From a virus: a DNA stretch of 42,941 bases. The stretch's first letter is position 1. Every line of letters starts with the position of its first letter. The notes under the pieces are model-generated. The model worked only from the letters and a program-made list of their open reading frames with translations, did no database searches and had not been told where the DNA came from. The translations under genes and the position numbers were made by a program. Below, one piece after another: positions 1 to 42,941 of the stretch. The DNA lies in IMG/VR virus record IMGVR_UViG_3300035670_000453, positions 1 through 42,941 of that record; one strand, given 5' to 3'.

Positions 1-126
1 CGACCACGACCTCGACCTCGACCTCGACCTCGACCACGACCTCGACCTCGACCACGACCTCGACCACGACCACGACCACGACCTCGACCTCGACCTCGAC
101 CTCGACCTCGACCACGACCACGACCA
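1..126. repeat. 6-bp tandem repeat CGACCW, left end
   Basis: Twenty-one perfect copies of CGACCA or CGACCT, differing only at the last base (9 A, 12 T). The same repeat closes the other end of the window in the same phase. It is far richer in GC than its surroundings. It lies wholly inside the dipeptide-repeat gene described separately. The true copy number cannot be known, because short-read assembly would collapse or break here. Confidence 0.97.
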
Positions 127-165
127 GTAGTCTTGCATTAGTGGTAATAATAATTGAGGAGTCAT
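1..165 (-). CDS. (Trp/Arg)-Ser dipeptide-repeat protein, 5' part (continues at 42941)
   Basis: Unrecognised family. On the minus strand an AAGGAG ribosome binding site, which overlaps the stop of the preceding gene, lies 7 nt before the ATG at 165. Translation gives MTPQLLLPLMQDY and then an unbroken run of Trp-Ser and Arg-Ser dipeptides to base 1. The frame continues without interruption at base 42941 and ends Tyr-stop at 42900, if the molecule is closed there. As assembled the protein is 68 residues: 13 N-terminal residues, 27 dipeptides (13 WS, 14 RS) and a final Tyr. Ser is always TCG, Trp is TGG and Arg is AGG, so each W/R switch is one T/A change. The product would be very basic and aromatic. 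RNA or DNA binding, condensation or membrane activity are guesses. It sits in an operon between the genes at 177 and 42861. Confidence 0.75.
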   Translation of the reverse strand, partial: MTPQLLLPLMQDYWSWSWSRSRSRSRSRSWSWSWSRSWSRSRSWSRSRSRSRSWS

Positions 166-176
166 ATAGTTACTCC

Positions 177-518
177 TTATTTCTGATCTCTTGGTAATTT
201 ATGACCCCAAGAAAAGGCATCGGTGATAGAGCTAGTATTCAAGATCATTTCACCCTCAATCGGCTCAACCTCGCTCATAACACCTTTGGCCATAGCATCT
301 GAAAAACGACCAGTATCAGCGATCCATGCGGCTTCATCAAGCACTAGAAACTGACCAACAATATCTTTAACTCGGCCAGTGGCGAAGTAGGTAACGGTGC
401 GAATAAAGTAAGCTTTCCCAATCTCAAAAGGTAATTCAATTTCCTGCTTGAATGGAATCGCTTCTTGAGTGTCAGCTAATAAAGCCTCAATTTGTTTTAA
501 TACTGTTTGTTTGGACAT
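177..518 (-). CDS. Conserved phage-type protein of unknown function, 113 aa
   Basis: A soluble, mildly acidic protein with no membrane segment. The central stretch (GKAYFIRTVTYFATGRV, then FLVLDEAAWIADTGRF) resembles a small protein family I associate with mobile elements and phages, but no function is known to me. The start at 518 is set by a near-perfect AAGGAGG site 5 nt upstream. Its TAA stop overlaps the Shine-Dalgarno sequence of the downstream dipeptide-repeat gene, so the two are probably translated together. It belongs to the run that begins at the promoter near 1127-1155. Confidence 0.8.
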   Translation of the reverse strand: MSKQTVLKQIEALLADTQEAIPFKQEIELPFEIGKAYFIRTVTYFATGRVKDIVGQFLVLDEAAWIADTGRFSDAMAKGVMSEVEPIEGEMILNTSSITDAFSWGHKLPRDQK

Positions 519-537
519 GAGTCCTCCTTATTATTTT

Positions 538-828
538 TTATAATCCGTATTTCTGTTTTAGGTTAGAGAGAGCTTGGCGTTGATGCTTTCTAAAGTTGTT
601 TCTTTTAACCTCAGACTGACATTGAACGCACATTGTAGTAAAGTCTCCGCCACATTGATGGCTTGCAACCACAGTATCTGGTCCTATCACCTGCTCATCT
701 ATTTCAGTTATGAGAGTGGTTAGTTGGTCTTTAACAATCTTTTCAACATCATTTTGGCTATAAATACCTTTATACTTCTTATAAATATCAATAAAAGTTT
801 TGTTTGCTAGCTGATTAGTTTGTGTCAT
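538..828 (-). CDS. Hypothetical protein with Cys/His cluster, 96 aa
   Basis: No family recognised. The N-terminal half is helical and charged. The C-terminal half holds a possible metal site in which H57 and C59 of HQCGGDF are followed by CVQC at 67-70. The tail is rich in Lys and Arg, which fits nucleic-acid binding, but this is inference. A purine-rich GAGGGGG site lies 5 nt before the ATG at 828. The gene is immediately downstream of the strongly structured element at 846-959, which would form its 5' leader. Confidence 0.75.
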   Translation of the reverse strand: MTQTNQLANKTFIDIYKKYKGIYSQNDVEKIVKDQLTTLITEIDEQVIGPDTVVASHQCGGDFTTMCVQCQSEVKRNNFRKHQRQALSNLKQKYGL

Positions 829-845
829 ATATTCCCCCTCTTTTT

Positions 846-959
846 AAATTAAGTACTCAGTGCTGAGGTACGACATGAGCCCTTCGTTATTGTGTCGCTT
901 TATCCGATCGGTTCGGCTCACGGTTTGTACAAACCACCTCAGCATTCAATACTCAATTT
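846..959 (-). ncRNA. Long-stem structured RNA / leader element
   Basis: Two 24-nt arms (846-869 and 936-959) can pair in the minus-strand RNA with 20 Watson-Crick pairs, two G-U wobbles and two mismatches. The inner nine pairs (TGCTGAGGT with ACCTCAGCA) are perfect. Inside lie a 14-nt palindrome (922-935, GGTTTGTACAAACC), a 7-pair helix between 915-921 and 875-881, and the palindrome CCGATCGG at 904-911. Together they suggest a multi-branch junction. The element lies between the HTH gene at 969 and the gene starting at 828. It could be a cis-regulatory leader, a free RNA, or a DNA-level signal such as an origin. No known family was recognised. Confidence 0.6.
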
Positions 960-968
960 GTTAAGTTG

Positions 969-1118
969 CTACTCTTCTAGTAACTCTTTGATCGTCTTTT
1001 CAGATAGAAACCACTGATACCCTTTGCGGATACCCTTGAGTGATCCTCTCCAAATACGATTGTACAGTGTTCCCCATTTAATGCCTGTTAGTTTTTCTAC
1101 TTCTTTTAGTGTTTTCAT
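969..1118 (-). CDS. Small helix-turn-helix DNA-binding protein, 49 aa
   Basis: A short basic protein beginning MKTLKEVEKLTGIKWGTLYN. It has the layout of an excisionase/MerR-like helix-turn-helix: helix, LTGIKWGTLYNRI as the recognition region, then a basic wing (KGIRKGYQWFLS) and a last acidic helix (EKTIKELLEE). An AAGGA motif lies 3 nt before the ATG. It is the first gene after the promoter at 1127-1155, which contains a GTAG-N8-CTAC inverted repeat. It is therefore a candidate regulator of its own operon and of the other promoters with that repeat. That role is inference. Confidence 0.8.
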   Translation of the reverse strand: MKTLKEVEKLTGIKWGTLYNRIWRGSLKGIRKGYQWFLSEKTIKELLEE

Positions 1119-1126
1119 GTATCCTT

Positions 1127-1155
1127 ACTGTGTAGTATTTTCCCTACTTTGTCAA
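1127..1155 (-). promoter_or_regulatory. Sigma70-like promoter with GTAG-N8-CTAC operator (HTH operon)
   Basis: On the minus strand a TTGACA -35 (1150-1155) is followed by a 17-nt spacer and a weak CACAGT -10 (1127-1132). The spacer holds the inverted repeat GTAG-N8-CTAC (1132-1147). The -35 overlaps the stop of the gene ending at 1152, so this restarts transcription for 969 and downstream genes. The same architecture recurs at 3629, 4039 and 40322. Confidence 0.6.
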
Positions 1156-1481
1156 TCCTTATTTTGTTTATATAAAAGACTCTCTATACTTGGGAAGTCT
1201 ATTTGTATGCCTAGTTTTTCTCCTAGATGTTTACTTAGTGTTTCAAATATTTTGTCTATCTCTTTGGTAGTGAGTTCTGTTGTGCTTTTTTTATTAAGTT
1301 GAGCGATCATAATTGGTCGCCAAATAAACTCCTTAACGGTTTCTTTTGACCACGGTATATCTACCTCTGGCTTGAGTGTTCTTTTCATATCCAAGCCAGC
1401 ATCGTTTAATTCAGTTGCTAATTGGTCAAAAAGAAGGTGCATTGCTGAGTTTTGAGTGATCGTTCTTTTTTTCTCCTGCAT
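1152..1481 (-). CDS. Putative NinB-like recombination accessory protein, 109 aa
   Basis: The opening (KRTITQNSAMHLLFDQLATELNDAGLDM) resembles the start of phage NinB-type proteins, where a basic TxxQN-type motif precedes helices. The middle holds VDIPWSKETVKEFIWRPIM. NinB-like proteins bind single-stranded DNA and assist phage recombination. The neighbouring annealing-protein candidate (1876-2241), the SSB-tailed protein (1625-1873) and NinG elsewhere in the genome make that role plausible. The assignment rests on remembered family appearance only, and a different recombination or replication accessory role is possible. Its start overlaps the end of the upstream gene. Confidence 0.6.
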   Translation of the reverse strand: MQEKKRTITQNSAMHLLFDQLATELNDAGLDMKRTLKPEVDIPWSKETVKEFIWRPIMIAQLNKKSTTELTTKEIDKIFETLSKHLGEKLGIQIDFPSIESLLYKQNKD

Positions 1482-1623
1482 ATCGCTCTATATCCTCTTT
1501 AGTAAGACTAGCCCTGATCTTTGGCTCTACTGTTTTGCCTAGATCAAACCCCCCTTGGGTTTCGAGCCATTCTTTATACCAAGGGGAGTAGTCTAGTTTT
1601 TGTTTTAGGGGTTGGAATTGCAT
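1426..1623 (-). CDS. Hypothetical protein, 65 aa
   Basis: Unrecognised. The sequence opens MQFQPLKQKLDYSPWYKEWL and ends in a charged, probably disordered tail. It starts 2 bp from the stop of the SSB-tailed protein gene and overlaps the next gene by 56 bp in another frame, typical of tight early operons. The last third is coded on DNA shared with the downstream gene, so its composition there is constrained. No metal site or membrane segment. Confidence 0.6.
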   Translation of the reverse strand: MQFQPLKQKLDYSPWYKEWLETQGGFDLGKTVEPKIRASLTKEDIERYAGEKKNDHSKLSNAPSF

Positions 1624-1624
1624 A

Positions 1625-1873
1625 TCAAAATGGAAAATCGTCAGGATCTACGGCTGCCTGCTTATTTTGTCTCTCCTCAACTTTAACCGATTTTGAGAAA
1701 TGAGGTATTTTAGGGTTTTTCTCTAAGATCTCTCGAGGTGTTCTATTAAGATAGAGTTTTTCGCCTGGCTTGAGTACCACATCTTCGTCTGAAGTGTTAG
1801 TGATGGCTAAGTATTCGCGGCCGTCTTCTCGTTTATTTACATATCCGCTGAGTATTTTTTTATATTCTGGCAT
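1625..1873 (-). CDS. Small protein with SSB-like acidic C-terminal tail, 82 aa
   Basis: The body (about residues 1-58) looks like a small beta-rich fold with LSGYVNKREDGREYLAI and a KPGEKLYLNRTP turn. The C-terminus ends in DPDDFPF. This matches the acidic Asp-Asp-x-Pro-Phe tip by which bacterial single-stranded DNA-binding proteins recruit partner enzymes. A role as phage SSB, or as a mimic of host SSB contacts, is inferred from that tip and from the adjacent annealing-protein candidate. AAGGATTAACT before the ATG supplies the ribosome site; near-identical copies precede the genes at 14118 and 6142. The body is shorter than a canonical OB-fold SSB. Confidence 0.72.
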   Translation of the reverse strand: MPEYKKILSGYVNKREDGREYLAITNTSDEDVVLKPGEKLYLNRTPREILEKNPKIPHFSKSVKVEERQNKQAAVDPDDFPF

Positions 1874-1875
1874 AG

Positions 1876-2241
1876 TTAATCCTTTACAACTTTTCTTTGT
1901 ACTGGTGAGTCTGCAAGTCGTTGGCCTTCATCTAGCTCGTCTCCGGTGAATTGCGTCCCGTAACCACACATTGCCAATGCTCTACCGATAGCGCCGGTTT
2001 CAGCCTTTTCTAAGTAATCAGGAAAGCCTTTTACATTCTCTGCTTTGTGAGCCTGGGCAATTATCATTCCTTTCTCGTTTGTTATAGTTGCTTTCATCTG
2101 TACCGCTCCAGGGGCTGAGTTGACTATTTCAGTCGTTATACTCCAATCTTTATGTTCTTCTCTAAACCATACTAATCGCCATTGTACCTGTAGGTAGTCT
2201 TTGCCTTTAATCTGCATCAAATGTTCGTTTGGATTAAACAT
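1876..2241 (-). CDS. Probable Rad52/Erf-like ssDNA annealing protein, 121 aa
   Basis: Contains the segment EKAETGAIGRALAMCGYGTQF (about residues 80-100). I recognise it from phage and plasmid proteins in the Rad52/Erf-like annealing group, where a similar EKAET/K-AIxRAL motif marks the DNA-binding core. The preceding region (YLQVQWRLVWFREEH, VKATITNEKGMIIAQA) fits the strand-strand-helix layout. Such proteins pair complementary single strands during recombination-dependent replication. At 121 residues it is shorter than typical Erf proteins, so it may be a minimal core. It is directly followed by the SSB-tailed gene. Family placement is from memory, not a search. Confidence 0.6.
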   Translation of the reverse strand: MFNPNEHLMQIKGKDYLQVQWRLVWFREEHKDWSITTEIVNSAPGAVQMKATITNEKGMIIAQAHKAENVKGFPDYLEKAETGAIGRALAMCGYGTQFTGDELDEGQRLADSPVQRKVVKD

Positions 2242-2771
2242 TATTTTGTCTCCTTCACTATTTTATATCCGTTACTTTTTAATAACTCGATAGCTTGCTT
2301 GGCAGCATCATCTTCTGGCTTTTCATCGTAGTATTCAAATTCACAATCACCTTTACCAATGAGTTGGTTGTTTTCACTATCATCAATAAAGGTTAGCTCT
2401 TCGCTTTTTTCTCTCCATCCAAAGAAACGACCAAGAGTTAGTTTGATTTTGCCGGACACCCAAGCGTTGCCGTACACCCGAGCGTTGCCATACACCCGAG
2501 CGTTGCCGAATACCTCGGCAATGCCATACACCCAAGCGTTGCCGTACACCCGAGCGTTGCCATACACCCGAGCGTTGCCGAATACCTCGGCAATGCCATA
2601 CACCCAAGCGTTGCCGCACACCTCAGTTTGAAGGTTTGATTCTTTTTCAATCCATCCACCTTTATCACCCTTACTTACAGAGCCAAATGACACAAGTGCT
2701 TCGATTCTAAATAGTTTCACTCCCCAAGCATTTACTTTAGTTTCATTAGTTAGTTTATATTTCTTTTGCAT
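2241..2771 (-). CDS. Hexapeptide-repeat beta-helix protein, 176 aa
   Basis: About residues 50-106 consist of consecutive six-residue units of the type G-N-A-R/W-V-Y or G-I-A-E-V-F. This is the pattern of a parallel beta-helix (left-handed hexapeptide fold). The N-terminal part (TNETKVNAWGVKLFRIEALVSF, then KGDKGGWIEKESNLQ) is like phage-encoded relatives that begin with a short cap. The C-terminal 60 residues are charged and non-repetitive. Function is unknown, and there is no acyltransferase catalytic His in the repeat. The DNA for the repeats contains a perfect 72-bp tandem duplication, so length may vary between isolates. Its ATG overlaps the preceding stop. Confidence 0.8.
   Translation of the reverse strand: MQKKYKLTNETKVNAWGVKLFRIEALVSFGSVSKGDKGGWIEKESNLQTEVCGNAWVYGIAEVFGNARVYGNARVYGNAWVYGIAEVFGNARVYGNARVYGNAWVSGKIKLTLGRFFGWREKSEELTFIDDSENNQLIGKGDCEFEYYDEKPEDDAAKQAIELLKSNGYKIVKETK
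2456..2615. repeat. 72-bp tandem duplication within hexapeptide-repeat gene
   Basis: Two adjacent identical 72-bp blocks (2456-2527 and 2528-2599) plus 16 bp of a third. Each block is four 18-bp units, one unit per beta-helix rung. The identity at synonymous positions shows a recent duplication rather than protein-level conservation. Confidence 0.92.
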
Positions 2772-2881
2772 TATTGGTTTTCCTCTTCTAATTTATATTG
2801 TTGTTTAGCTCGTAAGTAACAAGAGCGCACAAACATGCTGCCGGCTAGTATTGAGCCGATGAGTAGTAAAATATCGTTCAT
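2771..2881 (-). CDS. Small membrane protein, 36 aa
   Basis: Starts MNDILLLIGSILAGSMFVRS, a single hydrophobic helix (about residues 3-19), then a short charged tail ending EEENQ. The ATG overlaps the stop of the preceding small gene (ATGA) and its own TAA overlaps the next ATG, so it sits in a tightly coupled chain. A GGGGGA site precedes the start. No family recognised; a single-helix phage membrane peptide of unknown role. Confidence 0.65.
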   Translation of the reverse strand: MNDILLLIGSILAGSMFVRSCYLRAKQQYKLEEENQ

Positions 2882-3054
2882 AAATCCCCCTTCCACTCTT
2901 TTGCAGCTTCTCTCGCTGCTTGTAATGCCTTATTTTCGTTTGTTTCTAGTAATTCCTCAGCCATATACCCAAGCATTGTTCTAAGCTCATCTTGGGTCAT
3001 CGCAATGCCTCGGTAGTCGTGGGCATAAATATCTATAATTTGTTGTTTAGTCAT
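2878..3054 (-). CDS. Hypothetical acidic helical protein, 58 aa
   Basis: Opens MTKQQIIDIYAHDYRGIAMT and is helical and amphipathic throughout, without cysteines or membrane segments. It overlaps the upstream gene by 8 bp and the downstream ATG by 4 bp, which supports it as a real member of the operon. No family recognised. Confidence 0.65.
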   Translation of the reverse strand: MTKQQIIDIYAHDYRGIAMTQDELRTMLGYMAEELLETNENKALQAAREAAKEWKGDL

Positions 3055-3232
3055 TTGTCCCCCTTACGATGTCAATTGCTTCTAATATTCCGTTTACGTA
3101 GCCTTGATCTAGTTTATAGTTAAGATCGTTCTCTTGAGTGTTGCTGTTAAGGTAAGCAAGACCTGATTCTGATTCTCTACGTTTTGCCTCTAAGAGTTCA
3201 GCTTCTAAGTTTTTGAGTATTTTTTCTTTCAT
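3047..3232 (-). CDS. Hypothetical coiled-coil protein, 61 aa
   Basis: A highly charged helical N-terminus (KILKNLEAELLEAKRRESES) suggests a short coiled coil. The rest (YKLDQGYVNGILEAIDIVRG) is a second helix. The layout resembles small phage proteins of unknown role that precede recombination genes. The ATG overlaps the stop of the gene at 3229 (ATGA), consistent with translational coupling. Confidence 0.65.
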   Translation of the reverse strand: MKEKILKNLEAELLEAKRRESESGLAYLNSNTQENDLNYKLDQGYVNGILEAIDIVRGTND

Positions 3233-3402
3233 ATATCTTCCCTATTGTGCTCAATAAAGTTAATTAAATTATCTATAGCTTCATCTCGCCTGTCTGGATC
3301 ACTCAGTAAATCAGGAATCATATCGTCAAGTACAGGTGAGTTGTCGAGTATAAAGCTATCTACCAATTCTGAGAGTGCTTTTTTAAGTTGTGAGCCTGTC
3401 AT
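3229..3402 (-). CDS. Hypothetical acidic protein, 57 aa
   Basis: Sequence starts MTGSQLKKALSELVDSFILD and is strongly acidic and helical, with DDMIPDLLSDPDRRDEA in the middle. Both ends overlap neighbouring genes by four bases in ATGA form, so the reading frame is well supported by context. No known family. Acidic small phage proteins can act as DNA mimics or inhibitors, but nothing here proves it. Confidence 0.65.
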   Translation of the reverse strand: MTGSQLKKALSELVDSFILDNSPVLDDMIPDLLSDPDRRDEAIDNLINFIEHNREDI

Positions 3403-3602
3403 CTTGCCTCCCCAAAGTTATCTAGCCATAAACTTTCATAAGTCTCCACCCAGTCATCATTGCTTTCCTGGCGGTCATCTCGCTCCAACTCTTTGTCCTC
3501 TTGAATCAACTCTAGCTCTCTAAGTGTTGGCTCTTCGCCACAGTCGTAACAGTAATTTAATTCTCCCCCTGGTCCTGGTACTACGTTTTCATGTAGACAC
3601 AT
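3399..3602 (-). CDS. Small zinc-ribbon-like protein, 67 aa
   Basis: MCLHENVV followed by YCYDCGEEP gives a C/H plus CxxC pattern (C2, H4, C18, C21) that could bind one zinc ion. The rest is an acidic helix ending DDWVETYESLWLDNFGEAR. It is the first gene of the operon driven by the promoter at 3629-3657. A GAGAGGAG ribosome site precedes the ATG, so this transcript has a real 5' leader. Unknown function. Confidence 0.7.
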   Translation of the reverse strand: MCLHENVVPGPGGELNYCYDCGEEPTLRELELIQEDKELERDDRQESNDDWVETYESLWLDNFGEAR

Positions 3603-3628
3603 ATTCTCTCCTCTCTTTTACTGTCTGT

Positions 3629-3657
3629 ATTATGTAGTACTACTCCTACATTGTCAA
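3629..3657 (-). promoter_or_regulatory. Sigma70-like promoter with ATGTAG-N8-CTACAT operator
   Basis: TTGACA (3652-3657), 17-nt spacer and CATAAT (3629-3634) on the minus strand. The spacer and flanks carry the inverted repeat ATGTAG-N8-CTACAT (3632-3651). It reads toward the 3602-1152 operon. The promoter at 40322 is nearly identical, which argues for a shared regulator. Confidence 0.75.
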
Positions 3658-3686
3658 CAACTGAAATAGCCTAGTAAAGTATCAAG

Positions 3687-3792
3687 TGAGGGTGGCGAGA
3701 TTCGAACTCACCTTTCGAAACAGTATAGGCTCTATAAACCACTGCTCTGTACATATTTATAGATTCAGCGTTACCAACTCCGCCACACCCTC
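3687..3792 (-). tRNA. tRNA-like RNA with non-canonical anticodon region
   Basis: The minus strand folds into a 7-bp acceptor (GAGGGTG with CACCCTC, extendable to 9 bp), a D-arm (GCG, loop with GG, CGC), and a standard T-arm (GTGAG, loop TTCGAAT, CTCGC), followed by discriminator A. No CCA is encoded. The 56 nt between the D-arm and T-arm are about 20 nt longer than in a leucine-type tRNA, and I find no 5-bp stem with a 7-nt loop. Instead TCTATAAA and TTTATAGA form a perfect 8-bp helix around a 17-nt loop. The amino acid cannot be assigned. It may be a degenerate or intron-bearing tRNA, or a tRNA mimic. Confidence 0.55.
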
Positions 3793-3811
3793 ACCTAACA
3801 CTCTAGGTACT

Positions 3812-3887
3812 AAAAAAACCCTTGGTCGTCCAGCAATTGGCTCGGGCTGTAACCAAGATCAGTCCGAACCCCGTGCATCCAAGGGTT
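3812..3887 (-). ncRNA. Structured RNA with 9-bp closing stem and U tract
   Basis: The minus strand pairs AACCCTTGG (3879-3887) with CCAAGGGTT (3817-3825), closing a loop that contains a second helix GGTTCGG/CCGAGCC. Seven T residues follow the closing stem, as in an intrinsic terminator. Several TTGG and CCAA segments inside could pair in alternative ways. It lies in the gene-free stretch downstream of the promoter at 4039-4067. It may be a discrete small RNA or a switchable terminator. Confidence 0.55.
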
Positions 3888-3896
3888 AAAAAGCGT

Positions 3897-3965
3897 CTTA
3901 CAAAGTGTTTATCTAGATCTTGAATGCTCAGAGACACTCCGAGGAACAATCTGGCACTCTGTAAG
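3897..3965 (-). ncRNA. Structured RNA with 11-bp stem
   Basis: CTTACAGAGTG (3955-3965) pairs with CACTTTGTAAG (3897-3907) over 11 positions with one G-T wobble. Inside is a 7-bp hairpin CTCGGAG/CTCTGAG with a TGT loop. The GTGCC at the base can alternatively pair with GGCAC about 40 nt upstream, suggesting two exclusive folds. It is transcribed from the 4039-4067 promoter together with the next element. No known RNA family recognised. Confidence 0.5.
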
Positions 3966-4038
3966 TTATTATTACTATTTTTAGTTCTTGAAACGTGCCA
4001 AACCCCTTACGATTGTTTGTACCTTTCAAGGTATATAT

Positions 4039-4067
4039 AGTGTAGGGTATCTACTACGCTTTGTCAA
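4039..4067 (-). promoter_or_regulatory. Promoter of the RNA region with GTAG-N8-CTAC operator
   Basis: TTGACA (4062-4067), 17-nt spacer, TACACT (4039-4044). A GTAG-N8-CTAC inverted repeat (4042-4057) overlaps the -10 and spacer. No gene follows on the minus strand until 3602, so this promoter appears to transcribe only the structured RNAs and possibly the tRNA-like element. Confidence 0.65.
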
Positions 4068-4071
4068 CAAC

Positions 4072-4097
4072 AAAAAACCCACCGTTTTAAGATGGGT
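4072..4097 (-). terminator. Rho-independent terminator after 4165-4350
   Basis: On the minus strand ACCCATC, a 7-nt loop and GGTGGGT form a 7-bp stem (one T-G pair), followed by six T residues. It ends the transcript of the 4586-4165 genes just before the next promoter. Confidence 0.75.
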
Positions 4098-4164
4098 CTT
4101 TGGTCGCACATAAGAGTAGCTTTTGGGTTTGAATAGTCCTCGACAGATATTCGTTTTTATTTTA

Positions 4165-4350
4165 TCACAAAAGCGTTTCTTTAACTGCTACCTCTAAATG
4201 GTCTACGGGTTTCCATTGATTCTCGGGTATATGTTTAGGTGCGGTTTTAGCTGCCTTTAATATCTTAGCTTGTAATTCTATTGCTTCTCTACGCTCTGGG
4301 TGTAGTTTCCACTGGGTACGTAGGTTAGCTAGTTGTTGGTCTATGGTCAT
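4165..4350 (-). CDS. Hypothetical protein, 61 aa
   Basis: The start at 4350 is chosen because its ATG overlaps the TGA of the HTH gene (ATGA); the frame stays open a little further upstream without a better site. The protein opens MTIDQQLANLRTQWKLHPER and is helical and basic. No known family. It is co-transcribed with the HTH gene and followed by a terminator, making a two-gene unit. Confidence 0.65.
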   Translation of the reverse strand: MTIDQQLANLRTQWKLHPERREAIELQAKILKAAKTAPKHIPENQWKPVDHLEVAVKETLL

Positions 4351-4586
4351 AAAAAGCGGCCAAGGATATCTCTTTTGCGCCAATTAAAGTTTTGTTTATT
4401 TTCGTCAAACGTCTCTAAAATCCAAGCCATTACGTCATCGGTGTTAAATCTTTTAACAGTTCTACCTTTTAAGACTTCGCTTGTTGCTGGCATATTTTTA
4501 TAGTCACCCTTTAATAACCGTCTGAATGACTTAACTGGTAATCGCATATATTGTGCCATCTGTGGGGCATTTATGTATTTTTTCAT
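4347..4586 (-). CDS. Helix-turn-helix DNA-binding protein (excisionase/MerR-like), 79 aa
   Basis: Residues 1-58 read as an excisionase-type winged helix: INAPQMAQYMRLPVKSFRRLL as the helix-turn-helix, then a linker and GRTVKRFNTDDVMAWI as the wing and closing helix. Such proteins bind operators or shape DNA; with no integrase visible, a regulatory role is more likely. Upstream, a perfect inverted repeat GATATAG-N3-CTATATC (4613-4629) overlaps the -35 of its promoter, which suggests autoregulation. The transcript would start at or next to the ATG, because the -10 ends only 6 nt before it. Confidence 0.75.
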   Translation of the reverse strand: MKKYINAPQMAQYMRLPVKSFRRLLKGDYKNMPATSEVLKGRTVKRFNTDDVMAWILETFDENKQNFNWRKRDILGRFL

Positions 4587-4592
4587 ATAACC

Positions 4593-4622
4593 TTATTATT
4601 GCTTATTTGGTTGATATAGCAA
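4593..4622 (-). promoter_or_regulatory. TTGCTA-type leaderless promoter with operator, HTH gene
   Basis: TTGCTA (4617-4622), 18-nt spacer, TAATAA (4593-4598), then 6 nt to the ATG at 4586. The geometry equals that of the structural-gene promoters. A 7-bp perfect inverted repeat with a 3-nt centre (4613-4629) overlaps the -35. Confidence 0.6.
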
Positions 4623-4629
4623 CTATATC

Positions 4630-4861
4630 TTAATAGTATAAAGTGTATCAATTTACTCAGTCTTGTTATGCTAGATTCCGCAGCCGTTCCCTAGAGGAGT
4701 ATTAAATCCTTTATTATGAGTGCTAGTAAATACTTGTTGTTAGCGGGTTTCTCAGGCTTCCAACCCATTACTGGAGTGTCACCGCAAAACTGGTACGTGT
4801 ATTTAAAACGTGGTGCGCTTGCAAAGCTGAGTTCCTTGCGCCCCTGCTGTAGACATCGGGT
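4630..4861. other. Gene-poor segment with possible stem-loops
   Basis: No credible gene. The minus strand has a TTGATA-like box near 4645 and several short potential hairpins, such as GGGTT/AACCC near 4745-4766 and a GCGC-flanked loop near 4814-4840. A 25-codon minus-strand frame at 4691-4768 lacks a ribosome site. I see no tRNA. The segment could be the 3' tail of the 4862 transcript or carry a small RNA. Confidence 0.4.
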
Positions 4862-5167
4862 TTATTTTAATGTCGCTTTCCGTTTGCGATCAGGTGTGTC
4901 AACTCTGCCGACTGAGGTCACCTTTCTAGTACGTTTGCTTTTAGTCCAAGCAAATCCCATACCAGGAACAAAAAACGAACCACACTTTGTGCAGCATTCT
5001 TTTTTCCCGTTATACGATCCGTGGATATGTTCGCAGTTTTTTCGAGTTTTTATTTGTTCTTCGTCGGCTTCTATTTTAGAAAGTATTGATTTATGTACAT
5101 GCCAATCAATACCAGAAACGGCTTTTTTAATTATATCTCGTTCTGGTTGTGTTAAATATAAAGCCAT
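4862..5167 (-). CDS. Hypothetical zinc-binding protein, 101 aa
   Basis: The start at 5167 is set by GAGGTGG 7 nt upstream. The protein begins MALYLTQPERDIIKKAVSG. A helical first half is followed by a probable metal site built from CEHIHG, then CCTKCG (about residues 45-65), and a basic tail ending KRKATLK. These features suggest a small nucleic-acid-binding protein, but no family is recognised. Its 95-nt leader can adopt several exclusive foldings, one of which would cover the ribosome site, so translation is probably regulated. A long frame on the opposite strand looks like a shadow. Confidence 0.7.
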   Translation of the reverse strand: MALYLTQPERDIIKKAVSGIDWHVHKSILSKIEADEEQIKTRKNCEHIHGSYNGKKECCTKCGSFFVPGMGFAWTKSKRTRKVTSVGRVDTPDRKRKATLK

Positions 5168-5263
5168 AAAAAAACCACCTCTTAATTCTTTGGCAAACCT
5201 TTCGAGGGGTTTTGGCAAACTATTGGTTTGCCTCAGAAGTAAAAAGTGGTTATTACCTCGAAA
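5168..5263 (-). promoter_or_regulatory. Candidate cis-regulatory leader RNA (riboswitch-like)
   Basis: The leader of the 5167 gene holds mutually exclusive helices. TTTCGAGG at its 5' end (5256-5263) matches CCTCGAAA (5200-5207). GGCAAACC (5225-5232) can pair either with GTTTGCC (5214-5220) or with GGTTTGCC (5192-5199). AACCAC (5246-5251) matches GTGGTT (5173-5178), which overlaps the ribosome site. This is the layout of a translational switch. The ligand or signal is unknown. Confidence 0.6.
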
Positions 5264-5268
5264 TTATA
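5263..5268 (-). promoter_or_regulatory. TATAAT -10 box before the structured leader
   Basis: A perfect TATAAT preceded by TGGTG (the same flank as at 32793-32798). No good -35 is seen. Initiation here would place the RNA 5' end at or near TTTCGAGG, the first arm of the leader helix. Confidence 0.5.
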
Positions 5269-5334
5269 CACCAGTTTGCCATTAGTGCTCAGTATCAAAT
5301 TTACAGGAAATAAAAACTTCTTGCAAGTACCAAT

Positions 5335-5502
5335 TTAATCTTCGTCAGACTCTTCGTCATCGTTTAAATCGGCTAGTAGCATTTCGATCAATCTAAGTTC
5401 ATATTCATCAGTGGTATTGAGGTAGCCATTGCGTTCTGCGGCCTTCTTTTCAAGGCGTTCTAGGCGTTTCTCAGCTAGTTCTCGTTGTTGTTCTTTATTC
5501 AT
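5335..5502 (-). CDS. Small charged helical protein, 55 aa
   Basis: Starts MNKEQQRELAEKRLERLEKK, a strongly charged helix likely to form a coiled coil, and ends in an acidic tail DDEESDED. No family recognised. The nearest ribosome site is a pyrimidine-flanked AACCC stretch with no clear Shine-Dalgarno. The TATAAT at 5576-5581 is the nearest promoter-like box. Small acidic-tailed coiled-coil proteins are common in phage lysis or late regions, without assigned roles. Confidence 0.6.
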   Translation of the reverse strand: MNKEQQRELAEKRLERLEKKAAERNGYLNTTDEYELRLIEMLLADLNDDEESDED

Positions 5503-5575
5503 AAAAGAGAGGGTTGCAGGGATAAGCTAAGAGAGGGATAAAGTGCTTATATGGACTAGAGCGCCCTACGCACCT

Positions 5576-5581
5576 ATTATA
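5576..5581 (-). promoter_or_regulatory. TATAAT -10 box upstream of 5335-5502
   Basis: A perfect TATAAT immediately after the stop of the HNH gene, with GTG before it as at 5263 and 32793. No convincing -35. It leaves a leader of about 65 nt before the ATG at 5502. Confidence 0.4.
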
Positions 5582-5583
5582 CA

Positions 5584-5967
5584 CTAGATTCTGCGTCTAC
5601 CACCACTGCCAAGTAGTGCCTTATCTCGTTCTATCTTTGCCTGTTTCTCGTTATAGATGTCTCGAAGGTACGAATAAAGGCCAATCACAAAAAGACGGGT
5701 AAACTCTGGCGGCCACTCCCGCATTTGCAAGTGTAGTTCCTCGTGAACATCATGGCTTAAGCCGATCATGTTTTCTTCCTGCTTAAAAATGGCAGGGTTA
5801 ACAGTGGGAAAAAAGCCGTGTGCTAAACAAATAGGCAACAAGTGGTGAATTTCCAACAATGTTTTTTCACCAGTAATCGCACACTTGTTTTTCTGGGACT
5901 TTCGGATATCTCGCTTTTGGGCGATTGAAAACTCATAAGGCTGGCGCACCTCACGTGTTGTCACCAT
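5584..5967 (-). CDS. HNH-family endonuclease, 127 aa
   Basis: Contains IHHLLPICLAHG (about residues 40-51), with the first His pair of an HNH active site, then NMIGLSHDVHEELHLQ (about residues 67-82), where N and the HDVHEELH cluster complete the motif. The N-terminus is basic (SIAQKRDIRKSQKNKCAITG). Such proteins nick or cut DNA and may act in packaging, recombination or homing. It is not next to the terminase here. The upstream frame begins at a TTG 18 nt earlier, but the ATG at 5967 is preferred. It overlaps the previous gene by 17 bp. Confidence 0.78.
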   Translation of the reverse strand: MVTTREVRQPYEFSIAQKRDIRKSQKNKCAITGEKTLLEIHHLLPICLAHGFFPTVNPAIFKQEENMIGLSHDVHEELHLQMREWPPEFTRLFVIGLYSYLRDIYNEKQAKIERDKALLGSGGRRRI

Positions 5968-6142
5968 CTTCAGTCCCCGTTTCAATTTGTGATTCTAGCT
6001 CTCTAATCCAGTACTCATGCTCGTTTAAAAGTGTCTTCTCTAACAGCGTGAGAGCCTCATTTTCGGCTTTTTCACGTAGTTCACGAGCACACATGTCGTG
6101 ATAGCGATACCAGTCTTTTAATTCGGTTTTACGAGCGCTCAT
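5951..6142 (-). CDS. Hypothetical helical protein, 63 aa
   Basis: Starts MSARKTELKDWYRYHDMCAR and is entirely helical and charged, with no metal or membrane motif. GGGATTAACT before the ATG at 6142 is close to the AAGGATTAACT site used at 1873 and 14118, supporting this start over an upstream TTG. No family recognised. It overlaps the HNH gene that follows, so the two are likely co-translated. Confidence 0.62.
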   Translation of the reverse strand: MSARKTELKDWYRYHDMCARELREKAENEALTLLEKTLLNEHEYWIRELESQIETGTEDGDNT

Positions 6143-6176
6143 AGTTAATCCCAAAAAGTGCAGTTACATACCCCTG

Positions 6177-6395
6177 TTATTTCTTCCCAAATATTTGAAT
6201 ACTCTTTTTTTTTACCCCTTCGATTGGTTTTTTAGTTTCTTCTACATCCTCCACCTCTTCAGTGAGTGCGCCAAAAAGTGAGGCAGAAAAGATGCGGTAT
6301 GCTTGTTCAAGATGTGCCTCACTCTTGCGATCAAGAACAACGCCATTTTCCTTTAGGTTTTCGTAGTAACGAATGATTAAATCCATTTCTTTCAT
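6177..6395 (-). CDS. Hypothetical protein, 72 aa
   Basis: A helical N-terminal two-thirds (MKEMDLIIRYYENLKENGVV to FGALTEEVEDVEE) and a basic lysine-rich tail (KKPIEGVKKKSIQIFGKK). Its ATG overlaps the stop of the holin gene, so it is part of the lysis transcript. No family known. A role in lysis timing is possible only by position. Confidence 0.6.
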   Translation of the reverse strand: MKEMDLIIRYYENLKENGVVLDRKSEAHLEQAYRIFSASLFGALTEEVEDVEETKKPIEGVKKKSIQIFGKK

Positions 6396-6577
6396 TTTTT
6401 AAGTCCCATATTAGTGTGAAAGATACGAAGGTATAGGTTAGCCAGAGCAACAACTGCTAAGACTATTTTGAGTTGGTAATCATTGAACAGATCAAGAAGT
6501 TGTGTAACTTCTCCAAGTGCGGCAATAAAAATGATGATATTTATCCAAAGTGTTTTGCTCTCAGCCCAATGTTTCAT
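6392..6577 (-). CDS. Holin-like protein, two membrane segments, 61 aa
   Basis: MKHWAESKTLWINIIIFIAALGE and LKIVLAVVALANLYLRIFHTN form two hydrophobic helices (about residues 8-26 and 36-52) with a short polar turn and a charged tail. The ESKTLWxNI start and NLYLRIF end are typical of a small phage holin group I recognise from T7-like and marine phages. Holins make holes in the inner membrane so that the endolysin can reach peptidoglycan. The ATG overlaps the stop of the endolysin gene, a classic lysis pairing. Confidence 0.72.
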   Translation of the reverse strand: MKHWAESKTLWINIIIFIAALGEVTQLLDLFNDYQLKIVLAVVALANLYLRIFHTNMGLKK

Positions 6578-7629
6578 TGTTTTAACCTTTCAAGTACTGA
6601 GTTAATAAGTTGTGTCACTCTGTTTACAACAATAGGTGACATTTCTTTTTTATATGTTTCCATTTTTGTTTCCATTGCAGAAACTCTGGCAAGAAGTGTT
6701 TCGTTTTGCTTCTTTTCGCGGTCTAATTCAACCTGCTGTTGCTCAATCTCTTTACGAAGTTTGTCAATCTCGATTTTTAACTCATCTTTCTCAAGGGTGT
6801 TTTTCTTTTCTTGTTGTTCTAGACGTTTATTCGCATCTTTGAGTTGGTTTTCTACCTCTAAGAGGCGGTCTACTGCGCCAATAATTTGAGCTTTATCTAC
6901 CACGACAGAAAGTTTGCCAGCAAGTGTTTCAAGAAACCCAGTAAGCTCTTTTGTTTTTTCTTCGGTGATTGTTTTTTGTTCTTCATAGTCTGCCTTAGCT
7001 TCTTGCCACTTATCCCAGTTGTCTTGATTTTCATGTCGTAGTCCTTCCCATTCTTGTTGTGTGTAGGTCTTTTCTGAACTGTTCGGGATTTCCGAACTGT
7101 TGTTCTCAATTTCTTTTACCCACTTAACCTCATAAGGCTCTACTTTTGGGGGGTATTTTGGCGGATTAGGATCAAGTGGGTGTTGGGGGTCTAAATAGCC
7201 TAAATTCTGGCTTCTAAGCCCGTAAAGGCGATTACCCTTCTCGTCTGTTTGCACAAAGTTAAAATGCACGTGGTCGGCTGTTGAATTACCCGTTGACCCC
7301 ATCTCACCAATCGGATCACCAGCTTTTATTCGTTGGCCTAGTTTTACTAGGTTATGTTCTAGGTGACATACCTGAACCATACAAAGCTGTTTATCATCCC
7401 AGATTTTAACGTTGTCACCGTAGGGTTTAGTTCCCTTGTCCTCATCATGTATCACTTTCCCACTAATAGGGGATCGAACTATAATCTTTTTGTTTTTGTG
7501 TCCAAAGTCAACGCCTTCGTGGTAGAGGATGCCGAATTGTTTGTAGTAGGTGGGGCGAAGGCCATAGCCTTGAGTGCAATAAAAACCATCTAATGAGAAT
7601 GTGTCGAGTAATGTAAATGTTTTAGGCAT
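6574..7629 (-). CDS. Endolysin, M23 zinc metallopeptidase with coiled-coil tail, 351 aa
   Basis: The N-terminal 140 residues form an M23 (LytM/lysostaphin-type) peptidase. Zinc ligands are H37 and D41 in HEGVD and H122 in HVH; H89 in CHLEH and H120 are the usual catalytic partners. The domain cuts peptide cross-links of peptidoglycan. Residues about 195-345 are a long charged coiled coil, unusual for a simple endolysin; it could dimerise or tether the enzyme. There is no signal peptide, so export would need the holin next door. It begins inside the end of the small basic gene at 7622. A virion-associated role is the alternative. Confidence 0.85.
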   Translation of the reverse strand: MPKTFTLLDTFSLDGFYCTQGYGLRPTYYKQFGILYHEGVDFGHKNKKIIVRSPISGKVIHDEDKGTKPYGDNVKIWDDKQLCMVQVCHLEHNLVKLGQRIKAGDPIGEMGSTGNSTADHVHFNFVQTDEKGNRLYGLRSQNLGYLDPQHPLDPNPPKYPPKVEPYEVKWVKEIENNSSEIPNSSEKTYTQQEWEGLRHENQDNWDKWQEAKADYEEQKTITEEKTKELTGFLETLAGKLSVVVDKAQIIGAVDRLLEVENQLKDANKRLEQQEKKNTLEKDELKIEIDKLRKEIEQQQVELDREKKQNETLLARVSAMETKMETYKKEMSPIVVNRVTQLINSVLERLKQ

Positions 7630-7735
7630 ATCGACGCGCTTTTTTACCTTTTGGTGTAGTTGTTACCGGACGAGAAACAGTGACGGTTTTACCCGTTTTT
7701 GTGTTCTTAACGGTGGTGACTTTTTTAGTTTTCAT
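7622..7735 (-). CDS. Very basic small protein, 37 aa
   Basis: MKTKKVTTVKNTKTGKTVTV followed by SRPVTTTPKGKKARRYA: eleven Lys or Arg among Thr and Val residues and no acidic residue. It overlaps both neighbours by a few bases in the lysis transcript. A nucleic-acid or cell-wall binding role would fit the charge. No family recognised. Confidence 0.6.
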   Translation of the reverse strand: MKTKKVTTVKNTKTGKTVTVSRPVTTTPKGKKARRYA

Positions 7736-7862
7736 CGATTAACTCCAATAGTTGTAATTGTTCGTTAATGTAAGAGACTTTTTCGTGAGTTTGCAGACTT
7801 AAATAGAGAAGATAAAAAATAAGTATGTAGGCTAAAACTGCTAAAACTGCAAAAGCTTTCAT
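7725..7862 (-). CDS. Small membrane protein, spanin-like layout, 45 aa
   Basis: MKAFAVLAVLAYILIFYLLY is a single membrane helix, followed by a short helical stretch ending LQLLELIDEN. The position between holin-like genes and the endolysin, and the anchor-plus-helix layout, recall an inner-membrane spanin or antiholin, but it is too short to be sure. A TATAAT ends 6 nt before the ATG at 7862, predicting a leaderless transcript. An ATG two codons upstream would lie in the initiation region. Confidence 0.6.
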   Translation of the reverse strand: MKAFAVLAVLAYILIFYLLYLSLQTHEKVSYINEQLQLLELIDEN

Positions 7863-7868
7863 AATCAT

Positions 7869-7874
7869 ATTATA
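7869..7874 (-). promoter_or_regulatory. TATAAT -10 six bases before ATG
   Basis: A perfect TATAAT followed by 6 nt and the ATG at 7862, so initiation at the usual distance would give a leaderless message for the lysis genes. No convincing -35 is present. Confidence 0.5.
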
Positions 7875-7884
7875 CTCTTTTTAA

Positions 7885-8382
7885 CTACTCGACTAGAAAG
7901 TCAGTTGTAATCATTTTTTTATGAATGGTTTGTAAGAAAAGTTGCCATTCCGCATCGAACTCGAAGTGACACGTTTTACCTTTTGCTCGACTGCTTACCA
8001 TGTTGTAGTCTGATACGCCGATGTTTAGTACTCCTGGTTTCCCGATTAGTTTTGGTGTCTCTCCCATCTTTTTAACTTCGTAGATCGAGTCATCGCTGCA
8101 TTTCAAAAGACCAACGACTTCGGGTGGATTGCCAAAGTTGTAGATAAACTTAACCGTAAAGCGAGCCGTTTCGCCACCTTTTTGAGTTGGTTGCTCAATA
8201 ACAAATGGCTGCTCAATGACTGTCAAGTATCCAACTTGGTCAAGTCCCCGTGGTTTATAGTTGGTAATATCATCAACGACCAGAACATCGAAGGGAAAAA
8301 AGAGATGATAATAAAACCACATGATCATGCCAAAGAATGACAACATGACAACCCAGGCAAAATAGTAAAATGGTTTTGACAT
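7885..8382 (-). CDS. Membrane-anchored protein of unknown function, 165 aa
   Basis: The start at 8382 is used because it directly follows the stop of the upstream gene. Residues 9-30 (AWVVMLSFFGMIMWFYYHLF) form one N-terminal membrane helix. The remaining 130 residues look like a beta-rich domain outside the membrane (GETARFTVKFIYNFG, GLLKCSDDSIYEV), with two cysteines that could form a disulphide. No family recognised. Position beside lysis genes suggests an envelope role such as lysis control or exclusion of other phages. Confidence 0.65.
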   Translation of the reverse strand: MSKPFYYFAWVVMLSFFGMIMWFYYHLFFPFDVLVVDDITNYKPRGLDQVGYLTVIEQPFVIEQPTQKGGETARFTVKFIYNFGNPPEVVGLLKCSDDSIYEVKKMGETPKLIGKPGVLNIGVSDYNMVSSRAKGKTCHFEFDAEWQLFLQTIHKKMITTDFLVE

Positions 8383-8383
8383 A

Positions 8384-8599
8384 TTAGTTTTTAAGTACAA
8401 GACCGAGTAAGGCCGCCACTACCGCCGTGAGCATAAGTCCTACTAAGCCGTAAACGATGTTTTTTACGGGCGTGAATTCACGTTGTGTCACGTGATCGTC
8501 ATCGGCCTTATCCATTCGACTTGTAAGCTGTTTAAGATCTTCAAAGATAGATTTAAACACTGCATCAAAGTAGTTATTGTCGTAATCATTTTTTGGCAT
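8384..8599 (-). CDS. XhlA/holin-like protein, coiled coil plus one membrane helix, 71 aa
   Basis: The N-terminal 40 residues form a charged helix (FEDLKQLTSRMDKADDDHV), then QREFTPVKNIVYGLVGLMLTAVVAALLGLVL makes a C-terminal membrane segment. This is the layout of haemolysin XhlA-like phage proteins that assist holins. Its ATG overlaps the stop of the fibre gene before it. With the two-helix protein at 6392 there may be a two-component holin system. It is named by pattern, not by search. Confidence 0.7.
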   Translation of the reverse strand: MPKNDYDNNYFDAVFKSIFEDLKQLTSRMDKADDDHVTQREFTPVKNIVYGLVGLMLTAVVAALLGLVLKN

Positions 8600-10182
8600 C
8601 ACTGGTCTTCTCTAGTGTTAATTCCTCCGATACAGACTGCTGTCGCTGTTACTGACCTAACAGCGAGTGTATATGATTCTCCTGGCTGTAGGGTTATTTC
8701 CTGGTCACTTAGGGCATAGTTAAAAGAGCTACTTTCAGCAACATTTCCTGTCCATACCACTTGGCTGTTGTCTGTAAAACTACATCCAGTAGAGGCAGAG
8801 TCAAGATGGGTGGCGCTATTGGTGTCCCATGCAGTGTAGTTTGTTGGCCCAGTTAGAGTTGCATTTCTAATTAAATAAAAAGTTGTGAGTCCTGTGTTTG
8901 ATTTAGAAGCTCCATGTAAACTAATTAGATTACTCACGACCTGGTTAGCTCTCCCTTTAAATACAAGACCATTTTTAACAGTAAATAGCGGCGTATATGC
9001 TGAGGTACTCGATGTTACGCCGCTGTTATTGTAATAGCTTTCTCTCGGTCCGATGGCTCGTTTTTCACCTTCTATAAATCCTGCGAACGATCCAATCGAA
9101 ACACTGACATCAGTAGTGCTTCCTGCTGAATAAGCGGCCATAGTAAATGGAAACGAGGGTTGAGATTGGCTGACTGAGGTATAAGTATTACCATATCTAA
9201 TGGTGTGAACAGTAACAAATTCGGGGTTATTTCCGTTGGTTGGGTTTACTTCTATTTTAAAAACAATGTCTCCAAATCCAAGGTATTGAATATCTATCTG
9301 AAAAACATTTCCTTTTTGAGGATTTAGTGTTATACCACTAGCTCCTGTTCCATCTAATTTATCTCCATTCCAATTTGATTGAGTAATCCAGGTATCGGTT
9401 GCGGCAACGCCAGCTAGAGTTTCAGCAGTACTTCCGGCTGCAGGGGTTCCAGCGCCTGTTTGAGCTAGAGAGAACGTCCCGCTTTTACTACCAACACTAT
9501 CGGCAAGAAAAATAACAGTTGAACCAACTGCCGAGGCCTTCCATCCTGGAAAAACACCTTGTGCTATTTCGTGCGCAGTTCTTGTAGTACTTGAATTGTT
9601 TGTTGCTGTCACATTTACAGTGACTGTGTTTGGAAGGGTTACTACATAATCATTAGTTGCAGTTGATGCCGTAGTGATGGTCATGGTTTGAATTTCACGA
9701 ACACCGCCCGTTGAGTAAAGGATGCCAAAACTAGTCCCATTATAACCAAAAAAGTACCCACTCTCTGCCGTTCCAACGCCTGCGACTAAAATACTATTTG
9801 CTGCGGGGGTCGAAAATAAACCAGTAAAGCGAGCGACAACGCCCTGTCCTGGTCGGTATCGAAGCCGCCTTCTGCTCTGCATTGAAGCAAACGAATATTG
9901 AGTTGTTCCGGTTGATGAAACTAACTTATTATTAGAAGTAGTGTTTGAACCACTGTTTGCTCCTGTACCAACTGAAAGGCCTGTCGATGCTATTATTTGT
10001 TGACTATTAACTTGATACACGCCATCTGTTTGGAACACGGGAGTTAATTTTTCAGTATGTACAGACCCAAAAGGGAGTCGGGGGTGGTGAATGGCAACCT
10101 CAAGATGACCTTCTTGTGTTGATGAAAGCTCTTGCGATGTTCCGTTATCAAGTAGGCCTTTTAAAACACCAAAATAACTCAT
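8599..10182 (-). CDS. Structural protein, probable tail fibre/tip or capsid decoration, 527 aa
   Basis: Thr, Ser, Gly and Asn rich, beta-strand throughout, no membrane segment. The opening (LSSTQEGHLEVAIHHPRLPFGSVHTEKLTPVFQTDGVYQVN) is one I associate with minor structural proteins of uncultured marine-type phages. Later blocks (FGYNGTSFGILYSTGG, TVTVNVTATNNSSTTR, GNTYTSVS) resemble adhesin-like domains. It is the last protein of the fibre cluster, just before lysis genes. The start at 10182 overlaps the previous stop (ATGA); a frame four codons longer lacks support. Exact place in the virion is unknown. Confidence 0.68.
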   Translation of the reverse strand: MSYFGVLKGLLDNGTSQELSSTQEGHLEVAIHHPRLPFGSVHTEKLTPVFQTDGVYQVNSQQIIASTGLSVGTGANSGSNTTSNNKLVSSTGTTQYSFASMQSRRRLRYRPGQGVVARFTGLFSTPAANSILVAGVGTAESGYFFGYNGTSFGILYSTGGVREIQTMTITTASTATNDYVVTLPNTVTVNVTATNNSSTTRTAHEIAQGVFPGWKASAVGSTVIFLADSVGSKSGTFSLAQTGAGTPAAGSTAETLAGVAATDTWITQSNWNGDKLDGTGASGITLNPQKGNVFQIDIQYLGFGDIVFKIEVNPTNGNNPEFVTVHTIRYGNTYTSVSQSQPSFPFTMAAYSAGSTTDVSVSIGSFAGFIEGEKRAIGPRESYYNNSGVTSSTSAYTPLFTVKNGLVFKGRANQVVSNLISLHGASKSNTGLTTFYLIRNATLTGPTNYTAWDTNSATHLDSASTGCSFTDNSQVVWTGNVAESSSFNYALSDQEITLQPGESYTLAVRSVTATAVCIGGINTREDQ

Positions 10183-10472
10183 ATAGTACCCCATTCTTCA
10201 CCAGCAACTAGATGTGCAGCATCGTACTGATTAGTTAGTATTAAGGTGGTATCACCATTTATTGTTTCGCTTTCATTAGCATCAATAGTAACCGTATTTG
10301 TTGAAGAGTCAATTTTTCTTATCGTAAAATCATCATAATCTAGTGTAGAAAGGGCAGGGAGTGTTATGGTTATGTTTGAAGCCGTTGCGCTTACATTCAC
10401 CACATTATAGTTAGTTGTGAGAGTGGTATTAGAATTAATAGTGGTGGTTATATGTTGTTTGTGTTTAGGCAT
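10179..10472 (-). CDS. Small beta-rich fibre-associated protein, 97 aa
   Basis: A Thr/Asn-rich sequence with regular strand pattern (INSNTTLTTNYNVVNVSATASNITITLPAL) that resembles one repeat of a phage fibre head domain. The end (AAHLVAGEEWGTI) is typical of tail-spike appended modules. It overlaps both neighbours by one or four bases. It may form a short fibre tip or chaperone domain. Function by analogy only. Confidence 0.62.
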   Translation of the reverse strand: MPKHKQHITTTINSNTTLTTNYNVVNVSATASNITITLPALSTLDYDDFTIRKIDSSTNTVTIDANESETINGDTTLILTNQYDAAHLVAGEEWGTI

Positions 10473-11497
10473 TATACGTTTGCTACTCCAGCTAACTTTT
10501 TAATATTAGCATTGGTAATGCTGGAAACCTTTTTAAGGTTTGCTTGAGAAATAGAAATGAATTTTTTAATTTGAGATGAACCCACAACTGCTGTTGCATA
10601 ACCAACTAAGAAAAAGTCTGTGTCAGTGTCTTGGATTTTGCCCTCAGTAATTCGAGAGCCATCACCTTCTGCTGTGTGAAAATGGTGCGCTTGTATATTA
10701 CGGAAAAAATCATCAGTACTACCATTTTTCCTTATATACATTTCATTATTTCCGCCAGCATCAGTCGCTACAACCTCGAAAAAACCTCCAGTCCCACCAA
10801 CGGGTAAAGCAGTTAAATCATTATACGAACCAGTTGAGCCTAAAGAATAATTACTAGCATTAGTATTAAAAGTTGCATCAGTTGTTATATACCCTTGAAG
10901 AAGAATGTCTCCAACAGTACTGACAATATGATTTTCAAAAATTTCACTACCATCAACGCCGATAATATGAGCATTTTGATAGGCGTTATAATTCCGTCTT
11001 CGGTCATCCGTGCTACCATTTTTGCGCGTTCCCATTGCTGTAAAACCGTCAGTCTCAACAATCGCAGCAATAGCCGTATCGCCTCCTGTATCACCAGAAA
11101 TATCAACGTCAGTCCAAGCTCCGGTAGACCCAATTGATTTATCAACAGCATTAGTATTAAAAACAGCTGAATTATCAAAATAGCCAACCAAGTAAACATC
11201 AAGATCAGTTGTTGTAGAAATATAAATTTCTAGAATTCGGCTACCATCAACACCACAGATAAAAGTTCCTTGAGCACCATTGCCATCAGTTGTTCTTGAT
11301 ACAGTTCCCTTGCGATCATCAGTACTACCGTTTTTACGAAAACCCATTGTCGGGTTAACCGTTGTACTTCTATTCTCATATCGAAGAATAACGCCAGTAG
11401 CACCCGAAGCGATATAACTCGATAAATCAACATCAACAAAAGAACCAGTTGAACCGGGCGTAATAAGCTGTTCATTAGCTAACCAAACAAAAGCCAT
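10472..11497 (-). CDS. Three-repeat fibre/receptor-binding-like protein, 341 aa
   Basis: Three repeats of about 95 residues, each with a GSTGxxxDxDLS-type opening and an RKNGSTDD motif (near residues 54, 157 and 255), followed by GVDGS or GDGS and a hydrophobic end (DVYLVGYF, DILLQGYI, DFFLVGYA). Each repeat probably forms a beta sandwich. The C-terminal 45 residues (SQIKKFISISQANLKKVSSITNANIKKL) are different and helical. Such domains suit a receptor-binding fibre. Repeats differ in sequence, so they are ancient, unlike the 72-bp duplication at 2456. Confidence 0.7.
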   Translation of the reverse strand: MAFVWLANEQLITPGSTGSFVDVDLSSYIASGATGVILRYENRSTTVNPTMGFRKNGSTDDRKGTVSRTTDGNGAQGTFICGVDGSRILEIYISTTTDLDVYLVGYFDNSAVFNTNAVDKSIGSTGAWTDVDISGDTGGDTAIAAIVETDGFTAMGTRKNGSTDDRRRNYNAYQNAHIIGVDGSEIFENHIVSTVGDILLQGYITTDATFNTNASNYSLGSTGSYNDLTALPVGGTGGFFEVVATDAGGNNEMYIRKNGSTDDFFRNIQAHHFHTAEGDGSRITEGKIQDTDTDFFLVGYATAVVGSSQIKKFISISQANLKKVSSITNANIKKLAGVANV

Positions 11498-11498
11498 A

Positions 11499-11900
11499 CT
11501 ACCTTGTTATCTCAATGCCCTCTTGTTTATACGTTTTTATCTTATCTTGACGATCTCTCACATAGTTTTTGTTTTCATTCATTTTAATATCTAAATTACG
11601 CTGAAATTTAACATCACGACTTTCAATAGGTCTTTTCTCATGCTCATCCTCCATCGCTTGCTCATGAAGTGTCCAAATAAGACCGTGAATCTTATCAAAA
11701 AGCATCTTGCTCTCTACTAAGTTTGGTTGGACATCATAAGTTCTATTACCAGCATTAAAAGGTTTACTTTGGCCATGTTTCCAAAAATTGTAATAACAAT
11801 CACTAAGCTCATCCGCTAATTGATTAAATTTAGCATCAACAACTTTTCGATATAACTCATATTGAATATTCTCAAAATTTCTTTGGGGTGGGCTCCACAT
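11499..11900 (-). CDS. Hypothetical helical protein, 133 aa
   Basis: Opens MWSPPQRNFENIQYELYRKV and is largely helical and charged, ending in a Lys/Glu/Asp-rich coiled coil (NENKNYVRDRQDKIKTYKQEG). An AGGAG site precedes the ATG. It lies between two fibre genes, and a fibre assembly chaperone is one possibility. No family recognised. Confidence 0.65.
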   Translation of the reverse strand: MWSPPQRNFENIQYELYRKVVDAKFNQLADELSDCYYNFWKHGQSKPFNAGNRTYDVQPNLVESKMLFDKIHGLIWTLHEQAMEDEHEKRPIESRDVKFQRNLDIKMNENKNYVRDRQDKIKTYKQEGIEITR

Positions 11901-11907
11901 AAAACTC

Positions 11908-14118
11908 CTATGTGTGTTCTACTTGTACTAATTGTGGGTTCCAGTACATCGAGTCAGCTGTTAAAGCCACACCAAGCACTTGCACCACGTCATCAGTTGC
12001 AGAAGGAGCGGTTTGAGTCATGCCGCCAGGAGTTGTTGAGAGGTAAATAAGCCCCCCCACTGTCCAAGTCCAGGCATCATTACGAACAATCCCATTTAAA
12101 AGGAAATTGCCTTGGGCATTAGCATTCATTGCAGCTGTAGCTAAGGCGATAGCCCCAGCAGTGCCGATGGCGTCAGCGTCAGCCAGCTCTATTTTAGAAG
12201 TGGTGGCCATATAGCCAGCATCCCATTGAGCGAGTGTCACACCAGCTGTTAAAGTGACGGAAATACCACTGTATAAATCGTCCGATGGTAATGAGGCGTT
12301 GATGTGTACATTGCTAAGCACCGCTCCGCCACTTAAGGTTGCGCCCGTCACCAATCCGCCGGTAATAGTAGTTGGTAATAACGAGCCACCAGAGATAGTA
12401 GCCCCAGTCACAAAAGCCCCGATGAGTGCCCCGCCAGATAGGGTCGCACCAGTAATAAATCCTCCAGACAATCGAGATGAGTTTAGAGATCCGCCTGTTA
12501 AAGTAGCTCCTGATATGAAAGCACCACCATTTAAAGTAGTAAGTCCGGTGACTACGTGTGCACCATCCACATTAACACCGCCATAAAAAGTTACATTTGC
12601 AGTATTTCCAGCTCCCAATATAGCTACATCTGTGCCATTGCCAGCCTCAATTAAAAGACCATCAGAAGCATCAGATTGCACTCTATGAGCAACCAATCCA
12701 AACGTTCCAGCTTGTATATCAGTACTTACACTAGCTACTGATACTCCAGATAGGGTCGCGCCAGTCACTCGAGTGTTTATAATCGACACTCCACTGAGTG
12801 TTGCGCCCGAAATAAACCCGCCATCTAATATAGCTGTTGTCAGAGTTTTAGCACTTAATGTTTGAGTATCAGTTGTTCCAACTACAACGCCAGAAGGTGC
12901 GGTCTTACCCGCCCAAGTGTCAAGATCTGCATCCCAAGCTTGTACGTTTGTACCAATTACAAGTCCTAGATTAGTTCTAGCTGTTAAAGCGTCACTTGCG
13001 CCAGTGCCACCATCTACAATTGCTAAGTCTGCGATTCCTGTTATGGCTCCACCCGAAAGTGTCATGCCTGTAATGTATCCCCCAACTAAAGACGAAGATA
13101 AAATTGAGCCTCCGTTGAGCGTAGCTCCACTAATTCTAGCTCCTGTAATTATCGGATTAGTCAGTGTTTTGTTTGTGAGTGTCTGAGTAGCAGTCAAACC
13201 AACCAACTGCTCAGCTATAGTAGCTGGATCATAAGTAGCAGTGTTCATATCTCCACCACCCGAAGCTGTTTGCCAAGCTGGTAGTGATGCGTTTGCAGTA
13301 AGTACTTGACCTGTGGTTCCCAGTCCTAGGCGAGCTAAAAGGCCAGTAGATGCTCGGTAATATAAATCGCCTGTAGCATCCGAACCTAACCCGATAGCAG
13401 CTTGACGGATCATCATACTATTTATAGTAGCGTTAGAAATAAAAGCCCCATTTATTACGGGAGTGGTTAGGGTTTTGTTCGTTAAAGTTTGAACGTCTGT
13501 ATCGCCAACTACTGTTCCACTTGGTGCGGTTTTGCCTGCCCAGGTTGTAAGATCGGCATCATAAGCTTGTACATCAGTTCCAATGGCTAAACCTAGATTA
13601 GTTCTTGCAGTTGCAGCGTCACTTGCGCCAGTGCCTCCGTCAGCTACAGCTAAGTCAACAATTCCGCTAATTGCGCCACCTGTTAAAGTAGCTCCGGTTA
13701 CGAGTCCTCCGGTTATAACTGGTGATTGCAAGTAAGCTCCACTTAAAGTTGCACCCGTAATAAACACGTTAATAAGTGCTCCACCTGACAAGGTAGCACC
13801 CGAAATAAACCCGCCATTAAGAATTGGTGTTCTGAGATATCCCCCACTGATGGTAGCTCCACTAATGAGTACTCCGTTAAGAGTTCCACCAGATAGAGTA
13901 GCCCCTGAGATGAACGCTCCAGAGAGAGTGGGGGAGACTAATGTTTTATTAGAATACGTAGCAGTTCGAGAATCTTCAAATCCTAGTAAGGTGTTTACGG
14001 TTATCTGTCGTGATGATCCGGTTGGTGCATCAGTGGTATCGGAAACGTCTACAATATGTAAAACGTCTATAGCAGCTGGTGTGACTGATAGTGTTGGTCT
14101 GCTAGTTAATACTGCCAT
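11908..14118 (-). CDS. Long repeat-rich tail fibre protein, 736 aa
   Basis: Most of the protein is built from short units of the type F-I-S-G-A-T-L-S-G-G, recurring dozens of times in blocks, which predicts a long beta-helical shaft. Two larger blocks (ADGGTGASDAATARTNLGLAIGTDVQAYDADL and its near copy) are of a type common in phage fibres. The last 130 residues form a distinct globular tip ending in GLIYLSTTPGGMTQTAP and a hydrophobic end, a frequent fibre C-terminus. The start follows an AAGGATTAACT site. It probably contacts the host surface. Confidence 0.85.
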   Translation of the reverse strand: MAVLTSRPTLSVTPAAIDVLHIVDVSDTTDAPTGSSRQITVNTLLGFEDSRTATYSNKTLVSPTLSGAFISGATLSGGTLNGVLISGATISGGYLRTPILNGGFISGATLSGGALINVFITGATLSGAYLQSPVITGGLVTGATLTGGAISGIVDLAVADGGTGASDAATARTNLGLAIGTDVQAYDADLTTWAGKTAPSGTVVGDTDVQTLTNKTLTTPVINGAFISNATINSMMIRQAAIGLGSDATGDLYYRASTGLLARLGLGTTGQVLTANASLPAWQTASGGGDMNTATYDPATIAEQLVGLTATQTLTNKTLTNPIITGARISGATLNGGSILSSSLVGGYITGMTLSGGAITGIADLAIVDGGTGASDALTARTNLGLVIGTNVQAWDADLDTWAGKTAPSGVVVGTTDTQTLSAKTLTTAILDGGFISGATLSGVSIINTRVTGATLSGVSVASVSTDIQAGTFGLVAHRVQSDASDGLLIEAGNGTDVAILGAGNTANVTFYGGVNVDGAHVVTGLTTLNGGAFISGATLTGGSLNSSRLSGGFITGATLSGGALIGAFVTGATISGGSLLPTTITGGLVTGATLSGGAVLSNVHINASLPSDDLYSGISVTLTAGVTLAQWDAGYMATTSKIELADADAIGTAGAIALATAAMNANAQGNFLLNGIVRNDAWTWTVGGLIYLSTTPGGMTQTAPSATDDVVQVLGVALTADSMYWNPQLVQVEHT

Positions 14119-14120
14119 AG

Positions 14121-14417
14121 TTAATCCTTAAAGTTATAATCATCACCATCCTGGAATTCATATTGTGCACCATCTTGGAACTGGTAATCAAGAAGGGTTA
14201 GTATCTGTGTTGTTATTAAAGCACCGTCAGTGCCAATAGTTACTCTCCACTGAGTACCATTTGCATCGGTCATAATAAAGCCCGTAACTGGAAAAATAAG
14301 ATCACCCTCCATAGTATCGCCTGAAGCGTTAATCCATCGAGAATCACCATCTACAATATCTCCAGCTTTATGTTCGTGTAATAGTGGGGTTTTTAAAAGT
14401 TTATCGTAAACAACCAT
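14121..14417 (-). CDS. Small fibre or adaptor protein, 98 aa
   Basis: MVVYDKLLKTPLLHEHKAGDIVDGDSRWINASGDTMEGDL is typical of the N-terminal part of fibre proteins (a short domain with ASGDTM), and the end carries a repeat of YQFQDGAQYEFQDGDDYNF. It is encoded directly upstream of the long fibre and may join it to the tail, or be the detached N-terminus of the same fibre. GATAAT with AGGA lies just before the ATG. Confidence 0.65.
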   Translation of the reverse strand: MVVYDKLLKTPLLHEHKAGDIVDGDSRWINASGDTMEGDLIFPVTGFIMTDANGTQWRVTIGTDGALITTQILTLLDYQFQDGAQYEFQDGDDYNFKD

Positions 14418-14418
14418 A

Positions 14419-17400
14419 TTATCCTGTTAGAGTAAGTGATTTTGACGATCTTGACTTTGGTCTACTGATTTTGAGTTTTGGCAATCTAACACCTCGTAAT
14501 CTGCTTTTAACTTTGATGACTTTAGCCCTTTTACCTTTTTTGGATTTAATCTTACTAATACTTTTTTTAATACTTCCATCCTGATTGAGATCTAGTTTTT
14601 TAAGTTCTTTACCAACATCTGGTGGCAATATGCCATCCTTGACCAAGTTATCAATAACACCATCAGATACAAGCGATTTTCCATTAATAGGTCTTCTTCC
14701 ATTAACTAAATACTGTATAAATTCTTGGTTACTTTGCAGCTGATCTCGTTTGTCTAAGACGTGAAGAGTTTTTGCATTATTATCATTTTTGGCTATTTGA
14801 TAAGTATCTAGGTCTTGGCGAGTTAATCCTGTTTCAGTAGCAATTTTATTCTTTAAAATATCTTTTTGCTCACTAGTTAGATATTCGTTATTTTCTACGT
14901 CTGATAAAGATGAAAACAGTTCAGAGTTTTTTTGTGATTCTTCGTATCTATTATTAGCAGGCATTGTTAGTGCTTTTTGAAGATAAGCAGTGTTTAACTC
15001 TTCTACTGAAACATCCATTCCAGCCTTAACCTTTTCCCTAATAAAGTCTTTTGTTTGCGTAGTACTCATTCCTTCGGGAGTTTTTATCATCGAGCCATCG
15101 GTTTTAGTCGATGACATACCAGTCTCAAGTTGTTTTTCCGCAAATTTTAGAATGTTTTTTTGCTTGTTATATTCTCTTCTTTCTTCTAGTGGCAAATCAT
15201 ACTCGGTTCGTTCTTTGCCTAAGTCAAACGGTAAAGCCATATTAATTGGATCTCGAGTGCTAATAGAACCATCTGGGAGAGTGTAGGCTTCTAATTGCTG
15301 AGATATACCTGGTATATCCTTCATGATCGTTTCTTTAAATCCACTAGCTTTTCTATAAACAGGATCAATTGCTTTATTTATATAACGAATAAAGCCTTGA
15401 GCTGGGATAAGTTGACCGGCTGTGAAGCCAAGTGTCCCCTCAACGCTTGCATCAACGTCACCTCGAGCTAGATTAACAACCGTTCCTAAGTTTGATAAGA
15501 ATGATTGTTGCGAAATAAATTCTATGTTAGAAGTCAAAATACTTCGTAATTTTTCAATTTGAGTATCTGTCAAAGCTGTTTTTGATTCATTCTGATAATA
15601 ATTTGCTGCTGCTGGTAGTGCAAAAGCACCTGCGAGTGGGCCAAAATAAGACATTGGAACCCATTTGTCACCCATTTTTATTGAATATGGTTTCCTACCC
15701 GATGCATAAAATAATTCTTTTTCTTTGGTATCAGTTGGTGCGGCCCATGTTGTTTGACCTTGAAAAGCAAGGGATGCCCCAAATAATGAAATAGTACTAG
15801 CTAAAGCTTGTTTAGCAAGTAGATCAGCTTTCTTATCATTCTTTGGCAAGTTTGCTAAACCAACACCAGGTGTATATTCAATGAGTTGTTTAAGTGCATT
15901 AGTTGGTGTACTAACAAAAGGTATAAACCATCTCATCGGTGGAAACTTTTTACCACCGTCTTGAATCCAAGAAACTGCGGTATCTATTCCTGATAATAAA
16001 GCTCCCTGACCTTCTTTATTAGTTGGGTCAAGTTGACCTCTAAAAAGGAGTTTTTCAGCCATTGCTCGAGCTTGAGCTTCAGCATTTGAATCAGTAACAC
16101 CTATTTTTTTAAGACGAGCATACTCTGCTTGTGAAATCATTGTTGAAAAGAAGTTGTCCATTCCCTGCATGAATCGAGGCACAACGGTTAGAGCTTTTGG
16201 TAAGTTTTGCTGTTTTAGGTTGTTTAAATCCATTCTAGTAGTATCTAGCTCACTCCCTTTCATTGATTGCCAAAATGCTTGGCTAGCGGCTGGTATAGAC
16301 CCGTAGAAATTGCGAACATAAGCTGGTACTTCGCTCATGTATCTAGTTCTATCAGCTCCGGTTAGTGATGACTTAACATAATCAACGCCAACTTCAAAAG
16401 GAATTGTTGCTGGTCTTAATACTCCACCTTGAAAAAAGTTTCCGTAAATGTTTCTTAATTGTGTCTGTGGGCCAGACAACATATTTTGATACCTGTATGA
16501 ATCAATTAAATCCATTATTCCTGGTGGAATATCTTTAGAGATTCGATCAAGAACTTCTTTTGTTGCCTGAGTTTTTTCAGGACCATCGGGCATTTTTTGT
16601 ATCTCATTCATTCTTGTGGTGATAAATGACTGCAAATCGTCACTCATCTCAAGTTTTTTAAATCTGAGTTGCTCGTTAGCTTGGTCAAACGCTTTTTTAG
16701 TAAATCTAAGCATTCCCTCGGGCGAGAGTTTATTCCAAAGTGATAAAGCTTGAATTGTTCTGCCAGCAGCTCTTGCTTGTTGGTCTAGTGTTTCAATTAC
16801 TTCTATTGCTTTGTCAAAGTTACCCTGCTGTTGGTATTGTTTAACTAAATCTAAACCAATAGTTGTTGTGTTTTGGTCAGTACTTTTAGCATTCTTTATA
16901 TATTCAAAAGCACTATCTGCCCCGTTCTTTTTAATATAATCTTGGGAAAAAGCAATTGCTTGTGGATTGGTGGCAACAGTGTAATTTTGTGGGTCTACTT
17001 TAGCGGCTGCCTCTTTAAGTTTAGGCGATGCAGAATCGCTATTAATAATAGTCTGTATAAATTTTCTTTGTTTTTGTTGTGGCAACTCAGCTACCTTGGT
17101 AGTAACTAATTCAGGGCTATTTGTTTTTGATGCTTCTTGTATAATTTGTTTTGATGATAAGAATTGACCTTTTGATTTTTCTAGCTGTGGTTTTGGGCCT
17201 AATTGTATGCCTCCCGCTTGTCCTGTAGCTGGGGCAGGTATTTCTTGACCAAATACGTTAGTGGTAGTTTCTGGTAGTCTTGATTCTGCTTTTAGTTGTA
17301 ATCCTCCATAAGGTTTATCTGGAGTAGGTGCTTTATCTACAAACTGAGATTCTTTCAATCTTGATCTTGCTTTATCTACAATCTCCCCAACTTGTGCTTT

Positions 17401-18207
17401 TGGAAGTCTAAGTCTTTGCAACTGACCTTTTAGCGCATCCACAGCAGCATCATTGCCACTGACCAGCGCTCCCAGAACTAATGAAGCCACCCGGTCTTTA
17501 TTGCCCGTTGTAATTCCAGAGGTAATGTTAATTGCTTCATCCTCTAAGACGTTAGCGCTACCACCCACGACTCGTTGTGCGACTTGACTGAGTGCTTTTT
17601 GACCAAATGAAGTAGCAGCTCCAGCAGCTGGGGCGAGTGCTCCAACTACTTTACTTGTAATAGGATCAGTGAAGCCAGTAATAGCTCTCGTTTTAAAGCC
17701 CTGAGTAAATCCTCTACCAGCGGCTTCGGCAACATCTTGACCCTGAAACTTAGCCATACCAGCATTAATACCAGCTCCTAATCCGCCAGCCAATAAGCCC
17801 TGACCACCACCAAACGATGCGGCAATACCAGGAGTTGCGATCTGGAATGCCCCTAAACCGGCTTTTAAAGGATTTCTTTGTTGTATACCAGTCATTATAT
17901 TAGAAGTACCCTGCTGTTGACCCTTAATTAGTTCCTGACCAGCGGCAATACCCCCACGGAGTATAGGATTAGTTGTTTGTTGTTTTAAGAAGTTACCTGA
18001 GAATTGGGCACGATTCAAAGCAGTGGGAGAACCAATAAAAAACTGACTAGGATTTTCTCTAAAAGATTGCTGAACTCTGCCAGCTCCTTGTTGGGCAAAC
18101 TGGGCAGCACCTTGAAAATTCTGTTGAGCACCGCGAACAAAGCCTTGAGCAGCTTGAGCGATTTTACTTTTACTTGCTTGGGAAATAAGATCTCGTATAT
18201 CAGCCAT
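14419..18207 (-). CDS. Large internal virion / ejection protein, 1262 aa
   Basis: The largest gene. Residues 1-200 are Gly, Ala and Gln rich with alternating hydrophobic stretches. The centre (about 545-720) holds MLSGPQTQLRNIYGNFFQGG and a long helical section like those of phage internal proteins and large polyvalent proteins. Two hydrophobic stretches near residues 800-860 might insert in membranes during ejection. A basic C-terminus (KSISKIKSKKGKRAKVIKVKSRLRG) could touch DNA. In short-tailed phages such proteins are packed in the head and leave with the genome. No enzymatic motif was seen. It has its own TTGCTA-type promoter. Confidence 0.7.
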   Translation of the reverse strand: MADIRDLISQASKSKIAQAAQGFVRGAQQNFQGAAQFAQQGAGRVQQSFRENPSQFFIGSPTALNRAQFSGNFLKQQTTNPILRGGIAAGQELIKGQQQGTSNIMTGIQQRNPLKAGLGAFQIATPGIAASFGGGQGLLAGGLGAGINAGMAKFQGQDVAEAAGRGFTQGFKTRAITGFTDPITSKVVGALAPAAGAATSFGQKALSQVAQRVVGGSANVLEDEAINITSGITTGNKDRVASLVLGALVSGNDAAVDALKGQLQRLRLPKAQVGEIVDKARSRLKESQFVDKAPTPDKPYGGLQLKAESRLPETTTNVFGQEIPAPATGQAGGIQLGPKPQLEKSKGQFLSSKQIIQEASKTNSPELVTTKVAELPQQKQRKFIQTIINSDSASPKLKEAAAKVDPQNYTVATNPQAIAFSQDYIKKNGADSAFEYIKNAKSTDQNTTTIGLDLVKQYQQQGNFDKAIEVIETLDQQARAAGRTIQALSLWNKLSPEGMLRFTKKAFDQANEQLRFKKLEMSDDLQSFITTRMNEIQKMPDGPEKTQATKEVLDRISKDIPPGIMDLIDSYRYQNMLSGPQTQLRNIYGNFFQGGVLRPATIPFEVGVDYVKSSLTGADRTRYMSEVPAYVRNFYGSIPAASQAFWQSMKGSELDTTRMDLNNLKQQNLPKALTVVPRFMQGMDNFFSTMISQAEYARLKKIGVTDSNAEAQARAMAEKLLFRGQLDPTNKEGQGALLSGIDTAVSWIQDGGKKFPPMRWFIPFVSTPTNALKQLIEYTPGVGLANLPKNDKKADLLAKQALASTISLFGASLAFQGQTTWAAPTDTKEKELFYASGRKPYSIKMGDKWVPMSYFGPLAGAFALPAAANYYQNESKTALTDTQIEKLRSILTSNIEFISQQSFLSNLGTVVNLARGDVDASVEGTLGFTAGQLIPAQGFIRYINKAIDPVYRKASGFKETIMKDIPGISQQLEAYTLPDGSISTRDPINMALPFDLGKERTEYDLPLEERREYNKQKNILKFAEKQLETGMSSTKTDGSMIKTPEGMSTTQTKDFIREKVKAGMDVSVEELNTAYLQKALTMPANNRYEESQKNSELFSSLSDVENNEYLTSEQKDILKNKIATETGLTRQDLDTYQIAKNDNNAKTLHVLDKRDQLQSNQEFIQYLVNGRRPINGKSLVSDGVIDNLVKDGILPPDVGKELKKLDLNQDGSIKKSISKIKSKKGKRAKVIKVKSRLRGVRLPKLKISRPKSRSSKSLTLTG

Positions 18208-18213
18208 GAAAAT

Positions 18214-18243
18214 ACAATACTAAAAAGGATGATTGGTTAGCAA
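18214..18243 (-). promoter_or_regulatory. TTGCTA-type leaderless promoter for the 1262-aa protein
   Basis: TTGCTAACC begins right after the stop of the upstream gene (TTGCTA at 18238-18243). An 18-nt spacer leads to TATTGT (18214-18219) and then 6 nt to the ATG at 18207. No Shine-Dalgarno sequence is present before this start. Confidence 0.6.
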
Positions 18244-19428
18244 CTAAGCTAAACCCAAAGCTCGTTGCAACATTGTTTGCTGATCGTCTTGGCTTTGATT
18301 GCTAATTTGACCAGTTAGGTTTTGTGTGTCAGTTTGCTGTGTGCTACCTACCCCAGCTATCCCACCAGCTTGAGTGCTCCCAAATTGGCTGGCAGCTCCC
18401 TGACCACCTGTTACAAATTGTGCAAATTGACTTTCAGCCTGTGAAAGACCAGCTAAGTTTTGTTGTCGTTGTTGATCTAAAGCACTCTGAAATTGAGCTT
18501 TTTGTACATTGATCTGAAAAATAGAGTTTCTTAGCTCTTGTAGTGCTCCTAGACGGGCTTGTGCCTTTGCTGATTCGTTTTCACCTCTTAATCGAGTTAT
18601 CTCGAGTAATTTGTCTTGGAATCTACGGTTAATATCGTTTATAGCAGCTTGTGTATTAGCTTGCACCTGTTGAAGTCCAGTATTGTATTCATTCTCAGTG
18701 TCTACCTTCTTTTGTTGGATCTGTTGGTAGGCTTGCTGGAAGTTTTGACCTATACTACCTAGATTGCGTTGGAACTCTCTACCCTGAATCTCACTAGCAG
18801 CTTGACCAGCACTTGAAGCACCACCAAAGCGTTGCTGGTTAGCTTGACCTAGTTCTTGCAAGAGTTGGCGTTGTTGAGCCTCTTGATTTGCCTTAACAGT
18901 TTGAGCTGCTGTCTCGCTTTGTCCCAAAGCTCCTAATGCTGAACCTCGCTTATCACCAAGTAAACTACGTTGTGCGGCAGCTTGTTGTTCTGCTTCACTA
19001 ATTAAACCAGGAAGTTGACCTCTAAGATTTTGTTCTGCTTGGTTTAAATACTCGTTTTGCGGAGCATAAATAGCGTTAATCTCTGCATCTGAAACACCCT
19101 GTGGCTGTAGATTATCATAAGGATTTGTAATGTTTTGATTTGTTTGCGAACTAGAACTTGAGGAACCCGAACTACCACCAGAACTAGAACCACCGGTTGT
19201 TGCACCTAATACAGAACCAGATCTCTGCTCTTTACCCGTTGTTCTGAAAAGAGCCTCTTGTTGTAGACCAGTGTTTTGAGGCAAAGGTCCTTGATAAGGA
19301 GTGGCGATTCTTTGTGCTCCAGCATTAACATAGAGGTTGTTACCGAATTTACTAGCGCTAACTGCGGGAACAGGCGATTGCATTTGTTGTTGACCGCCGC
19401 CAAAGATGTTTTGTAGAAAATTTGCCAT
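18244..19428 (-). CDS. Gln-rich internal virion protein, coiled coil, 394 aa
   Basis: A low-complexity N-terminus (GGQQQ, a Ser/Gly run near residues 80-95), then a long Gln/Ala-rich coiled coil from about residue 130 to 335 (EAEQQAAAQRSLLG, EITRLRGENESAKAQARLGALQELRNS), and a Gly/Gln tail. The composition and position beside the 1262-residue protein suggest an internal core or ejection protein. It has a TTGCTA-type promoter and lacks a Shine-Dalgarno site. No catalytic motif. Confidence 0.7.
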   Translation of the reverse strand: MANFLQNIFGGGQQQMQSPVPAVSASKFGNNLYVNAGAQRIATPYQGPLPQNTGLQQEALFRTTGKEQRSGSVLGATTGGSSSGGSSGSSSSSSQTNQNITNPYDNLQPQGVSDAEINAIYAPQNEYLNQAEQNLRGQLPGLISEAEQQAAAQRSLLGDKRGSALGALGQSETAAQTVKANQEAQQRQLLQELGQANQQRFGGASSAGQAASEIQGREFQRNLGSIGQNFQQAYQQIQQKKVDTENEYNTGLQQVQANTQAAINDINRRFQDKLLEITRLRGENESAKAQARLGALQELRNSIFQINVQKAQFQSALDQQRQQNLAGLSQAESQFAQFVTGGQGAASQFGSTQAGGIAGVGSTQQTDTQNLTGQISNQSQDDQQTMLQRALGLA

Positions 19429-19434
19429 GTTTGC

Positions 19435-19464
19435 TTTATATATAAAGTATTTTTAGGTTAGCAA
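19435..19464 (-). promoter_or_regulatory. TTGCTA-type leaderless promoter for 18244-19428
   Basis: TTGCTA (19459-19464, followed by ACC) with an 18-nt spacer to TATAAA (19435-19440), then 6 nt to the ATG at 19428. It abuts the stop codon of the upstream glycine-rich gene. Confidence 0.65.
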
Positions 19465-20262
19465 CTAGAAAGCCAACATAATACCACTTGCTCGAGCAGT
19501 TAAGCTTCCTGTTATATAACGTACTATTACTATTCCTGATCCTCCATTACCTCCGGCAGCACCAACATCTCCACGACCACCGCCACCACCACCTGTGTTT
19601 GCAGTTCCATTGGTCGGAGCGCTAGAACCGTCACCACCATTACCACCACCATCCTGGCCACCGCCTGAAGCAGAATTTGAGCCACCACCGCCACCACCGG
19701 CATAATCAACTGAAGAGCCAGAAATAGAACTTGTATAACCAATGCCACCACCACCGCCTGTGCCAGCTGAGGCGTTACTACCATTTCCTCCAGCACCACC
19801 ACCGCCGCCACCAGCGTTAGCAGCACCAGAGCCGCCATTTCCACCCTGGGAACCAGTTCCTCCTGTACCAGAACCTCCAGCACCACCACCACCTGATCCA
19901 CCATTTGCACCATTTTGACTTGAAGTACTTCCGCCACCACCGCCACCTGTTGCCGTTACGATTCCAAAAACAGAGTTCTGGCCATTACTTCCTTTATCTC
20001 CAGACGTTGATGATCCAGCACCACCACTACCAACCGTAACGGTTACTGCAACATCTTTAACAACAGCATAGCCAGTTCCTGCCTGAGCACCACCGCCGCC
20101 ACCGCCCGCACCATCAATGTATCCACCACCACCTCCACCAGCCACAACAAGGTATTCAACAGCTCCGCTTCCAGATGTCGGGGTGAAGGTTCCATTTGAT
20201 GTAAAAGTATGAATGGTATAACCACCTGATGTAGTTATAGTTCCACCGGTTGCTTCTGGCAT
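19465..20262 (-). CDS. Glycine-rich adhesin-like tail protein, 265 aa
   Basis: Over half of the protein is Gly with Ser, Ala and Asn, in runs such as VAGGGGGGYIDGAGGGGGG and a middle tract of GGxGG units. The ends (TIHTFTSNGTFTPTSGSGAVEYLVVAGGG and GGNGGSGIVIVRY) are the hallmark of the glycine-rich domain found in phage tip adhesins and bacterial surface proteins. Polyglycine sandwiches form the receptor-binding head of T4-type gp38. The role in host recognition is by that analogy. Strong shadow frames arise from its skewed codons. Confidence 0.8.
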   Translation of the reverse strand: MPEATGGTITTSGGYTIHTFTSNGTFTPTSGSGAVEYLVVAGGGGGGYIDGAGGGGGGAQAGTGYAVVKDVAVTVTVGSGGAGSSTSGDKGSNGQNSVFGIVTATGGGGGGSTSSQNGANGGSGGGGAGGSGTGGTGSQGGNGGSGAANAGGGGGGAGGNGSNASAGTGGGGGIGYTSSISGSSVDYAGGGGGGSNSASGGGQDGGGNGGDGSSAPTNGTANTGGGGGGRGDVGAAGGNGGSGIVIVRYITGSLTARASGIMLAF

Positions 20263-20264
20263 AT

Positions 20265-21128
20265 TTAACTTAAATTAGTAACTGTTGCTACTACGTGTGT
20301 GGTGCTTGCGTTAAAAGCTCTAATTCCAAGAAGATCAACAGCATTGCTCGTGGTACTAATTCCTGGAAGTGATGCGCCACCGGAATATTTAATTGAGCCT
20401 CCGCTTTGAGCGAGAATGAGCGATTTTGAGCCACCGCTGGCTTGAATAACATATAGTGATAAATAATCTCCAGACTCCATATTGACCAAAGAAACAGTGG
20501 CATTAGTAGTTAAGGTTAATCTTTGTGTTTCACCATTATTCAAATCAATTGCCAGAGAAGGGCCGGCAGTTCCATTATCATAAATAGGCGTTTTTCTTCG
20601 CTTTAATGAGACATCGCCATTAAAAGCTAACTCTCCAGTAAAAGTTGCTGATCCTGCAATAACGCCATTAATAGTAGGACCTGAAAGTGTAGCTCCTGTT
20701 AAAAGCTTATTATAAAGCGTTACTGCGCCACTAGATGTAACGATACTTGAGTTAATGGTAGATATATCATTTACATCTACTAGGGTAGCTAGGGCATCAT
20801 ACATACGATCAGCCCATGTCACGTCTGGGATGAACTCAACGATTGAACCAGCTGGATGTGTTAAAGCTGCGTTTGAGCCGTCCACGTTTCGAGTAGTAAT
20901 CAGTACGGTAGTGCCTGAAGTGCCAGAGTATTCAATATACTCTCTAAAGTCTGGGGTAGCAGTTCCATTTCCATCAACTCTACGAATAACTAAAACACCC
21001 GGCAAGTTGGCAATTCCATCAACATCATCAAACGAAATAGGATCACCTACACTAGCACTACTAGCTAATTGAGCTGATAGTGTCTTTTGAATAGCGTTTT
21101 TTGTTGGTGCAGCTAAAAGTTTTGCCAT
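20265..21128 (-). CDS. Minor structural / fibre-like protein, 287 aa
   Basis: Residues 1-110 form a domain with DPISFDDVDGIANLPGVLVI and REYIEYSGTSGTTVLITTRNVDGS, a pattern seen in phage tail proteins. Residues 150-287 are beta strands with a short LSGPTINGVIAGSATFTG shaft-like unit similar to the long fibre at 11908. It could be a tail-fibre anchor. It has an AAGGA site as well as a leaderless-type promoter. Confidence 0.68.
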   Translation of the reverse strand: MAKLLAAPTKNAIQKTLSAQLASSASVGDPISFDDVDGIANLPGVLVIRRVDGNGTATPDFREYIEYSGTSGTTVLITTRNVDGSNAALTHPAGSIVEFIPDVTWADRMYDALATLVDVNDISTINSSIVTSSGAVTLYNKLLTGATLSGPTINGVIAGSATFTGELAFNGDVSLKRRKTPIYDNGTAGPSLAIDLNNGETQRLTLTTNATVSLVNMESGDYLSLYVIQASGGSKSLILAQSGGSIKYSGGASLPGISTTSNAVDLLGIRAFNASTTHVVATVTNLS

Positions 21129-21134
21129 GTATTC

Positions 21135-21164
21135 CTTATATATGTTTCTTTTTTAGGTTATCAA
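21135..21164 (-). promoter_or_regulatory. TTGATA-type leaderless promoter for 20265-21128
   Basis: TTGATA (21159-21164, followed by ACC), 18-nt spacer, TATAAG (21135-21140), then 6 nt to the ATG at 21128. It is placed directly after the stop of the nozzle-like gene. The same TATAAG occurs in the promoter at 24497. Confidence 0.62.
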
Positions 21165-21165
21165 C

Positions 21166-23100
21166 CTACACGCGACTGGCGCTGCTGAGAGACCCTTCAC
21201 CCTGCGAACTGGCGGTTGCTCTTAATTTAATAAGCTCAAAATTGGCACTACTACTACTACTCGAAACCTCAACTTGTAATAAGCGTACTGATTTAAATAA
21301 TTGGCTATATTTTGTTAGCTCATTACTTGAAGTTATTACTTCACCAGCGGAAGTTCCCCATTGAAAGTTACCCCACATATCAGAACCCCATCCAATAGAA
21401 CCACTTGTTGCAGATCCAACAATTGAAAAAGTTTTAATTGCAGAGGTAGTTCCATCTCTAAGTTCAGCAAGGATGGAGACGTTTATAGTACCCTCTACGC
21501 TTCTAAACAGTGAATAAAAGAGTTTGACAATCTTAAGCAGCGACCATTGGCCAAAATCTTCTTTATTAGTACGGACTGTTTTAGCAATAGCTGTTCCTGC
21601 ATCAGTGTTTAAAGACTGTTCAAATGTATATACAGTATTATCATTACTCGATCCAAGCACCCATCGCTCCGTTCCCGTACTGTCGGTATATTTCATCATG
21701 TGAGATACACCGAATGGAGTCTTCCAAGGGCCAATCCAAGCTCCTCTCTCTCGATCATACACAATCATTTCTTTTCTTCTAGGGAATGAGAGAATATATT
21801 TTTTATCCACATAAAAAGCATTAGCAGTTGTATAGTCATTATCATTAAGTAAATCAAGATATGGGCGCATCTTTGCGCTAATCTCATTGGTACGAATAGT
21901 ATTTAAGAAGTTTGGCTCGTAGCCGGTAACATAAAGACCATTTCTTCCGAAGTAGAATGTGTCATTTTCGACTGTTGCAACGGTATCTTGATTACTGCAA
22001 CCAATTGACGTTGAGATGGGGTTATAAGTAGGGTCAAGAACAGTAAAATTACCAATCTGTACGGTTGAGAGTGTTACCGCGTAGTGTGAGTTGTCTTTGT
22101 AGACTAAAATCTGGTCTGTGCCTGGCTGTACAGCAAGAGCGGTGATATCTTCACCTGAATCAGGATCAATATAAATATAGCCACCGCCATCAAGCCAGTT
22201 AAATTTTGCTTGGTTAGGGAATCTACCAGAAATAAGTAGTTTTGTGCGATCATTAGCATCAACCATAATAAGACGATCTTTGAACTTTTTGACAAACTTA
22301 CTTCTCACGCCACCAGTAGTATTAGTTAAAGGAGGCAAAATAGTTTGTGATGCTTCTGAGCCAGTATCAATATATAAAGCAACTGATGGTCCAACAGCAG
22401 CAAGAAGTCGTTCGTCTCCTGGTATACCTCTATAAACTTGATATCCAGTAATTGCTGGTCCCGTTGCAAGTGTCCAGCGGACATTAACTTGTGTTCGTGT
22501 TAAATCCTGTGGTAGATTGGGAAGATTAACGGCCGTGCTTCCAGTTGTTTCACCATTCCCGAGGGTTGTAATACGCCATGAATAAGTAGTTGTTCCAGAA
22601 ACACCCGATATATTAGTTGCACTTAGCCCCGTTGGAGCTGATAGTGTAGCAAAAACAGTCAGTGTCGCACCAGTATATGAAGTTAGAGGTCGATCTTCAC
22701 TTACGAAGTATGTAATACCCCCCAATTGTTCAGCTCTAACAGTAGAACCGCTTGGATATGACTGACCATAGAGCATGGTTGATGAAAGTCCAGACTTTTT
22801 AGCTAAAAAACCCTCATCAGATAACGCAATCAATTCATTAGTTCCCGAACCAGTGTTTTTAAATGTTCCGAATCCACGAATAGAACCCGTATTATTCACA
22901 ACAAAATAGTTAGCGCTTCCCCATCTGCCAGTAACGACTCCCGAGCCGGTGAGCATGACATTATCAGATTGAGCTAATTCATCTCTACCAAGCTCAGTAG
23001 GTCGTAAAAGAAGGTTTAGGCCTTTGCGGAACGTCTCCCATTCAGCAGTGACATCAGCCCGTTTTCTAAACGCTGGAGCACCTTTTAAAATCTGTGGCAT
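21166..23100 (-). CDS. Tail nozzle/hub-like beta-propeller protein, 644 aa
   Basis: The opening (EWETFRKGLNLLLRPTELGRDELAQSDNVMLTGSGVVTGRWGSANY) is the typical start of podovirus tail-hub proteins. It is followed by blades with FKDRLIMVDANDRTKLLISG, ITALAVQPGTDQILVYKD and IGCSNQDTVATVENDTFYFGRNGLYV. A fibronectin-like domain (APTGLSATNISGVSGTTTYSWRI) is inserted near residues 150-245. Such proteins close the tail tube below the adaptor ring, as in P22 gp10, T7 gp12 or the SU10 nozzle. It starts one base into the adaptor stop. Confidence 0.75.
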   Translation of the reverse strand: MPQILKGAPAFRKRADVTAEWETFRKGLNLLLRPTELGRDELAQSDNVMLTGSGVVTGRWGSANYFVVNNTGSIRGFGTFKNTGSGTNELIALSDEGFLAKKSGLSSTMLYGQSYPSGSTVRAEQLGGITYFVSEDRPLTSYTGATLTVFATLSAPTGLSATNISGVSGTTTYSWRITTLGNGETTGSTAVNLPNLPQDLTRTQVNVRWTLATGPAITGYQVYRGIPGDERLLAAVGPSVALYIDTGSEASQTILPPLTNTTGGVRSKFVKKFKDRLIMVDANDRTKLLISGRFPNQAKFNWLDGGGYIYIDPDSGEDITALAVQPGTDQILVYKDNSHYAVTLSTVQIGNFTVLDPTYNPISTSIGCSNQDTVATVENDTFYFGRNGLYVTGYEPNFLNTIRTNEISAKMRPYLDLLNDNDYTTANAFYVDKKYILSFPRRKEMIVYDRERGAWIGPWKTPFGVSHMMKYTDSTGTERWVLGSSNDNTVYTFEQSLNTDAGTAIAKTVRTNKEDFGQWSLLKIVKLFYSLFRSVEGTINVSILAELRDGTTSAIKTFSIVGSATSGSIGWGSDMWGNFQWGTSAGEVITSSNELTKYSQLFKSVRLLQVEVSSSSSSANFELIKLRATASSQGEGSLSSASRV

Positions 23101-23738
23101 TAGCCCCTTGTTCTACCGATTGCCCAAGCTGCAGAACCAACCCTGCGTATTCGCATATCGCCGCCGGGAGTTTGTACCATAGTACGGCCAATCATATTAG
23201 TAAGTAATCGTTGCGCATCAGCCTCGATGGTTGGGAACCGCTCATCAGAACGTGATTGAAGAACTAAAGAAATAACTTTTTTAACAACAAACCGATCATC
23301 AGGAACTTCACAAATATCAGATAGAGTAGCCATATTGCTGGGCTGGCGTTGAAAAGTAATGGCCAAGGTGGCAAGAGAAGCTAAGCTATTTACAGTCATA
23401 GTGAAGCCCATTGCTTCATTACCTTCTATATATGAATAACGATCTGTCGTGTTTTTATAGATAGTATCTCCTGGCAATATCTCGGGGTATTGTTGACGGT
23501 TGGTGTCTTCTGGAATACTTACAAGTTCCTTAAAGTTTCCAGGAAGACTTGCGGTTCCCAGAGTAAGAAAAAGATTATATTTTTGTGTCAATTCTTTCCA
23601 ACGATATGAATCAGCCCACTCTCTTACTGCCTCTTGTGCATATGCAATACGCACTGATAAATCATCACCACTGGGAAGAGAGGCATCTAGATCAAGATAG
23701 GCGTTAGCATCTACTAAAATTTGAGATAAGGTTCGCAT
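23100..23738 (-). CDS. Head-tail adaptor (connector) protein, 212 aa
   Basis: MRTLSQILVDANAYLDLDAS followed by a helical body (IAYAQEAVREWADSYRWKEL) and a beta domain. This order matches adaptor proteins of the P22 gp4/T7 gp11 type, which form the ring under the portal. A C-terminal basic extension (RTMVQTPGGDMRIRRVGSAAW) may insert in the portal. Its position just upstream of the nozzle-like protein agrees. It has a TTGCTA-type promoter. Confidence 0.72.
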   Translation of the reverse strand: MRTLSQILVDANAYLDLDASLPSGDDLSVRIAYAQEAVREWADSYRWKELTQKYNLFLTLGTASLPGNFKELVSIPEDTNRQQYPEILPGDTIYKNTTDRYSYIEGNEAMGFTMTVNSLASLATLAITFQRQPSNMATLSDICEVPDDRFVVKKVISLVLQSRSDERFPTIEADAQRLLTNMIGRTMVQTPGGDMRIRRVGSAAWAIGRTRG

Positions 23739-23745
23739 ATCAAAG

Positions 23746-23775
23746 ACAATATAAGAAGTGAGTTGTGGTTAGCAA
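23746..23775 (-). promoter_or_regulatory. TTGCTA-type leaderless promoter for the adaptor
   Basis: TTGCTA (23770-23775, followed by ACC), 18-nt spacer, TATTGT (23746-23751), then 7 nt to the ATG at 23738. A TATATT at 16-nt spacing (23748-23753) is an alternative -10. There is no Shine-Dalgarno sequence before the ATG. Confidence 0.62.
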
Positions 23776-24135
23776 CTAAGAATAGGAAAGTGAAGCTCTT
23801 GAAGTCCAGGCGCTAAGATAGTTAGAATCACCATTAACAAATTCAATCACTGTTGACAATGAAGCATTGGATGCAAATTCTGACACTCTAGTAAGTCTCC
23901 ACTCGAGATCTGATTCGGCAGCACCAGCTCTACTTTCACCGATAAAAGTATAACTATCTACACCGCTTGTTTTCTCTTGAATTTTAACTTGAGCAGGAAC
24001 AATACCTACTACTTTAAAAGGTTCACCACTTGGAGTACCTCCGGTGCGACCATGCTCAGCCATATCAATAACATTCCCCTCAACTAGATGAGCCATGCCA
24101 AATAAAAGTTCGTAAAGGCTATTTGTTTCTGTCAA
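23776..24135 (-). CDS. Hypothetical structural protein, 119 aa
   Basis: A beta-rich protein (FKVVGIVPAQVKIQEKTSGVDSYTFIGES) with a Ser/Ala-rich tail (SAWTSRASLSYS). It has no recognisable domain. Placement between 24132-24491 and the adaptor suggests a head completion or tail component. It begins inside the end of the upstream gene. Confidence 0.62.
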   Translation of the reverse strand: MTETNSLYELLFGMAHLVEGNVIDMAEHGRTGGTPSGEPFKVVGIVPAQVKIQEKTSGVDSYTFIGESRAGAAESDLEWRLTRVSEFASNASLSTVIEFVNGDSNYLSAWTSRASLSYS

Positions 24136-24491
24136 AAGAAGCTCCGTTTCTCTTCTTTAAGTTTAAGTTCTTCTAGATCAAGATATGCGAATCGTGCTAG
24201 GTGCTTAATAGCATCGCCAAATGAGGGCGTACTAACTTTAAGTTGCAAATCTCTGATAGCCCACTTTAATTCCATTGGATCGTTTTTGCCTGTTTTTGTT
24301 TTTGCCCATTCTATAAGAGTTTTAACATCATCTTTGTATAAATGTTTCTTTTCATCATCATGTAATTCAAGCATTTGGTGTACGGCAATAATATTCATTT
24401 CATCGGGCATAGCACCGCTTAATATCTGCTGTGGTTTAGAGTCATCAACCTTCTGTTCGATTGATTCAGAGTCTACGGGTCTAATTAACAT
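24132..24491 (-). CDS. Hypothetical helical protein, 119 aa
   Basis: Acidic and helical, with HDDEKKHLYKDDVKTLIEWA and NDPMELKWAIRDLQLKV. No domain recognised. Its promoter is of the TTGNNA leaderless type and lies in the 3' end of the methyltransferase gene, so it starts the connector transcript after the sugar cassette. A possible scaffold-like or chaperone role is guesswork. Confidence 0.62.
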   Translation of the reverse strand: MLIRPVDSESIEQKVDDSKPQQILSGAMPDEMNIIAVHQMLELHDDEKKHLYKDDVKTLIEWAKTKTGKNDPMELKWAIRDLQLKVSTPSFGDAIKHLARFAYLDLEELKLKEEKRSFF

Positions 24492-24496
24492 AGTTT

Positions 24497-24526
24497 CTTA
24501 TACTGGTTATGTTCTAAGGTTGGCAA
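24497..24526 (-). promoter_or_regulatory. TTGCCA-type leaderless promoter within the methyltransferase gene end
   Basis: TTGCCA (24521-24526, followed by ACC), 18-nt spacer, TATAAG (24497-24502), then 5 nt to the ATG at 24491. The -35 lies inside the last codons of the methyltransferase gene, which encode Val-Ala-Asn-Leu. Confidence 0.55.
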
Positions 24527-25025
24527 CTTTTGTACTAACAACCCCTATACTGCTTCCAGCAAGCATCTCTTTGAAAAAAAAGCCATTAGAAGTTAACAAG
24601 TTTGAGAGTATTTGGGGTGTAAATCCTGTCTTATGATAGTCAAACTGATCTCGTTGACCACCGAAAGCATATAAAACAGCATCTTCTTCTTTACCTTCTG
24701 ACAACAATTGCATATGCCATATGAAGTTGGGAACAGATATAGAGAATGAGCCACCCATTTTAAGTAATTTATTAGCCATCCTGACTATTTTTAATACATC
24801 TGCTTTACCAAAGTGTTCTAGTACGTGTGATATTCTGATCTCTTGGCATTGTTCTGGTTTAATAAACTGTTCCAAATCCATAATGTCACAGACTAAGTCA
24901 ATCCCTTGATGGGCTTCTATATCGTTTAAAACATAACCCTCTGGCCTAATTTCACCCTCCTCAGGATTGCCAGAGCCCAAATCTATCTTTAAGCTGTCGA
25001 TATTCTTTTCAGGATGTACCCACAT
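24507..25025 (-). CDS. SAM-dependent methyltransferase, 172 aa
   Basis: IDLGSGNPEEGE (about residues 13-24) is the SAM-binding glycine loop, and ISHVLEHFGKADVLKIVRMANKLLKMGG (about 68-95) is the post-motif region typical of class I methyltransferases acting on small molecules or sugars. The final part is less conserved. It is the last gene of the sugar cassette, so a sugar or glycan hydroxyl is a likely target. TAATG joins it to the glycosyltransferase before it. Confidence 0.78.
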   Translation of the reverse strand: MWVHPEKNIDSLKIDLGSGNPEEGEIRPEGYVLNDIEAHQGIDLVCDIMDLEQFIKPEQCQEIRISHVLEHFGKADVLKIVRMANKLLKMGGSFSISVPNFIWHMQLLSEGKEEDAVLYAFGGQRDQFDYHKTGFTPQILSNLLTSNGFFFKEMLAGSSIGVVSTKVANLRT

Positions 25026-25726
25026 TATGACTCCCAAGGGAACTTCTCGGTTCCGTGATATAAAATTGGGATTGGATCAAATCCCCACTTAGCTAGATAG
25101 CGCTCTCGGTTTTTTTTGTCTACCTCACCATTTCCCTCAATACTATGAATCACTTGTCCCTCTAGATGCCGTACCATAACAGAGTAATCACGAGCTATGG
25201 TATGTCCTGATTGAAATACTCGAGTCCAATAGTCAACATCTTCATAGTTAAAGGGGTGAAACTGCTCATCAAAGTACCCTACTATATCCAAACACTCTTT
25301 TCGAAGCATAAAACACGAGGCGGGAATCCAGGTTCTTGTCTCTTCAGGCTGTAAACCACTAGGCATACCCTCAACCGCTGGCATAGAAGCTAGCGCATTA
25401 GGAAACAGCTCTAAAGCATTGACCATACACTCAAGCCAGCCCTTATTTACAAATACATCGTCAGATATAACTACTAAATAATCACCAGTAGCCACTTTTA
25501 AGCCATCATTCCAACCAACTGCACAACCCTTATTACCTCCAGTGTGTCGAATGTAGATATCAGCCTCTTCTTGTAAGTAATCGTTATGTAAAGGTGAGTC
25601 ATCATCGACAATAATCAGTTCATAATCACTAGAAAAGACTTTAATATGGTCAATACACTTCTCTACCATCTCAATATGCTCTGGTTTGCGCACCAAAGTA
25701 GCTAAAATTATGCTAAATCTTGCCAT
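25025..25726 (-). CDS. GT2-family glycosyltransferase, 233 aa
   Basis: A GT-A fold: FSIILATLVRKPEHIEMVEKCI at the start, ELIIVDDDSP (nucleotide-binding Asp), then GNKGCAVGWNDGLKVATGDYLVVISDDVFV with the DD metal motif, and later NYEDVDYWTRV, the region of the catalytic acid in family 2 enzymes. It transfers a sugar from a nucleotide donor; the acceptor is unknown. The ATG at 25726 has GGGAGG upstream and overlaps the previous gene by 19 bp. A longer frame upstream is not supported. Confidence 0.85.
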   Translation of the reverse strand: MARFSIILATLVRKPEHIEMVEKCIDHIKVFSSDYELIIVDDDSPLHNDYLQEEADIYIRHTGGNKGCAVGWNDGLKVATGDYLVVISDDVFVNKGWLECMVNALELFPNALASMPAVEGMPSGLQPEETRTWIPASCFMLRKECLDIVGYFDEQFHPFNYEDVDYWTRVFQSGHTIARDYSVMVRHLEGQVIHSIEGNGEVDKKNRERYLAKWGFDPIPILYHGTEKFPWES

Positions 25727-26394
25727 ATTGCCTCCCAAGCAACCCCAGGTGCTAGATAATCTTTTACCATATGCGTAGCAAAGCTGGTTATAGGAACCCA
25801 CAGTTGGTAGCCTCGACTCTTTAACTCATACCACACATCAGCATCCAGGTATCCATACTTATCTAGTATGTCTTTGTTCTCTTTTACAACGTCAGTATGA
25901 CAAGCCCACGTCATAGTATTGCGCTCAGTTGTCCGGTAGTGTTTGCCGTTAATGAGTTCGAGTTTAACCTGTTTAGAGTGAAGAACGTGATCTATGTAAA
26001 AATTCAGGTGGTCATATGGACTCACAATATCTAATCGCTCAAGAGCATCTAAATACCTTTGGCCAATCACCCCTCGATAGAGGTAATCGCATTCTTGAAA
26101 CAGTACATAACCATCTAATTCAGAAGCTATACGATATGACTCTAACATTGTTCCGTTAATACCGAAGAACGTAGATTTAACCTCATGTTCAAAGGGTACT
26201 ATTTTAAGCAGGTCATAGTATTCAACTCCGCATTTATCTAAGAGAAATATAACTTTAGGCTTTATATCACTAAAAGCAGTTATAAATGTTTTTAGACACA
26301 ACTCGTTTAGCTTGTATTTATTATCTTGATAGACTGGGCTAGGATTACTTGAAGCTATGCCGCAAAGTCTATAGATAACTGTAAGTTTTGGCAT
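25708..26394 (-). CDS. Glycosyltransferase-like protein, 228 aa
   Basis: The start MPKLTVIYRLCG and LDGYVLFQECDYLYR (a DxxYxR-type metal or donor site near residue 105) suggest a glycosyltransferase of the GT-A type, as does RTTERNTMTWACHTDVV. It lacks a clear DxD motif, so it could be a distant or altered relative. It lies between the dehydratase and the GT2 gene, overlapping both. A GGAG site supports the ATG at 26394. Confidence 0.6.
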   Translation of the reverse strand: MPKLTVIYRLCGIASSNPSPVYQDNKYKLNELCLKTFITAFSDIKPKVIFLLDKCGVEYYDLLKIVPFEHEVKSTFFGINGTMLESYRIASELDGYVLFQECDYLYRGVIGQRYLDALERLDIVSPYDHLNFYIDHVLHSKQVKLELINGKHYRTTERNTMTWACHTDVVKENKDILDKYGYLDADVWYELKSRGYQLWVPITSFATHMVKDYLAPGVAWEAIWQDLA

Positions 26395-27559
26395 AAAGTT
26401 CTCCAATAACCTGATCTATAAAAGCTATCATCTCTGGAGTAATGCTTGGATGAACCGAAAGGAACATTCCATTCTTCATTACTTCATCAGCGTTCGTCAT
26501 TTCACCATGAGCTATATATTCAGTGTTTTTGTAGGCTGGATGTCGGAGTACGTTGCCTGAAAAGATAGTTCGACACTCGATATTGTTAGCTTCCAGAGTA
26601 TCCATAACTAACTTACGCTCAATACCCCTACATAATAGAGGGAATGAGAACCAACACACCTCTGCATCTTTTGGACTCTTAATCAAAGTAAAGCAATCGT
26701 ATTTTTTAAATACTTTACGCATTAGTTTTTCATTGGCTAATCGAGCAGCTCTGAATTGTTCTAGTTTTCTTAGTTGCACACGACCCATAGCACATTGAAG
26801 CTCAAGAGGCTTCATGTTATAACCAATCTCTTCGTACACATAGCGCTCTCGGTAGTCTTCTGGGAATCCTGGGTACTCATAGACTTTATCGGTAGAACCA
26901 GCACGTCCCCACTCTCGAAGTTTAAGTGCTGCGTCTGCTATTTTTTTATCATTAGTTAGGACAGCACCCCCCTCGCCAGTAGTAATAATATGAGCAGCAT
27001 GAAAAGATACGCAAGATACATCAGCCTGCGTTTCAGCAAACTTTCCATCTATGAGCGTTCCATAGCCATCACAATTATCAAGAATGATATAACAGCTATC
27101 ACCAACCAATGCGCGAAGGGCAACAATATCCACAGGATTAGAGGCAATATTAACAGCGATAACAGCGGAGATTTTTTCATATTGCATTGCCTTTTTGACT
27201 TCGTTTAAGTCTAAGTTAAGAGTCTTTATATCTACATCAACCACATAAGGGATAAGTCCACATTGGATAATAGCGTTAAAAGCAGTTGGGAAGTTTACCG
27301 CTGGAATAATAACTTTAGAGCCCTTTGGCAGATGTAATGCTGTGACTGCTAGTAACAGAGCTGAAGAGCCTGAATTCACGACTACAGCACGTTTAACTCC
27401 AGTTTTCTCGGCTAGTTCCTTCTCAAATGCTATTGAGTTCTCTCCAACAGTCCAACGAGTGCCACCTTGGGTAAGCATGACATTCATAACAGCATTAACC
27501 TCTTCAAGTCCAATCATCGCGCCACCATATTGAATTCGATCTACTTTTGGTTTAAACAT
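26369..27559 (-). CDS. DegT/RfbH-type PLP enzyme (sugar 3-dehydratase-like), 396 aa
   Basis: Fold of the DegT/DnrJ/EryC1/StrS family: SGSSALLLAVTAL near residues 63-75, DNCDGYG at 161-167 and SFHAAHIITTGEGGAV at 185-200. At the position of the PLP-binding Lys in aminotransferases this protein has His190. That substitution, with YVYEEIGYNMKPLELQCAMG, is typical of the RfbH/ColD branch, which removes the 3-hydroxyl of 4-keto-6-deoxy sugars rather than transferring an amino group. It would act with a reductase and an epimerase to make a 3,6-dideoxy sugar. The reductase is not seen here. Confidence 0.8.
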   Translation of the reverse strand: MFKPKVDRIQYGGAMIGLEEVNAVMNVMLTQGGTRWTVGENSIAFEKELAEKTGVKRAVVVNSGSSALLLAVTALHLPKGSKVIIPAVNFPTAFNAIIQCGLIPYVVDVDIKTLNLDLNEVKKAMQYEKISAVIAVNIASNPVDIVALRALVGDSCYIILDNCDGYGTLIDGKFAETQADVSCVSFHAAHIITTGEGGAVLTNDKKIADAALKLREWGRAGSTDKVYEYPGFPEDYRERYVYEEIGYNMKPLELQCAMGRVQLRKLEQFRAARLANEKLMRKVFKKYDCFTLIKSPKDAEVCWFSFPLLCRGIERKLVMDTLEANNIECRTIFSGNVLRHPAYKNTEYIAHGEMTNADEVMKNGMFLSVHPSITPEMIAFIDQVIGELYAKTYSYL

Positions 27560-28505
27560 TTAGTTCCTTATAATGGTTTATTACTGGTTTTAGTTCTTGT
27601 TGTTTGCACCATTCCCAAGTCTTAGTTAGTCCAACATAGAAAGGTGTTTCTCTATAAGACACCATAGCGTTTTGATTAGTGTGATCTGCTATAAATTCAC
27701 TAATTTCTTGATCTCGTAATGATTTGTAATCAATTGGAACATCAATTCCGCTAATATCACGTAATGCATTTGATAACTCTTGAATAGTTGATGGAATTGT
27801 TGAACCAACATTCATAGTAACTTTAGATAACTTATCTTTAGCTACTGCAAACACTTCCGCCACATCTTCTACGTATGAAAATGCTCTCCGAACATCATTA
27901 CCACCAAGAATAGTGTAGCCTTCACCTTCTAAAAGTTTACGCATAAATATAGCAACAACATTTTTTGACAAATCGTTCATATTTTGACCTGGACCAAAGA
28001 TGTTATGAGGGCGGAGGATAGTATAGTCAATGCCATGTACTTTACTCATAACTTTGAGCACTTGTTCGAAAGCGTATTTGTTTATTCCATAAACATCTTT
28101 TGGCAATGGCTGGCTATTTTCCATATAAGGAGTGGATGCATCACCGTAAACTGACACTGAAGAGGCATACACAAATTTTTGTACTCCCGCCTTGATACCT
28201 TCGTTTAAAACATTAACTGACATAAATAAATTACGCTTAGTCATATCAAGTGGTGACTTTTGACTCATTGCCTCAGCAGCGTTGGCAGCCAAATGATAAA
28301 CAACGTCTGGCTTTTCAGTTTGAAATACCCATTCAGCTGCACTAGGACGAGTGGTATCAGCTAAATCAACAAGATACATTTTCCCTTTGAAATCTAATCG
28401 ATTGGTTCTTGCAACCCCAACGACTTCATGGCCTTGTTTTTGTAAAACTTGAGCAAGACTATTTCCGAGTAACCCAGATATACCAGTGATTAAAATTTTA
28501 GACAT
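27552..28505 (-). CDS. NAD-dependent sugar epimerase/dehydratase, 317 aa
   Basis: Extended short-chain dehydrogenase. LITGISGLLG (residues 5-14) has the GxxGxxG dinucleotide loop, YASSVSVYGD the catalytic Ser region, and YGINKYAFEQ the YxxxK pair near residue 140. NILRPHNIFGPGQN-type substrate residues follow. It acts on nucleotide sugars such as UDP-glucose or GDP-mannose derivatives, by epimerisation or reduction. It begins the sugar-building half of the cassette and overlaps the dehydratase gene by 8 bp. Confidence 0.88.
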   Translation of the reverse strand: MSKILITGISGLLGNSLAQVLQKQGHEVVGVARTNRLDFKGKMYLVDLADTTRPSAAEWVFQTEKPDVVYHLAANAAEAMSQKSPLDMTKRNLFMSVNVLNEGIKAGVQKFVYASSVSVYGDASTPYMENSQPLPKDVYGINKYAFEQVLKVMSKVHGIDYTILRPHNIFGPGQNMNDLSKNVVAIFMRKLLEGEGYTILGGNDVRRAFSYVEDVAEVFAVAKDKLSKVTMNVGSTIPSTIQELSNALRDISGIDVPIDYKSLRDQEISEFIADHTNQNAMVSYRETPFYVGLTKTWEWCKQQELKPVINHYKELNV

Positions 28506-28899
28506 AAAATCTTTTACCCTTCAATTGTTTTCTAGGATGTTGTTTATCCCAATTTCTTTTACACTCTTTACAAGAGCGTGAGCCATTTCTTAAATAAGTA
28601 TTTTCTTTTGTAAATGAATGACCTCTTTTACAAGTAGTTTTTGCATGGTTTTTTGCAGCAGATCCAACACCTCTTAGTATATTTTCTCTTGGAGAAACTG
28701 GCTCAAGATGAGATGGATTAACACACTTTCTATTTCTGCAAAGATGATCAAGAACAAAACCCCTTGGTATCTCTCCAATCAATTTTTCATAAACTACTCT
28801 ATGGGCAAGCTTGCGTTTTCCACTAACAAGAGTTTTCCACATCATATATCCGTCTTTTCTTTCGTAGGCAGAATACTCCCAGCAGGTATCTCTCTTCAT
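28498..28899 (-). CDS. HNH homing-type endonuclease, 133 aa
   Basis: FVLDHLCRNRKCVNPSHLEPVSPRENILRG (about residues 48-78) is an HNH active site: H in DHLCRN, C-x-N-P-x-H with the metal site, and the conserved RENILRG tail. A second zinc-like cluster (CKRGHSFTKENTY then CKECKR) follows. It is inserted between two sugar genes and is unlike them in function, so it probably arrived as a free-standing homing endonuclease. It overlaps both neighbours by a few bases. Confidence 0.88.
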   Translation of the reverse strand: MKRDTCWEYSAYERKDGYMMWKTLVSGKRKLAHRVVYEKLIGEIPRGFVLDHLCRNRKCVNPSHLEPVSPRENILRGVGSAAKNHAKTTCKRGHSFTKENTYLRNGSRSCKECKRNWDKQHPRKQLKGKRFYV

Positions 28900-30398
28900 A
28901 TATCTTTCCAGTTAGAAATAATAGTGTTGGTATTGTCTCTCATCCAAGTAACACAATCTTCGTCTTTAACTTCTTCGGGGATGGTATATTGGAGGTCTAT
29001 TTTCTTTTCAAGCTCTTCATCTCTTACTAAGGATAGGTTTCCTTTGTCCATTTGCTGTACCATCCATAGGAAGCGAGGGTCGTTTAGTCTTCGATGTCTA
29101 TTTACTGATTTACCACCCTCATTAGAACCAAGTACTTGATGGTGATCTATACAAACAGCTTGATTAGTATCATCAATCCAGAGTCCTATGCCCATCTTTT
29201 CGGCTCGATAAATGATTTCAGTATCATCCCAGCCGAGGGCTTCATCGTAGAATTCCCAATATCCATTTAATGAACGTAATGTTTGGGTAGGTACTGCGCC
29301 AAAGTTCTGTTCGAAGTCAGTTAGTTGGTCAGCTTTTCTAACTCCCAGGTTCTTAATGCGTATATTTTTACGCATAAACTCACCAATCACATCTAGATTA
29401 CCATTGAACCAATCCTCTTTGTTTAGGATGTCTGGTTGTATCTTTGGTGCAAAGTACACATCACATGGAGCTATAAAGTCTCGAGGATGTTTTTTACTTA
29501 CATTAACCAACTCTTCAATAGCTGTGGGAGTAATAAGCACAAAGTCTTGTAAAAAGACAAATAATTCACCTTTGGCAGCTTTAATTGCCATGTTGTTGGC
29601 ATTTGCTAATCCATACGTTCGTTTTGTTTTGCCTTGGTGAAAATATCGTATATCTAGAGCATATTCACGAGCGTATTTATCAGCTATCTTAGATCGAGAT
29701 TCTTCTTGACCATCTATAATGATCCATTCAAAGTTTTTGTATGTTTGAGCAGCTAAATTACTAGACATGACATTCCACCATCCATCGCGCAATGTTGGCG
29801 TATAAATGGTAACTTTCATTGATTGATCTACTGGTTGCTCAAAGACATTAGTCCACTTTCGAGCTATATCTTCCCAGTAGAATTTACGGGCAAACTTCTG
29901 ACATTTGTGGCTCATCTTCTCCCATAACTTCTTATCATCCATGAGTTTAAACAACTCTTTTTTAAACTGTTCTTGGACTTCTGGTCTAATGATCTCTCCC
30001 TCAACTAAAAGACCGTTTTTAGCAGTCTCAGGCAGGGCAGCCAATGACATAGTAACTGGAACAAGACCATCATTCTGGCATTCTACAGCGGTAATACAAA
30101 AGATTTCGGTAAAATAAGTCGGGTACACCCATATACCGCACGACCGTCGTAGTGACCGAAGAGCCCCCTGACCAATCCTACCGTGATGGGTGATACCCGG
30201 CTTATCCATGAGTGTTTGTACTTTCTTCTTCCACTCCTGACGCTCTTTGTTATTAACTGTAGCTTTATCAAATAAATCCCAACCGTAGGCTATATCTAAG
30301 GTGACATCGGGGTATTTAGCTTTTAGCTCATCCCACATAGAGAGAATAATGTCTAGACCGCGATCGTAGGAACTTCCCCAGAATAGTTTGTGATTCAT
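28896..30398 (-). CDS. Fused GT4 C-terminal half and GT2 glycosyltransferase, 500 aa
   Basis: Residues 1-190 look like the C-terminal (donor-binding) half of a GT4 enzyme: LFWGSSYDRGLDIILSMWDEL, KPGITHHGRIGQGAL, then GIWVYPTYFTEIFCITAVECQNDG with the E-x7-E type donor site. Residues 195-500 are a complete GT2 GT-A domain (YTPTLRDGWW, FEWIIIDGQEESR). The N-terminal half of GT4 is missing but is found at the end of the upstream gene, so the two proteins probably complement each other or the gene has split. The ATG overlaps the stop of that gene (ATGA). Confidence 0.75.
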   Translation of the reverse strand: MNHKLFWGSSYDRGLDIILSMWDELKAKYPDVTLDIAYGWDLFDKATVNNKERQEWKKKVQTLMDKPGITHHGRIGQGALRSLRRSCGIWVYPTYFTEIFCITAVECQNDGLVPVTMSLAALPETAKNGLLVEGEIIRPEVQEQFKKELFKLMDDKKLWEKMSHKCQKFARKFYWEDIARKWTNVFEQPVDQSMKVTIYTPTLRDGWWNVMSSNLAAQTYKNFEWIIIDGQEESRSKIADKYAREYALDIRYFHQGKTKRTYGLANANNMAIKAAKGELFVFLQDFVLITPTAIEELVNVSKKHPRDFIAPCDVYFAPKIQPDILNKEDWFNGNLDVIGEFMRKNIRIKNLGVRKADQLTDFEQNFGAVPTQTLRSLNGYWEFYDEALGWDDTEIIYRAEKMGIGLWIDDTNQAVCIDHHQVLGSNEGGKSVNRHRRLNDPRFLWMVQQMDKGNLSLVRDEELEKKIDLQYTIPEEVKDEDCVTWMRDNTNTIISNWKDI

Positions 30399-32185
30399 TG
30401 TTGTATTCCATTTCCTATAATAAATGCTTTACTCTCTGGTAACTCTGGTAATAAGTTTCTATGGTACTGACTCTTAAAGAACACACCATCTAAAGCATCT
30501 ACTGTTTCTTTAGAGTAATCGACTTGGCTAACCATGTCATGTAAATCAACGTAGAACTTTTTAGCTTTAATGGTTCGACCAAGAACTGGATTACGCCACT
30601 GAATAAAAATATTAAACTTATCAGCTCGATTAAAATAATACCAAGGTAAGTAAGTAACTCCATTCTGTTCGCCCTTCTTCTTAGGATCGCCGTAGACGGT
30701 TACCTTGTATCCTGCCTTCGTCCACTCTTGAGATAACCTAATAACCGCTGTCTCTGATCCTCCTATACCATTGACAAGTGATGTGGAATCCCACATCTCA
30801 AAGTGAGCACCGCCAAAGTTAGCAAAATAACAAATCTCATTATCTTTCCAGATACGAGGTTTGGTATATTTCTGTCTGAATTGAATTCCAAACGGTTGTT
30901 CTGCTATTGCTTCAGGTAATGATTCTAAGATTGGCACAATCCTAGTCTCTTCGCCAATCTCTTCTAAATAAGTCAAGAGCTTCCGAGCATCAACACAGGC
31001 ACGTTTCCAATCTACTAAGTTCTCTAAAAATACTAAGTCCTGTCTGTGTTCTGGTAAGTCTTGTTCTTCGACTAGCTTCTTAGCAAATACTAAAGCTCGC
31101 TCGTGATCTTTATCTACGTTGTAAGCTAACTTAAGAGCGAGTTGAGAAAATAATACTTTCATCTCTTTAATGTTAGTGATCCCGGCGGTTTGTGAGTCTA
31201 AATCTAGATTACCAGCAATAGTTAGCCAGTGTTTAGCTTCTCGATACCGTTCTTTATTGTAATAAGCGAGTGCTAGGCGTATATAGTGCAGTGGCCCATG
31301 TGGATATTCACTAATAGCTTTATGTAAAAATTTAATAGTATTATCGTAATCATCCATTTTTGAGTAACAAATACTCATAAGATCACAGCAATTGGCGCGC
31401 TCTTCATCCCATCCACTCTTGGTTAAATACTCTTCACCCATCTCTATACATTTTCTAAGTAACTCATCGCCACCCACTTCTGCATAAATCTTCATTAGGT
31501 AGAGCAATGTCCTTGGATCAGCCTGTCCGGATCTGCGCTCATCTTCTAGTTGTGATTCTAGAATTGTCCTGTTGCGCTCTATCTTTGAGAAAGCATCATC
31601 AAGAGATGCGGTGTGCATAATAGCTAGTGGTTTATCATTGTTGTAAGGTATTTTTGTATATTGGTCTCTCTGACCATCAACAGGCATTGGCGTTTCGTGG
31701 AGTCTACCTTTCCAAGTAATAGTACCTGGTCGAATTAAACGCTCTCTAAAATGCTTTATGTCTATTTTCTTAAATGTTTCTTTTGAGGGTGCGCCGTTAA
31801 ATTCACAACCATACCAGTATTCCAAGAAAACAACGTCTTTGCCATTCTTTTTGGCTATTTCACAAGCTGGTCGCAGATTTTCACCTCCTACTAATAAATC
31901 ATCAGCATCCATCCAAAAAATAAAGTCTGTATCTTTAGGTGCACGACTAAAATTAAAGTTTCTTTGCTCTCCAAAATCACTATTCCATGCTAAATAAGTG
32001 TAATCAACCACTTTATAGGGATATTTTACCTCGAGTGACTTAATATACGCCTCAATTCCGGCTGCTTCTTTACCATTGGCTGTAATGTGTACTGAATCTA
32101 CATAAGGAATCACTGAGGCTAGCATATTTTGCAACATTACTAGTTCTGAGTCGTCTTTAACAATTCCACAAAATGCTATTTTCAT
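30395..32185 (-). CDS. GT2 glycosyltransferase with TPR-like middle and GT4 N-terminal half, 596 aa
   Basis: Residues 1-230: GT2 domain with MKIAFCGIVKDDSELVMLQNML and FIFWMDADDLLVGGE (metal motif DAD). Residues about 240-400: helical repeats of TPR type (YSKMDDYDNTIKFLHKAISEYP, ALAYYNKERYREAKHWL). Residues about 435-596 begin a GT4 domain (CYFANFGGAHFEMWDSTSLVNGIGGSETAV) but stop after FKSQYHRNLLPELPESKAFIIGNGI, the normal hinge. The C-terminal half is the next gene. The TPR part may hold protein partners. Confidence 0.75.
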   Translation of the reverse strand: MKIAFCGIVKDDSELVMLQNMLASVIPYVDSVHITANGKEAAGIEAYIKSLEVKYPYKVVDYTYLAWNSDFGEQRNFNFSRAPKDTDFIFWMDADDLLVGGENLRPACEIAKKNGKDVVFLEYWYGCEFNGAPSKETFKKIDIKHFRERLIRPGTITWKGRLHETPMPVDGQRDQYTKIPYNNDKPLAIMHTASLDDAFSKIERNRTILESQLEDERRSGQADPRTLLYLMKIYAEVGGDELLRKCIEMGEEYLTKSGWDEERANCCDLMSICYSKMDDYDNTIKFLHKAISEYPHGPLHYIRLALAYYNKERYREAKHWLTIAGNLDLDSQTAGITNIKEMKVLFSQLALKLAYNVDKDHERALVFAKKLVEEQDLPEHRQDLVFLENLVDWKRACVDARKLLTYLEEIGEETRIVPILESLPEAIAEQPFGIQFRQKYTKPRIWKDNEICYFANFGGAHFEMWDSTSLVNGIGGSETAVIRLSQEWTKAGYKVTVYGDPKKKGEQNGVTYLPWYYFNRADKFNIFIQWRNPVLGRTIKAKKFYVDLHDMVSQVDYSKETVDALDGVFFKSQYHRNLLPELPESKAFIIGNGIQQ

Positions 32186-32373
32186 TCAAACCTCAATCTT
32201 TCACTTCCAGCATATTTTAATTTCTGAGGAGCTTGCCCGTGAGTTATTAAATGTTTATTTAAAGTTGGCTGCGTTAACTTAATTATTTCTTCATTAGTCA
32301 TTTTTGGATCAAAACTAATCCATTTTTCCCAACCACACGAACAATAAATTCTAGTAACAGCATTTTTTTTCAT
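32182..32373 (-). CDS. Small Cys-containing protein, 63 aa
   Basis: MKKNAVTRIYCSCGWEKWISF has a CxCGW motif and a later HLITHG, enough for a small metal site but not sure. No family recognised. It overlaps the glycosyltransferase gene start by 4 bp (ATGA), so it belongs to the cassette transcript. It may have a regulatory or accessory role. Confidence 0.62.
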   Translation of the reverse strand: MKKNAVTRIYCSCGWEKWISFDPKMTNEEIIKLTQPTLNKHLITHGQAPQKLKYAGSERLRFE

Positions 32374-32786
32374 GCAAAATTACTCCTGCGTAGTTCGGGT
32401 ATATGAGAAAATAATGGTTTCCAGAAATGTTTACTCTGGGTTTTTAACTTTGGAAGTAATACTTTAAGCAATCTATCAAATCTAACAGGGAATGAAGTAG
32501 GTGAGTAGCCACCTTTTTTTAGCGATTCTTTAACTGGTCGCTCGTATTTCAGTTCGATCTCAGTAGTATCTATAAAATCTCTATGCTCTTCGGGATATAA
32601 CGCTGCCCATACTCTATACACCTCTAATACATATCTTAGAGCTATGCCATTTATATCACCACATAATTCAAAATCATCGGGAATGCCTAAACGATCTTTA
32701 GTTTGAACAAGATGTTCTACGGCTATACGTACCTCTTCGGGTACAACTTCATAGACTTCATCGCCTATGTAGAGTTCTTCGGTCAT
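32370..32786 (-). CDS. Hypothetical protein, 138 aa
   Basis: The start at 32786 (MTEELYIGDEVYEVVPEEV) is chosen because TATAAT ends 6 nt before it, so the RNA would start at or near this ATG; a frame 6 codons longer would begin inside the promoter. The protein is helical and acidic first, then basic (SFPVRFDRLLKVLLPKLKTQSKHFWKPLF). No domain recognised. It is the first gene of the sugar cassette transcript, immediately after the capsid terminator. Confidence 0.65.
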   Translation of the reverse strand: MTEELYIGDEVYEVVPEEVRIAVEHLVQTKDRLGIPDDFELCGDINGIALRYVLEVYRVWAALYPEEHRDFIDTTEIELKYERPVKESLKKGGYSPTSFPVRFDRLLKVLLPKLKTQSKHFWKPLFSHIPELRRSNFA

Positions 32787-32792
32787 GTAGAT

Positions 32793-32798
32793 ATTATA
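32793..32798 (-). promoter_or_regulatory. TATAAT -10 six bases before ATG, sugar cassette
   Basis: A perfect TATAAT preceded by GGTG, as at 5263, with 6 nt to the ATG at 32786. The stretch above it is the terminator of the capsid transcript, and no -35 is visible. Confidence 0.55.
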
Positions 32799-32806
32799 CA
32801 CCATAC

Positions 32807-32832
32807 AAAAAGCCCCCGATTGCTCGAGGGCT
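32807..32832 (-). terminator. Rho-independent terminator after the major capsid gene
   Basis: AGCCCTCGA, a GCAA tetraloop and TCGGGGGCT form a 9-bp stem with one T-G pair, followed by TTTTTG on the minus strand. It ends the scaffold-capsid transcript. Confidence 0.9.
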
Positions 32833-32839
32833 GATTGCT

Positions 32840-32860
32840 AAACTAGTTCTTCGCTAGTTT
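32840..32860 (-). terminator. Hairpin between capsid stop and terminator
   Basis: A perfect 7-bp inverted repeat (AAACTAG and CTAGTTT) with a 7-nt loop. It lacks a T tract and may protect the 3' end of the capsid mRNA from decay or assist the terminator below it. Confidence 0.6.
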
Positions 32861-32869
32861 AAGTATACA

Positions 32870-33814
32870 CTACAAACTGTTCATGTAACCAGTGCGTTTA
32901 ACACTAGCACGTTGAGCGAACCCAACGAGAGTGAACTCAGTTTTGTACATGCCGTTTTGGCGATGTCCATCGCGAGCTAACTCTACCCATGAAGGCTCTC
33001 CGCCATTTGCTAAGAATGAGTGCTTCCATGTGTCTTCGCGCAGAGCGTAGACAGACAGAGCATTACCCAAAGTAGCACTGACGTTGACCTTGCGAACATC
33101 CTTGTGAGGGATAATTTTAACTGTTTGACCGACTGTTGAGTCATAGACTCGAATTTCGTTAGACAGTTTCTTATCCTCAGCCATAATGTTACGAGTAAGG
33201 TTACTGGTGAAAGTAGCGATACGCCGTTTAATAACCATTGGACAAGCTAACACGTCAGCAATGAATTCCATTGACACTTGGTCATAAGATTCTTGCAACA
33301 TGTCATTAAGTTCAGTTTCGGTGAAACTTGTACCAGATGCGCGGAAGGTTACGTTGGTTGAGATCATAGAATCAAAACCGTCCATACCTGAAGCGACACC
33401 TGAAGCACGAGCAACAACGTCACCATTAATGGTTACATACTCCATTTTAGCTTTTAGACGCTTGAGAGCACGATCTTTTTGAAACACTAATGGATTCTCA
33501 CCAGTAATGGTTGAGATACTCATTTGTGTATCAGAGATACGCACAGTCTCATCTAAGAGAACTAAATAGTTATTACTTTTTTCTGGCGTGGTCAAGTCAT
33601 CATAACTTGCTTCTGCGCCTTCGATAACACCCGTCACTGAGGTAGGTCGAGCAGTGTTAAACACACCCCATTGATGGAGAGTGTTAGTAGCTGCTGGAGC
33701 TGTACCTAAGTTAGTGATGAAATAGTTATCGGTGTTTGGACTAACGTCTTTTAAGATAGACAAGAGTGACTCTCGTTTATCATTAGCGTTAGCAGATTGT
33801 AATCCGAATGCCAT
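32870..33814 (-). CDS. Major capsid protein, SU10-like, 314 aa
   Basis: The sequence pattern (NLGTAPAATNTLHQWGVFNTARP, TGVIEGAEASYDD, MISTNVTFRASGTSFTETELNDML, SNLTRNIMAEDKKLSN) resembles the SU10/DUF5309 branch of HK97-fold capsid proteins. It occupies the expected place after the scaffold and before a strong terminator. An AAAGGA site 5 nt upstream of ATG suggests high expression. It would form the icosahedral shell. The family name rests on recall, not on search. Confidence 0.82.
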   Translation of the reverse strand: MAFGLQSANANDKRESLLSILKDVSPNTDNYFITNLGTAPAATNTLHQWGVFNTARPTSVTGVIEGAEASYDDLTTPEKSNNYLVLLDETVRISDTQMSISTITGENPLVFQKDRALKRLKAKMEYVTINGDVVARASGVASGMDGFDSMISTNVTFRASGTSFTETELNDMLQESYDQVSMEFIADVLACPMVIKRRIATFTSNLTRNIMAEDKKLSNEIRVYDSTVGQTVKIIPHKDVRKVNVSATLGNALSVYALREDTWKHSFLANGGEPSWVELARDGHRQNGMYKTEFTLVGFAQRASVKRTGYMNSL

Positions 33815-33835
33815 ATTTCCTTTTTAACTTAATAA

Positions 33836-34645
33836 TTAATAACCGTTGCGCTCTAGCCGCTCGTATAAAGCGTTTGCATCATAACGAGACCTTTTTTTAA
33901 GACTATCGTAGTCTAGATCTGCTGATGCACTAGTTTGCGTAACACTGCCAGCTGACGGTGTAACAACTTGTGCCCTCTGTTCTAAAACTTTTTCCTGCTG
34001 TGGGGTTGTTTTCCTGAAATACTTTTGCATTTTAGCTGCTGCTCCCATCGCATCTCGTCGTCCAGATTTGACAATTTGTGATGTTAATTCATTAGCTACT
34101 AAGTCATACGCATCTCGATCAAACACCTGTGAGCTTGGATCTAGTTCTGGATAAGCCTGATACAGTTCTCGAGTCTCCTGGTTTATTTCAAACTGTGAAA
34201 CTCTGGCTTCTGCCTCCTGCGCTCTCCGAAGAGCCTCCTGCGCTCGTTGTTCTGCCTCCTGCGCCTTTTTTAATTGCGCTGTCAGCACATCGCCATTTAC
34301 ATATCCTTGTTCATCCATGAGCTGTGGCTCTTGTACTGGAGGTTGTTGGTAGACAGGCTGTTGATACTGCTGTCGTACTTCCGGTTGTACCTCTGGTACT
34401 GGCAAACTCATATGTGCTTGTAGTGGAGAGGGAATTGTCGATCGCTCTTGCTGCTCTTTAGCCTCGAGTTGCTTTTTAAGTTCAGCGTTATGAGCTTTTA
34501 ACTTTTCAAATTGCTCTCTGGTTCGTTCTGACGAATCATCGGGCAAACCTTCTACTACTGGTTCCTCTGAAGTGGACAAAACTTCTGGCGTTTCCTCACC
34601 TTGAGCTTGTAGCTCTTCTTGTCCGTTTTGAATCTCGTCTGGCAT
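33836..34645 (-). CDS. Capsid scaffolding protein, 269 aa
   Basis: A charged, disordered N-terminus (EEPVVEGLPDDSSERTREQFEKLKAHNAELKKQLEAKEQQ), then a Pro/Gln-rich spacer (YQQPVYQQPPVQEPQ), a long coiled coil (about residues 115-160, AQLKKAQEAEQRAQEALRRAQEAEARV), and a basic C-terminus that may bind the capsid protein (SLKKRSRYDANALYERLERNGY). This is the usual layout of a phage internal scaffold, made just before the capsid protein. An AAAAGGAG site precedes its ATG. No protease motif is seen. Confidence 0.82.
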   Translation of the reverse strand: MPDEIQNGQEELQAQGEETPEVLSTSEEPVVEGLPDDSSERTREQFEKLKAHNAELKKQLEAKEQQERSTIPSPLQAHMSLPVPEVQPEVRQQYQQPVYQQPPVQEPQLMDEQGYVNGDVLTAQLKKAQEAEQRAQEALRRAQEAEARVSQFEINQETRELYQAYPELDPSSQVFDRDAYDLVANELTSQIVKSGRRDAMGAAAKMQKYFRKTTPQQEKVLEQRAQVVTPSAGSVTQTSASADLDYDSLKKRSRYDANALYERLERNGY

Positions 34646-34716
34646 GAGACTCCTTTTAAGCCTAATTATTAACTGCTCTGTTTATGGTCGGAGCATCAGA
34701 CCCAGGCTTAGCATGT

Positions 34717-34746
34717 ACATTACACACATAAAGAAGGGGTTATCAA
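34717..34746 (-). promoter_or_regulatory. TTGATA-type promoter for scaffold and capsid
   Basis: TTGATA (34741-34746, followed by ACC) overlaps the stop of the preceding gene. A -10 of TAATGT at 18-nt (34717-34722) or TGTAAT at 16-nt spacing (34719-34724) follows. Unlike the others, this transcript has a 70-nt leader before a good ribosome site. Confidence 0.5.
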
Positions 34747-34955
34747 GTGTTCTGTCTGGAAGCATTAACTAATTGCTCAATATGTTCACCAGTCCAACCG
34801 GCTGAGCATTTCTTACATCGTGCATGTGTAGAAGCAATAACCTCTAAATCATGATTGCATTTATCTATAACTAATTCAGTCTTGAATGATTTACCTAAGT
34901 GAAGATCTTTGTCTGCTTCATTTAGTGGGGGTAGGCTTTTGTCCTGATTTAACAT
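34743..34955 (-). CDS. Small zinc-finger-like protein, 70 aa
   Basis: Holds CNHDLEVIASTHARCKKC (about residues 33-50), with C, H and a CxxC pair able to bind one zinc ion. The N-terminus is acidic and the C-terminus polar (GWTGEHIEQLVNASRQNT). The sequence resembles zinc-ribbon proteins encoded near phage portal genes, with no assigned role. It starts inside the end of the upstream gene. Confidence 0.68.
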   Translation of the reverse strand: MLNQDKSLPPLNEADKDLHLGKSFKTELVIDKCNHDLEVIASTHARCKKCSAGWTGEHIEQLVNASRQNT

Positions 34956-35250
34956 GTTCTCTTTCTACTATTTTAGCAGTCTCCACCATTCTCTGCTCAG
35001 CACCTTTTAATAACTCAACTATTTCTTTAGCCACCCTAGCTTTAGCCCACATAACATTATATGCACGCTGAAATTCCTCATCTGATTTAAATTCTTGAGG
35101 ATCTAACCACTTATTGTCCTGGGATAGGAGGGGTAGGAGGTGCGCTTGGAAGTCCTGGTTGAGCCATAGGCGGTTGAGCGCCTGCTGCTGCTGCAGCTGC
35201 TGGGTCAAGAGCTGGATTTTGTTGGATATCTGTAAAGAATCTTGTAGCAT
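34918..35250 (-). CDS. Hypothetical helical protein downstream of portal, about 110 aa
   Basis: The part past the portal stop (WLDPQEFKSDEEFQRAYNVMWAKARVAKEIVELLKGAEQRM) is a convincing helical protein. The beginning overlaps the last 140 bp of the portal in another frame, where its Gln/Leu-rich composition is forced by the portal's Ala/Pro tail. The ATG at 35250 follows a GAGGAGG-like stretch at a long distance; an internal start near residue 75 is also possible. Alternatively it is reached from the portal by a +1 shift. No family known. Confidence 0.55.
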   Translation of the reverse strand: MLQDSLQISNKIQLLTQQLQQQQALNRLWLNQDFQAHLLPLLSQDNKWLDPQEFKSDEEFQRAYNVMWAKARVAKEIVELLKGAEQRMVETAKIVEREHVKSGQKPTPTK

Positions 35251-37090
35251 CTCGTGTCCCCGCCTCCTCAAAGAGTTCGGTTAAGATTTCTGAGGTGTTT
35301 GGCCTCTTACCTTCTTGTGCTAGGAATTGTACCACATTGGCGTTATTGAATAGTAAGTCTACTGCTCTCTGCCGTGCATTAGCCATATCAGCACTTGCAC
35401 CACTACTCATACTCTTAACGTCAGGTACATAATCATAAACACCCTCTAGATCGTCAGGAGTTAAATAGAGATTAGCTTCAGTTCCCGTCTCATCTATTGA
35501 CATTTTAGGCTTGATCTTTAACTTCTCTGGATTTTTCTCTCCAGGGTTCTCTACTACTGGATAACGAGGTGTTTCACCTGCTTCTACCAATGATTGCAAT
35601 TGTCCATCGCTAATATCACCCTCTGATTGTTGAATAACATCACCGATGGTATTTATTGCTTCAGGAGTAAGTTCCATTTGGTCAAGTCCTGCTTGTTTGA
35701 AGAAGGCAAAGTCTTTTTCACCAATAATTTTGAGTACATACTCGTGCATATCGGGATCAGCAAATAAGAATTGACGGTTATTAGATAACCACATACCCAT
35801 CATGTCTTTTAGTGCATCAGATAGGGCGTTTTGGTTGTCTTGATCTCGTACATTACGCTGTGCTGCTATATCTTTAACTTCTGTAGCTGTTTTGTCTGGG
35901 TTAAATGGATCAGTTGCCCCTACTCCCTGACTTGCATCACCCATTGCGGTATTAAATGCTGCAATCAAAGCGCTATACGTTGCTTGGAAGTACCGAAGAG
36001 GCTCACCACTACCACTGTACTCTTGTACTGAATCAAGTTTGTTCATCACCCAAGTAGCATCAGGACCATATTGCAGGGTTTCCATGCGTACTTCACCCTC
36101 AATTACTTTAAGTGGTGGTCGCATGTGGATGTTCATGGTGTCTAGATAACCATTAAGTGTTGCCTGAATAGCTCTCCAGAGTGGTAACACACTCTCAACC
36201 TCTGACTCACCCCATGGATCATCGGATAATGGGAAGTATTTTAGTTGAACAACCGGAATTTTACGATGTTTATATGGGTTATCTATGTCTCTAAGGATTA
36301 CATTATGTTTAGGAGAGAAGGTAATCCATCGATCAGAACGATACTCAGTCACTACTTCTACCACGGGGAATGATTTATCTTGACCAAGGCGATCTTCTAA
36401 TCCTTTTAAGTCTTTAATTCTCGAAGTGTAGTTACTATCTCTGCGGTCTTGTGCACCATCAGCCATAATAGCTTTTAGTTTAGAGAGTCCTGGGTATTTA
36501 ACCTTGCCATCTTTATTGGGAAACTCGTTCTCGTTCTCTAATTCTTCCATTGTTCTATACTCAGAGACCTGTACCCACTTAGCATCACGTACGTTATTAC
36601 CATGTGTTAAGCCCACATTGCGCACATCTAGAGGTTTGAAGTCATTACCATTGAAGATACATTTATCTTCGTCATCTTTTTCATATCTCCAAGTAACTAA
36701 ACCGAAACAAGAAGCAAAGAGCCGAGTGTCTTGATCCATCGTACCCCACTTGTAGTTCATTGAGCCGCCATCATTTGCGTTGTCCCATTGATAATCGAGT
36801 AAGGTATTATTAATACGAGCACTAATAATATCGCCACCCTCTCTGGGAACTAAACGACCACGAAGCTTTGCATTAGTAAGACGAGCTTTCTTTTCTACAA
36901 TGGTAGTTCTAAGACGAGGATCAACAACTTGTGAGAGGTAAGGCCAGTTATCAGGTAAGCGACCAAAGTAAGCATCTAGGACATCATTCCAACCGTTCTC
37001 TCGATTCATTCGAGTATCGCGGTCGTCTGTCCATTCTTGGTAATGAGTCTGTACTTGTTCGAGGATATCAAAGTTTTTGTTTTCAGCCAT
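35111..37090 (-). CDS. Portal protein, 659 aa
   Basis: A large single-chain portal of the podovirus type: ILEQVQTHYQEWTDDRDTRMNRENGWNDVLDAYFGRLPDNW at the N-terminus, the wing and stem region with RYEKDDEDKCIFNGNDFKPLDVRNVG, LPLWRAIQATLNGYLDTMNIH (clip/stem helix) and IGEKDFAFFKQAGLDQMELT. The C-terminal 40 residues are Ala/Pro rich (AAAAAAGAQPPMAQPGLPSAP) and probably extend into the capsid. Twelve copies should form the DNA entry ring. The ATG at 37090 is preferred over an upstream TTG because of the promoter geometry. It overlaps the next gene. Confidence 0.82.
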   Translation of the reverse strand: MAENKNFDILEQVQTHYQEWTDDRDTRMNRENGWNDVLDAYFGRLPDNWPYLSQVVDPRLRTTIVEKKARLTNAKLRGRLVPREGGDIISARINNTLLDYQWDNANDGGSMNYKWGTMDQDTRLFASCFGLVTWRYEKDDEDKCIFNGNDFKPLDVRNVGLTHGNNVRDAKWVQVSEYRTMEELENENEFPNKDGKVKYPGLSKLKAIMADGAQDRRDSNYTSRIKDLKGLEDRLGQDKSFPVVEVVTEYRSDRWITFSPKHNVILRDIDNPYKHRKIPVVQLKYFPLSDDPWGESEVESVLPLWRAIQATLNGYLDTMNIHMRPPLKVIEGEVRMETLQYGPDATWVMNKLDSVQEYSGSGEPLRYFQATYSALIAAFNTAMGDASQGVGATDPFNPDKTATEVKDIAAQRNVRDQDNQNALSDALKDMMGMWLSNNRQFLFADPDMHEYVLKIIGEKDFAFFKQAGLDQMELTPEAINTIGDVIQQSEGDISDGQLQSLVEAGETPRYPVVENPGEKNPEKLKIKPKMSIDETGTEANLYLTPDDLEGVYDYVPDVKSMSSGASADMANARQRAVDLLFNNANVVQFLAQEGKRPNTSEILTELFEEAGTRDATRFFTDIQQNPALDPAAAAAAGAQPPMAQPGLPSAPPTPPIPGQ

Positions 37091-37096
37091 GAGAGT

Positions 37097-37126
37097 AAGG
37101 TATACTAAGTAGAAACTGGTTAGCAA
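37097..37126 (-). promoter_or_regulatory. TTGCTA-type leaderless promoter for the portal
   Basis: TTGCTA (37121-37126, followed by ACC), 18-nt spacer, TACCTT (37097-37102), then 6 nt to the ATG at 37090. TATACC at 16-nt spacing is an alternative -10. There is no Shine-Dalgarno before the ATG. Confidence 0.58.
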
Positions 37127-37414
37127 CTACTCACGATAGATACGCTCAATTTTAATTATTCGATGCACTTCTACTATTTTTCTCTTTGATGCTGTGTTCT
37201 GACATATGCCACAAATACGCAGAAAGTCATCAGTAAATACTTCAAATAGGAATGGCGATATTTCTTTAGGCATCTCTCTACCACAAGTTTGACAGTACCA
37301 GACATCTTGGATAGCTTCTTTAACTAAGCCACCTATAGAACCACCGTATTTAGTCCACTTGCCCGATTTCTTGCCGTAGAGAGGGTCGCTTCTGTCTAAA
37401 TGTTTATTTGGCAT
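37127..37414 (-). CDS. Zinc-ribbon protein between terminase and portal, 95 aa
   Basis: Two CxxC pairs (WYCQTCGREMP and RICGICQNTA, about residues 40-45 and 68-73) form a classic zinc ribbon. The basic N-terminus (MPNKHLDRSDPLYGKKSGKW) suggests DNA or RNA contact. Located between large terminase and portal, it may help packaging, but no family is known. The ATG overlaps the terminase stop (TGATG). Confidence 0.72.
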   Translation of the reverse strand: MPNKHLDRSDPLYGKKSGKWTKYGGSIGGLVKEAIQDVWYCQTCGREMPKEISPFLFEVFTDDFLRICGICQNTASKRKIVEVHRIIKIERIYRE

Positions 37415-38670
37415 CACTTAATACTCCATTTATTTCTAGATTGTTGATTTAGTCTCACTACACTAAGAGTTGAATCTTTATTATCTTTTTTGTAGTTCAT
37501 GGCAAAGTAACGGATCATATCCATAGCATCATCATCACGTTTAAGAGGTACTTCTTTGATTCCCGTATTGAGTCCGGTCTTTTGTTCCATCCATCTATAT
37601 TTTTCAAACTCATCAGCTATCCAGGTTAGATGCTTACTAAACATAAGAGTAGGCTTACCAGTATCTGCTCGTAGTTTAAGCAACTCGGCTACTTTAGCGA
37701 TACCGCTCTTTACTGAGTCTGCTCCCTTTTCTATAGGTGTGAAGTGGACACCATATCTAGAGAGTTCCTCAATCTGCATTGGTTGAGCACTATCTGCTAC
37801 TGCGTTGAGAATATGCTTACCTGAGTCTTTTAACTTAACAGCATCGGCTATTTCACTAGTGGTCATGCCAACCTCATAGAGTCCGTCAAAGACATACATC
37901 TCTGTACCTATAGAGTTAACTGCAAAGTAACCGAGTGCTGTCTTATGAGCAAAGCCAAAGTCTAACGCTCGATAAATGTTATAGCCTCGTATATCAGGTA
38001 CATCTACCATGTGTACTTGTCTGTTGAATGTCTTATAGATAAGCCCTGACATTTTTCTAAACTCACCCAAGACCTCTTGAGCAAATGAGTCCTCGTCCAT
38101 TTCTCGCTTCATAGCATCTATTTCAGTTACGGGCATGAACGGATTATCATAGGTGGTGTAGTGATGGTAGCTCCACCCTTCTTCATTCATCTCTGCAAGC
38201 TCTTTAAAGTGGTTGAAACCGTTAGGAGTTGAGATAAACCACACATCAGCACTAGAGTCAGCTAGAGTTGGTCGGATAACCTTCCACACCTCTTCCCATC
38301 TCTCAAAGAAAGCCACCTCATCAAAGATACAAAAGTCTATACGCACACCTCTTAGTGAATCGGGGTTATCTGCGCCCTTTAGGTAAATCTTTGAACCATT
38401 CTTTAATTCAAAGCAGAGTTCTGTCTCGTTTTTCTTTTCTATTGCTTGTTTGGGGATAATCTCTTTTAACATCTCCCATAAGATTTGTTTAGCCTGTCTA
38501 TATGTAGGTGCTATATACCAAGAAATCGATTTACTATGTTCGATTGCAAATTGGGTGAGCTTAACTGCACCTATAGTTGTTTTACCACCGCGCCTACCAA
38601 TGTTAATTACCTTGTAGCGAGCAGGGTCATCCCATACGATGGTTTGCCACTCACTGAGTTTTATTTCCAT
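37414..38670 (-). CDS. terL: Large terminase subunit (ATPase/nuclease), 418 aa
   Basis: Walker A GRRGGKT at residues 25-31, Walker B CIFDE near residue 115 and motif III STPNG near 150 mark the packaging ATPase. The RNase H-like nuclease domain has ALDFGFAHKTALG (first Asp), AVADSAQP (second) and DDAMDMIRYFA (third). It cuts and pumps concatemeric DNA through the portal. The start at 38670 is used because it follows the small-subunit frame; a TTG 12 nt earlier is possible. It overlaps the small terminase by 20 bp. Confidence 0.93.
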   Translation of the reverse strand: MEIKLSEWQTIVWDDPARYKVINIGRRGGKTTIGAVKLTQFAIEHSKSISWYIAPTYRQAKQILWEMLKEIIPKQAIEKKNETELCFELKNGSKIYLKGADNPDSLRGVRIDFCIFDEVAFFERWEEVWKVIRPTLADSSADVWFISTPNGFNHFKELAEMNEEGWSYHHYTTYDNPFMPVTEIDAMKREMDEDSFAQEVLGEFRKMSGLIYKTFNRQVHMVDVPDIRGYNIYRALDFGFAHKTALGYFAVNSIGTEMYVFDGLYEVGMTTSEIADAVKLKDSGKHILNAVADSAQPMQIEELSRYGVHFTPIEKGADSVKSGIAKVAELLKLRADTGKPTLMFSKHLTWIADEFEKYRWMEQKTGLNTGIKEVPLKRDDDAMDMIRYFAMNYKKDNKDSTLSVVRLNQQSRNKWSIK

Positions 38671-39076
38671 GTTTAATGACAATTAAGCCTTCTAATGGAT
38701 TCTCTTTATCACCTGCTAAGATTCTCTTCTCTGTTTCAATATAGCCATGATTAGATTTAAGAAGAAAAATTGACATTGTTGGATTAAACTTTCCGATAAG
38801 ACCATTCTCGACTAAAGAAGCCTCTTGCAAAGCAAAAATTGCGTTTATTGTGTTAGAAAATTCTTTTTTGTCTTCGTCTTTACACCAATCCCAAATAGTT
38901 TCTCTAGCTACTTCAAGTTCTGCTGCTAAAGCACTTATGCTTGGTACATCAATTTTAATTTGTTTTGGTGGGTCAAAACCTTCTGAAACAACAAGCATTC
39001 CTTTACATTTTTGAAGATACTCTTTAGCTAATACTAATTTTTCTTCTGAATAAAGTGTTGGTCTACCTGCAGGCAT
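38651..39076 (-). CDS. terS: Small terminase subunit, 141 aa
   Basis: GRPTLYSEEKLVLAKEYLQ and IDVPSISALAAELEVARETIWDWCKDEDKKEFSNT give a helix-turn-helix-like DNA-binding N-terminus. LIGKFNPTMSIFLLKSNHGYIETEK is the oligomerisation segment typical of the gp3-like small terminase group. It recognises the packaging start and stimulates the large subunit encoded downstream. TATAAT lies 6 nt before its ATG, predicting a leaderless message. Confidence 0.85.
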   Translation of the reverse strand: MPAGRPTLYSEEKLVLAKEYLQKCKGMLVVSEGFDPPKQIKIDVPSISALAAELEVARETIWDWCKDEDKKEFSNTINAIFALQEASLVENGLIGKFNPTMSIFLLKSNHGYIETEKRILAGDKENPLEGLIVIKHGNKTQ

Positions 39077-39082
39077 GTGGTT

Positions 39083-39088
39083 ATTATA
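39083..39088 (-). promoter_or_regulatory. TATAAT -10 six bases before ATG, terminase operon
   Basis: A perfect TATAAT followed by AACCAC and the ATG at 39076, so the message is expected to begin at or next to the start codon. GTGG before and CCAC after it form a small hairpin around the box. No -35 is seen. Confidence 0.55.
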
Positions 39089-39093
39089 CCACG

Positions 39094-39264
39094 CTATCTA
39101 TATACAGATCTCAAGAATAAAACTATTAAGAAAGAAATAAGTGTGCCACATATAATACCAGCGAGAAAGTAATAAATGTATGGTAATGGGTCAGTGCTGA
39201 TATAAAGAGTGACATGAGATGGGTTATTGAGTAATGCTGAACCTGTAGCATAAAATTGTGTCAT
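39094..39264 (-). CDS. Small membrane protein, 56 aa
   Basis: A polar N-terminus (MTQFYATGSALLNNPSHVTLY) and a strong membrane helix (residues 31-51, YYFLAGIICGTLISFLIVLF) followed by a basic end (LRSVYR). It could be a holin or a superinfection-related membrane peptide. It overlaps the previous gene in ATGA form. No family recognised. Confidence 0.65.
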   Translation of the reverse strand: MTQFYATGSALLNNPSHVTLYISTDPLPYIYYFLAGIICGTLISFLIVLFLRSVYR

Positions 39265-39461
39265 TGTAATATATATCTTACACCACGTGCTTTACCCATT
39301 TTTTCTGGTTTACTTAAAATGTTATAGCCATCTGCTTTTAGTTCTCTAATTCGCTCACTTACTCTAAGTATCCACATGTCTCGAATAGCTCTAAAGCTGT
39401 GTAGGCCTTCAGGATTTTCTTGTAAGTATTCTAAAATGCGTTCTTTTTGTGATTGTTTCAT
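39261..39461 (-). CDS. Winged-helix DNA-binding protein (HTH_39-like), 66 aa
   Basis: The layout QKERILEYLQENPEG, then SFRAIRDMWILRVSERIRELKADGYNILSKPEK, then a basic wing (GKARGVRYILQ) is the small winged helix seen in many phages, where the RVSERIRELKADGY segment contacts DNA. It probably regulates phage genes. Which promoter it binds is unknown, and the GTAG-N8-CTAC sites are candidates. The 4-bp overlaps on both sides indicate co-translation. Confidence 0.75.
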   Translation of the reverse strand: MKQSQKERILEYLQENPEGLHSFRAIRDMWILRVSERIRELKADGYNILSKPEKMGKARGVRYILQ

Positions 39462-39751
39462 AATTTTCTTTTACCTTCTATTTCTTTCAATTCTTCGTTA
39501 GACTTATTAAAAAGTAGTTGTTCAAATTTCTTTTCAAACTTAAGTCTTTCCTTCTCCATTTTTTCACCATCTTTAATCCACATACATTTCTGAAAATACT
39601 TAATAGTAAGTAATTGAGCTCTGAGTATGTCTTTTAATGGCCAACCTTTGAAATCTCTTTCGATATTAATCACCATTTCTATTGCTTCTTTTATAGCATG
39701 ATGTTGATTATCCTTGTGTTCTTTAATAAAATTTCTTATAAATTCATCCAT
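39458..39751 (-). CDS. Hypothetical helical protein, 97 aa
   Basis: Opens MDEFIRNFIKEHKDNQHHAI and is wholly helical and highly charged, with a basic, glutamate-rich coiled-coil C-terminus (EKERLKFEKKFEQLLFNKSNEELKEIEGKRKL). No domain recognised. It follows the transglycosylase gene and precedes the winged-helix gene. Confidence 0.65.
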   Translation of the reverse strand: MDEFIRNFIKEHKDNQHHAIKEAIEMVINIERDFKGWPLKDILRAQLLTIKYFQKCMWIKDGEKMEKERLKFEKKFEQLLFNKSNEELKEIEGKRKL

Positions 39752-39763
39752 AAATCCCCCTCC

Positions 39764-40315
39764 TTATTTTAAATAAAATGGCGTAACTCCTACTTTATGA
39801 CTACAACTCCAGGGACTCCAGCCCTGACGCTTAAATATCTTATATGCGTAGTCTATATTAGCTTTATAGTCCTGCATGTTAGGTTGTTTGTGTATACTAT
39901 TAATCTGGAATATACCTTCATCAATTGAGCCGTTTCTGTTATGGTTTATTGCGTTTGGATTAAGTCCTCTATTTTCACACTCGAGTACTTTCATAGCATC
40001 ATCGTAGTCTTCTCCAAACACTTCATAAATATATGCCTCTATATTATTCTTAAATACTGGCTTGGGTTCTTCTTTGGCTTCAACTATGGTAGTGGAGATA
40101 TAAGGGGTGACGTAGGGGCTAATAAGGTCTGTAGTCTCTTCTGACTTGAATTGTAATCCGAAAATATAAAAACAAAGACAGCTAACAAGAATGAGAGCAT
40201 TAATCCCAAGATAACCCCTAATAATAGTTTTACTAGTATGCGCATAGTATGTCCCTCCAATACCTTTTATTAGTTGTTTGTTTTTGTTGTGTGCTAGTCT
40301 ACTTCGTGCTTTCAT
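39764..40315 (-). CDS. Membrane-anchored lytic transglycosylase (SLT/lysozyme-like), 183 aa
   Basis: Residues 34-53 (GYLGINALILVSCLCFYIFG) form one membrane helix after a basic N-terminus, so the domain lies outside the cell. The C-terminal part has VLECENRGLNPNAIN with the catalytic Glu (about residue 112), then DEGIFQINSIHK and NIDYAYKIFKRQGWSPWSCS, a lysozyme-like SLT core. It cleaves glycan strands. The start at 40315 is chosen because the CATAAT box ends 6 nt before it; a longer frame would run through the promoter. Its regulated early-type promoter suggests a role other than lysis, perhaps wall remodelling or exclusion. Confidence 0.78.
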   Translation of the reverse strand: MKARSRLAHNKNKQLIKGIGGTYYAHTSKTIIRGYLGINALILVSCLCFYIFGLQFKSEETTDLISPYVTPYISTTIVEAKEEPKPVFKNNIEAYIYEVFGEDYDDAMKVLECENRGLNPNAINHNRNGSIDEGIFQINSIHKQPNMQDYKANIDYAYKIFKRQGWSPWSCSHKVGVTPFYLK

Positions 40316-40321
40316 ACCACT

Positions 40322-40350
40322 ATTATGTAGTAGTTCTCCTACATTGTCAA
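40322..40350 (-). promoter_or_regulatory. Promoter with ATGTAG-N8-CTACAT operator, transglycosylase gene
   Basis: TTGACA (40345-40350), 17-nt spacer and CATAAT (40322-40327), with the inverted repeat ATGTAG-N8-CTACAT over the spacer, exactly as at 3629. Six nt separate the -10 from the ATG at 40315. Confidence 0.75.
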
Positions 40351-40353
40351 GCA

Positions 40354-40503
40354 TCATTTATAGGCACGTTTGAAGGGTGATTTTTGTGCGTTAATGTGGG
40401 CTAGTTTCTTTTTACATTCCTCAGAGCAGGTTTTGCGGTATTTAGAGCTGCCAACGAGCTTAAGAGTGAGTTTCTTACAAATTAAGCATTCACCTGGTTT
40501 CAT
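40354..40503 (-). CDS. Small zinc-finger protein, 49 aa
   Basis: MKPGECLICKKLTLKLVGSS then KYRKTCSEECKKKL: CxxC and CxxxC pairs that form a treble-clef-like zinc site. The rest is basic. The start overlaps the NinG stop (ATGA). DNA or RNA binding is likely by composition. It may be a split-off partner of NinG, whose own site has similar pairs. Confidence 0.7.
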   Translation of the reverse strand: MKPGECLICKKLTLKLVGSSKYRKTCSEECKKKLAHINAQKSPFKRAYK

Positions 40504-40940
40504 ACTTCCTTTAAGGTTGCTAGTAGTTCTCTTAGTTGTGGAGTTGTGGTCTTTTTTACTTCGTTTCTTACTCTATCAAACTCAAGTATAGAGTCCTCAC
40601 CATATTTACAAATGAGAGCAGTTGTATAGGGTAAATGGTCAAAGCGATGCCTACCGTTGCAGTAACTACATTGAGCGTTACAATTTATTAAGTCCCACCT
40701 CAAGGCGTATACTCCTCTGCTTATATAGTGGCCTACTTGTAGACCGTGCTTGTTATCTACTCCATACCAGCCAATGTCTTCTGCTGTTTTTCCGCAGGTA
40801 AAACACTCGGTATCTCTTGATTTGATAACGCGTCTAATCTCGTTGTCTAGTTGCTCAATGAGAACTTTACGTTCAGACTTAGCGTTTTTACGTTTCTTTT
40901 TTGGTTGCTTTTTAGTCTGTGATTCTTTGGTAAAAGACAT
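40500..40940 (-). CDS. ninG: NinG-like recombination nuclease, 146 aa
   Basis: A basic N-terminus (KKQPKKKRKNAKSERK) is followed by ECFTCGK (C46, C49), HGLQVGHYISRGVYALRWDLINCNAQCSYCNGRHRFDH with H71, C87, C91 and C94, the HNH-like metal core of lambda NinG (Rap). NinG cuts Holliday junctions and helps recombination between phage and host DNA. It is about 50-60 residues shorter than lambda NinG. A TATAAT 5 nt before the ATG suggests a leaderless message. Confidence 0.87.
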   Translation of the reverse strand: MSFTKESQTKKQPKKKRKNAKSERKVLIEQLDNEIRRVIKSRDTECFTCGKTAEDIGWYGVDNKHGLQVGHYISRGVYALRWDLINCNAQCSYCNGRHRFDHLPYTTALICKYGEDSILEFDRVRNEVKKTTTPQLRELLATLKEV

Positions 40941-40945
40941 GATGT

Positions 40946-40951
40946 ATTATA
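40946..40951 (-). promoter_or_regulatory. TATAAT -10 five bases before ATG, ninG-like gene
   Basis: A perfect TATAAT with GG before it and 5 nt (ACATC) to the ATG at 40940. Upstream is the end of the previous gene and no convincing -35 is seen. Confidence 0.5.
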
Positions 40952-40970
40952 CCTTAATTACTCGAGAAAA

Positions 40971-41144
40971 TCACTCACCTCTTAGATATTTTACTGCTTG
41001 ATACATGATCTGCTTCTGTGCCCATTTTGGTATCTCATCAGCATCCATTAGTATCTGTAGCCCAGTAAGAGTATTTATCTGTCCTGTCCTGAACATTTCA
41101 ACATATTCTTTGTTTTTCTTTACGATTTCTTCCTCAGTTAGCAT
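40971..41144 (-). CDS. Hypothetical helical protein, 57 aa
   Basis: Starts MLTEEEIVKKNKEYVEMFRT and consists of charged helices with GQINTLTGLQILMDADEIP in the middle. There are no cysteines or membrane parts. It overlaps the preceding stop by a few bases, and an AAAGGAAAA site lies before the ATG. Unknown function. Confidence 0.65.
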   Translation of the reverse strand: MLTEEEIVKKNKEYVEMFRTGQINTLTGLQILMDADEIPKWAQKQIMYQAVKYLRGE

Positions 41145-41443
41145 TCTTGTTTTCCTTTGGTATGAGAGAGGGCAAATGGTTGTGTAAATACGCTTGGTAT
41201 TTTGAAATTAATTACACTCTTCCCCACATTCTCAATTTTTAGACCTGGACGGAAAACAAAATAATCTCCTGGCTTAAGGGTTAGTTCGCTCTCCTCCTTA
41301 GCTTTTTCTTGTTCAATTAAGGCTAGGAGTTGGTCAGTCGCCATGTTAGTGCCTTCTTCAAACGTTTTATCACCATAATCACTATCCACATTGTAGAAAA
41401 ACTCGTTAAGTATCTCTTCTATCTTCTCTTTAAGGTCTGTCAT
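41138..41443 (-). CDS. Hypothetical protein, 101 aa
   Basis: The N-terminal half is acidic and helical (MTDLKEKIEEILNEFFYNVD and TDQLLALIEQEKAKEESE). The C-terminal half is a small beta fold (LKPGDYFVFRPGLKIENVGKSVINFKIP), similar in tone to the 1625 protein. No domain was recognised. It is in the mid-genome operon of small genes. Confidence 0.62.
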   Translation of the reverse strand: MTDLKEKIEEILNEFFYNVDSDYGDKTFEEGTNMATDQLLALIEQEKAKEESELTLKPGDYFVFRPGLKIENVGKSVINFKIPSVFTQPFALSHTKGKQEC

Positions 41444-41483
41444 GAGTGTTGTCCTTCCTCGTGCTGCATATAGTTATGTATGG

Positions 41484-41570
41484 TTAGGTTTCTTCAGACT
41501 TACCTTTTAAATACCCCACAAAGTAGCCAACAAAGTACATCATAAAACCAACAATTGCTACTAATTTCAT
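41484..41570 (-). CDS. Tiny membrane peptide, 28 aa
   Basis: MKLVAIVGFMMYFVGYFVGY is a membrane helix containing a Gly-Tyr pattern, followed by a short polar tail (LKGKSEET). The ribosome site is weak (AAGG). It may be a real micropeptide or chance, and its location in the chain of small genes supports it moderately. Confidence 0.45.
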   Translation of the reverse strand: MKLVAIVGFMMYFVGYFVGYLKGKSEET

Positions 41571-41581
41571 AAACCTTACCC

Positions 41582-41818
41582 CTATCTTCTATACGCGGAA
41601 TCCCACTGTTCAGGTAATTCTTTGCAGCTACATGTGTTTTTATAAGGAGAGAGTATTTTGTGACAATTAGGGCATTCCCAACCTTTTAGAGCGGGTTCTT
41701 TAGTTTCTATCTTCAATGAGTTAATTACCTCCTGAGGGTTCACTAGATACATTGTATCGGGAGTATGACCTGCATTGATTATTGGTGCGCCTACTCTTTT
41801 AAGTTTCTTCATGCTCAT
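41582..41818 (-). CDS. Zinc-ribbon protein, 78 aa
   Basis: GWECPNCHKILSPYKNTCSCKEL (about residues 47-69) has CxxC and CxC pairs for one zinc ion. The N-terminal 40 residues (KRVGAPIINAGHTPDTMYLVNPQEV) are beta/loop-like. A second ATG two codons on may also be used. It resembles small phage proteins of unknown role. Confidence 0.68.
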   Translation of the reverse strand: MSMKKLKRVGAPIINAGHTPDTMYLVNPQEVINSLKIETKEPALKGWECPNCHKILSPYKNTCSCKELPEQWDSAYRR

Positions 41819-41841
41819 CTCTCTTTCTCTCTCCTAGGTTG

Positions 41842-41979
41842 TTACTGTTTTTCTTCAAAGTTTGGTTTTAAAGGTGGCGAATCCGAGACATTTAGTTTCA
41901 TAGCTTTACACTTCCCACATAAACCGCTGATGGTTTTGGTCATACAATTGCAGGTGTTACAGAGAGTGAGTTTGCTCAT
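41842..41979 (-). CDS. Small zinc-finger peptide, 45 aa
   Basis: MSKLTLCNTCNCMTKTISGL and CGKC give a CxxC ... CxxC zinc ribbon in only 25 residues, then a disordered tail (SDSPPLKPNFEEKQ). Such minimal ribbons occur in phage early regions. Function is unknown. A modest pyrimidine-rich gap separates it from the gene at 41987. Confidence 0.65.
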   Translation of the reverse strand: MSKLTLCNTCNCMTKTISGLCGKCKAMKLNVSDSPPLKPNFEEKQ

Positions 41980-41986
41980 AGGTTAT

Positions 41987-42295
41987 TTACCTTTCTGGTT
42001 GGGAAAGTTTAAATATTTTTTCCAATTCAATGCCCATTTCCTGGTAAAAATGAGCGTCATCACAGCCGTATTCGCCTTCAGTCATTTTACATGTATGACC
42101 TGCGTCCTCCTGCAAAATTTGTACTTCTGTAAGAATATTTTTTCGCTCCTCAGCTCTAATAATAGCTTCAAAAAAGACTAAAAGCTCTTTTACAGCCCCT
42201 GGTAGCTCTTGTCGTTCAGGTAATGAGTACATGCTATGAATTTGTTGTGAGAGCTCTTCTACAGTAGTTTGGTTCTGTGATTGGTTAGTTGGCAT
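41987..42295 (-). CDS. Hypothetical protein, 102 aa
   Basis: Polar Gln/Thr-rich start (MPTNQSQNQTTVEELSQQ), a helical middle (ELPGAVKELLVFFEAIIRAEERKNILTEVQIL) and a C/H-bearing segment (DAGHTCKMTEGEYGCDDAHFYQEM). The last might hold a metal, but the spacing is unusual. No family recognised. Confidence 0.62.
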   Translation of the reverse strand: MPTNQSQNQTTVEELSQQIHSMYSLPERQELPGAVKELLVFFEAIIRAEERKNILTEVQILQEDAGHTCKMTEGEYGCDDAHFYQEMGIELEKIFKLSQPER

Positions 42296-42296
42296 A

Positions 42297-42494
42297 TTAA
42301 CCTCTGGATTTCTTAACTTGTACCATTGTTATCTCACAGATATCGTCACCTTCATGTTGAGGTATAAACTTCTCTCCTAAGACAAAAACAGTACCATCTT
42401 CTGCGTTTAGCATTTCTTCCAAAAGGTTTTTGGGGTCGAATGTCTTTATTGGAAAATCAAATAACTTAGTGGTTTGTGTTTTCATATGTTGCAT
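42297..42494 (-). CDS. Hypothetical protein, 65 aa
   Basis: Begins MQHMKTQTTKLFDFPIKTFD; two ATGs four codons apart could serve. Beta-rich centre (GTVFVLGEKFIPQHEGDDICEITMVQVKKS). It overlaps the stop of the upstream membrane peptide (TAATG). No domain recognised. Confidence 0.62.
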   Translation of the reverse strand: MQHMKTQTTKLFDFPIKTFDPKNLLEEMLNAEDGTVFVLGEKFIPQHEGDDICEITMVQVKKSRG

Positions 42495-42640
42495 TAATCC
42501 TTAGACTTACTAGCACAATAAAAAGCTGTGATTGCTATAATAAAAGCTACCAACATATCAAAAGCTCGGTCTTCTGGTAGTGCTAGTGATAGCATCATCC
42601 AAGTATGACCTAGGATAAAAAGTATTTGTTTGTTTTTCAT
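42494..42640 (-). CDS. Small membrane protein, 48 aa
   Basis: Starts MKNKQILFILGHTWMMLSLA and contains two hydrophobic stretches (about residues 5-20 and 28-42, AFDMLVAFIIAITAFYC), with a short charged turn (PEDRAF) between them. It overlaps the stop of the gene at 42637 (ATGA) and its TAA overlaps the next ATG, so it is a coupled member of the operon. Holin-like or exclusion-type peptide are possibilities. Confidence 0.65.
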   Translation of the reverse strand: MKNKQILFILGHTWMMLSLALPEDRAFDMLVAFIIAITAFYCASKSKD

Positions 42641-42861
42641 TCAGCCTCTTTCGTTGTGGGGGTAGATAAATGGTCTTTTTCTGAGTATTTAATACCAATA
42701 ATTTCCAGTTTTTCTACCAAGTCTTTGATTATTTCATGGGCTAGTTTTCTCTTGCCCTTATCCATCAAGATATCTCGATAAACATCTACTTCTTGAAGTT
42801 CGTGGTTCAATAAATAAATAATTCCTTTTAGTCTTTCTTCAACCCAGTAGTTTTCGTTCAT
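42637..42861 (-). CDS. Hypothetical helical protein, 74 aa
   Basis: MNENYWVEERLKGIIYLLNH opens a charged helical protein with a second helix (KLAHEIIKDLVEKLEIIGIKYSEK) and a polar tail. AAGGAGAGG upstream gives a good ribosome site at the normal distance. The preceding gene is the dipeptide-repeat protein, whose stop is at 42900, so the two are in one operon across the window ends. Confidence 0.7.
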   Translation of the reverse strand: MNENYWVEERLKGIIYLLNHELQEVDVYRDILMDKGKRKLAHEIIKDLVEKLEIIGIKYSEKDHLSTPTTKEAE

Positions 42862-42899
42862 ATCTCAATCCTCTCCTTAATGGTTGTTAGTAAGCCTTG

Positions 42900-42941
42900 T
42901 TAATACGACCACGACCTCGACCACGACCACGACCTCGACCA
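42900..42941 (-). CDS. (Trp/Arg)-Ser dipeptide-repeat protein, 3' part
   Basis: Continuation of the gene that starts at 165. Reading from 42941, six dipeptides (WS, RS, WS, WS, RS, WS) are followed by Tyr and TAA at 42902-42900. Codon phase and repeat phase both match base 1, which is the main evidence that the ends are contiguous. The downstream gene's ribosome site begins about 10 nt after the stop. Confidence 0.72.
   Translation of the reverse strand, partial: WSRSWSWSRSWSY
42906..42941. repeat. 6-bp tandem repeat CGACCW, right end
   Basis: Six perfect copies (4 ending in A, 2 in T), identical to the repeat at 1-126 and in phase with it. Together at least 27 units lie inside one gene. 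Confidence 0.95.

Follow-up and report, generated by a model that had tools for sequence, protein, structure and literature searches.

The window analysed here, the whole 42,941-nucleotide stretch of the IMG/VR virus record IMGVR_UViG_3300035670_000453, carries a small minus-strand gene, here termed XS, that spans the joined ends of the sequence (42941 to 1). Its AAGGAG ribosome-binding site (173..178, minus strand) overlaps the stop codon of the preceding gene and lies 7 nt ahead of an ATG (165-163), which opens a 13-codon head, MTPQLLLPLMQDY (127..165, minus); relatives have similar heads, e.g. MILLQDY and MLLRDY. The head runs into units 1-21 of a [T/A]GGTCG hexamer array encoding (Trp/Arg)-Ser (1..126, minus), the final six units follow with codon phase unbroken over the contig ends (42906..42941, minus), and the gene closes with a Tyr codon and TAA stop (42900..42905, minus; TAA at 42902-42900). 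The 68-aa product thus consists of a 13-residue head, 27 perfect units and Tyr, with 14 AGG and 13 TGG codons at the variable position (X) and TCG at each alternate codon. Directly 5' of XS lies gene U (177..518, minus), encoding a predicted LSm-like protein of 113 aa, and the next gene 3' (42637..42861, minus; 74 aa, without a family match) has its ATG 39 nt past the XS stop. Scans for promoters and terminators around the U-XS module returned nothing above chance. An earlier note made from the letters of this DNA had set out the XS layout, from AAGGAG to the Tyr-stop at 42900, exactly. It was also right to call TCG and the high GC foreign to the genome: in the genes of this phage TCG accounts for 7.3% of Ser and AGG for 6.6% of Arg codons, and the genome has a GC content of 40%.

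The window ends share an exact overlap of just 6 bases and their joining is inferred; because contigs also often break in such arrays, the figure of 27 units is an estimate. That the window ends are true genome ends was considered and rejected, as the array runs in the same direction at either end and other contigs have it in their interior. By computation, a WGGTCG array is stop-free in all six frames, so an open frame carries no weight by itself and the relatives must decide. A Gly-Arg frame, in which the variable base would be a synonymous wobble position, was suspected first; the window offers it no start codon, phages whose Ser codon is AGC, AGT, TCT or TCA do not keep it, and the plus-strand Arg-Pro frame was rejected on the same grounds.

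Elsewhere in the window, a gene for a 176-aa protein (2241-2771, minus; phrog_7964/5070) contains an 18-base repeat at 2449-2622 that encodes repeats of the GNARVYGNA type, with a 72-bp direct duplication at 98%. Glycosyltransferase and aminotransferase genes (28896-32185 and 26369-27559) adjoin the head genes, and one of the glycosyltransferases has a distant relative in MW202497.1 (28.8% identity).

Sm/LSm-like genes beside the array

The AlphaFold (AF2) model of U has a pLDDT of 90 and matches Sm/LSm proteins in VIA-align, with a best Z of 9.3 and the top 50 rows all Sm/LSm; a Foldseek search of the model agrees. Some arrays that lack U follow a second family, U', which is related to U (hhalign 98.3%) and whose model (pLDDT 95.4) matches the Sm fold at Z 10.5 by VIA-align, again with Sm/LSm in all of the top 50 rows. 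Taking an N-terminal helix followed by a five-stranded small barrel as the mark of the fold, both modelled proteins are predicted members of the Sm/LSm fold. A U profile run with hmmsearch against PDB sequences gave no match at E up to 1, and neither U nor the genes flanking the module had a match of weight in Pfam or PHROGs. DUF6948 (PF22253) matched neither U nor anything within the window, and hhalign of U against DUF6948 gave 3.1%. Foldseek does match U to DUF6948 models, and these matches are the one thing that links DUF6948 to the LSm fold. A search of plasmids found no U homologue, and phage records include one, MW202573.1.

An adjacent X-Ser array was found at 61 of the 71 U' loci, and the first ATG downstream of U' is in the X-Ser frame in 49 of 50. 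XS heads beside U' are basic and MRxxKQKxR-like, and those beside U are MNxAILRxGYD-like, GNINTLW-like or LLQDY-like. The head sequence therefore goes with the partner family, from which we infer a physical partnership between XS and U or U'.

Conservation of the reading frame and turnover of the array

In IMG/VR, 61 stretches with five WGGTCG units were found, 27 of them with a U homologue; among these 27 the array mostly lies behind U, within an open reading frame whose start, in the Trp/Arg-Ser frame, lies a few codons ahead of the repeat. The unit can also begin with C or G in GC-rich phages, giving Arg (CGG) and Gly (GGG). For an unbiased survey, relatives were sought by U alone, with no repeat required. 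One eight-residue pattern recovers at least 390 U relatives from IMG/VR, a lower bound, and pooling U searches with the pattern matches gave 256 distinct U loci. A period-6 array follows U directly at 189 of them and is absent at 62, and 5 end too soon; several of the 62 carry decayed X-Ser genes and some carry none. With about a quarter of U loci lacking a clean array, XS is dispensable in some phages. The U search taken by itself found an array at 72 of 94 loci, with the start in the X-Ser frame in 72/72. Overall, 169 U loci have an ATG that opens into the array, and in 167 of them the first such ATG is in the X-Ser frame; a binomial value for this count is only indicative, since the loci are related by descent. 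At 101 U loci a start overlaps the U stop by 4 bases.

Head, array and stop are contiguous within many other contigs and within the circular record MW202573.1, where the XS member is annotated but unnamed (UOF78858.1). Median values for complete XS proteins are 70 residues, a charge of +10 and 8 Trp, and arrays have a median of 28 units. Viewed by eye, the heads show no signal peptide and no long hydrophobic segment. On this census of sequences, XS belongs to a large conserved family present in hundreds of uncultured phages. The order is reversed, with XS ahead of U, in a few phages (L016, L036, L056).

Several further loci deserve separate mention. Two different phages have an HNH endonuclease gene precisely at the junction of U and the X-Ser gene (L012, at about 7250-7765, and L279/L032), as though this were a homing site. 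X-Ser hexamer runs with different heads, e.g. IHSEPAY, also occur without a recognised LSm-like neighbour (L005/L033, L008, L062). Phage-like contigs of 34-40 kb with U genes (L143-L155) have been binned into bacterial and archaeal MAGs; one, L155, lies within a 649-kb contig and may be a prophage.

The DNA that encodes the dipeptide differs between phages. The majority Ser codon across the 189 arrays is TCG in 111, AGC in 36, TCT in 20, TCA in 15 and AGT in 7, uniform inside each array and different among phages, and of 150 arrays assessed the Arg codon is almost purely AGG in 78, CGG in 62 and mixed in 10. Placed on the U tree, which is noisy because the protein is short, the Ser codon has changed at least 61 times, nearly as often as with shuffled labels (63-75), and so bears little relation to the tree; from these sequences, arrays have clearly been replaced or rebuilt often. 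Composition at X is steady, with Arg at 1754, Gly at 1475 and Trp at 1381 of about 4,920 positions (mean W 0.29, R 0.36, G 0.30), and in 143 of the 156 arrays of at least 15 units Trp, Arg and Gly each make up 10% or more. Almost all X codons are NGG, so that any of them becomes another by a change of its first base. Stop codons close one of the other forward frames in nearly every TCT and AGT array. Because the DNA unit varies and the dipeptide and frame are kept, selection acts on the protein and not on a DNA site, and XS is almost certainly a coding gene in the X-Ser frame, as judged by comparison of sequences. Synonymous Ser-codon changes within arrays are not in excess (20 events, versus 50 and 53 at positions 2 and 1), which is at odds with purifying selection in its simple form, so homogenisation and turnover of the unit, together with decay, also shape the arrays besides selection on the protein.

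These comparisons bear on several claims of the earlier note. The Trp/Arg-Ser frame that it proposed is that of a real gene, and relatives keep the start codon, the coupling and the frame; loss of the start and ribosome site in relatives, which it had named as fatal to its claim, was looked for, and both start and coupling are retained. Its description of the composition as Trp or Arg with Ser holds for this window but not as a rule, since relatives also use Gly and the Trp/Arg-only array is a local extreme. It mentioned neither the constant LSm-like neighbour nor the sister Gly-X arrays behind DUF6948. The toggling array that it described finds support, as fast variation, in near-identical phages that differ in unit number or by a single Trp/Arg switch. 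Groups that are 99.6-100% identical across 700 bp upstream differ in the array, by an in-frame block (L118/L263), by one Trp/Arg switch (L023/L059) or in length and order (L160/L162, L171/L174, L197/L200/L207), as read from short-read assemblies, a kind of assembly that can itself damage arrays. Neighbouring X residues are slightly more different than chance would predict (lag-1 identity 0.304 versus 0.350). Contigs end within 450 bp downstream of U at 44 of 256 loci, versus 5-7 in each further 450-bp bin, about a sevenfold difference. Contigs thus break in these arrays, which accounts for a window that starts and ends inside its own.

Familiar classes of repeat describe XS poorly. It is not an SR (Arg-Ser) domain protein, a class made up mainly of long RS/SR runs, as Trp and Gly are nearly as common at X as Arg. 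A diversity-generating retroelement target, in which template adenines direct the variation, is contradicted by the 62 of 150 arrays that use CGG with at most 5% AGG, in which the variable base is almost devoid of A. Phase-variable repeats switch frame through a unit length indivisible by three, whereas the unit here has six bases and the array is period-6 in 189 relatives. Finally, attachment or iteron arrays have a conserved DNA unit, whereas here Ser is written TCG, AGC, TCT, TCA or AGT and Arg AGG or CGG according to the phage.

Sister arrays behind DUF6948 genes

In one phage (L012) XS is followed by a DUF6948 gene (PF22253) and then by a hexamer-built gene encoding Gly-(Ser/Tyr/Asp/Glu). 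Comparable Gly-(Ser/Tyr/Asp/Asn) hexamer genes coupled to DUF6948 were found at L012:8009-8700, L393-L472 and L553-L557, and 61 of 71 DUF6948 loci have a period-6 array coding for Gly-(Ser/Tyr/Asp/Asn). The Gly-X gene starts either after the DUF6948 stop or within the conserved end of DUF6948, 13-16 bases in, at an ATG or GTG; of 36 loci with no start after the stop, 33 open in the Gly-X frame at the internal ATG/GTG. As in the U-XS module, a gene for a small protein is coupled to one downstream that spells a dipeptide in hexamers, but here Gly is fixed and Ser, Tyr, Asp or Asn varies, and the chain is acidic-aromatic where XS is cationic-aromatic. Obligate partnership between the cationic and acidic chains was considered and rejected: XS and DUF6948 occur together in just 3 of the 40 XS phages tested, and the two chains are usually not each other's partners.

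Cultured phages with a sister array include Iodobacter phage PhiPLPE (where it is unannotated), Pectobacterium phage Taid (XDF89792.1), Vibrio IKEMa6-1 and Chlorobiaceae CV-1-33; the Gly-X genes are mostly unannotated or hypothetical. The PhiPLPE array lies downstream of gp84; an earlier paper lists it as a DNA repeat, (KMGCCG)35, with the speculation that it serves as an attachment site (PMC3391216, Table 3). It belongs to the same class as the DUF6948 sister arrays; that paper did not recognise a protein gene in it, and we offer a protein-coding reading for a phage repeat once taken as a DNA attachment site.

Possible function and relation to known systems

We propose that XS is a sticker-and-spacer partner of the phage LSm protein with a part in RNA binding or condensation. 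According to this model, XS would be co-translated with the LSm-like gene U that precedes it, and its short head would dock on the LSm-like protein. The (X-Ser)n tail would form a disordered chain, with Arg and Trp as stickers and Ser and Gly as spacers, that binds phage or host RNA and gathers LSm protein and RNA into a condensate or filament. Slippage and first-base changes in the hexamer array could rapidly shift the length of the chain and the order of Trp, Arg and Gly with no loss of frame. Eukaryotic Sm proteins with their RG tails and Hfq with its C-terminal tail offer a comparable case in cis. An Sm fold in U, itself predicted from a model, is not proof of RNA binding. Arg and aromatic stickers with Ser and Gly spacers are an accepted recipe for condensing chains (PMC12772222), and the C-terminal region of Hfq forms beta-rich filaments (PMC10590398). 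Functional partnership between XS and the LSm-like protein is likely. The RNA-binding or condensate role, the simplest reading for such a chain next to an LSm-like protein, is put forward tentatively, and we consider the explanation as a whole as apt to be right as wrong. The earlier note's further suggestion, that the array generates antigenic diversity, is possible; nothing points there, and a role in binding or condensing RNA would better suit the LSm neighbour.

Several other explanations of the locus must be weighed against this proposal, and the first two are serious rivals to it. XS might be a hypervariable protein of conflict, carried by the LSm-like protein, in which toggling between Trp, Arg and Gly alters binding to a host defence sensor, a nuclease, a receptor or another phage. 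Near-identical phages that differ only in array length or pattern, NGG codons one first-base change apart and the slight excess of difference between neighbouring X residues (0.304 versus 0.350) are all in keeping with such a role. We nonetheless regard it as unlikely, as the steady Trp/Arg/Gly composition resembles a physical grammar more than a shifting specificity, the LSm-like partner looks intracellular and short-read arrays may differ by artefact. A little less probable again is an amphipathic beta-strand, one face made of Ser and the other of Trp, Arg or Gly, that assembles into amyloid-like filaments or acts on membranes as a cationic-aromatic peptide in host takeover or lysis. The two-residue period, strictly kept up for a median of 28 units, the charge of about +10 with about 8 Trp, and the Hfq filaments (PMC10590398) would suit it, but the heads, by eye, lack a signal peptide or long hydrophobic segment and the constant pairing is with LSm-like genes, not lysis genes.

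Two more readings deny the array a selected protein. Neutral expansion of a microsatellite within a small gene that phages can do without, or an artefact of assembly at contig ends, would account for arrays that often lie at contig ends, for the decayed versions and for the want of a synonymous excess; it is very improbable given a [W/R/G]-Ser rule that recurs in five DNA versions beside two related LSm families, and given arrays inside contigs and in a circular record with an annotated product (UOF78858.1). The least probable reading is a DNA-level site, i.e. an attachment, replication or recombination array with incidental open frames. It can point to a unit that is almost pure in one phage, to TCG arrays that are open in nearly all frames and to the published speculation on the sister-class repeat of phiPLPE (PMC3391216). 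Against this, all three bases of the Ser codon differ between phages (TCG versus AGC) with dipeptide, frame and start kept, and the sister arrays likewise keep a start overlapping DUF6948; we consider the DNA-site reading refuted, because the frame is kept across differing DNA units.

If the sticker-and-spacer proposal is correct, phages have, next to an RNA-ring-type protein, written one simple protein grammar again and again in different DNA units, which amounts to a natural experiment. The module would then be a compact and genetically tractable system in which chain length and the order of Trp, Arg and Gly can be related to RNA binding or condensation, and would represent a new way for phages to act on host-cell RNA. 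More generally, tailed phages might carry a hitherto unrecognised class of two-gene modules, in which an Sm/LSm-like protein is paired with a hexamer-written sticker-spacer protein to form, inside the infected cell, an RNA condensate whose material properties are rapidly tuned by slippage, the chain being [Trp/Arg/Gly]-Ser or, beside DUF6948, Gly-[Ser/Tyr/Asp]; this generalisation is conceivable but somewhat doubtful. The open-access papers searched contain no description of the U-XS module and no mention of DUF6948, and, judged from that text, the module seems to be undescribed so far.

Among known systems, the closest parallels are eukaryotic Sm/LSm proteins with RG/GR tails and Hfq with its disordered C-terminal region, which, like U-XS, combine an Sm fold with a low-complexity, sticky chain. 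Those tails are attached in cis, whereas the XS chain is a separate, translationally coupled gene written as an in-frame hexamer array, in which every second residue is Ser and Trp is among the others. Both SR proteins and sticker-spacer proteins, spidroins for example (PMC12772222), share with XS the placement of Arg or aromatic stickers between Ser or Gly spacers; XS differs from both in its strict two-residue period, generated from one hexamer, and in being a phage gene beside an LSm-like gene.

Follow-up and report, generated by a model that had tools for sequence, protein, structure and literature searches.

The virus genome analysed here contains four main sigma70-type promoters (S1 to S4), each carrying a 16-bp inverted repeat, GTAGGR-N4-TACTAC, downstream of its -35 box. 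This repeat is, with a probability of about two in three, the putative operator of a phage-specific regulator controlling all four promoters. The window, which is the whole of the 42,941-bp IMG/VR virus record IMGVR_UViG_3300035670_000453, carries almost all its genes on the minus strand.

The motif is composed of the half-sites GTAGGR and GTAGTA with a free centre (N4). A preliminary description of this DNA had reported four copies of GTAG-N8-CTAC between TTGACA and the -10 box. Both the coordinates (Table 1) and the placement proved exact, with a perfect -35 and a 17-bp spacer in 4/4 promoters, and the extension to ATGTAG-N8-CTACAT, noted for two copies, is that of S2 and S4. The tighter, asymmetric consensus GTAGGR-N4-TACTAC fits all four sites when each is aligned in its better orientation. 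At S1, S2 and S4 it runs in promoter direction, starting 2 bp after the -35 and covering about -27 to -12, whereas at S3 it runs opposite to the promoter, starting 4 bp after the -35 and covering -25 to -10. The GTAG-N8-CTAC repeat occurs four times in the window versus 0.50 expected from 100 dinucleotide shuffles (largest count 3; 0/100 reach 4), and each copy is preceded, at a distance of 2 or 4 bp, by a perfect TTGACA on the minus strand. In 600 further shuffles, TTGACA-N2-4-site and GTAGGRN4TACTAC reached means of 0.0017 and 0.008 per shuffle, respectively, versus four each in the window. The chance that four randomly placed sites all fall behind TTGACA is about 8e-12. Moreover, a survey of noncoding promoters (TTGAC[AT] with a -10 at 16-18 bp) found exactly four in the window, each of them carrying the motif.

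Within the 29-bp promoter core, 22-27 positions are identical among S1 to S4 (27/29 between S2 and S4), whereas in the flanks 10-20 of about 52 positions agree, which is near chance. The four promoters are therefore not copies of one segment, and duplication of a promoter segment was ruled out by the unrelated flanks together with the inverted S3. The sequence is kept when inverted and shifted at S3, which argues for an operator rather than a part of the core promoter and resembles what a dimeric protein would recognise through its two half-sites.

Table 1 Promoters, putative operators and associated features. Positions refer to the window unless another phage is named.
Feature	Position	Strand	Description
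S1 promoter	1127-1155	-	TTGACA 1150-1155, 17-bp spacer, CACAGT 1127-1132; putative operator 1132-1147 GTAGGGAAAATACTAC
S2 promoter	3629-3657	-	TTGACA, 17-bp spacer, CATAAT; putative operator 3634-3649 GTAGGAGTAGTACTAC
S3 promoter	4039-4067	-	TTGACA, 17-bp spacer, TACACT; putative operator 4042-4057, consensus on + strand (GTAGGGTATCTACTAC)
S4 promoter	40322-40350	-	TTGACA, 17-bp spacer, CATAAT; putative operator 40327-40342 GTAGGAGAACTACTAC
HTH49	969-1118	-	49 aa, directly behind S1; Pfam PF12728 (HTH_17), E 6.6e-6
S2 operon	1152-3602	-	small genes and recombination genes
NinB/Orf-like recombination mediator	1152-1481	-	S2 operon
Homologue of Thermus phage P23-45 protein annotated ssDNA-binding	1876-2241	-	S2 operon
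tRNA-like element	3687-3792	-	S3 unit; Rfam RF00005, 39 bits; long insertion in anticodon arm
Hairpin with T run	hairpin about 3819-3887, T run 3812-3818	-	directly after DUF3800-V RNA; fold z -3.8
DUF3800-V RNA	3886-3983	-	S3 unit; Rfam RF02964, 55.1 bits (gathering 37.4)
HTH79	4347-4651	-	79-aa HTH gene with own promoter
Palindrome at HTH79	4613-4629		GATATAG-N3-CTATATC, perfect, 17 bp, over the -10 of HTH79's own promoter
Terminase small and large subunits, portal	35111-39076	-	downstream of S4
wHTH66	39261-39461	-	66-aa winged-helix protein (HTH_39), S4 unit
Membrane-anchored transglycosylase	39764-40315	-	behind S4; SLT_3, E 1.4e-5; phrog_34720 transglycosylase
CGACCW 6-bp tandem repeat	1-125 and 42905-42941		contig ends, in phase
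L004 (IMGVR_UViG_2775506977_000002), GTAGGA-N4-TCCTAC	5395-5441 and 7092-7107		beside CI/S24-like repressor gene; inside TTGACA-AT-site
L024 (MW202497.1), GCAYAAGC-like element	11609, 16324, 17465, 41154, 41604, 42650		one in front of TerL

The four units behind these promoters are those named in the preliminary description, namely an HTH gene, a small-gene and recombination operon, an RNA region and a membrane-anchored transglycosylase. In the S3 unit, the DUF3800-V RNA match is full-length (model positions 1-96 of 96) and above the Rfam gathering threshold, and to our knowledge no function has been assigned to this RNA so far. No DUF3800 gene is present in this record, and the RNA was not found in 12 relatives. 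The neighbouring tRNA-like element, not called by ARAGORN, may be either a mimic of a tRNA or a tRNA that bears an unusual insertion. In the S4 unit the transglycosylase is followed by TerS, TerL, portal and structural genes. S4 itself falls within a longer alternative ORF starting at 40357, and the transglycosylase more likely starts at 40315, immediately behind the promoter. The start codons of HTH49 and of the transglycosylase lie 37 and 35 nt, respectively, after the first base of the -35; from these distances the transglycosylase mRNA is probably leaderless, and that of HTH49 may be leaderless or nearly so. Because the same in-phase repeat occupies both contig ends, the genome is probably circular or permuted, with the assembly broken in the terminal repeat, in which case the S1 unit would extend across the early genes, include NinG and reach as far as S4. 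Two further features were observed. Between HTH49 and the next gene, the minus strand at 850-960 is noncoding and has long complementary arms (TGCTGAGGT...ACCTCAGCA), possibly an attenuator or small RNA. At 2449-2624, 36/72-bp coding repeats are found in a YdcK-type beta-solenoid protein (Pfam PF18836).

A terminase search of viral contigs yielded 44 loci, of which the majority share 60-74% identity; the last few are distant. Across 570 kb of related loci, a scan found no exact copy of the motif. A scan of relatives for it had been proposed earlier, and what that scan found instead is that five relatives (G004, G005, G006, G011 and G013; terminase 61-67% identical) each carry a private element of their own, over or between the -35 and -10. 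The accompanying expectation, that finding the motif no more often than by chance in the genome set would count against a regulon, is misleading, since operator sequences vary between phages. The private element is TTGACTTRTAAATRATATSATTTATAAT in G004 and TTGACATTAAATNNGTAAAGTRGTA in G006 (each with two sites and one with 4 mismatches), TTGACATTAATACAAAAGTAAAGTA in G011 and TTGACAGATTAGTAAAGATAG in G013 (two sites each). In G005 it is TTGACA-NN-TGTRAA, an inverted repeat including the -35 itself, at four sites. The elements of G006, G011 and G013 have no obvious palindrome, so their regulators need not be homologous. Same-genome promoter pairs with at least 9/17 identical spacer bases number 19, whereas permutations gave 3.9 on average and at most 12; leaving out the window, there are 15 versus a mean of 3.6 and maximum of 14. 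The promoter survey found no private repeated element in G007, G009 and G012, and a private promoter element is thus common in this phage group but not universal.

Other searches outside these loci returned no second copy of the network. Those relatives that were identified with the 121-aa recombination-operon protein as query (L085-L093) are without it, and the first 25 kb had no megablast match among phage records. A looser promoter-plus-palindrome scan of viral contigs produced 18 stretches with a single match each and no related network, and many of them resemble coding sequence; in one (L098), GTAGTA-GAAC-TACTAC accompanies a good promoter, yet a second site is absent and no relation is evident. 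In the Manatee Spring phage L024, a GCAYAAGC-like element occurs in either orientation in several promoter spacers, and seems to be the private element of a more distant phage. L024 was ruled out as the same phage as the window, its terminase being only 33% identical.

The targets behind the private elements are conserved. A membrane-anchored peptidoglycan-type enzyme lies downstream of one private site in 5/5 relatives, as in the window. This wall enzyme matches SLT or SLT_3 (Pfam) in G004, G006, G011 and G013, and in G005, where a Pfam match is absent, we read it as RlpA-like. In the window, as in G005 and G013, 35-36 nt separate the first base of the -35 from the ATG of this enzyme. In addition, a recombination or ssDNA-annealing operon stands behind another private site in 4/5 relatives, again as in the window, with ERF in G006 and G011 and YqaJ in G013 identified by Pfam; the second target of G005 is, by eye only, similar to the window's ssDNA-binding-type protein. 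The third site of G004 precedes a 344-aa gene without Pfam match. Particularly, G005 keeps the gene order of the window, comprising a noncoding RNA region, a small Cys protein, a possible ssDNA-binding protein, a NinG-like HNH protein, the wall enzyme, which would be leaderless as well, and TerL. For the relatives, genes were taken as simple ORF calls. Because the promoters were already known when the targets were compared, the significance of this comparison is rough and no exact probability is given. Conservation of targets and place while the sequences turn over is the strongest argument for what appears to be a real, evolving regulatory circuit.

We infer that, most likely, a dimer of a phage-encoded helix-turn-helix protein binds the spacer site and, as a repressor, excludes RNA polymerase from the promoter. 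Repression is favoured over activation because a perfect -35 with a 17-bp spacer needs no activator. Such a protein would lower expression of several units together, namely the DUF3800-V RNA, the operons for recombination and for transglycosylase/packaging, and the operon of the regulator itself, and HTH49, if it is the regulator, would autoregulate its own operon behind S1. Its role may be that of a phage-wide off switch or of a late shut-off. Counted against this circuit are the weak -10 of S1 (CACAGT), the three relatives without an element and the missing lysogeny families. In the window, S24 (PF00717) and HTH_3 (PF01381) gave no match at E <= 1, and family searches found no tyrosine integrase, resolvase, XRE or CI. 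There is therefore no evident sign of lysogeny, the usual rationale for a repressor acting phage-wide, and the label 'lysogeny control' is unjustified. Of the regulon proposed in the preliminary description, the spacer operators, their presence at every noncoding consensus promoter and the parallel in relatives are borne out, and for the regulator itself there are candidates only.

HTH49 is the best candidate by position, and it is possible, somewhat short of an even chance, that it is the predicted binder. Its HTH_17 match scores 26.7 bits versus a cut-off of 27, and its match to TIGR01764 (E 0.004) is below cut-off. Small HTH genes adjoin or neighbour private sites in four relatives, which favours HTH49: a 47-aa HTH_7 protein ends at a private site in G013, a 107-aa weakly HTH_17-like protein and an HTH_23-type domain lie beside one in G006 and G011, respectively, and a 56-aa HTH_17 protein lies one gene behind one in G004. 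The earlier choice of HTH49 as a candidate thus gains support from these neighbours and from its location directly behind S1. wHTH66 is the second candidate and an unlikely one, and the remaining likelihood falls to another phage or host protein. Single-sequence structure predictions of HTH49 and wHTH66 are of low confidence (pTM 0.37 and 0.43). HTH79 is less likely to regulate S1 to S4 because a different perfect palindrome covers its own promoter, which looks like a second, separate operator. A direct search of viral contigs confirmed no homologues of HTH49, HTH79 or NinG.

The site might instead be the box of a host regulator, such as LexA of the SOS response, adopted by the phage to couple its gene expression to the condition of the host. 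Phages often adopt LexA, and the 4-N8-4 geometry is that of the E. coli LexA box, CTGT-N8-ACAG; moreover, no CI-type repressor is encoded in the window. However, the relatives carry different elements on the same targets, and the promoter-plus-operator pattern TTGACANNGTAGGRNNNNTACTAC has no exact match in 84,980 cellular genomes, a strict pattern for a host that is possibly outside the collection. A search for the host through the terminase gave no match in genomes. On balance we consider a host box unlikely.

An activator of MerR/HTH_17 type, which would sit in the spacer, remodel the promoter and switch the genes on, is distinctly improbable. In its favour, the MerR-like winged helices include HTH_17, the palindromes bound by MerR activators lie in the spacer, and the -10 boxes of S1 and S3 are weak. 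Yet promoters activated in this way need 19-20-bp spacers, and all four here have a perfect -35 and a spacer of 17 bp; HTH49, at 49 residues, is also too short to accommodate the dimerisation helix or the sensor domain of a MerR protein. It is very improbable, too, that the likeness reflects only promoter strength and a favoured spacer, arisen by copying or convergence, without any regulator. The near identity of S2 and S4 would fit this view, and near-identical promoter pairs are found in some relatives too. Against it stand the unmatched flanks, the inverted and shifted element at S3, the spaced inverted repeat with a free centre and the differences of private elements among genomes, which do not agree with a common spacer preference of the host polymerase. 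The putative phage-specific operator remains the preferred reading.

A wider and tentative reading is that this lineage, with no recognisable lysogeny genes, keeps a fixed regulon while the operator and its regulator of about 50 residues are swapped or re-specified per genome, giving an immunity-like specificity. The regulon would then comprise the recombination and cell-wall-enzyme/packaging operons and, in two genomes, an RNA unit as well. Our analysis indicates that an operator network may be read from the raw sequence of uncultivated phages, with a private motif per genome and targets conserved across genomes. If an HTH protein of about 50 residues does control the whole programme, it would be among the smallest phage master regulators. 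Where no lysogeny module is evident, operator turnover at fixed targets would prompt the question why specificity diversifies. In addition, the placement of DUF3800-V RNA under putative phage control offers a usable clue to its role.

The same site recurs at several phage promoters above chance, and the S1 to S4 network belongs to a known kind, the dispersed phage operators. The CI/S24-type prophage operator of L004 has the same half-site and the same 16-bp length. Unlike the window's site it is fully symmetric, and it belongs to an unrelated phage whose repressor is not homologous to any detected window protein; the likeness is probably convergence. The window copy of DUF3800-V RNA (RF02964) stands in a record without a DUF3800 gene, under a putative phage operator. 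As in the lambdoid CI/Cro switches, inverted-repeat operators overlap the -35/-10 region and specificity changes between relatives, there as immunity. In contrast to these switches, the window has single sites at four dispersed promoters instead of clustered tripartite operators, and a CI, S24 or XRE protein was not found in it. The operators and stoperators of cluster A mycobacteriophages (L5, TipsytheTRex) likewise consist of a repeated, dispersed site at promoters, with site and repressor sequences varying among related phages and a small phage-encoded HTH protein, here a candidate (PMC9283540, PMC6550527). Cluster A phages have more than 20 asymmetric 13-bp sites, also within transcribed regions, where they stop elongation too, and their repressor, about 183 aa long, has two DNA-binding domains and binds as a monomer (PMC9283540). 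The window, however, has four 16-bp inverted repeats at promoters only. Moreover, repression is lost on site reversal in cluster A (PMC9283540), whereas one of the four window sites, S3, is naturally inverted. These differences from cluster A stoperators and lambdoid switches are specific and testable.
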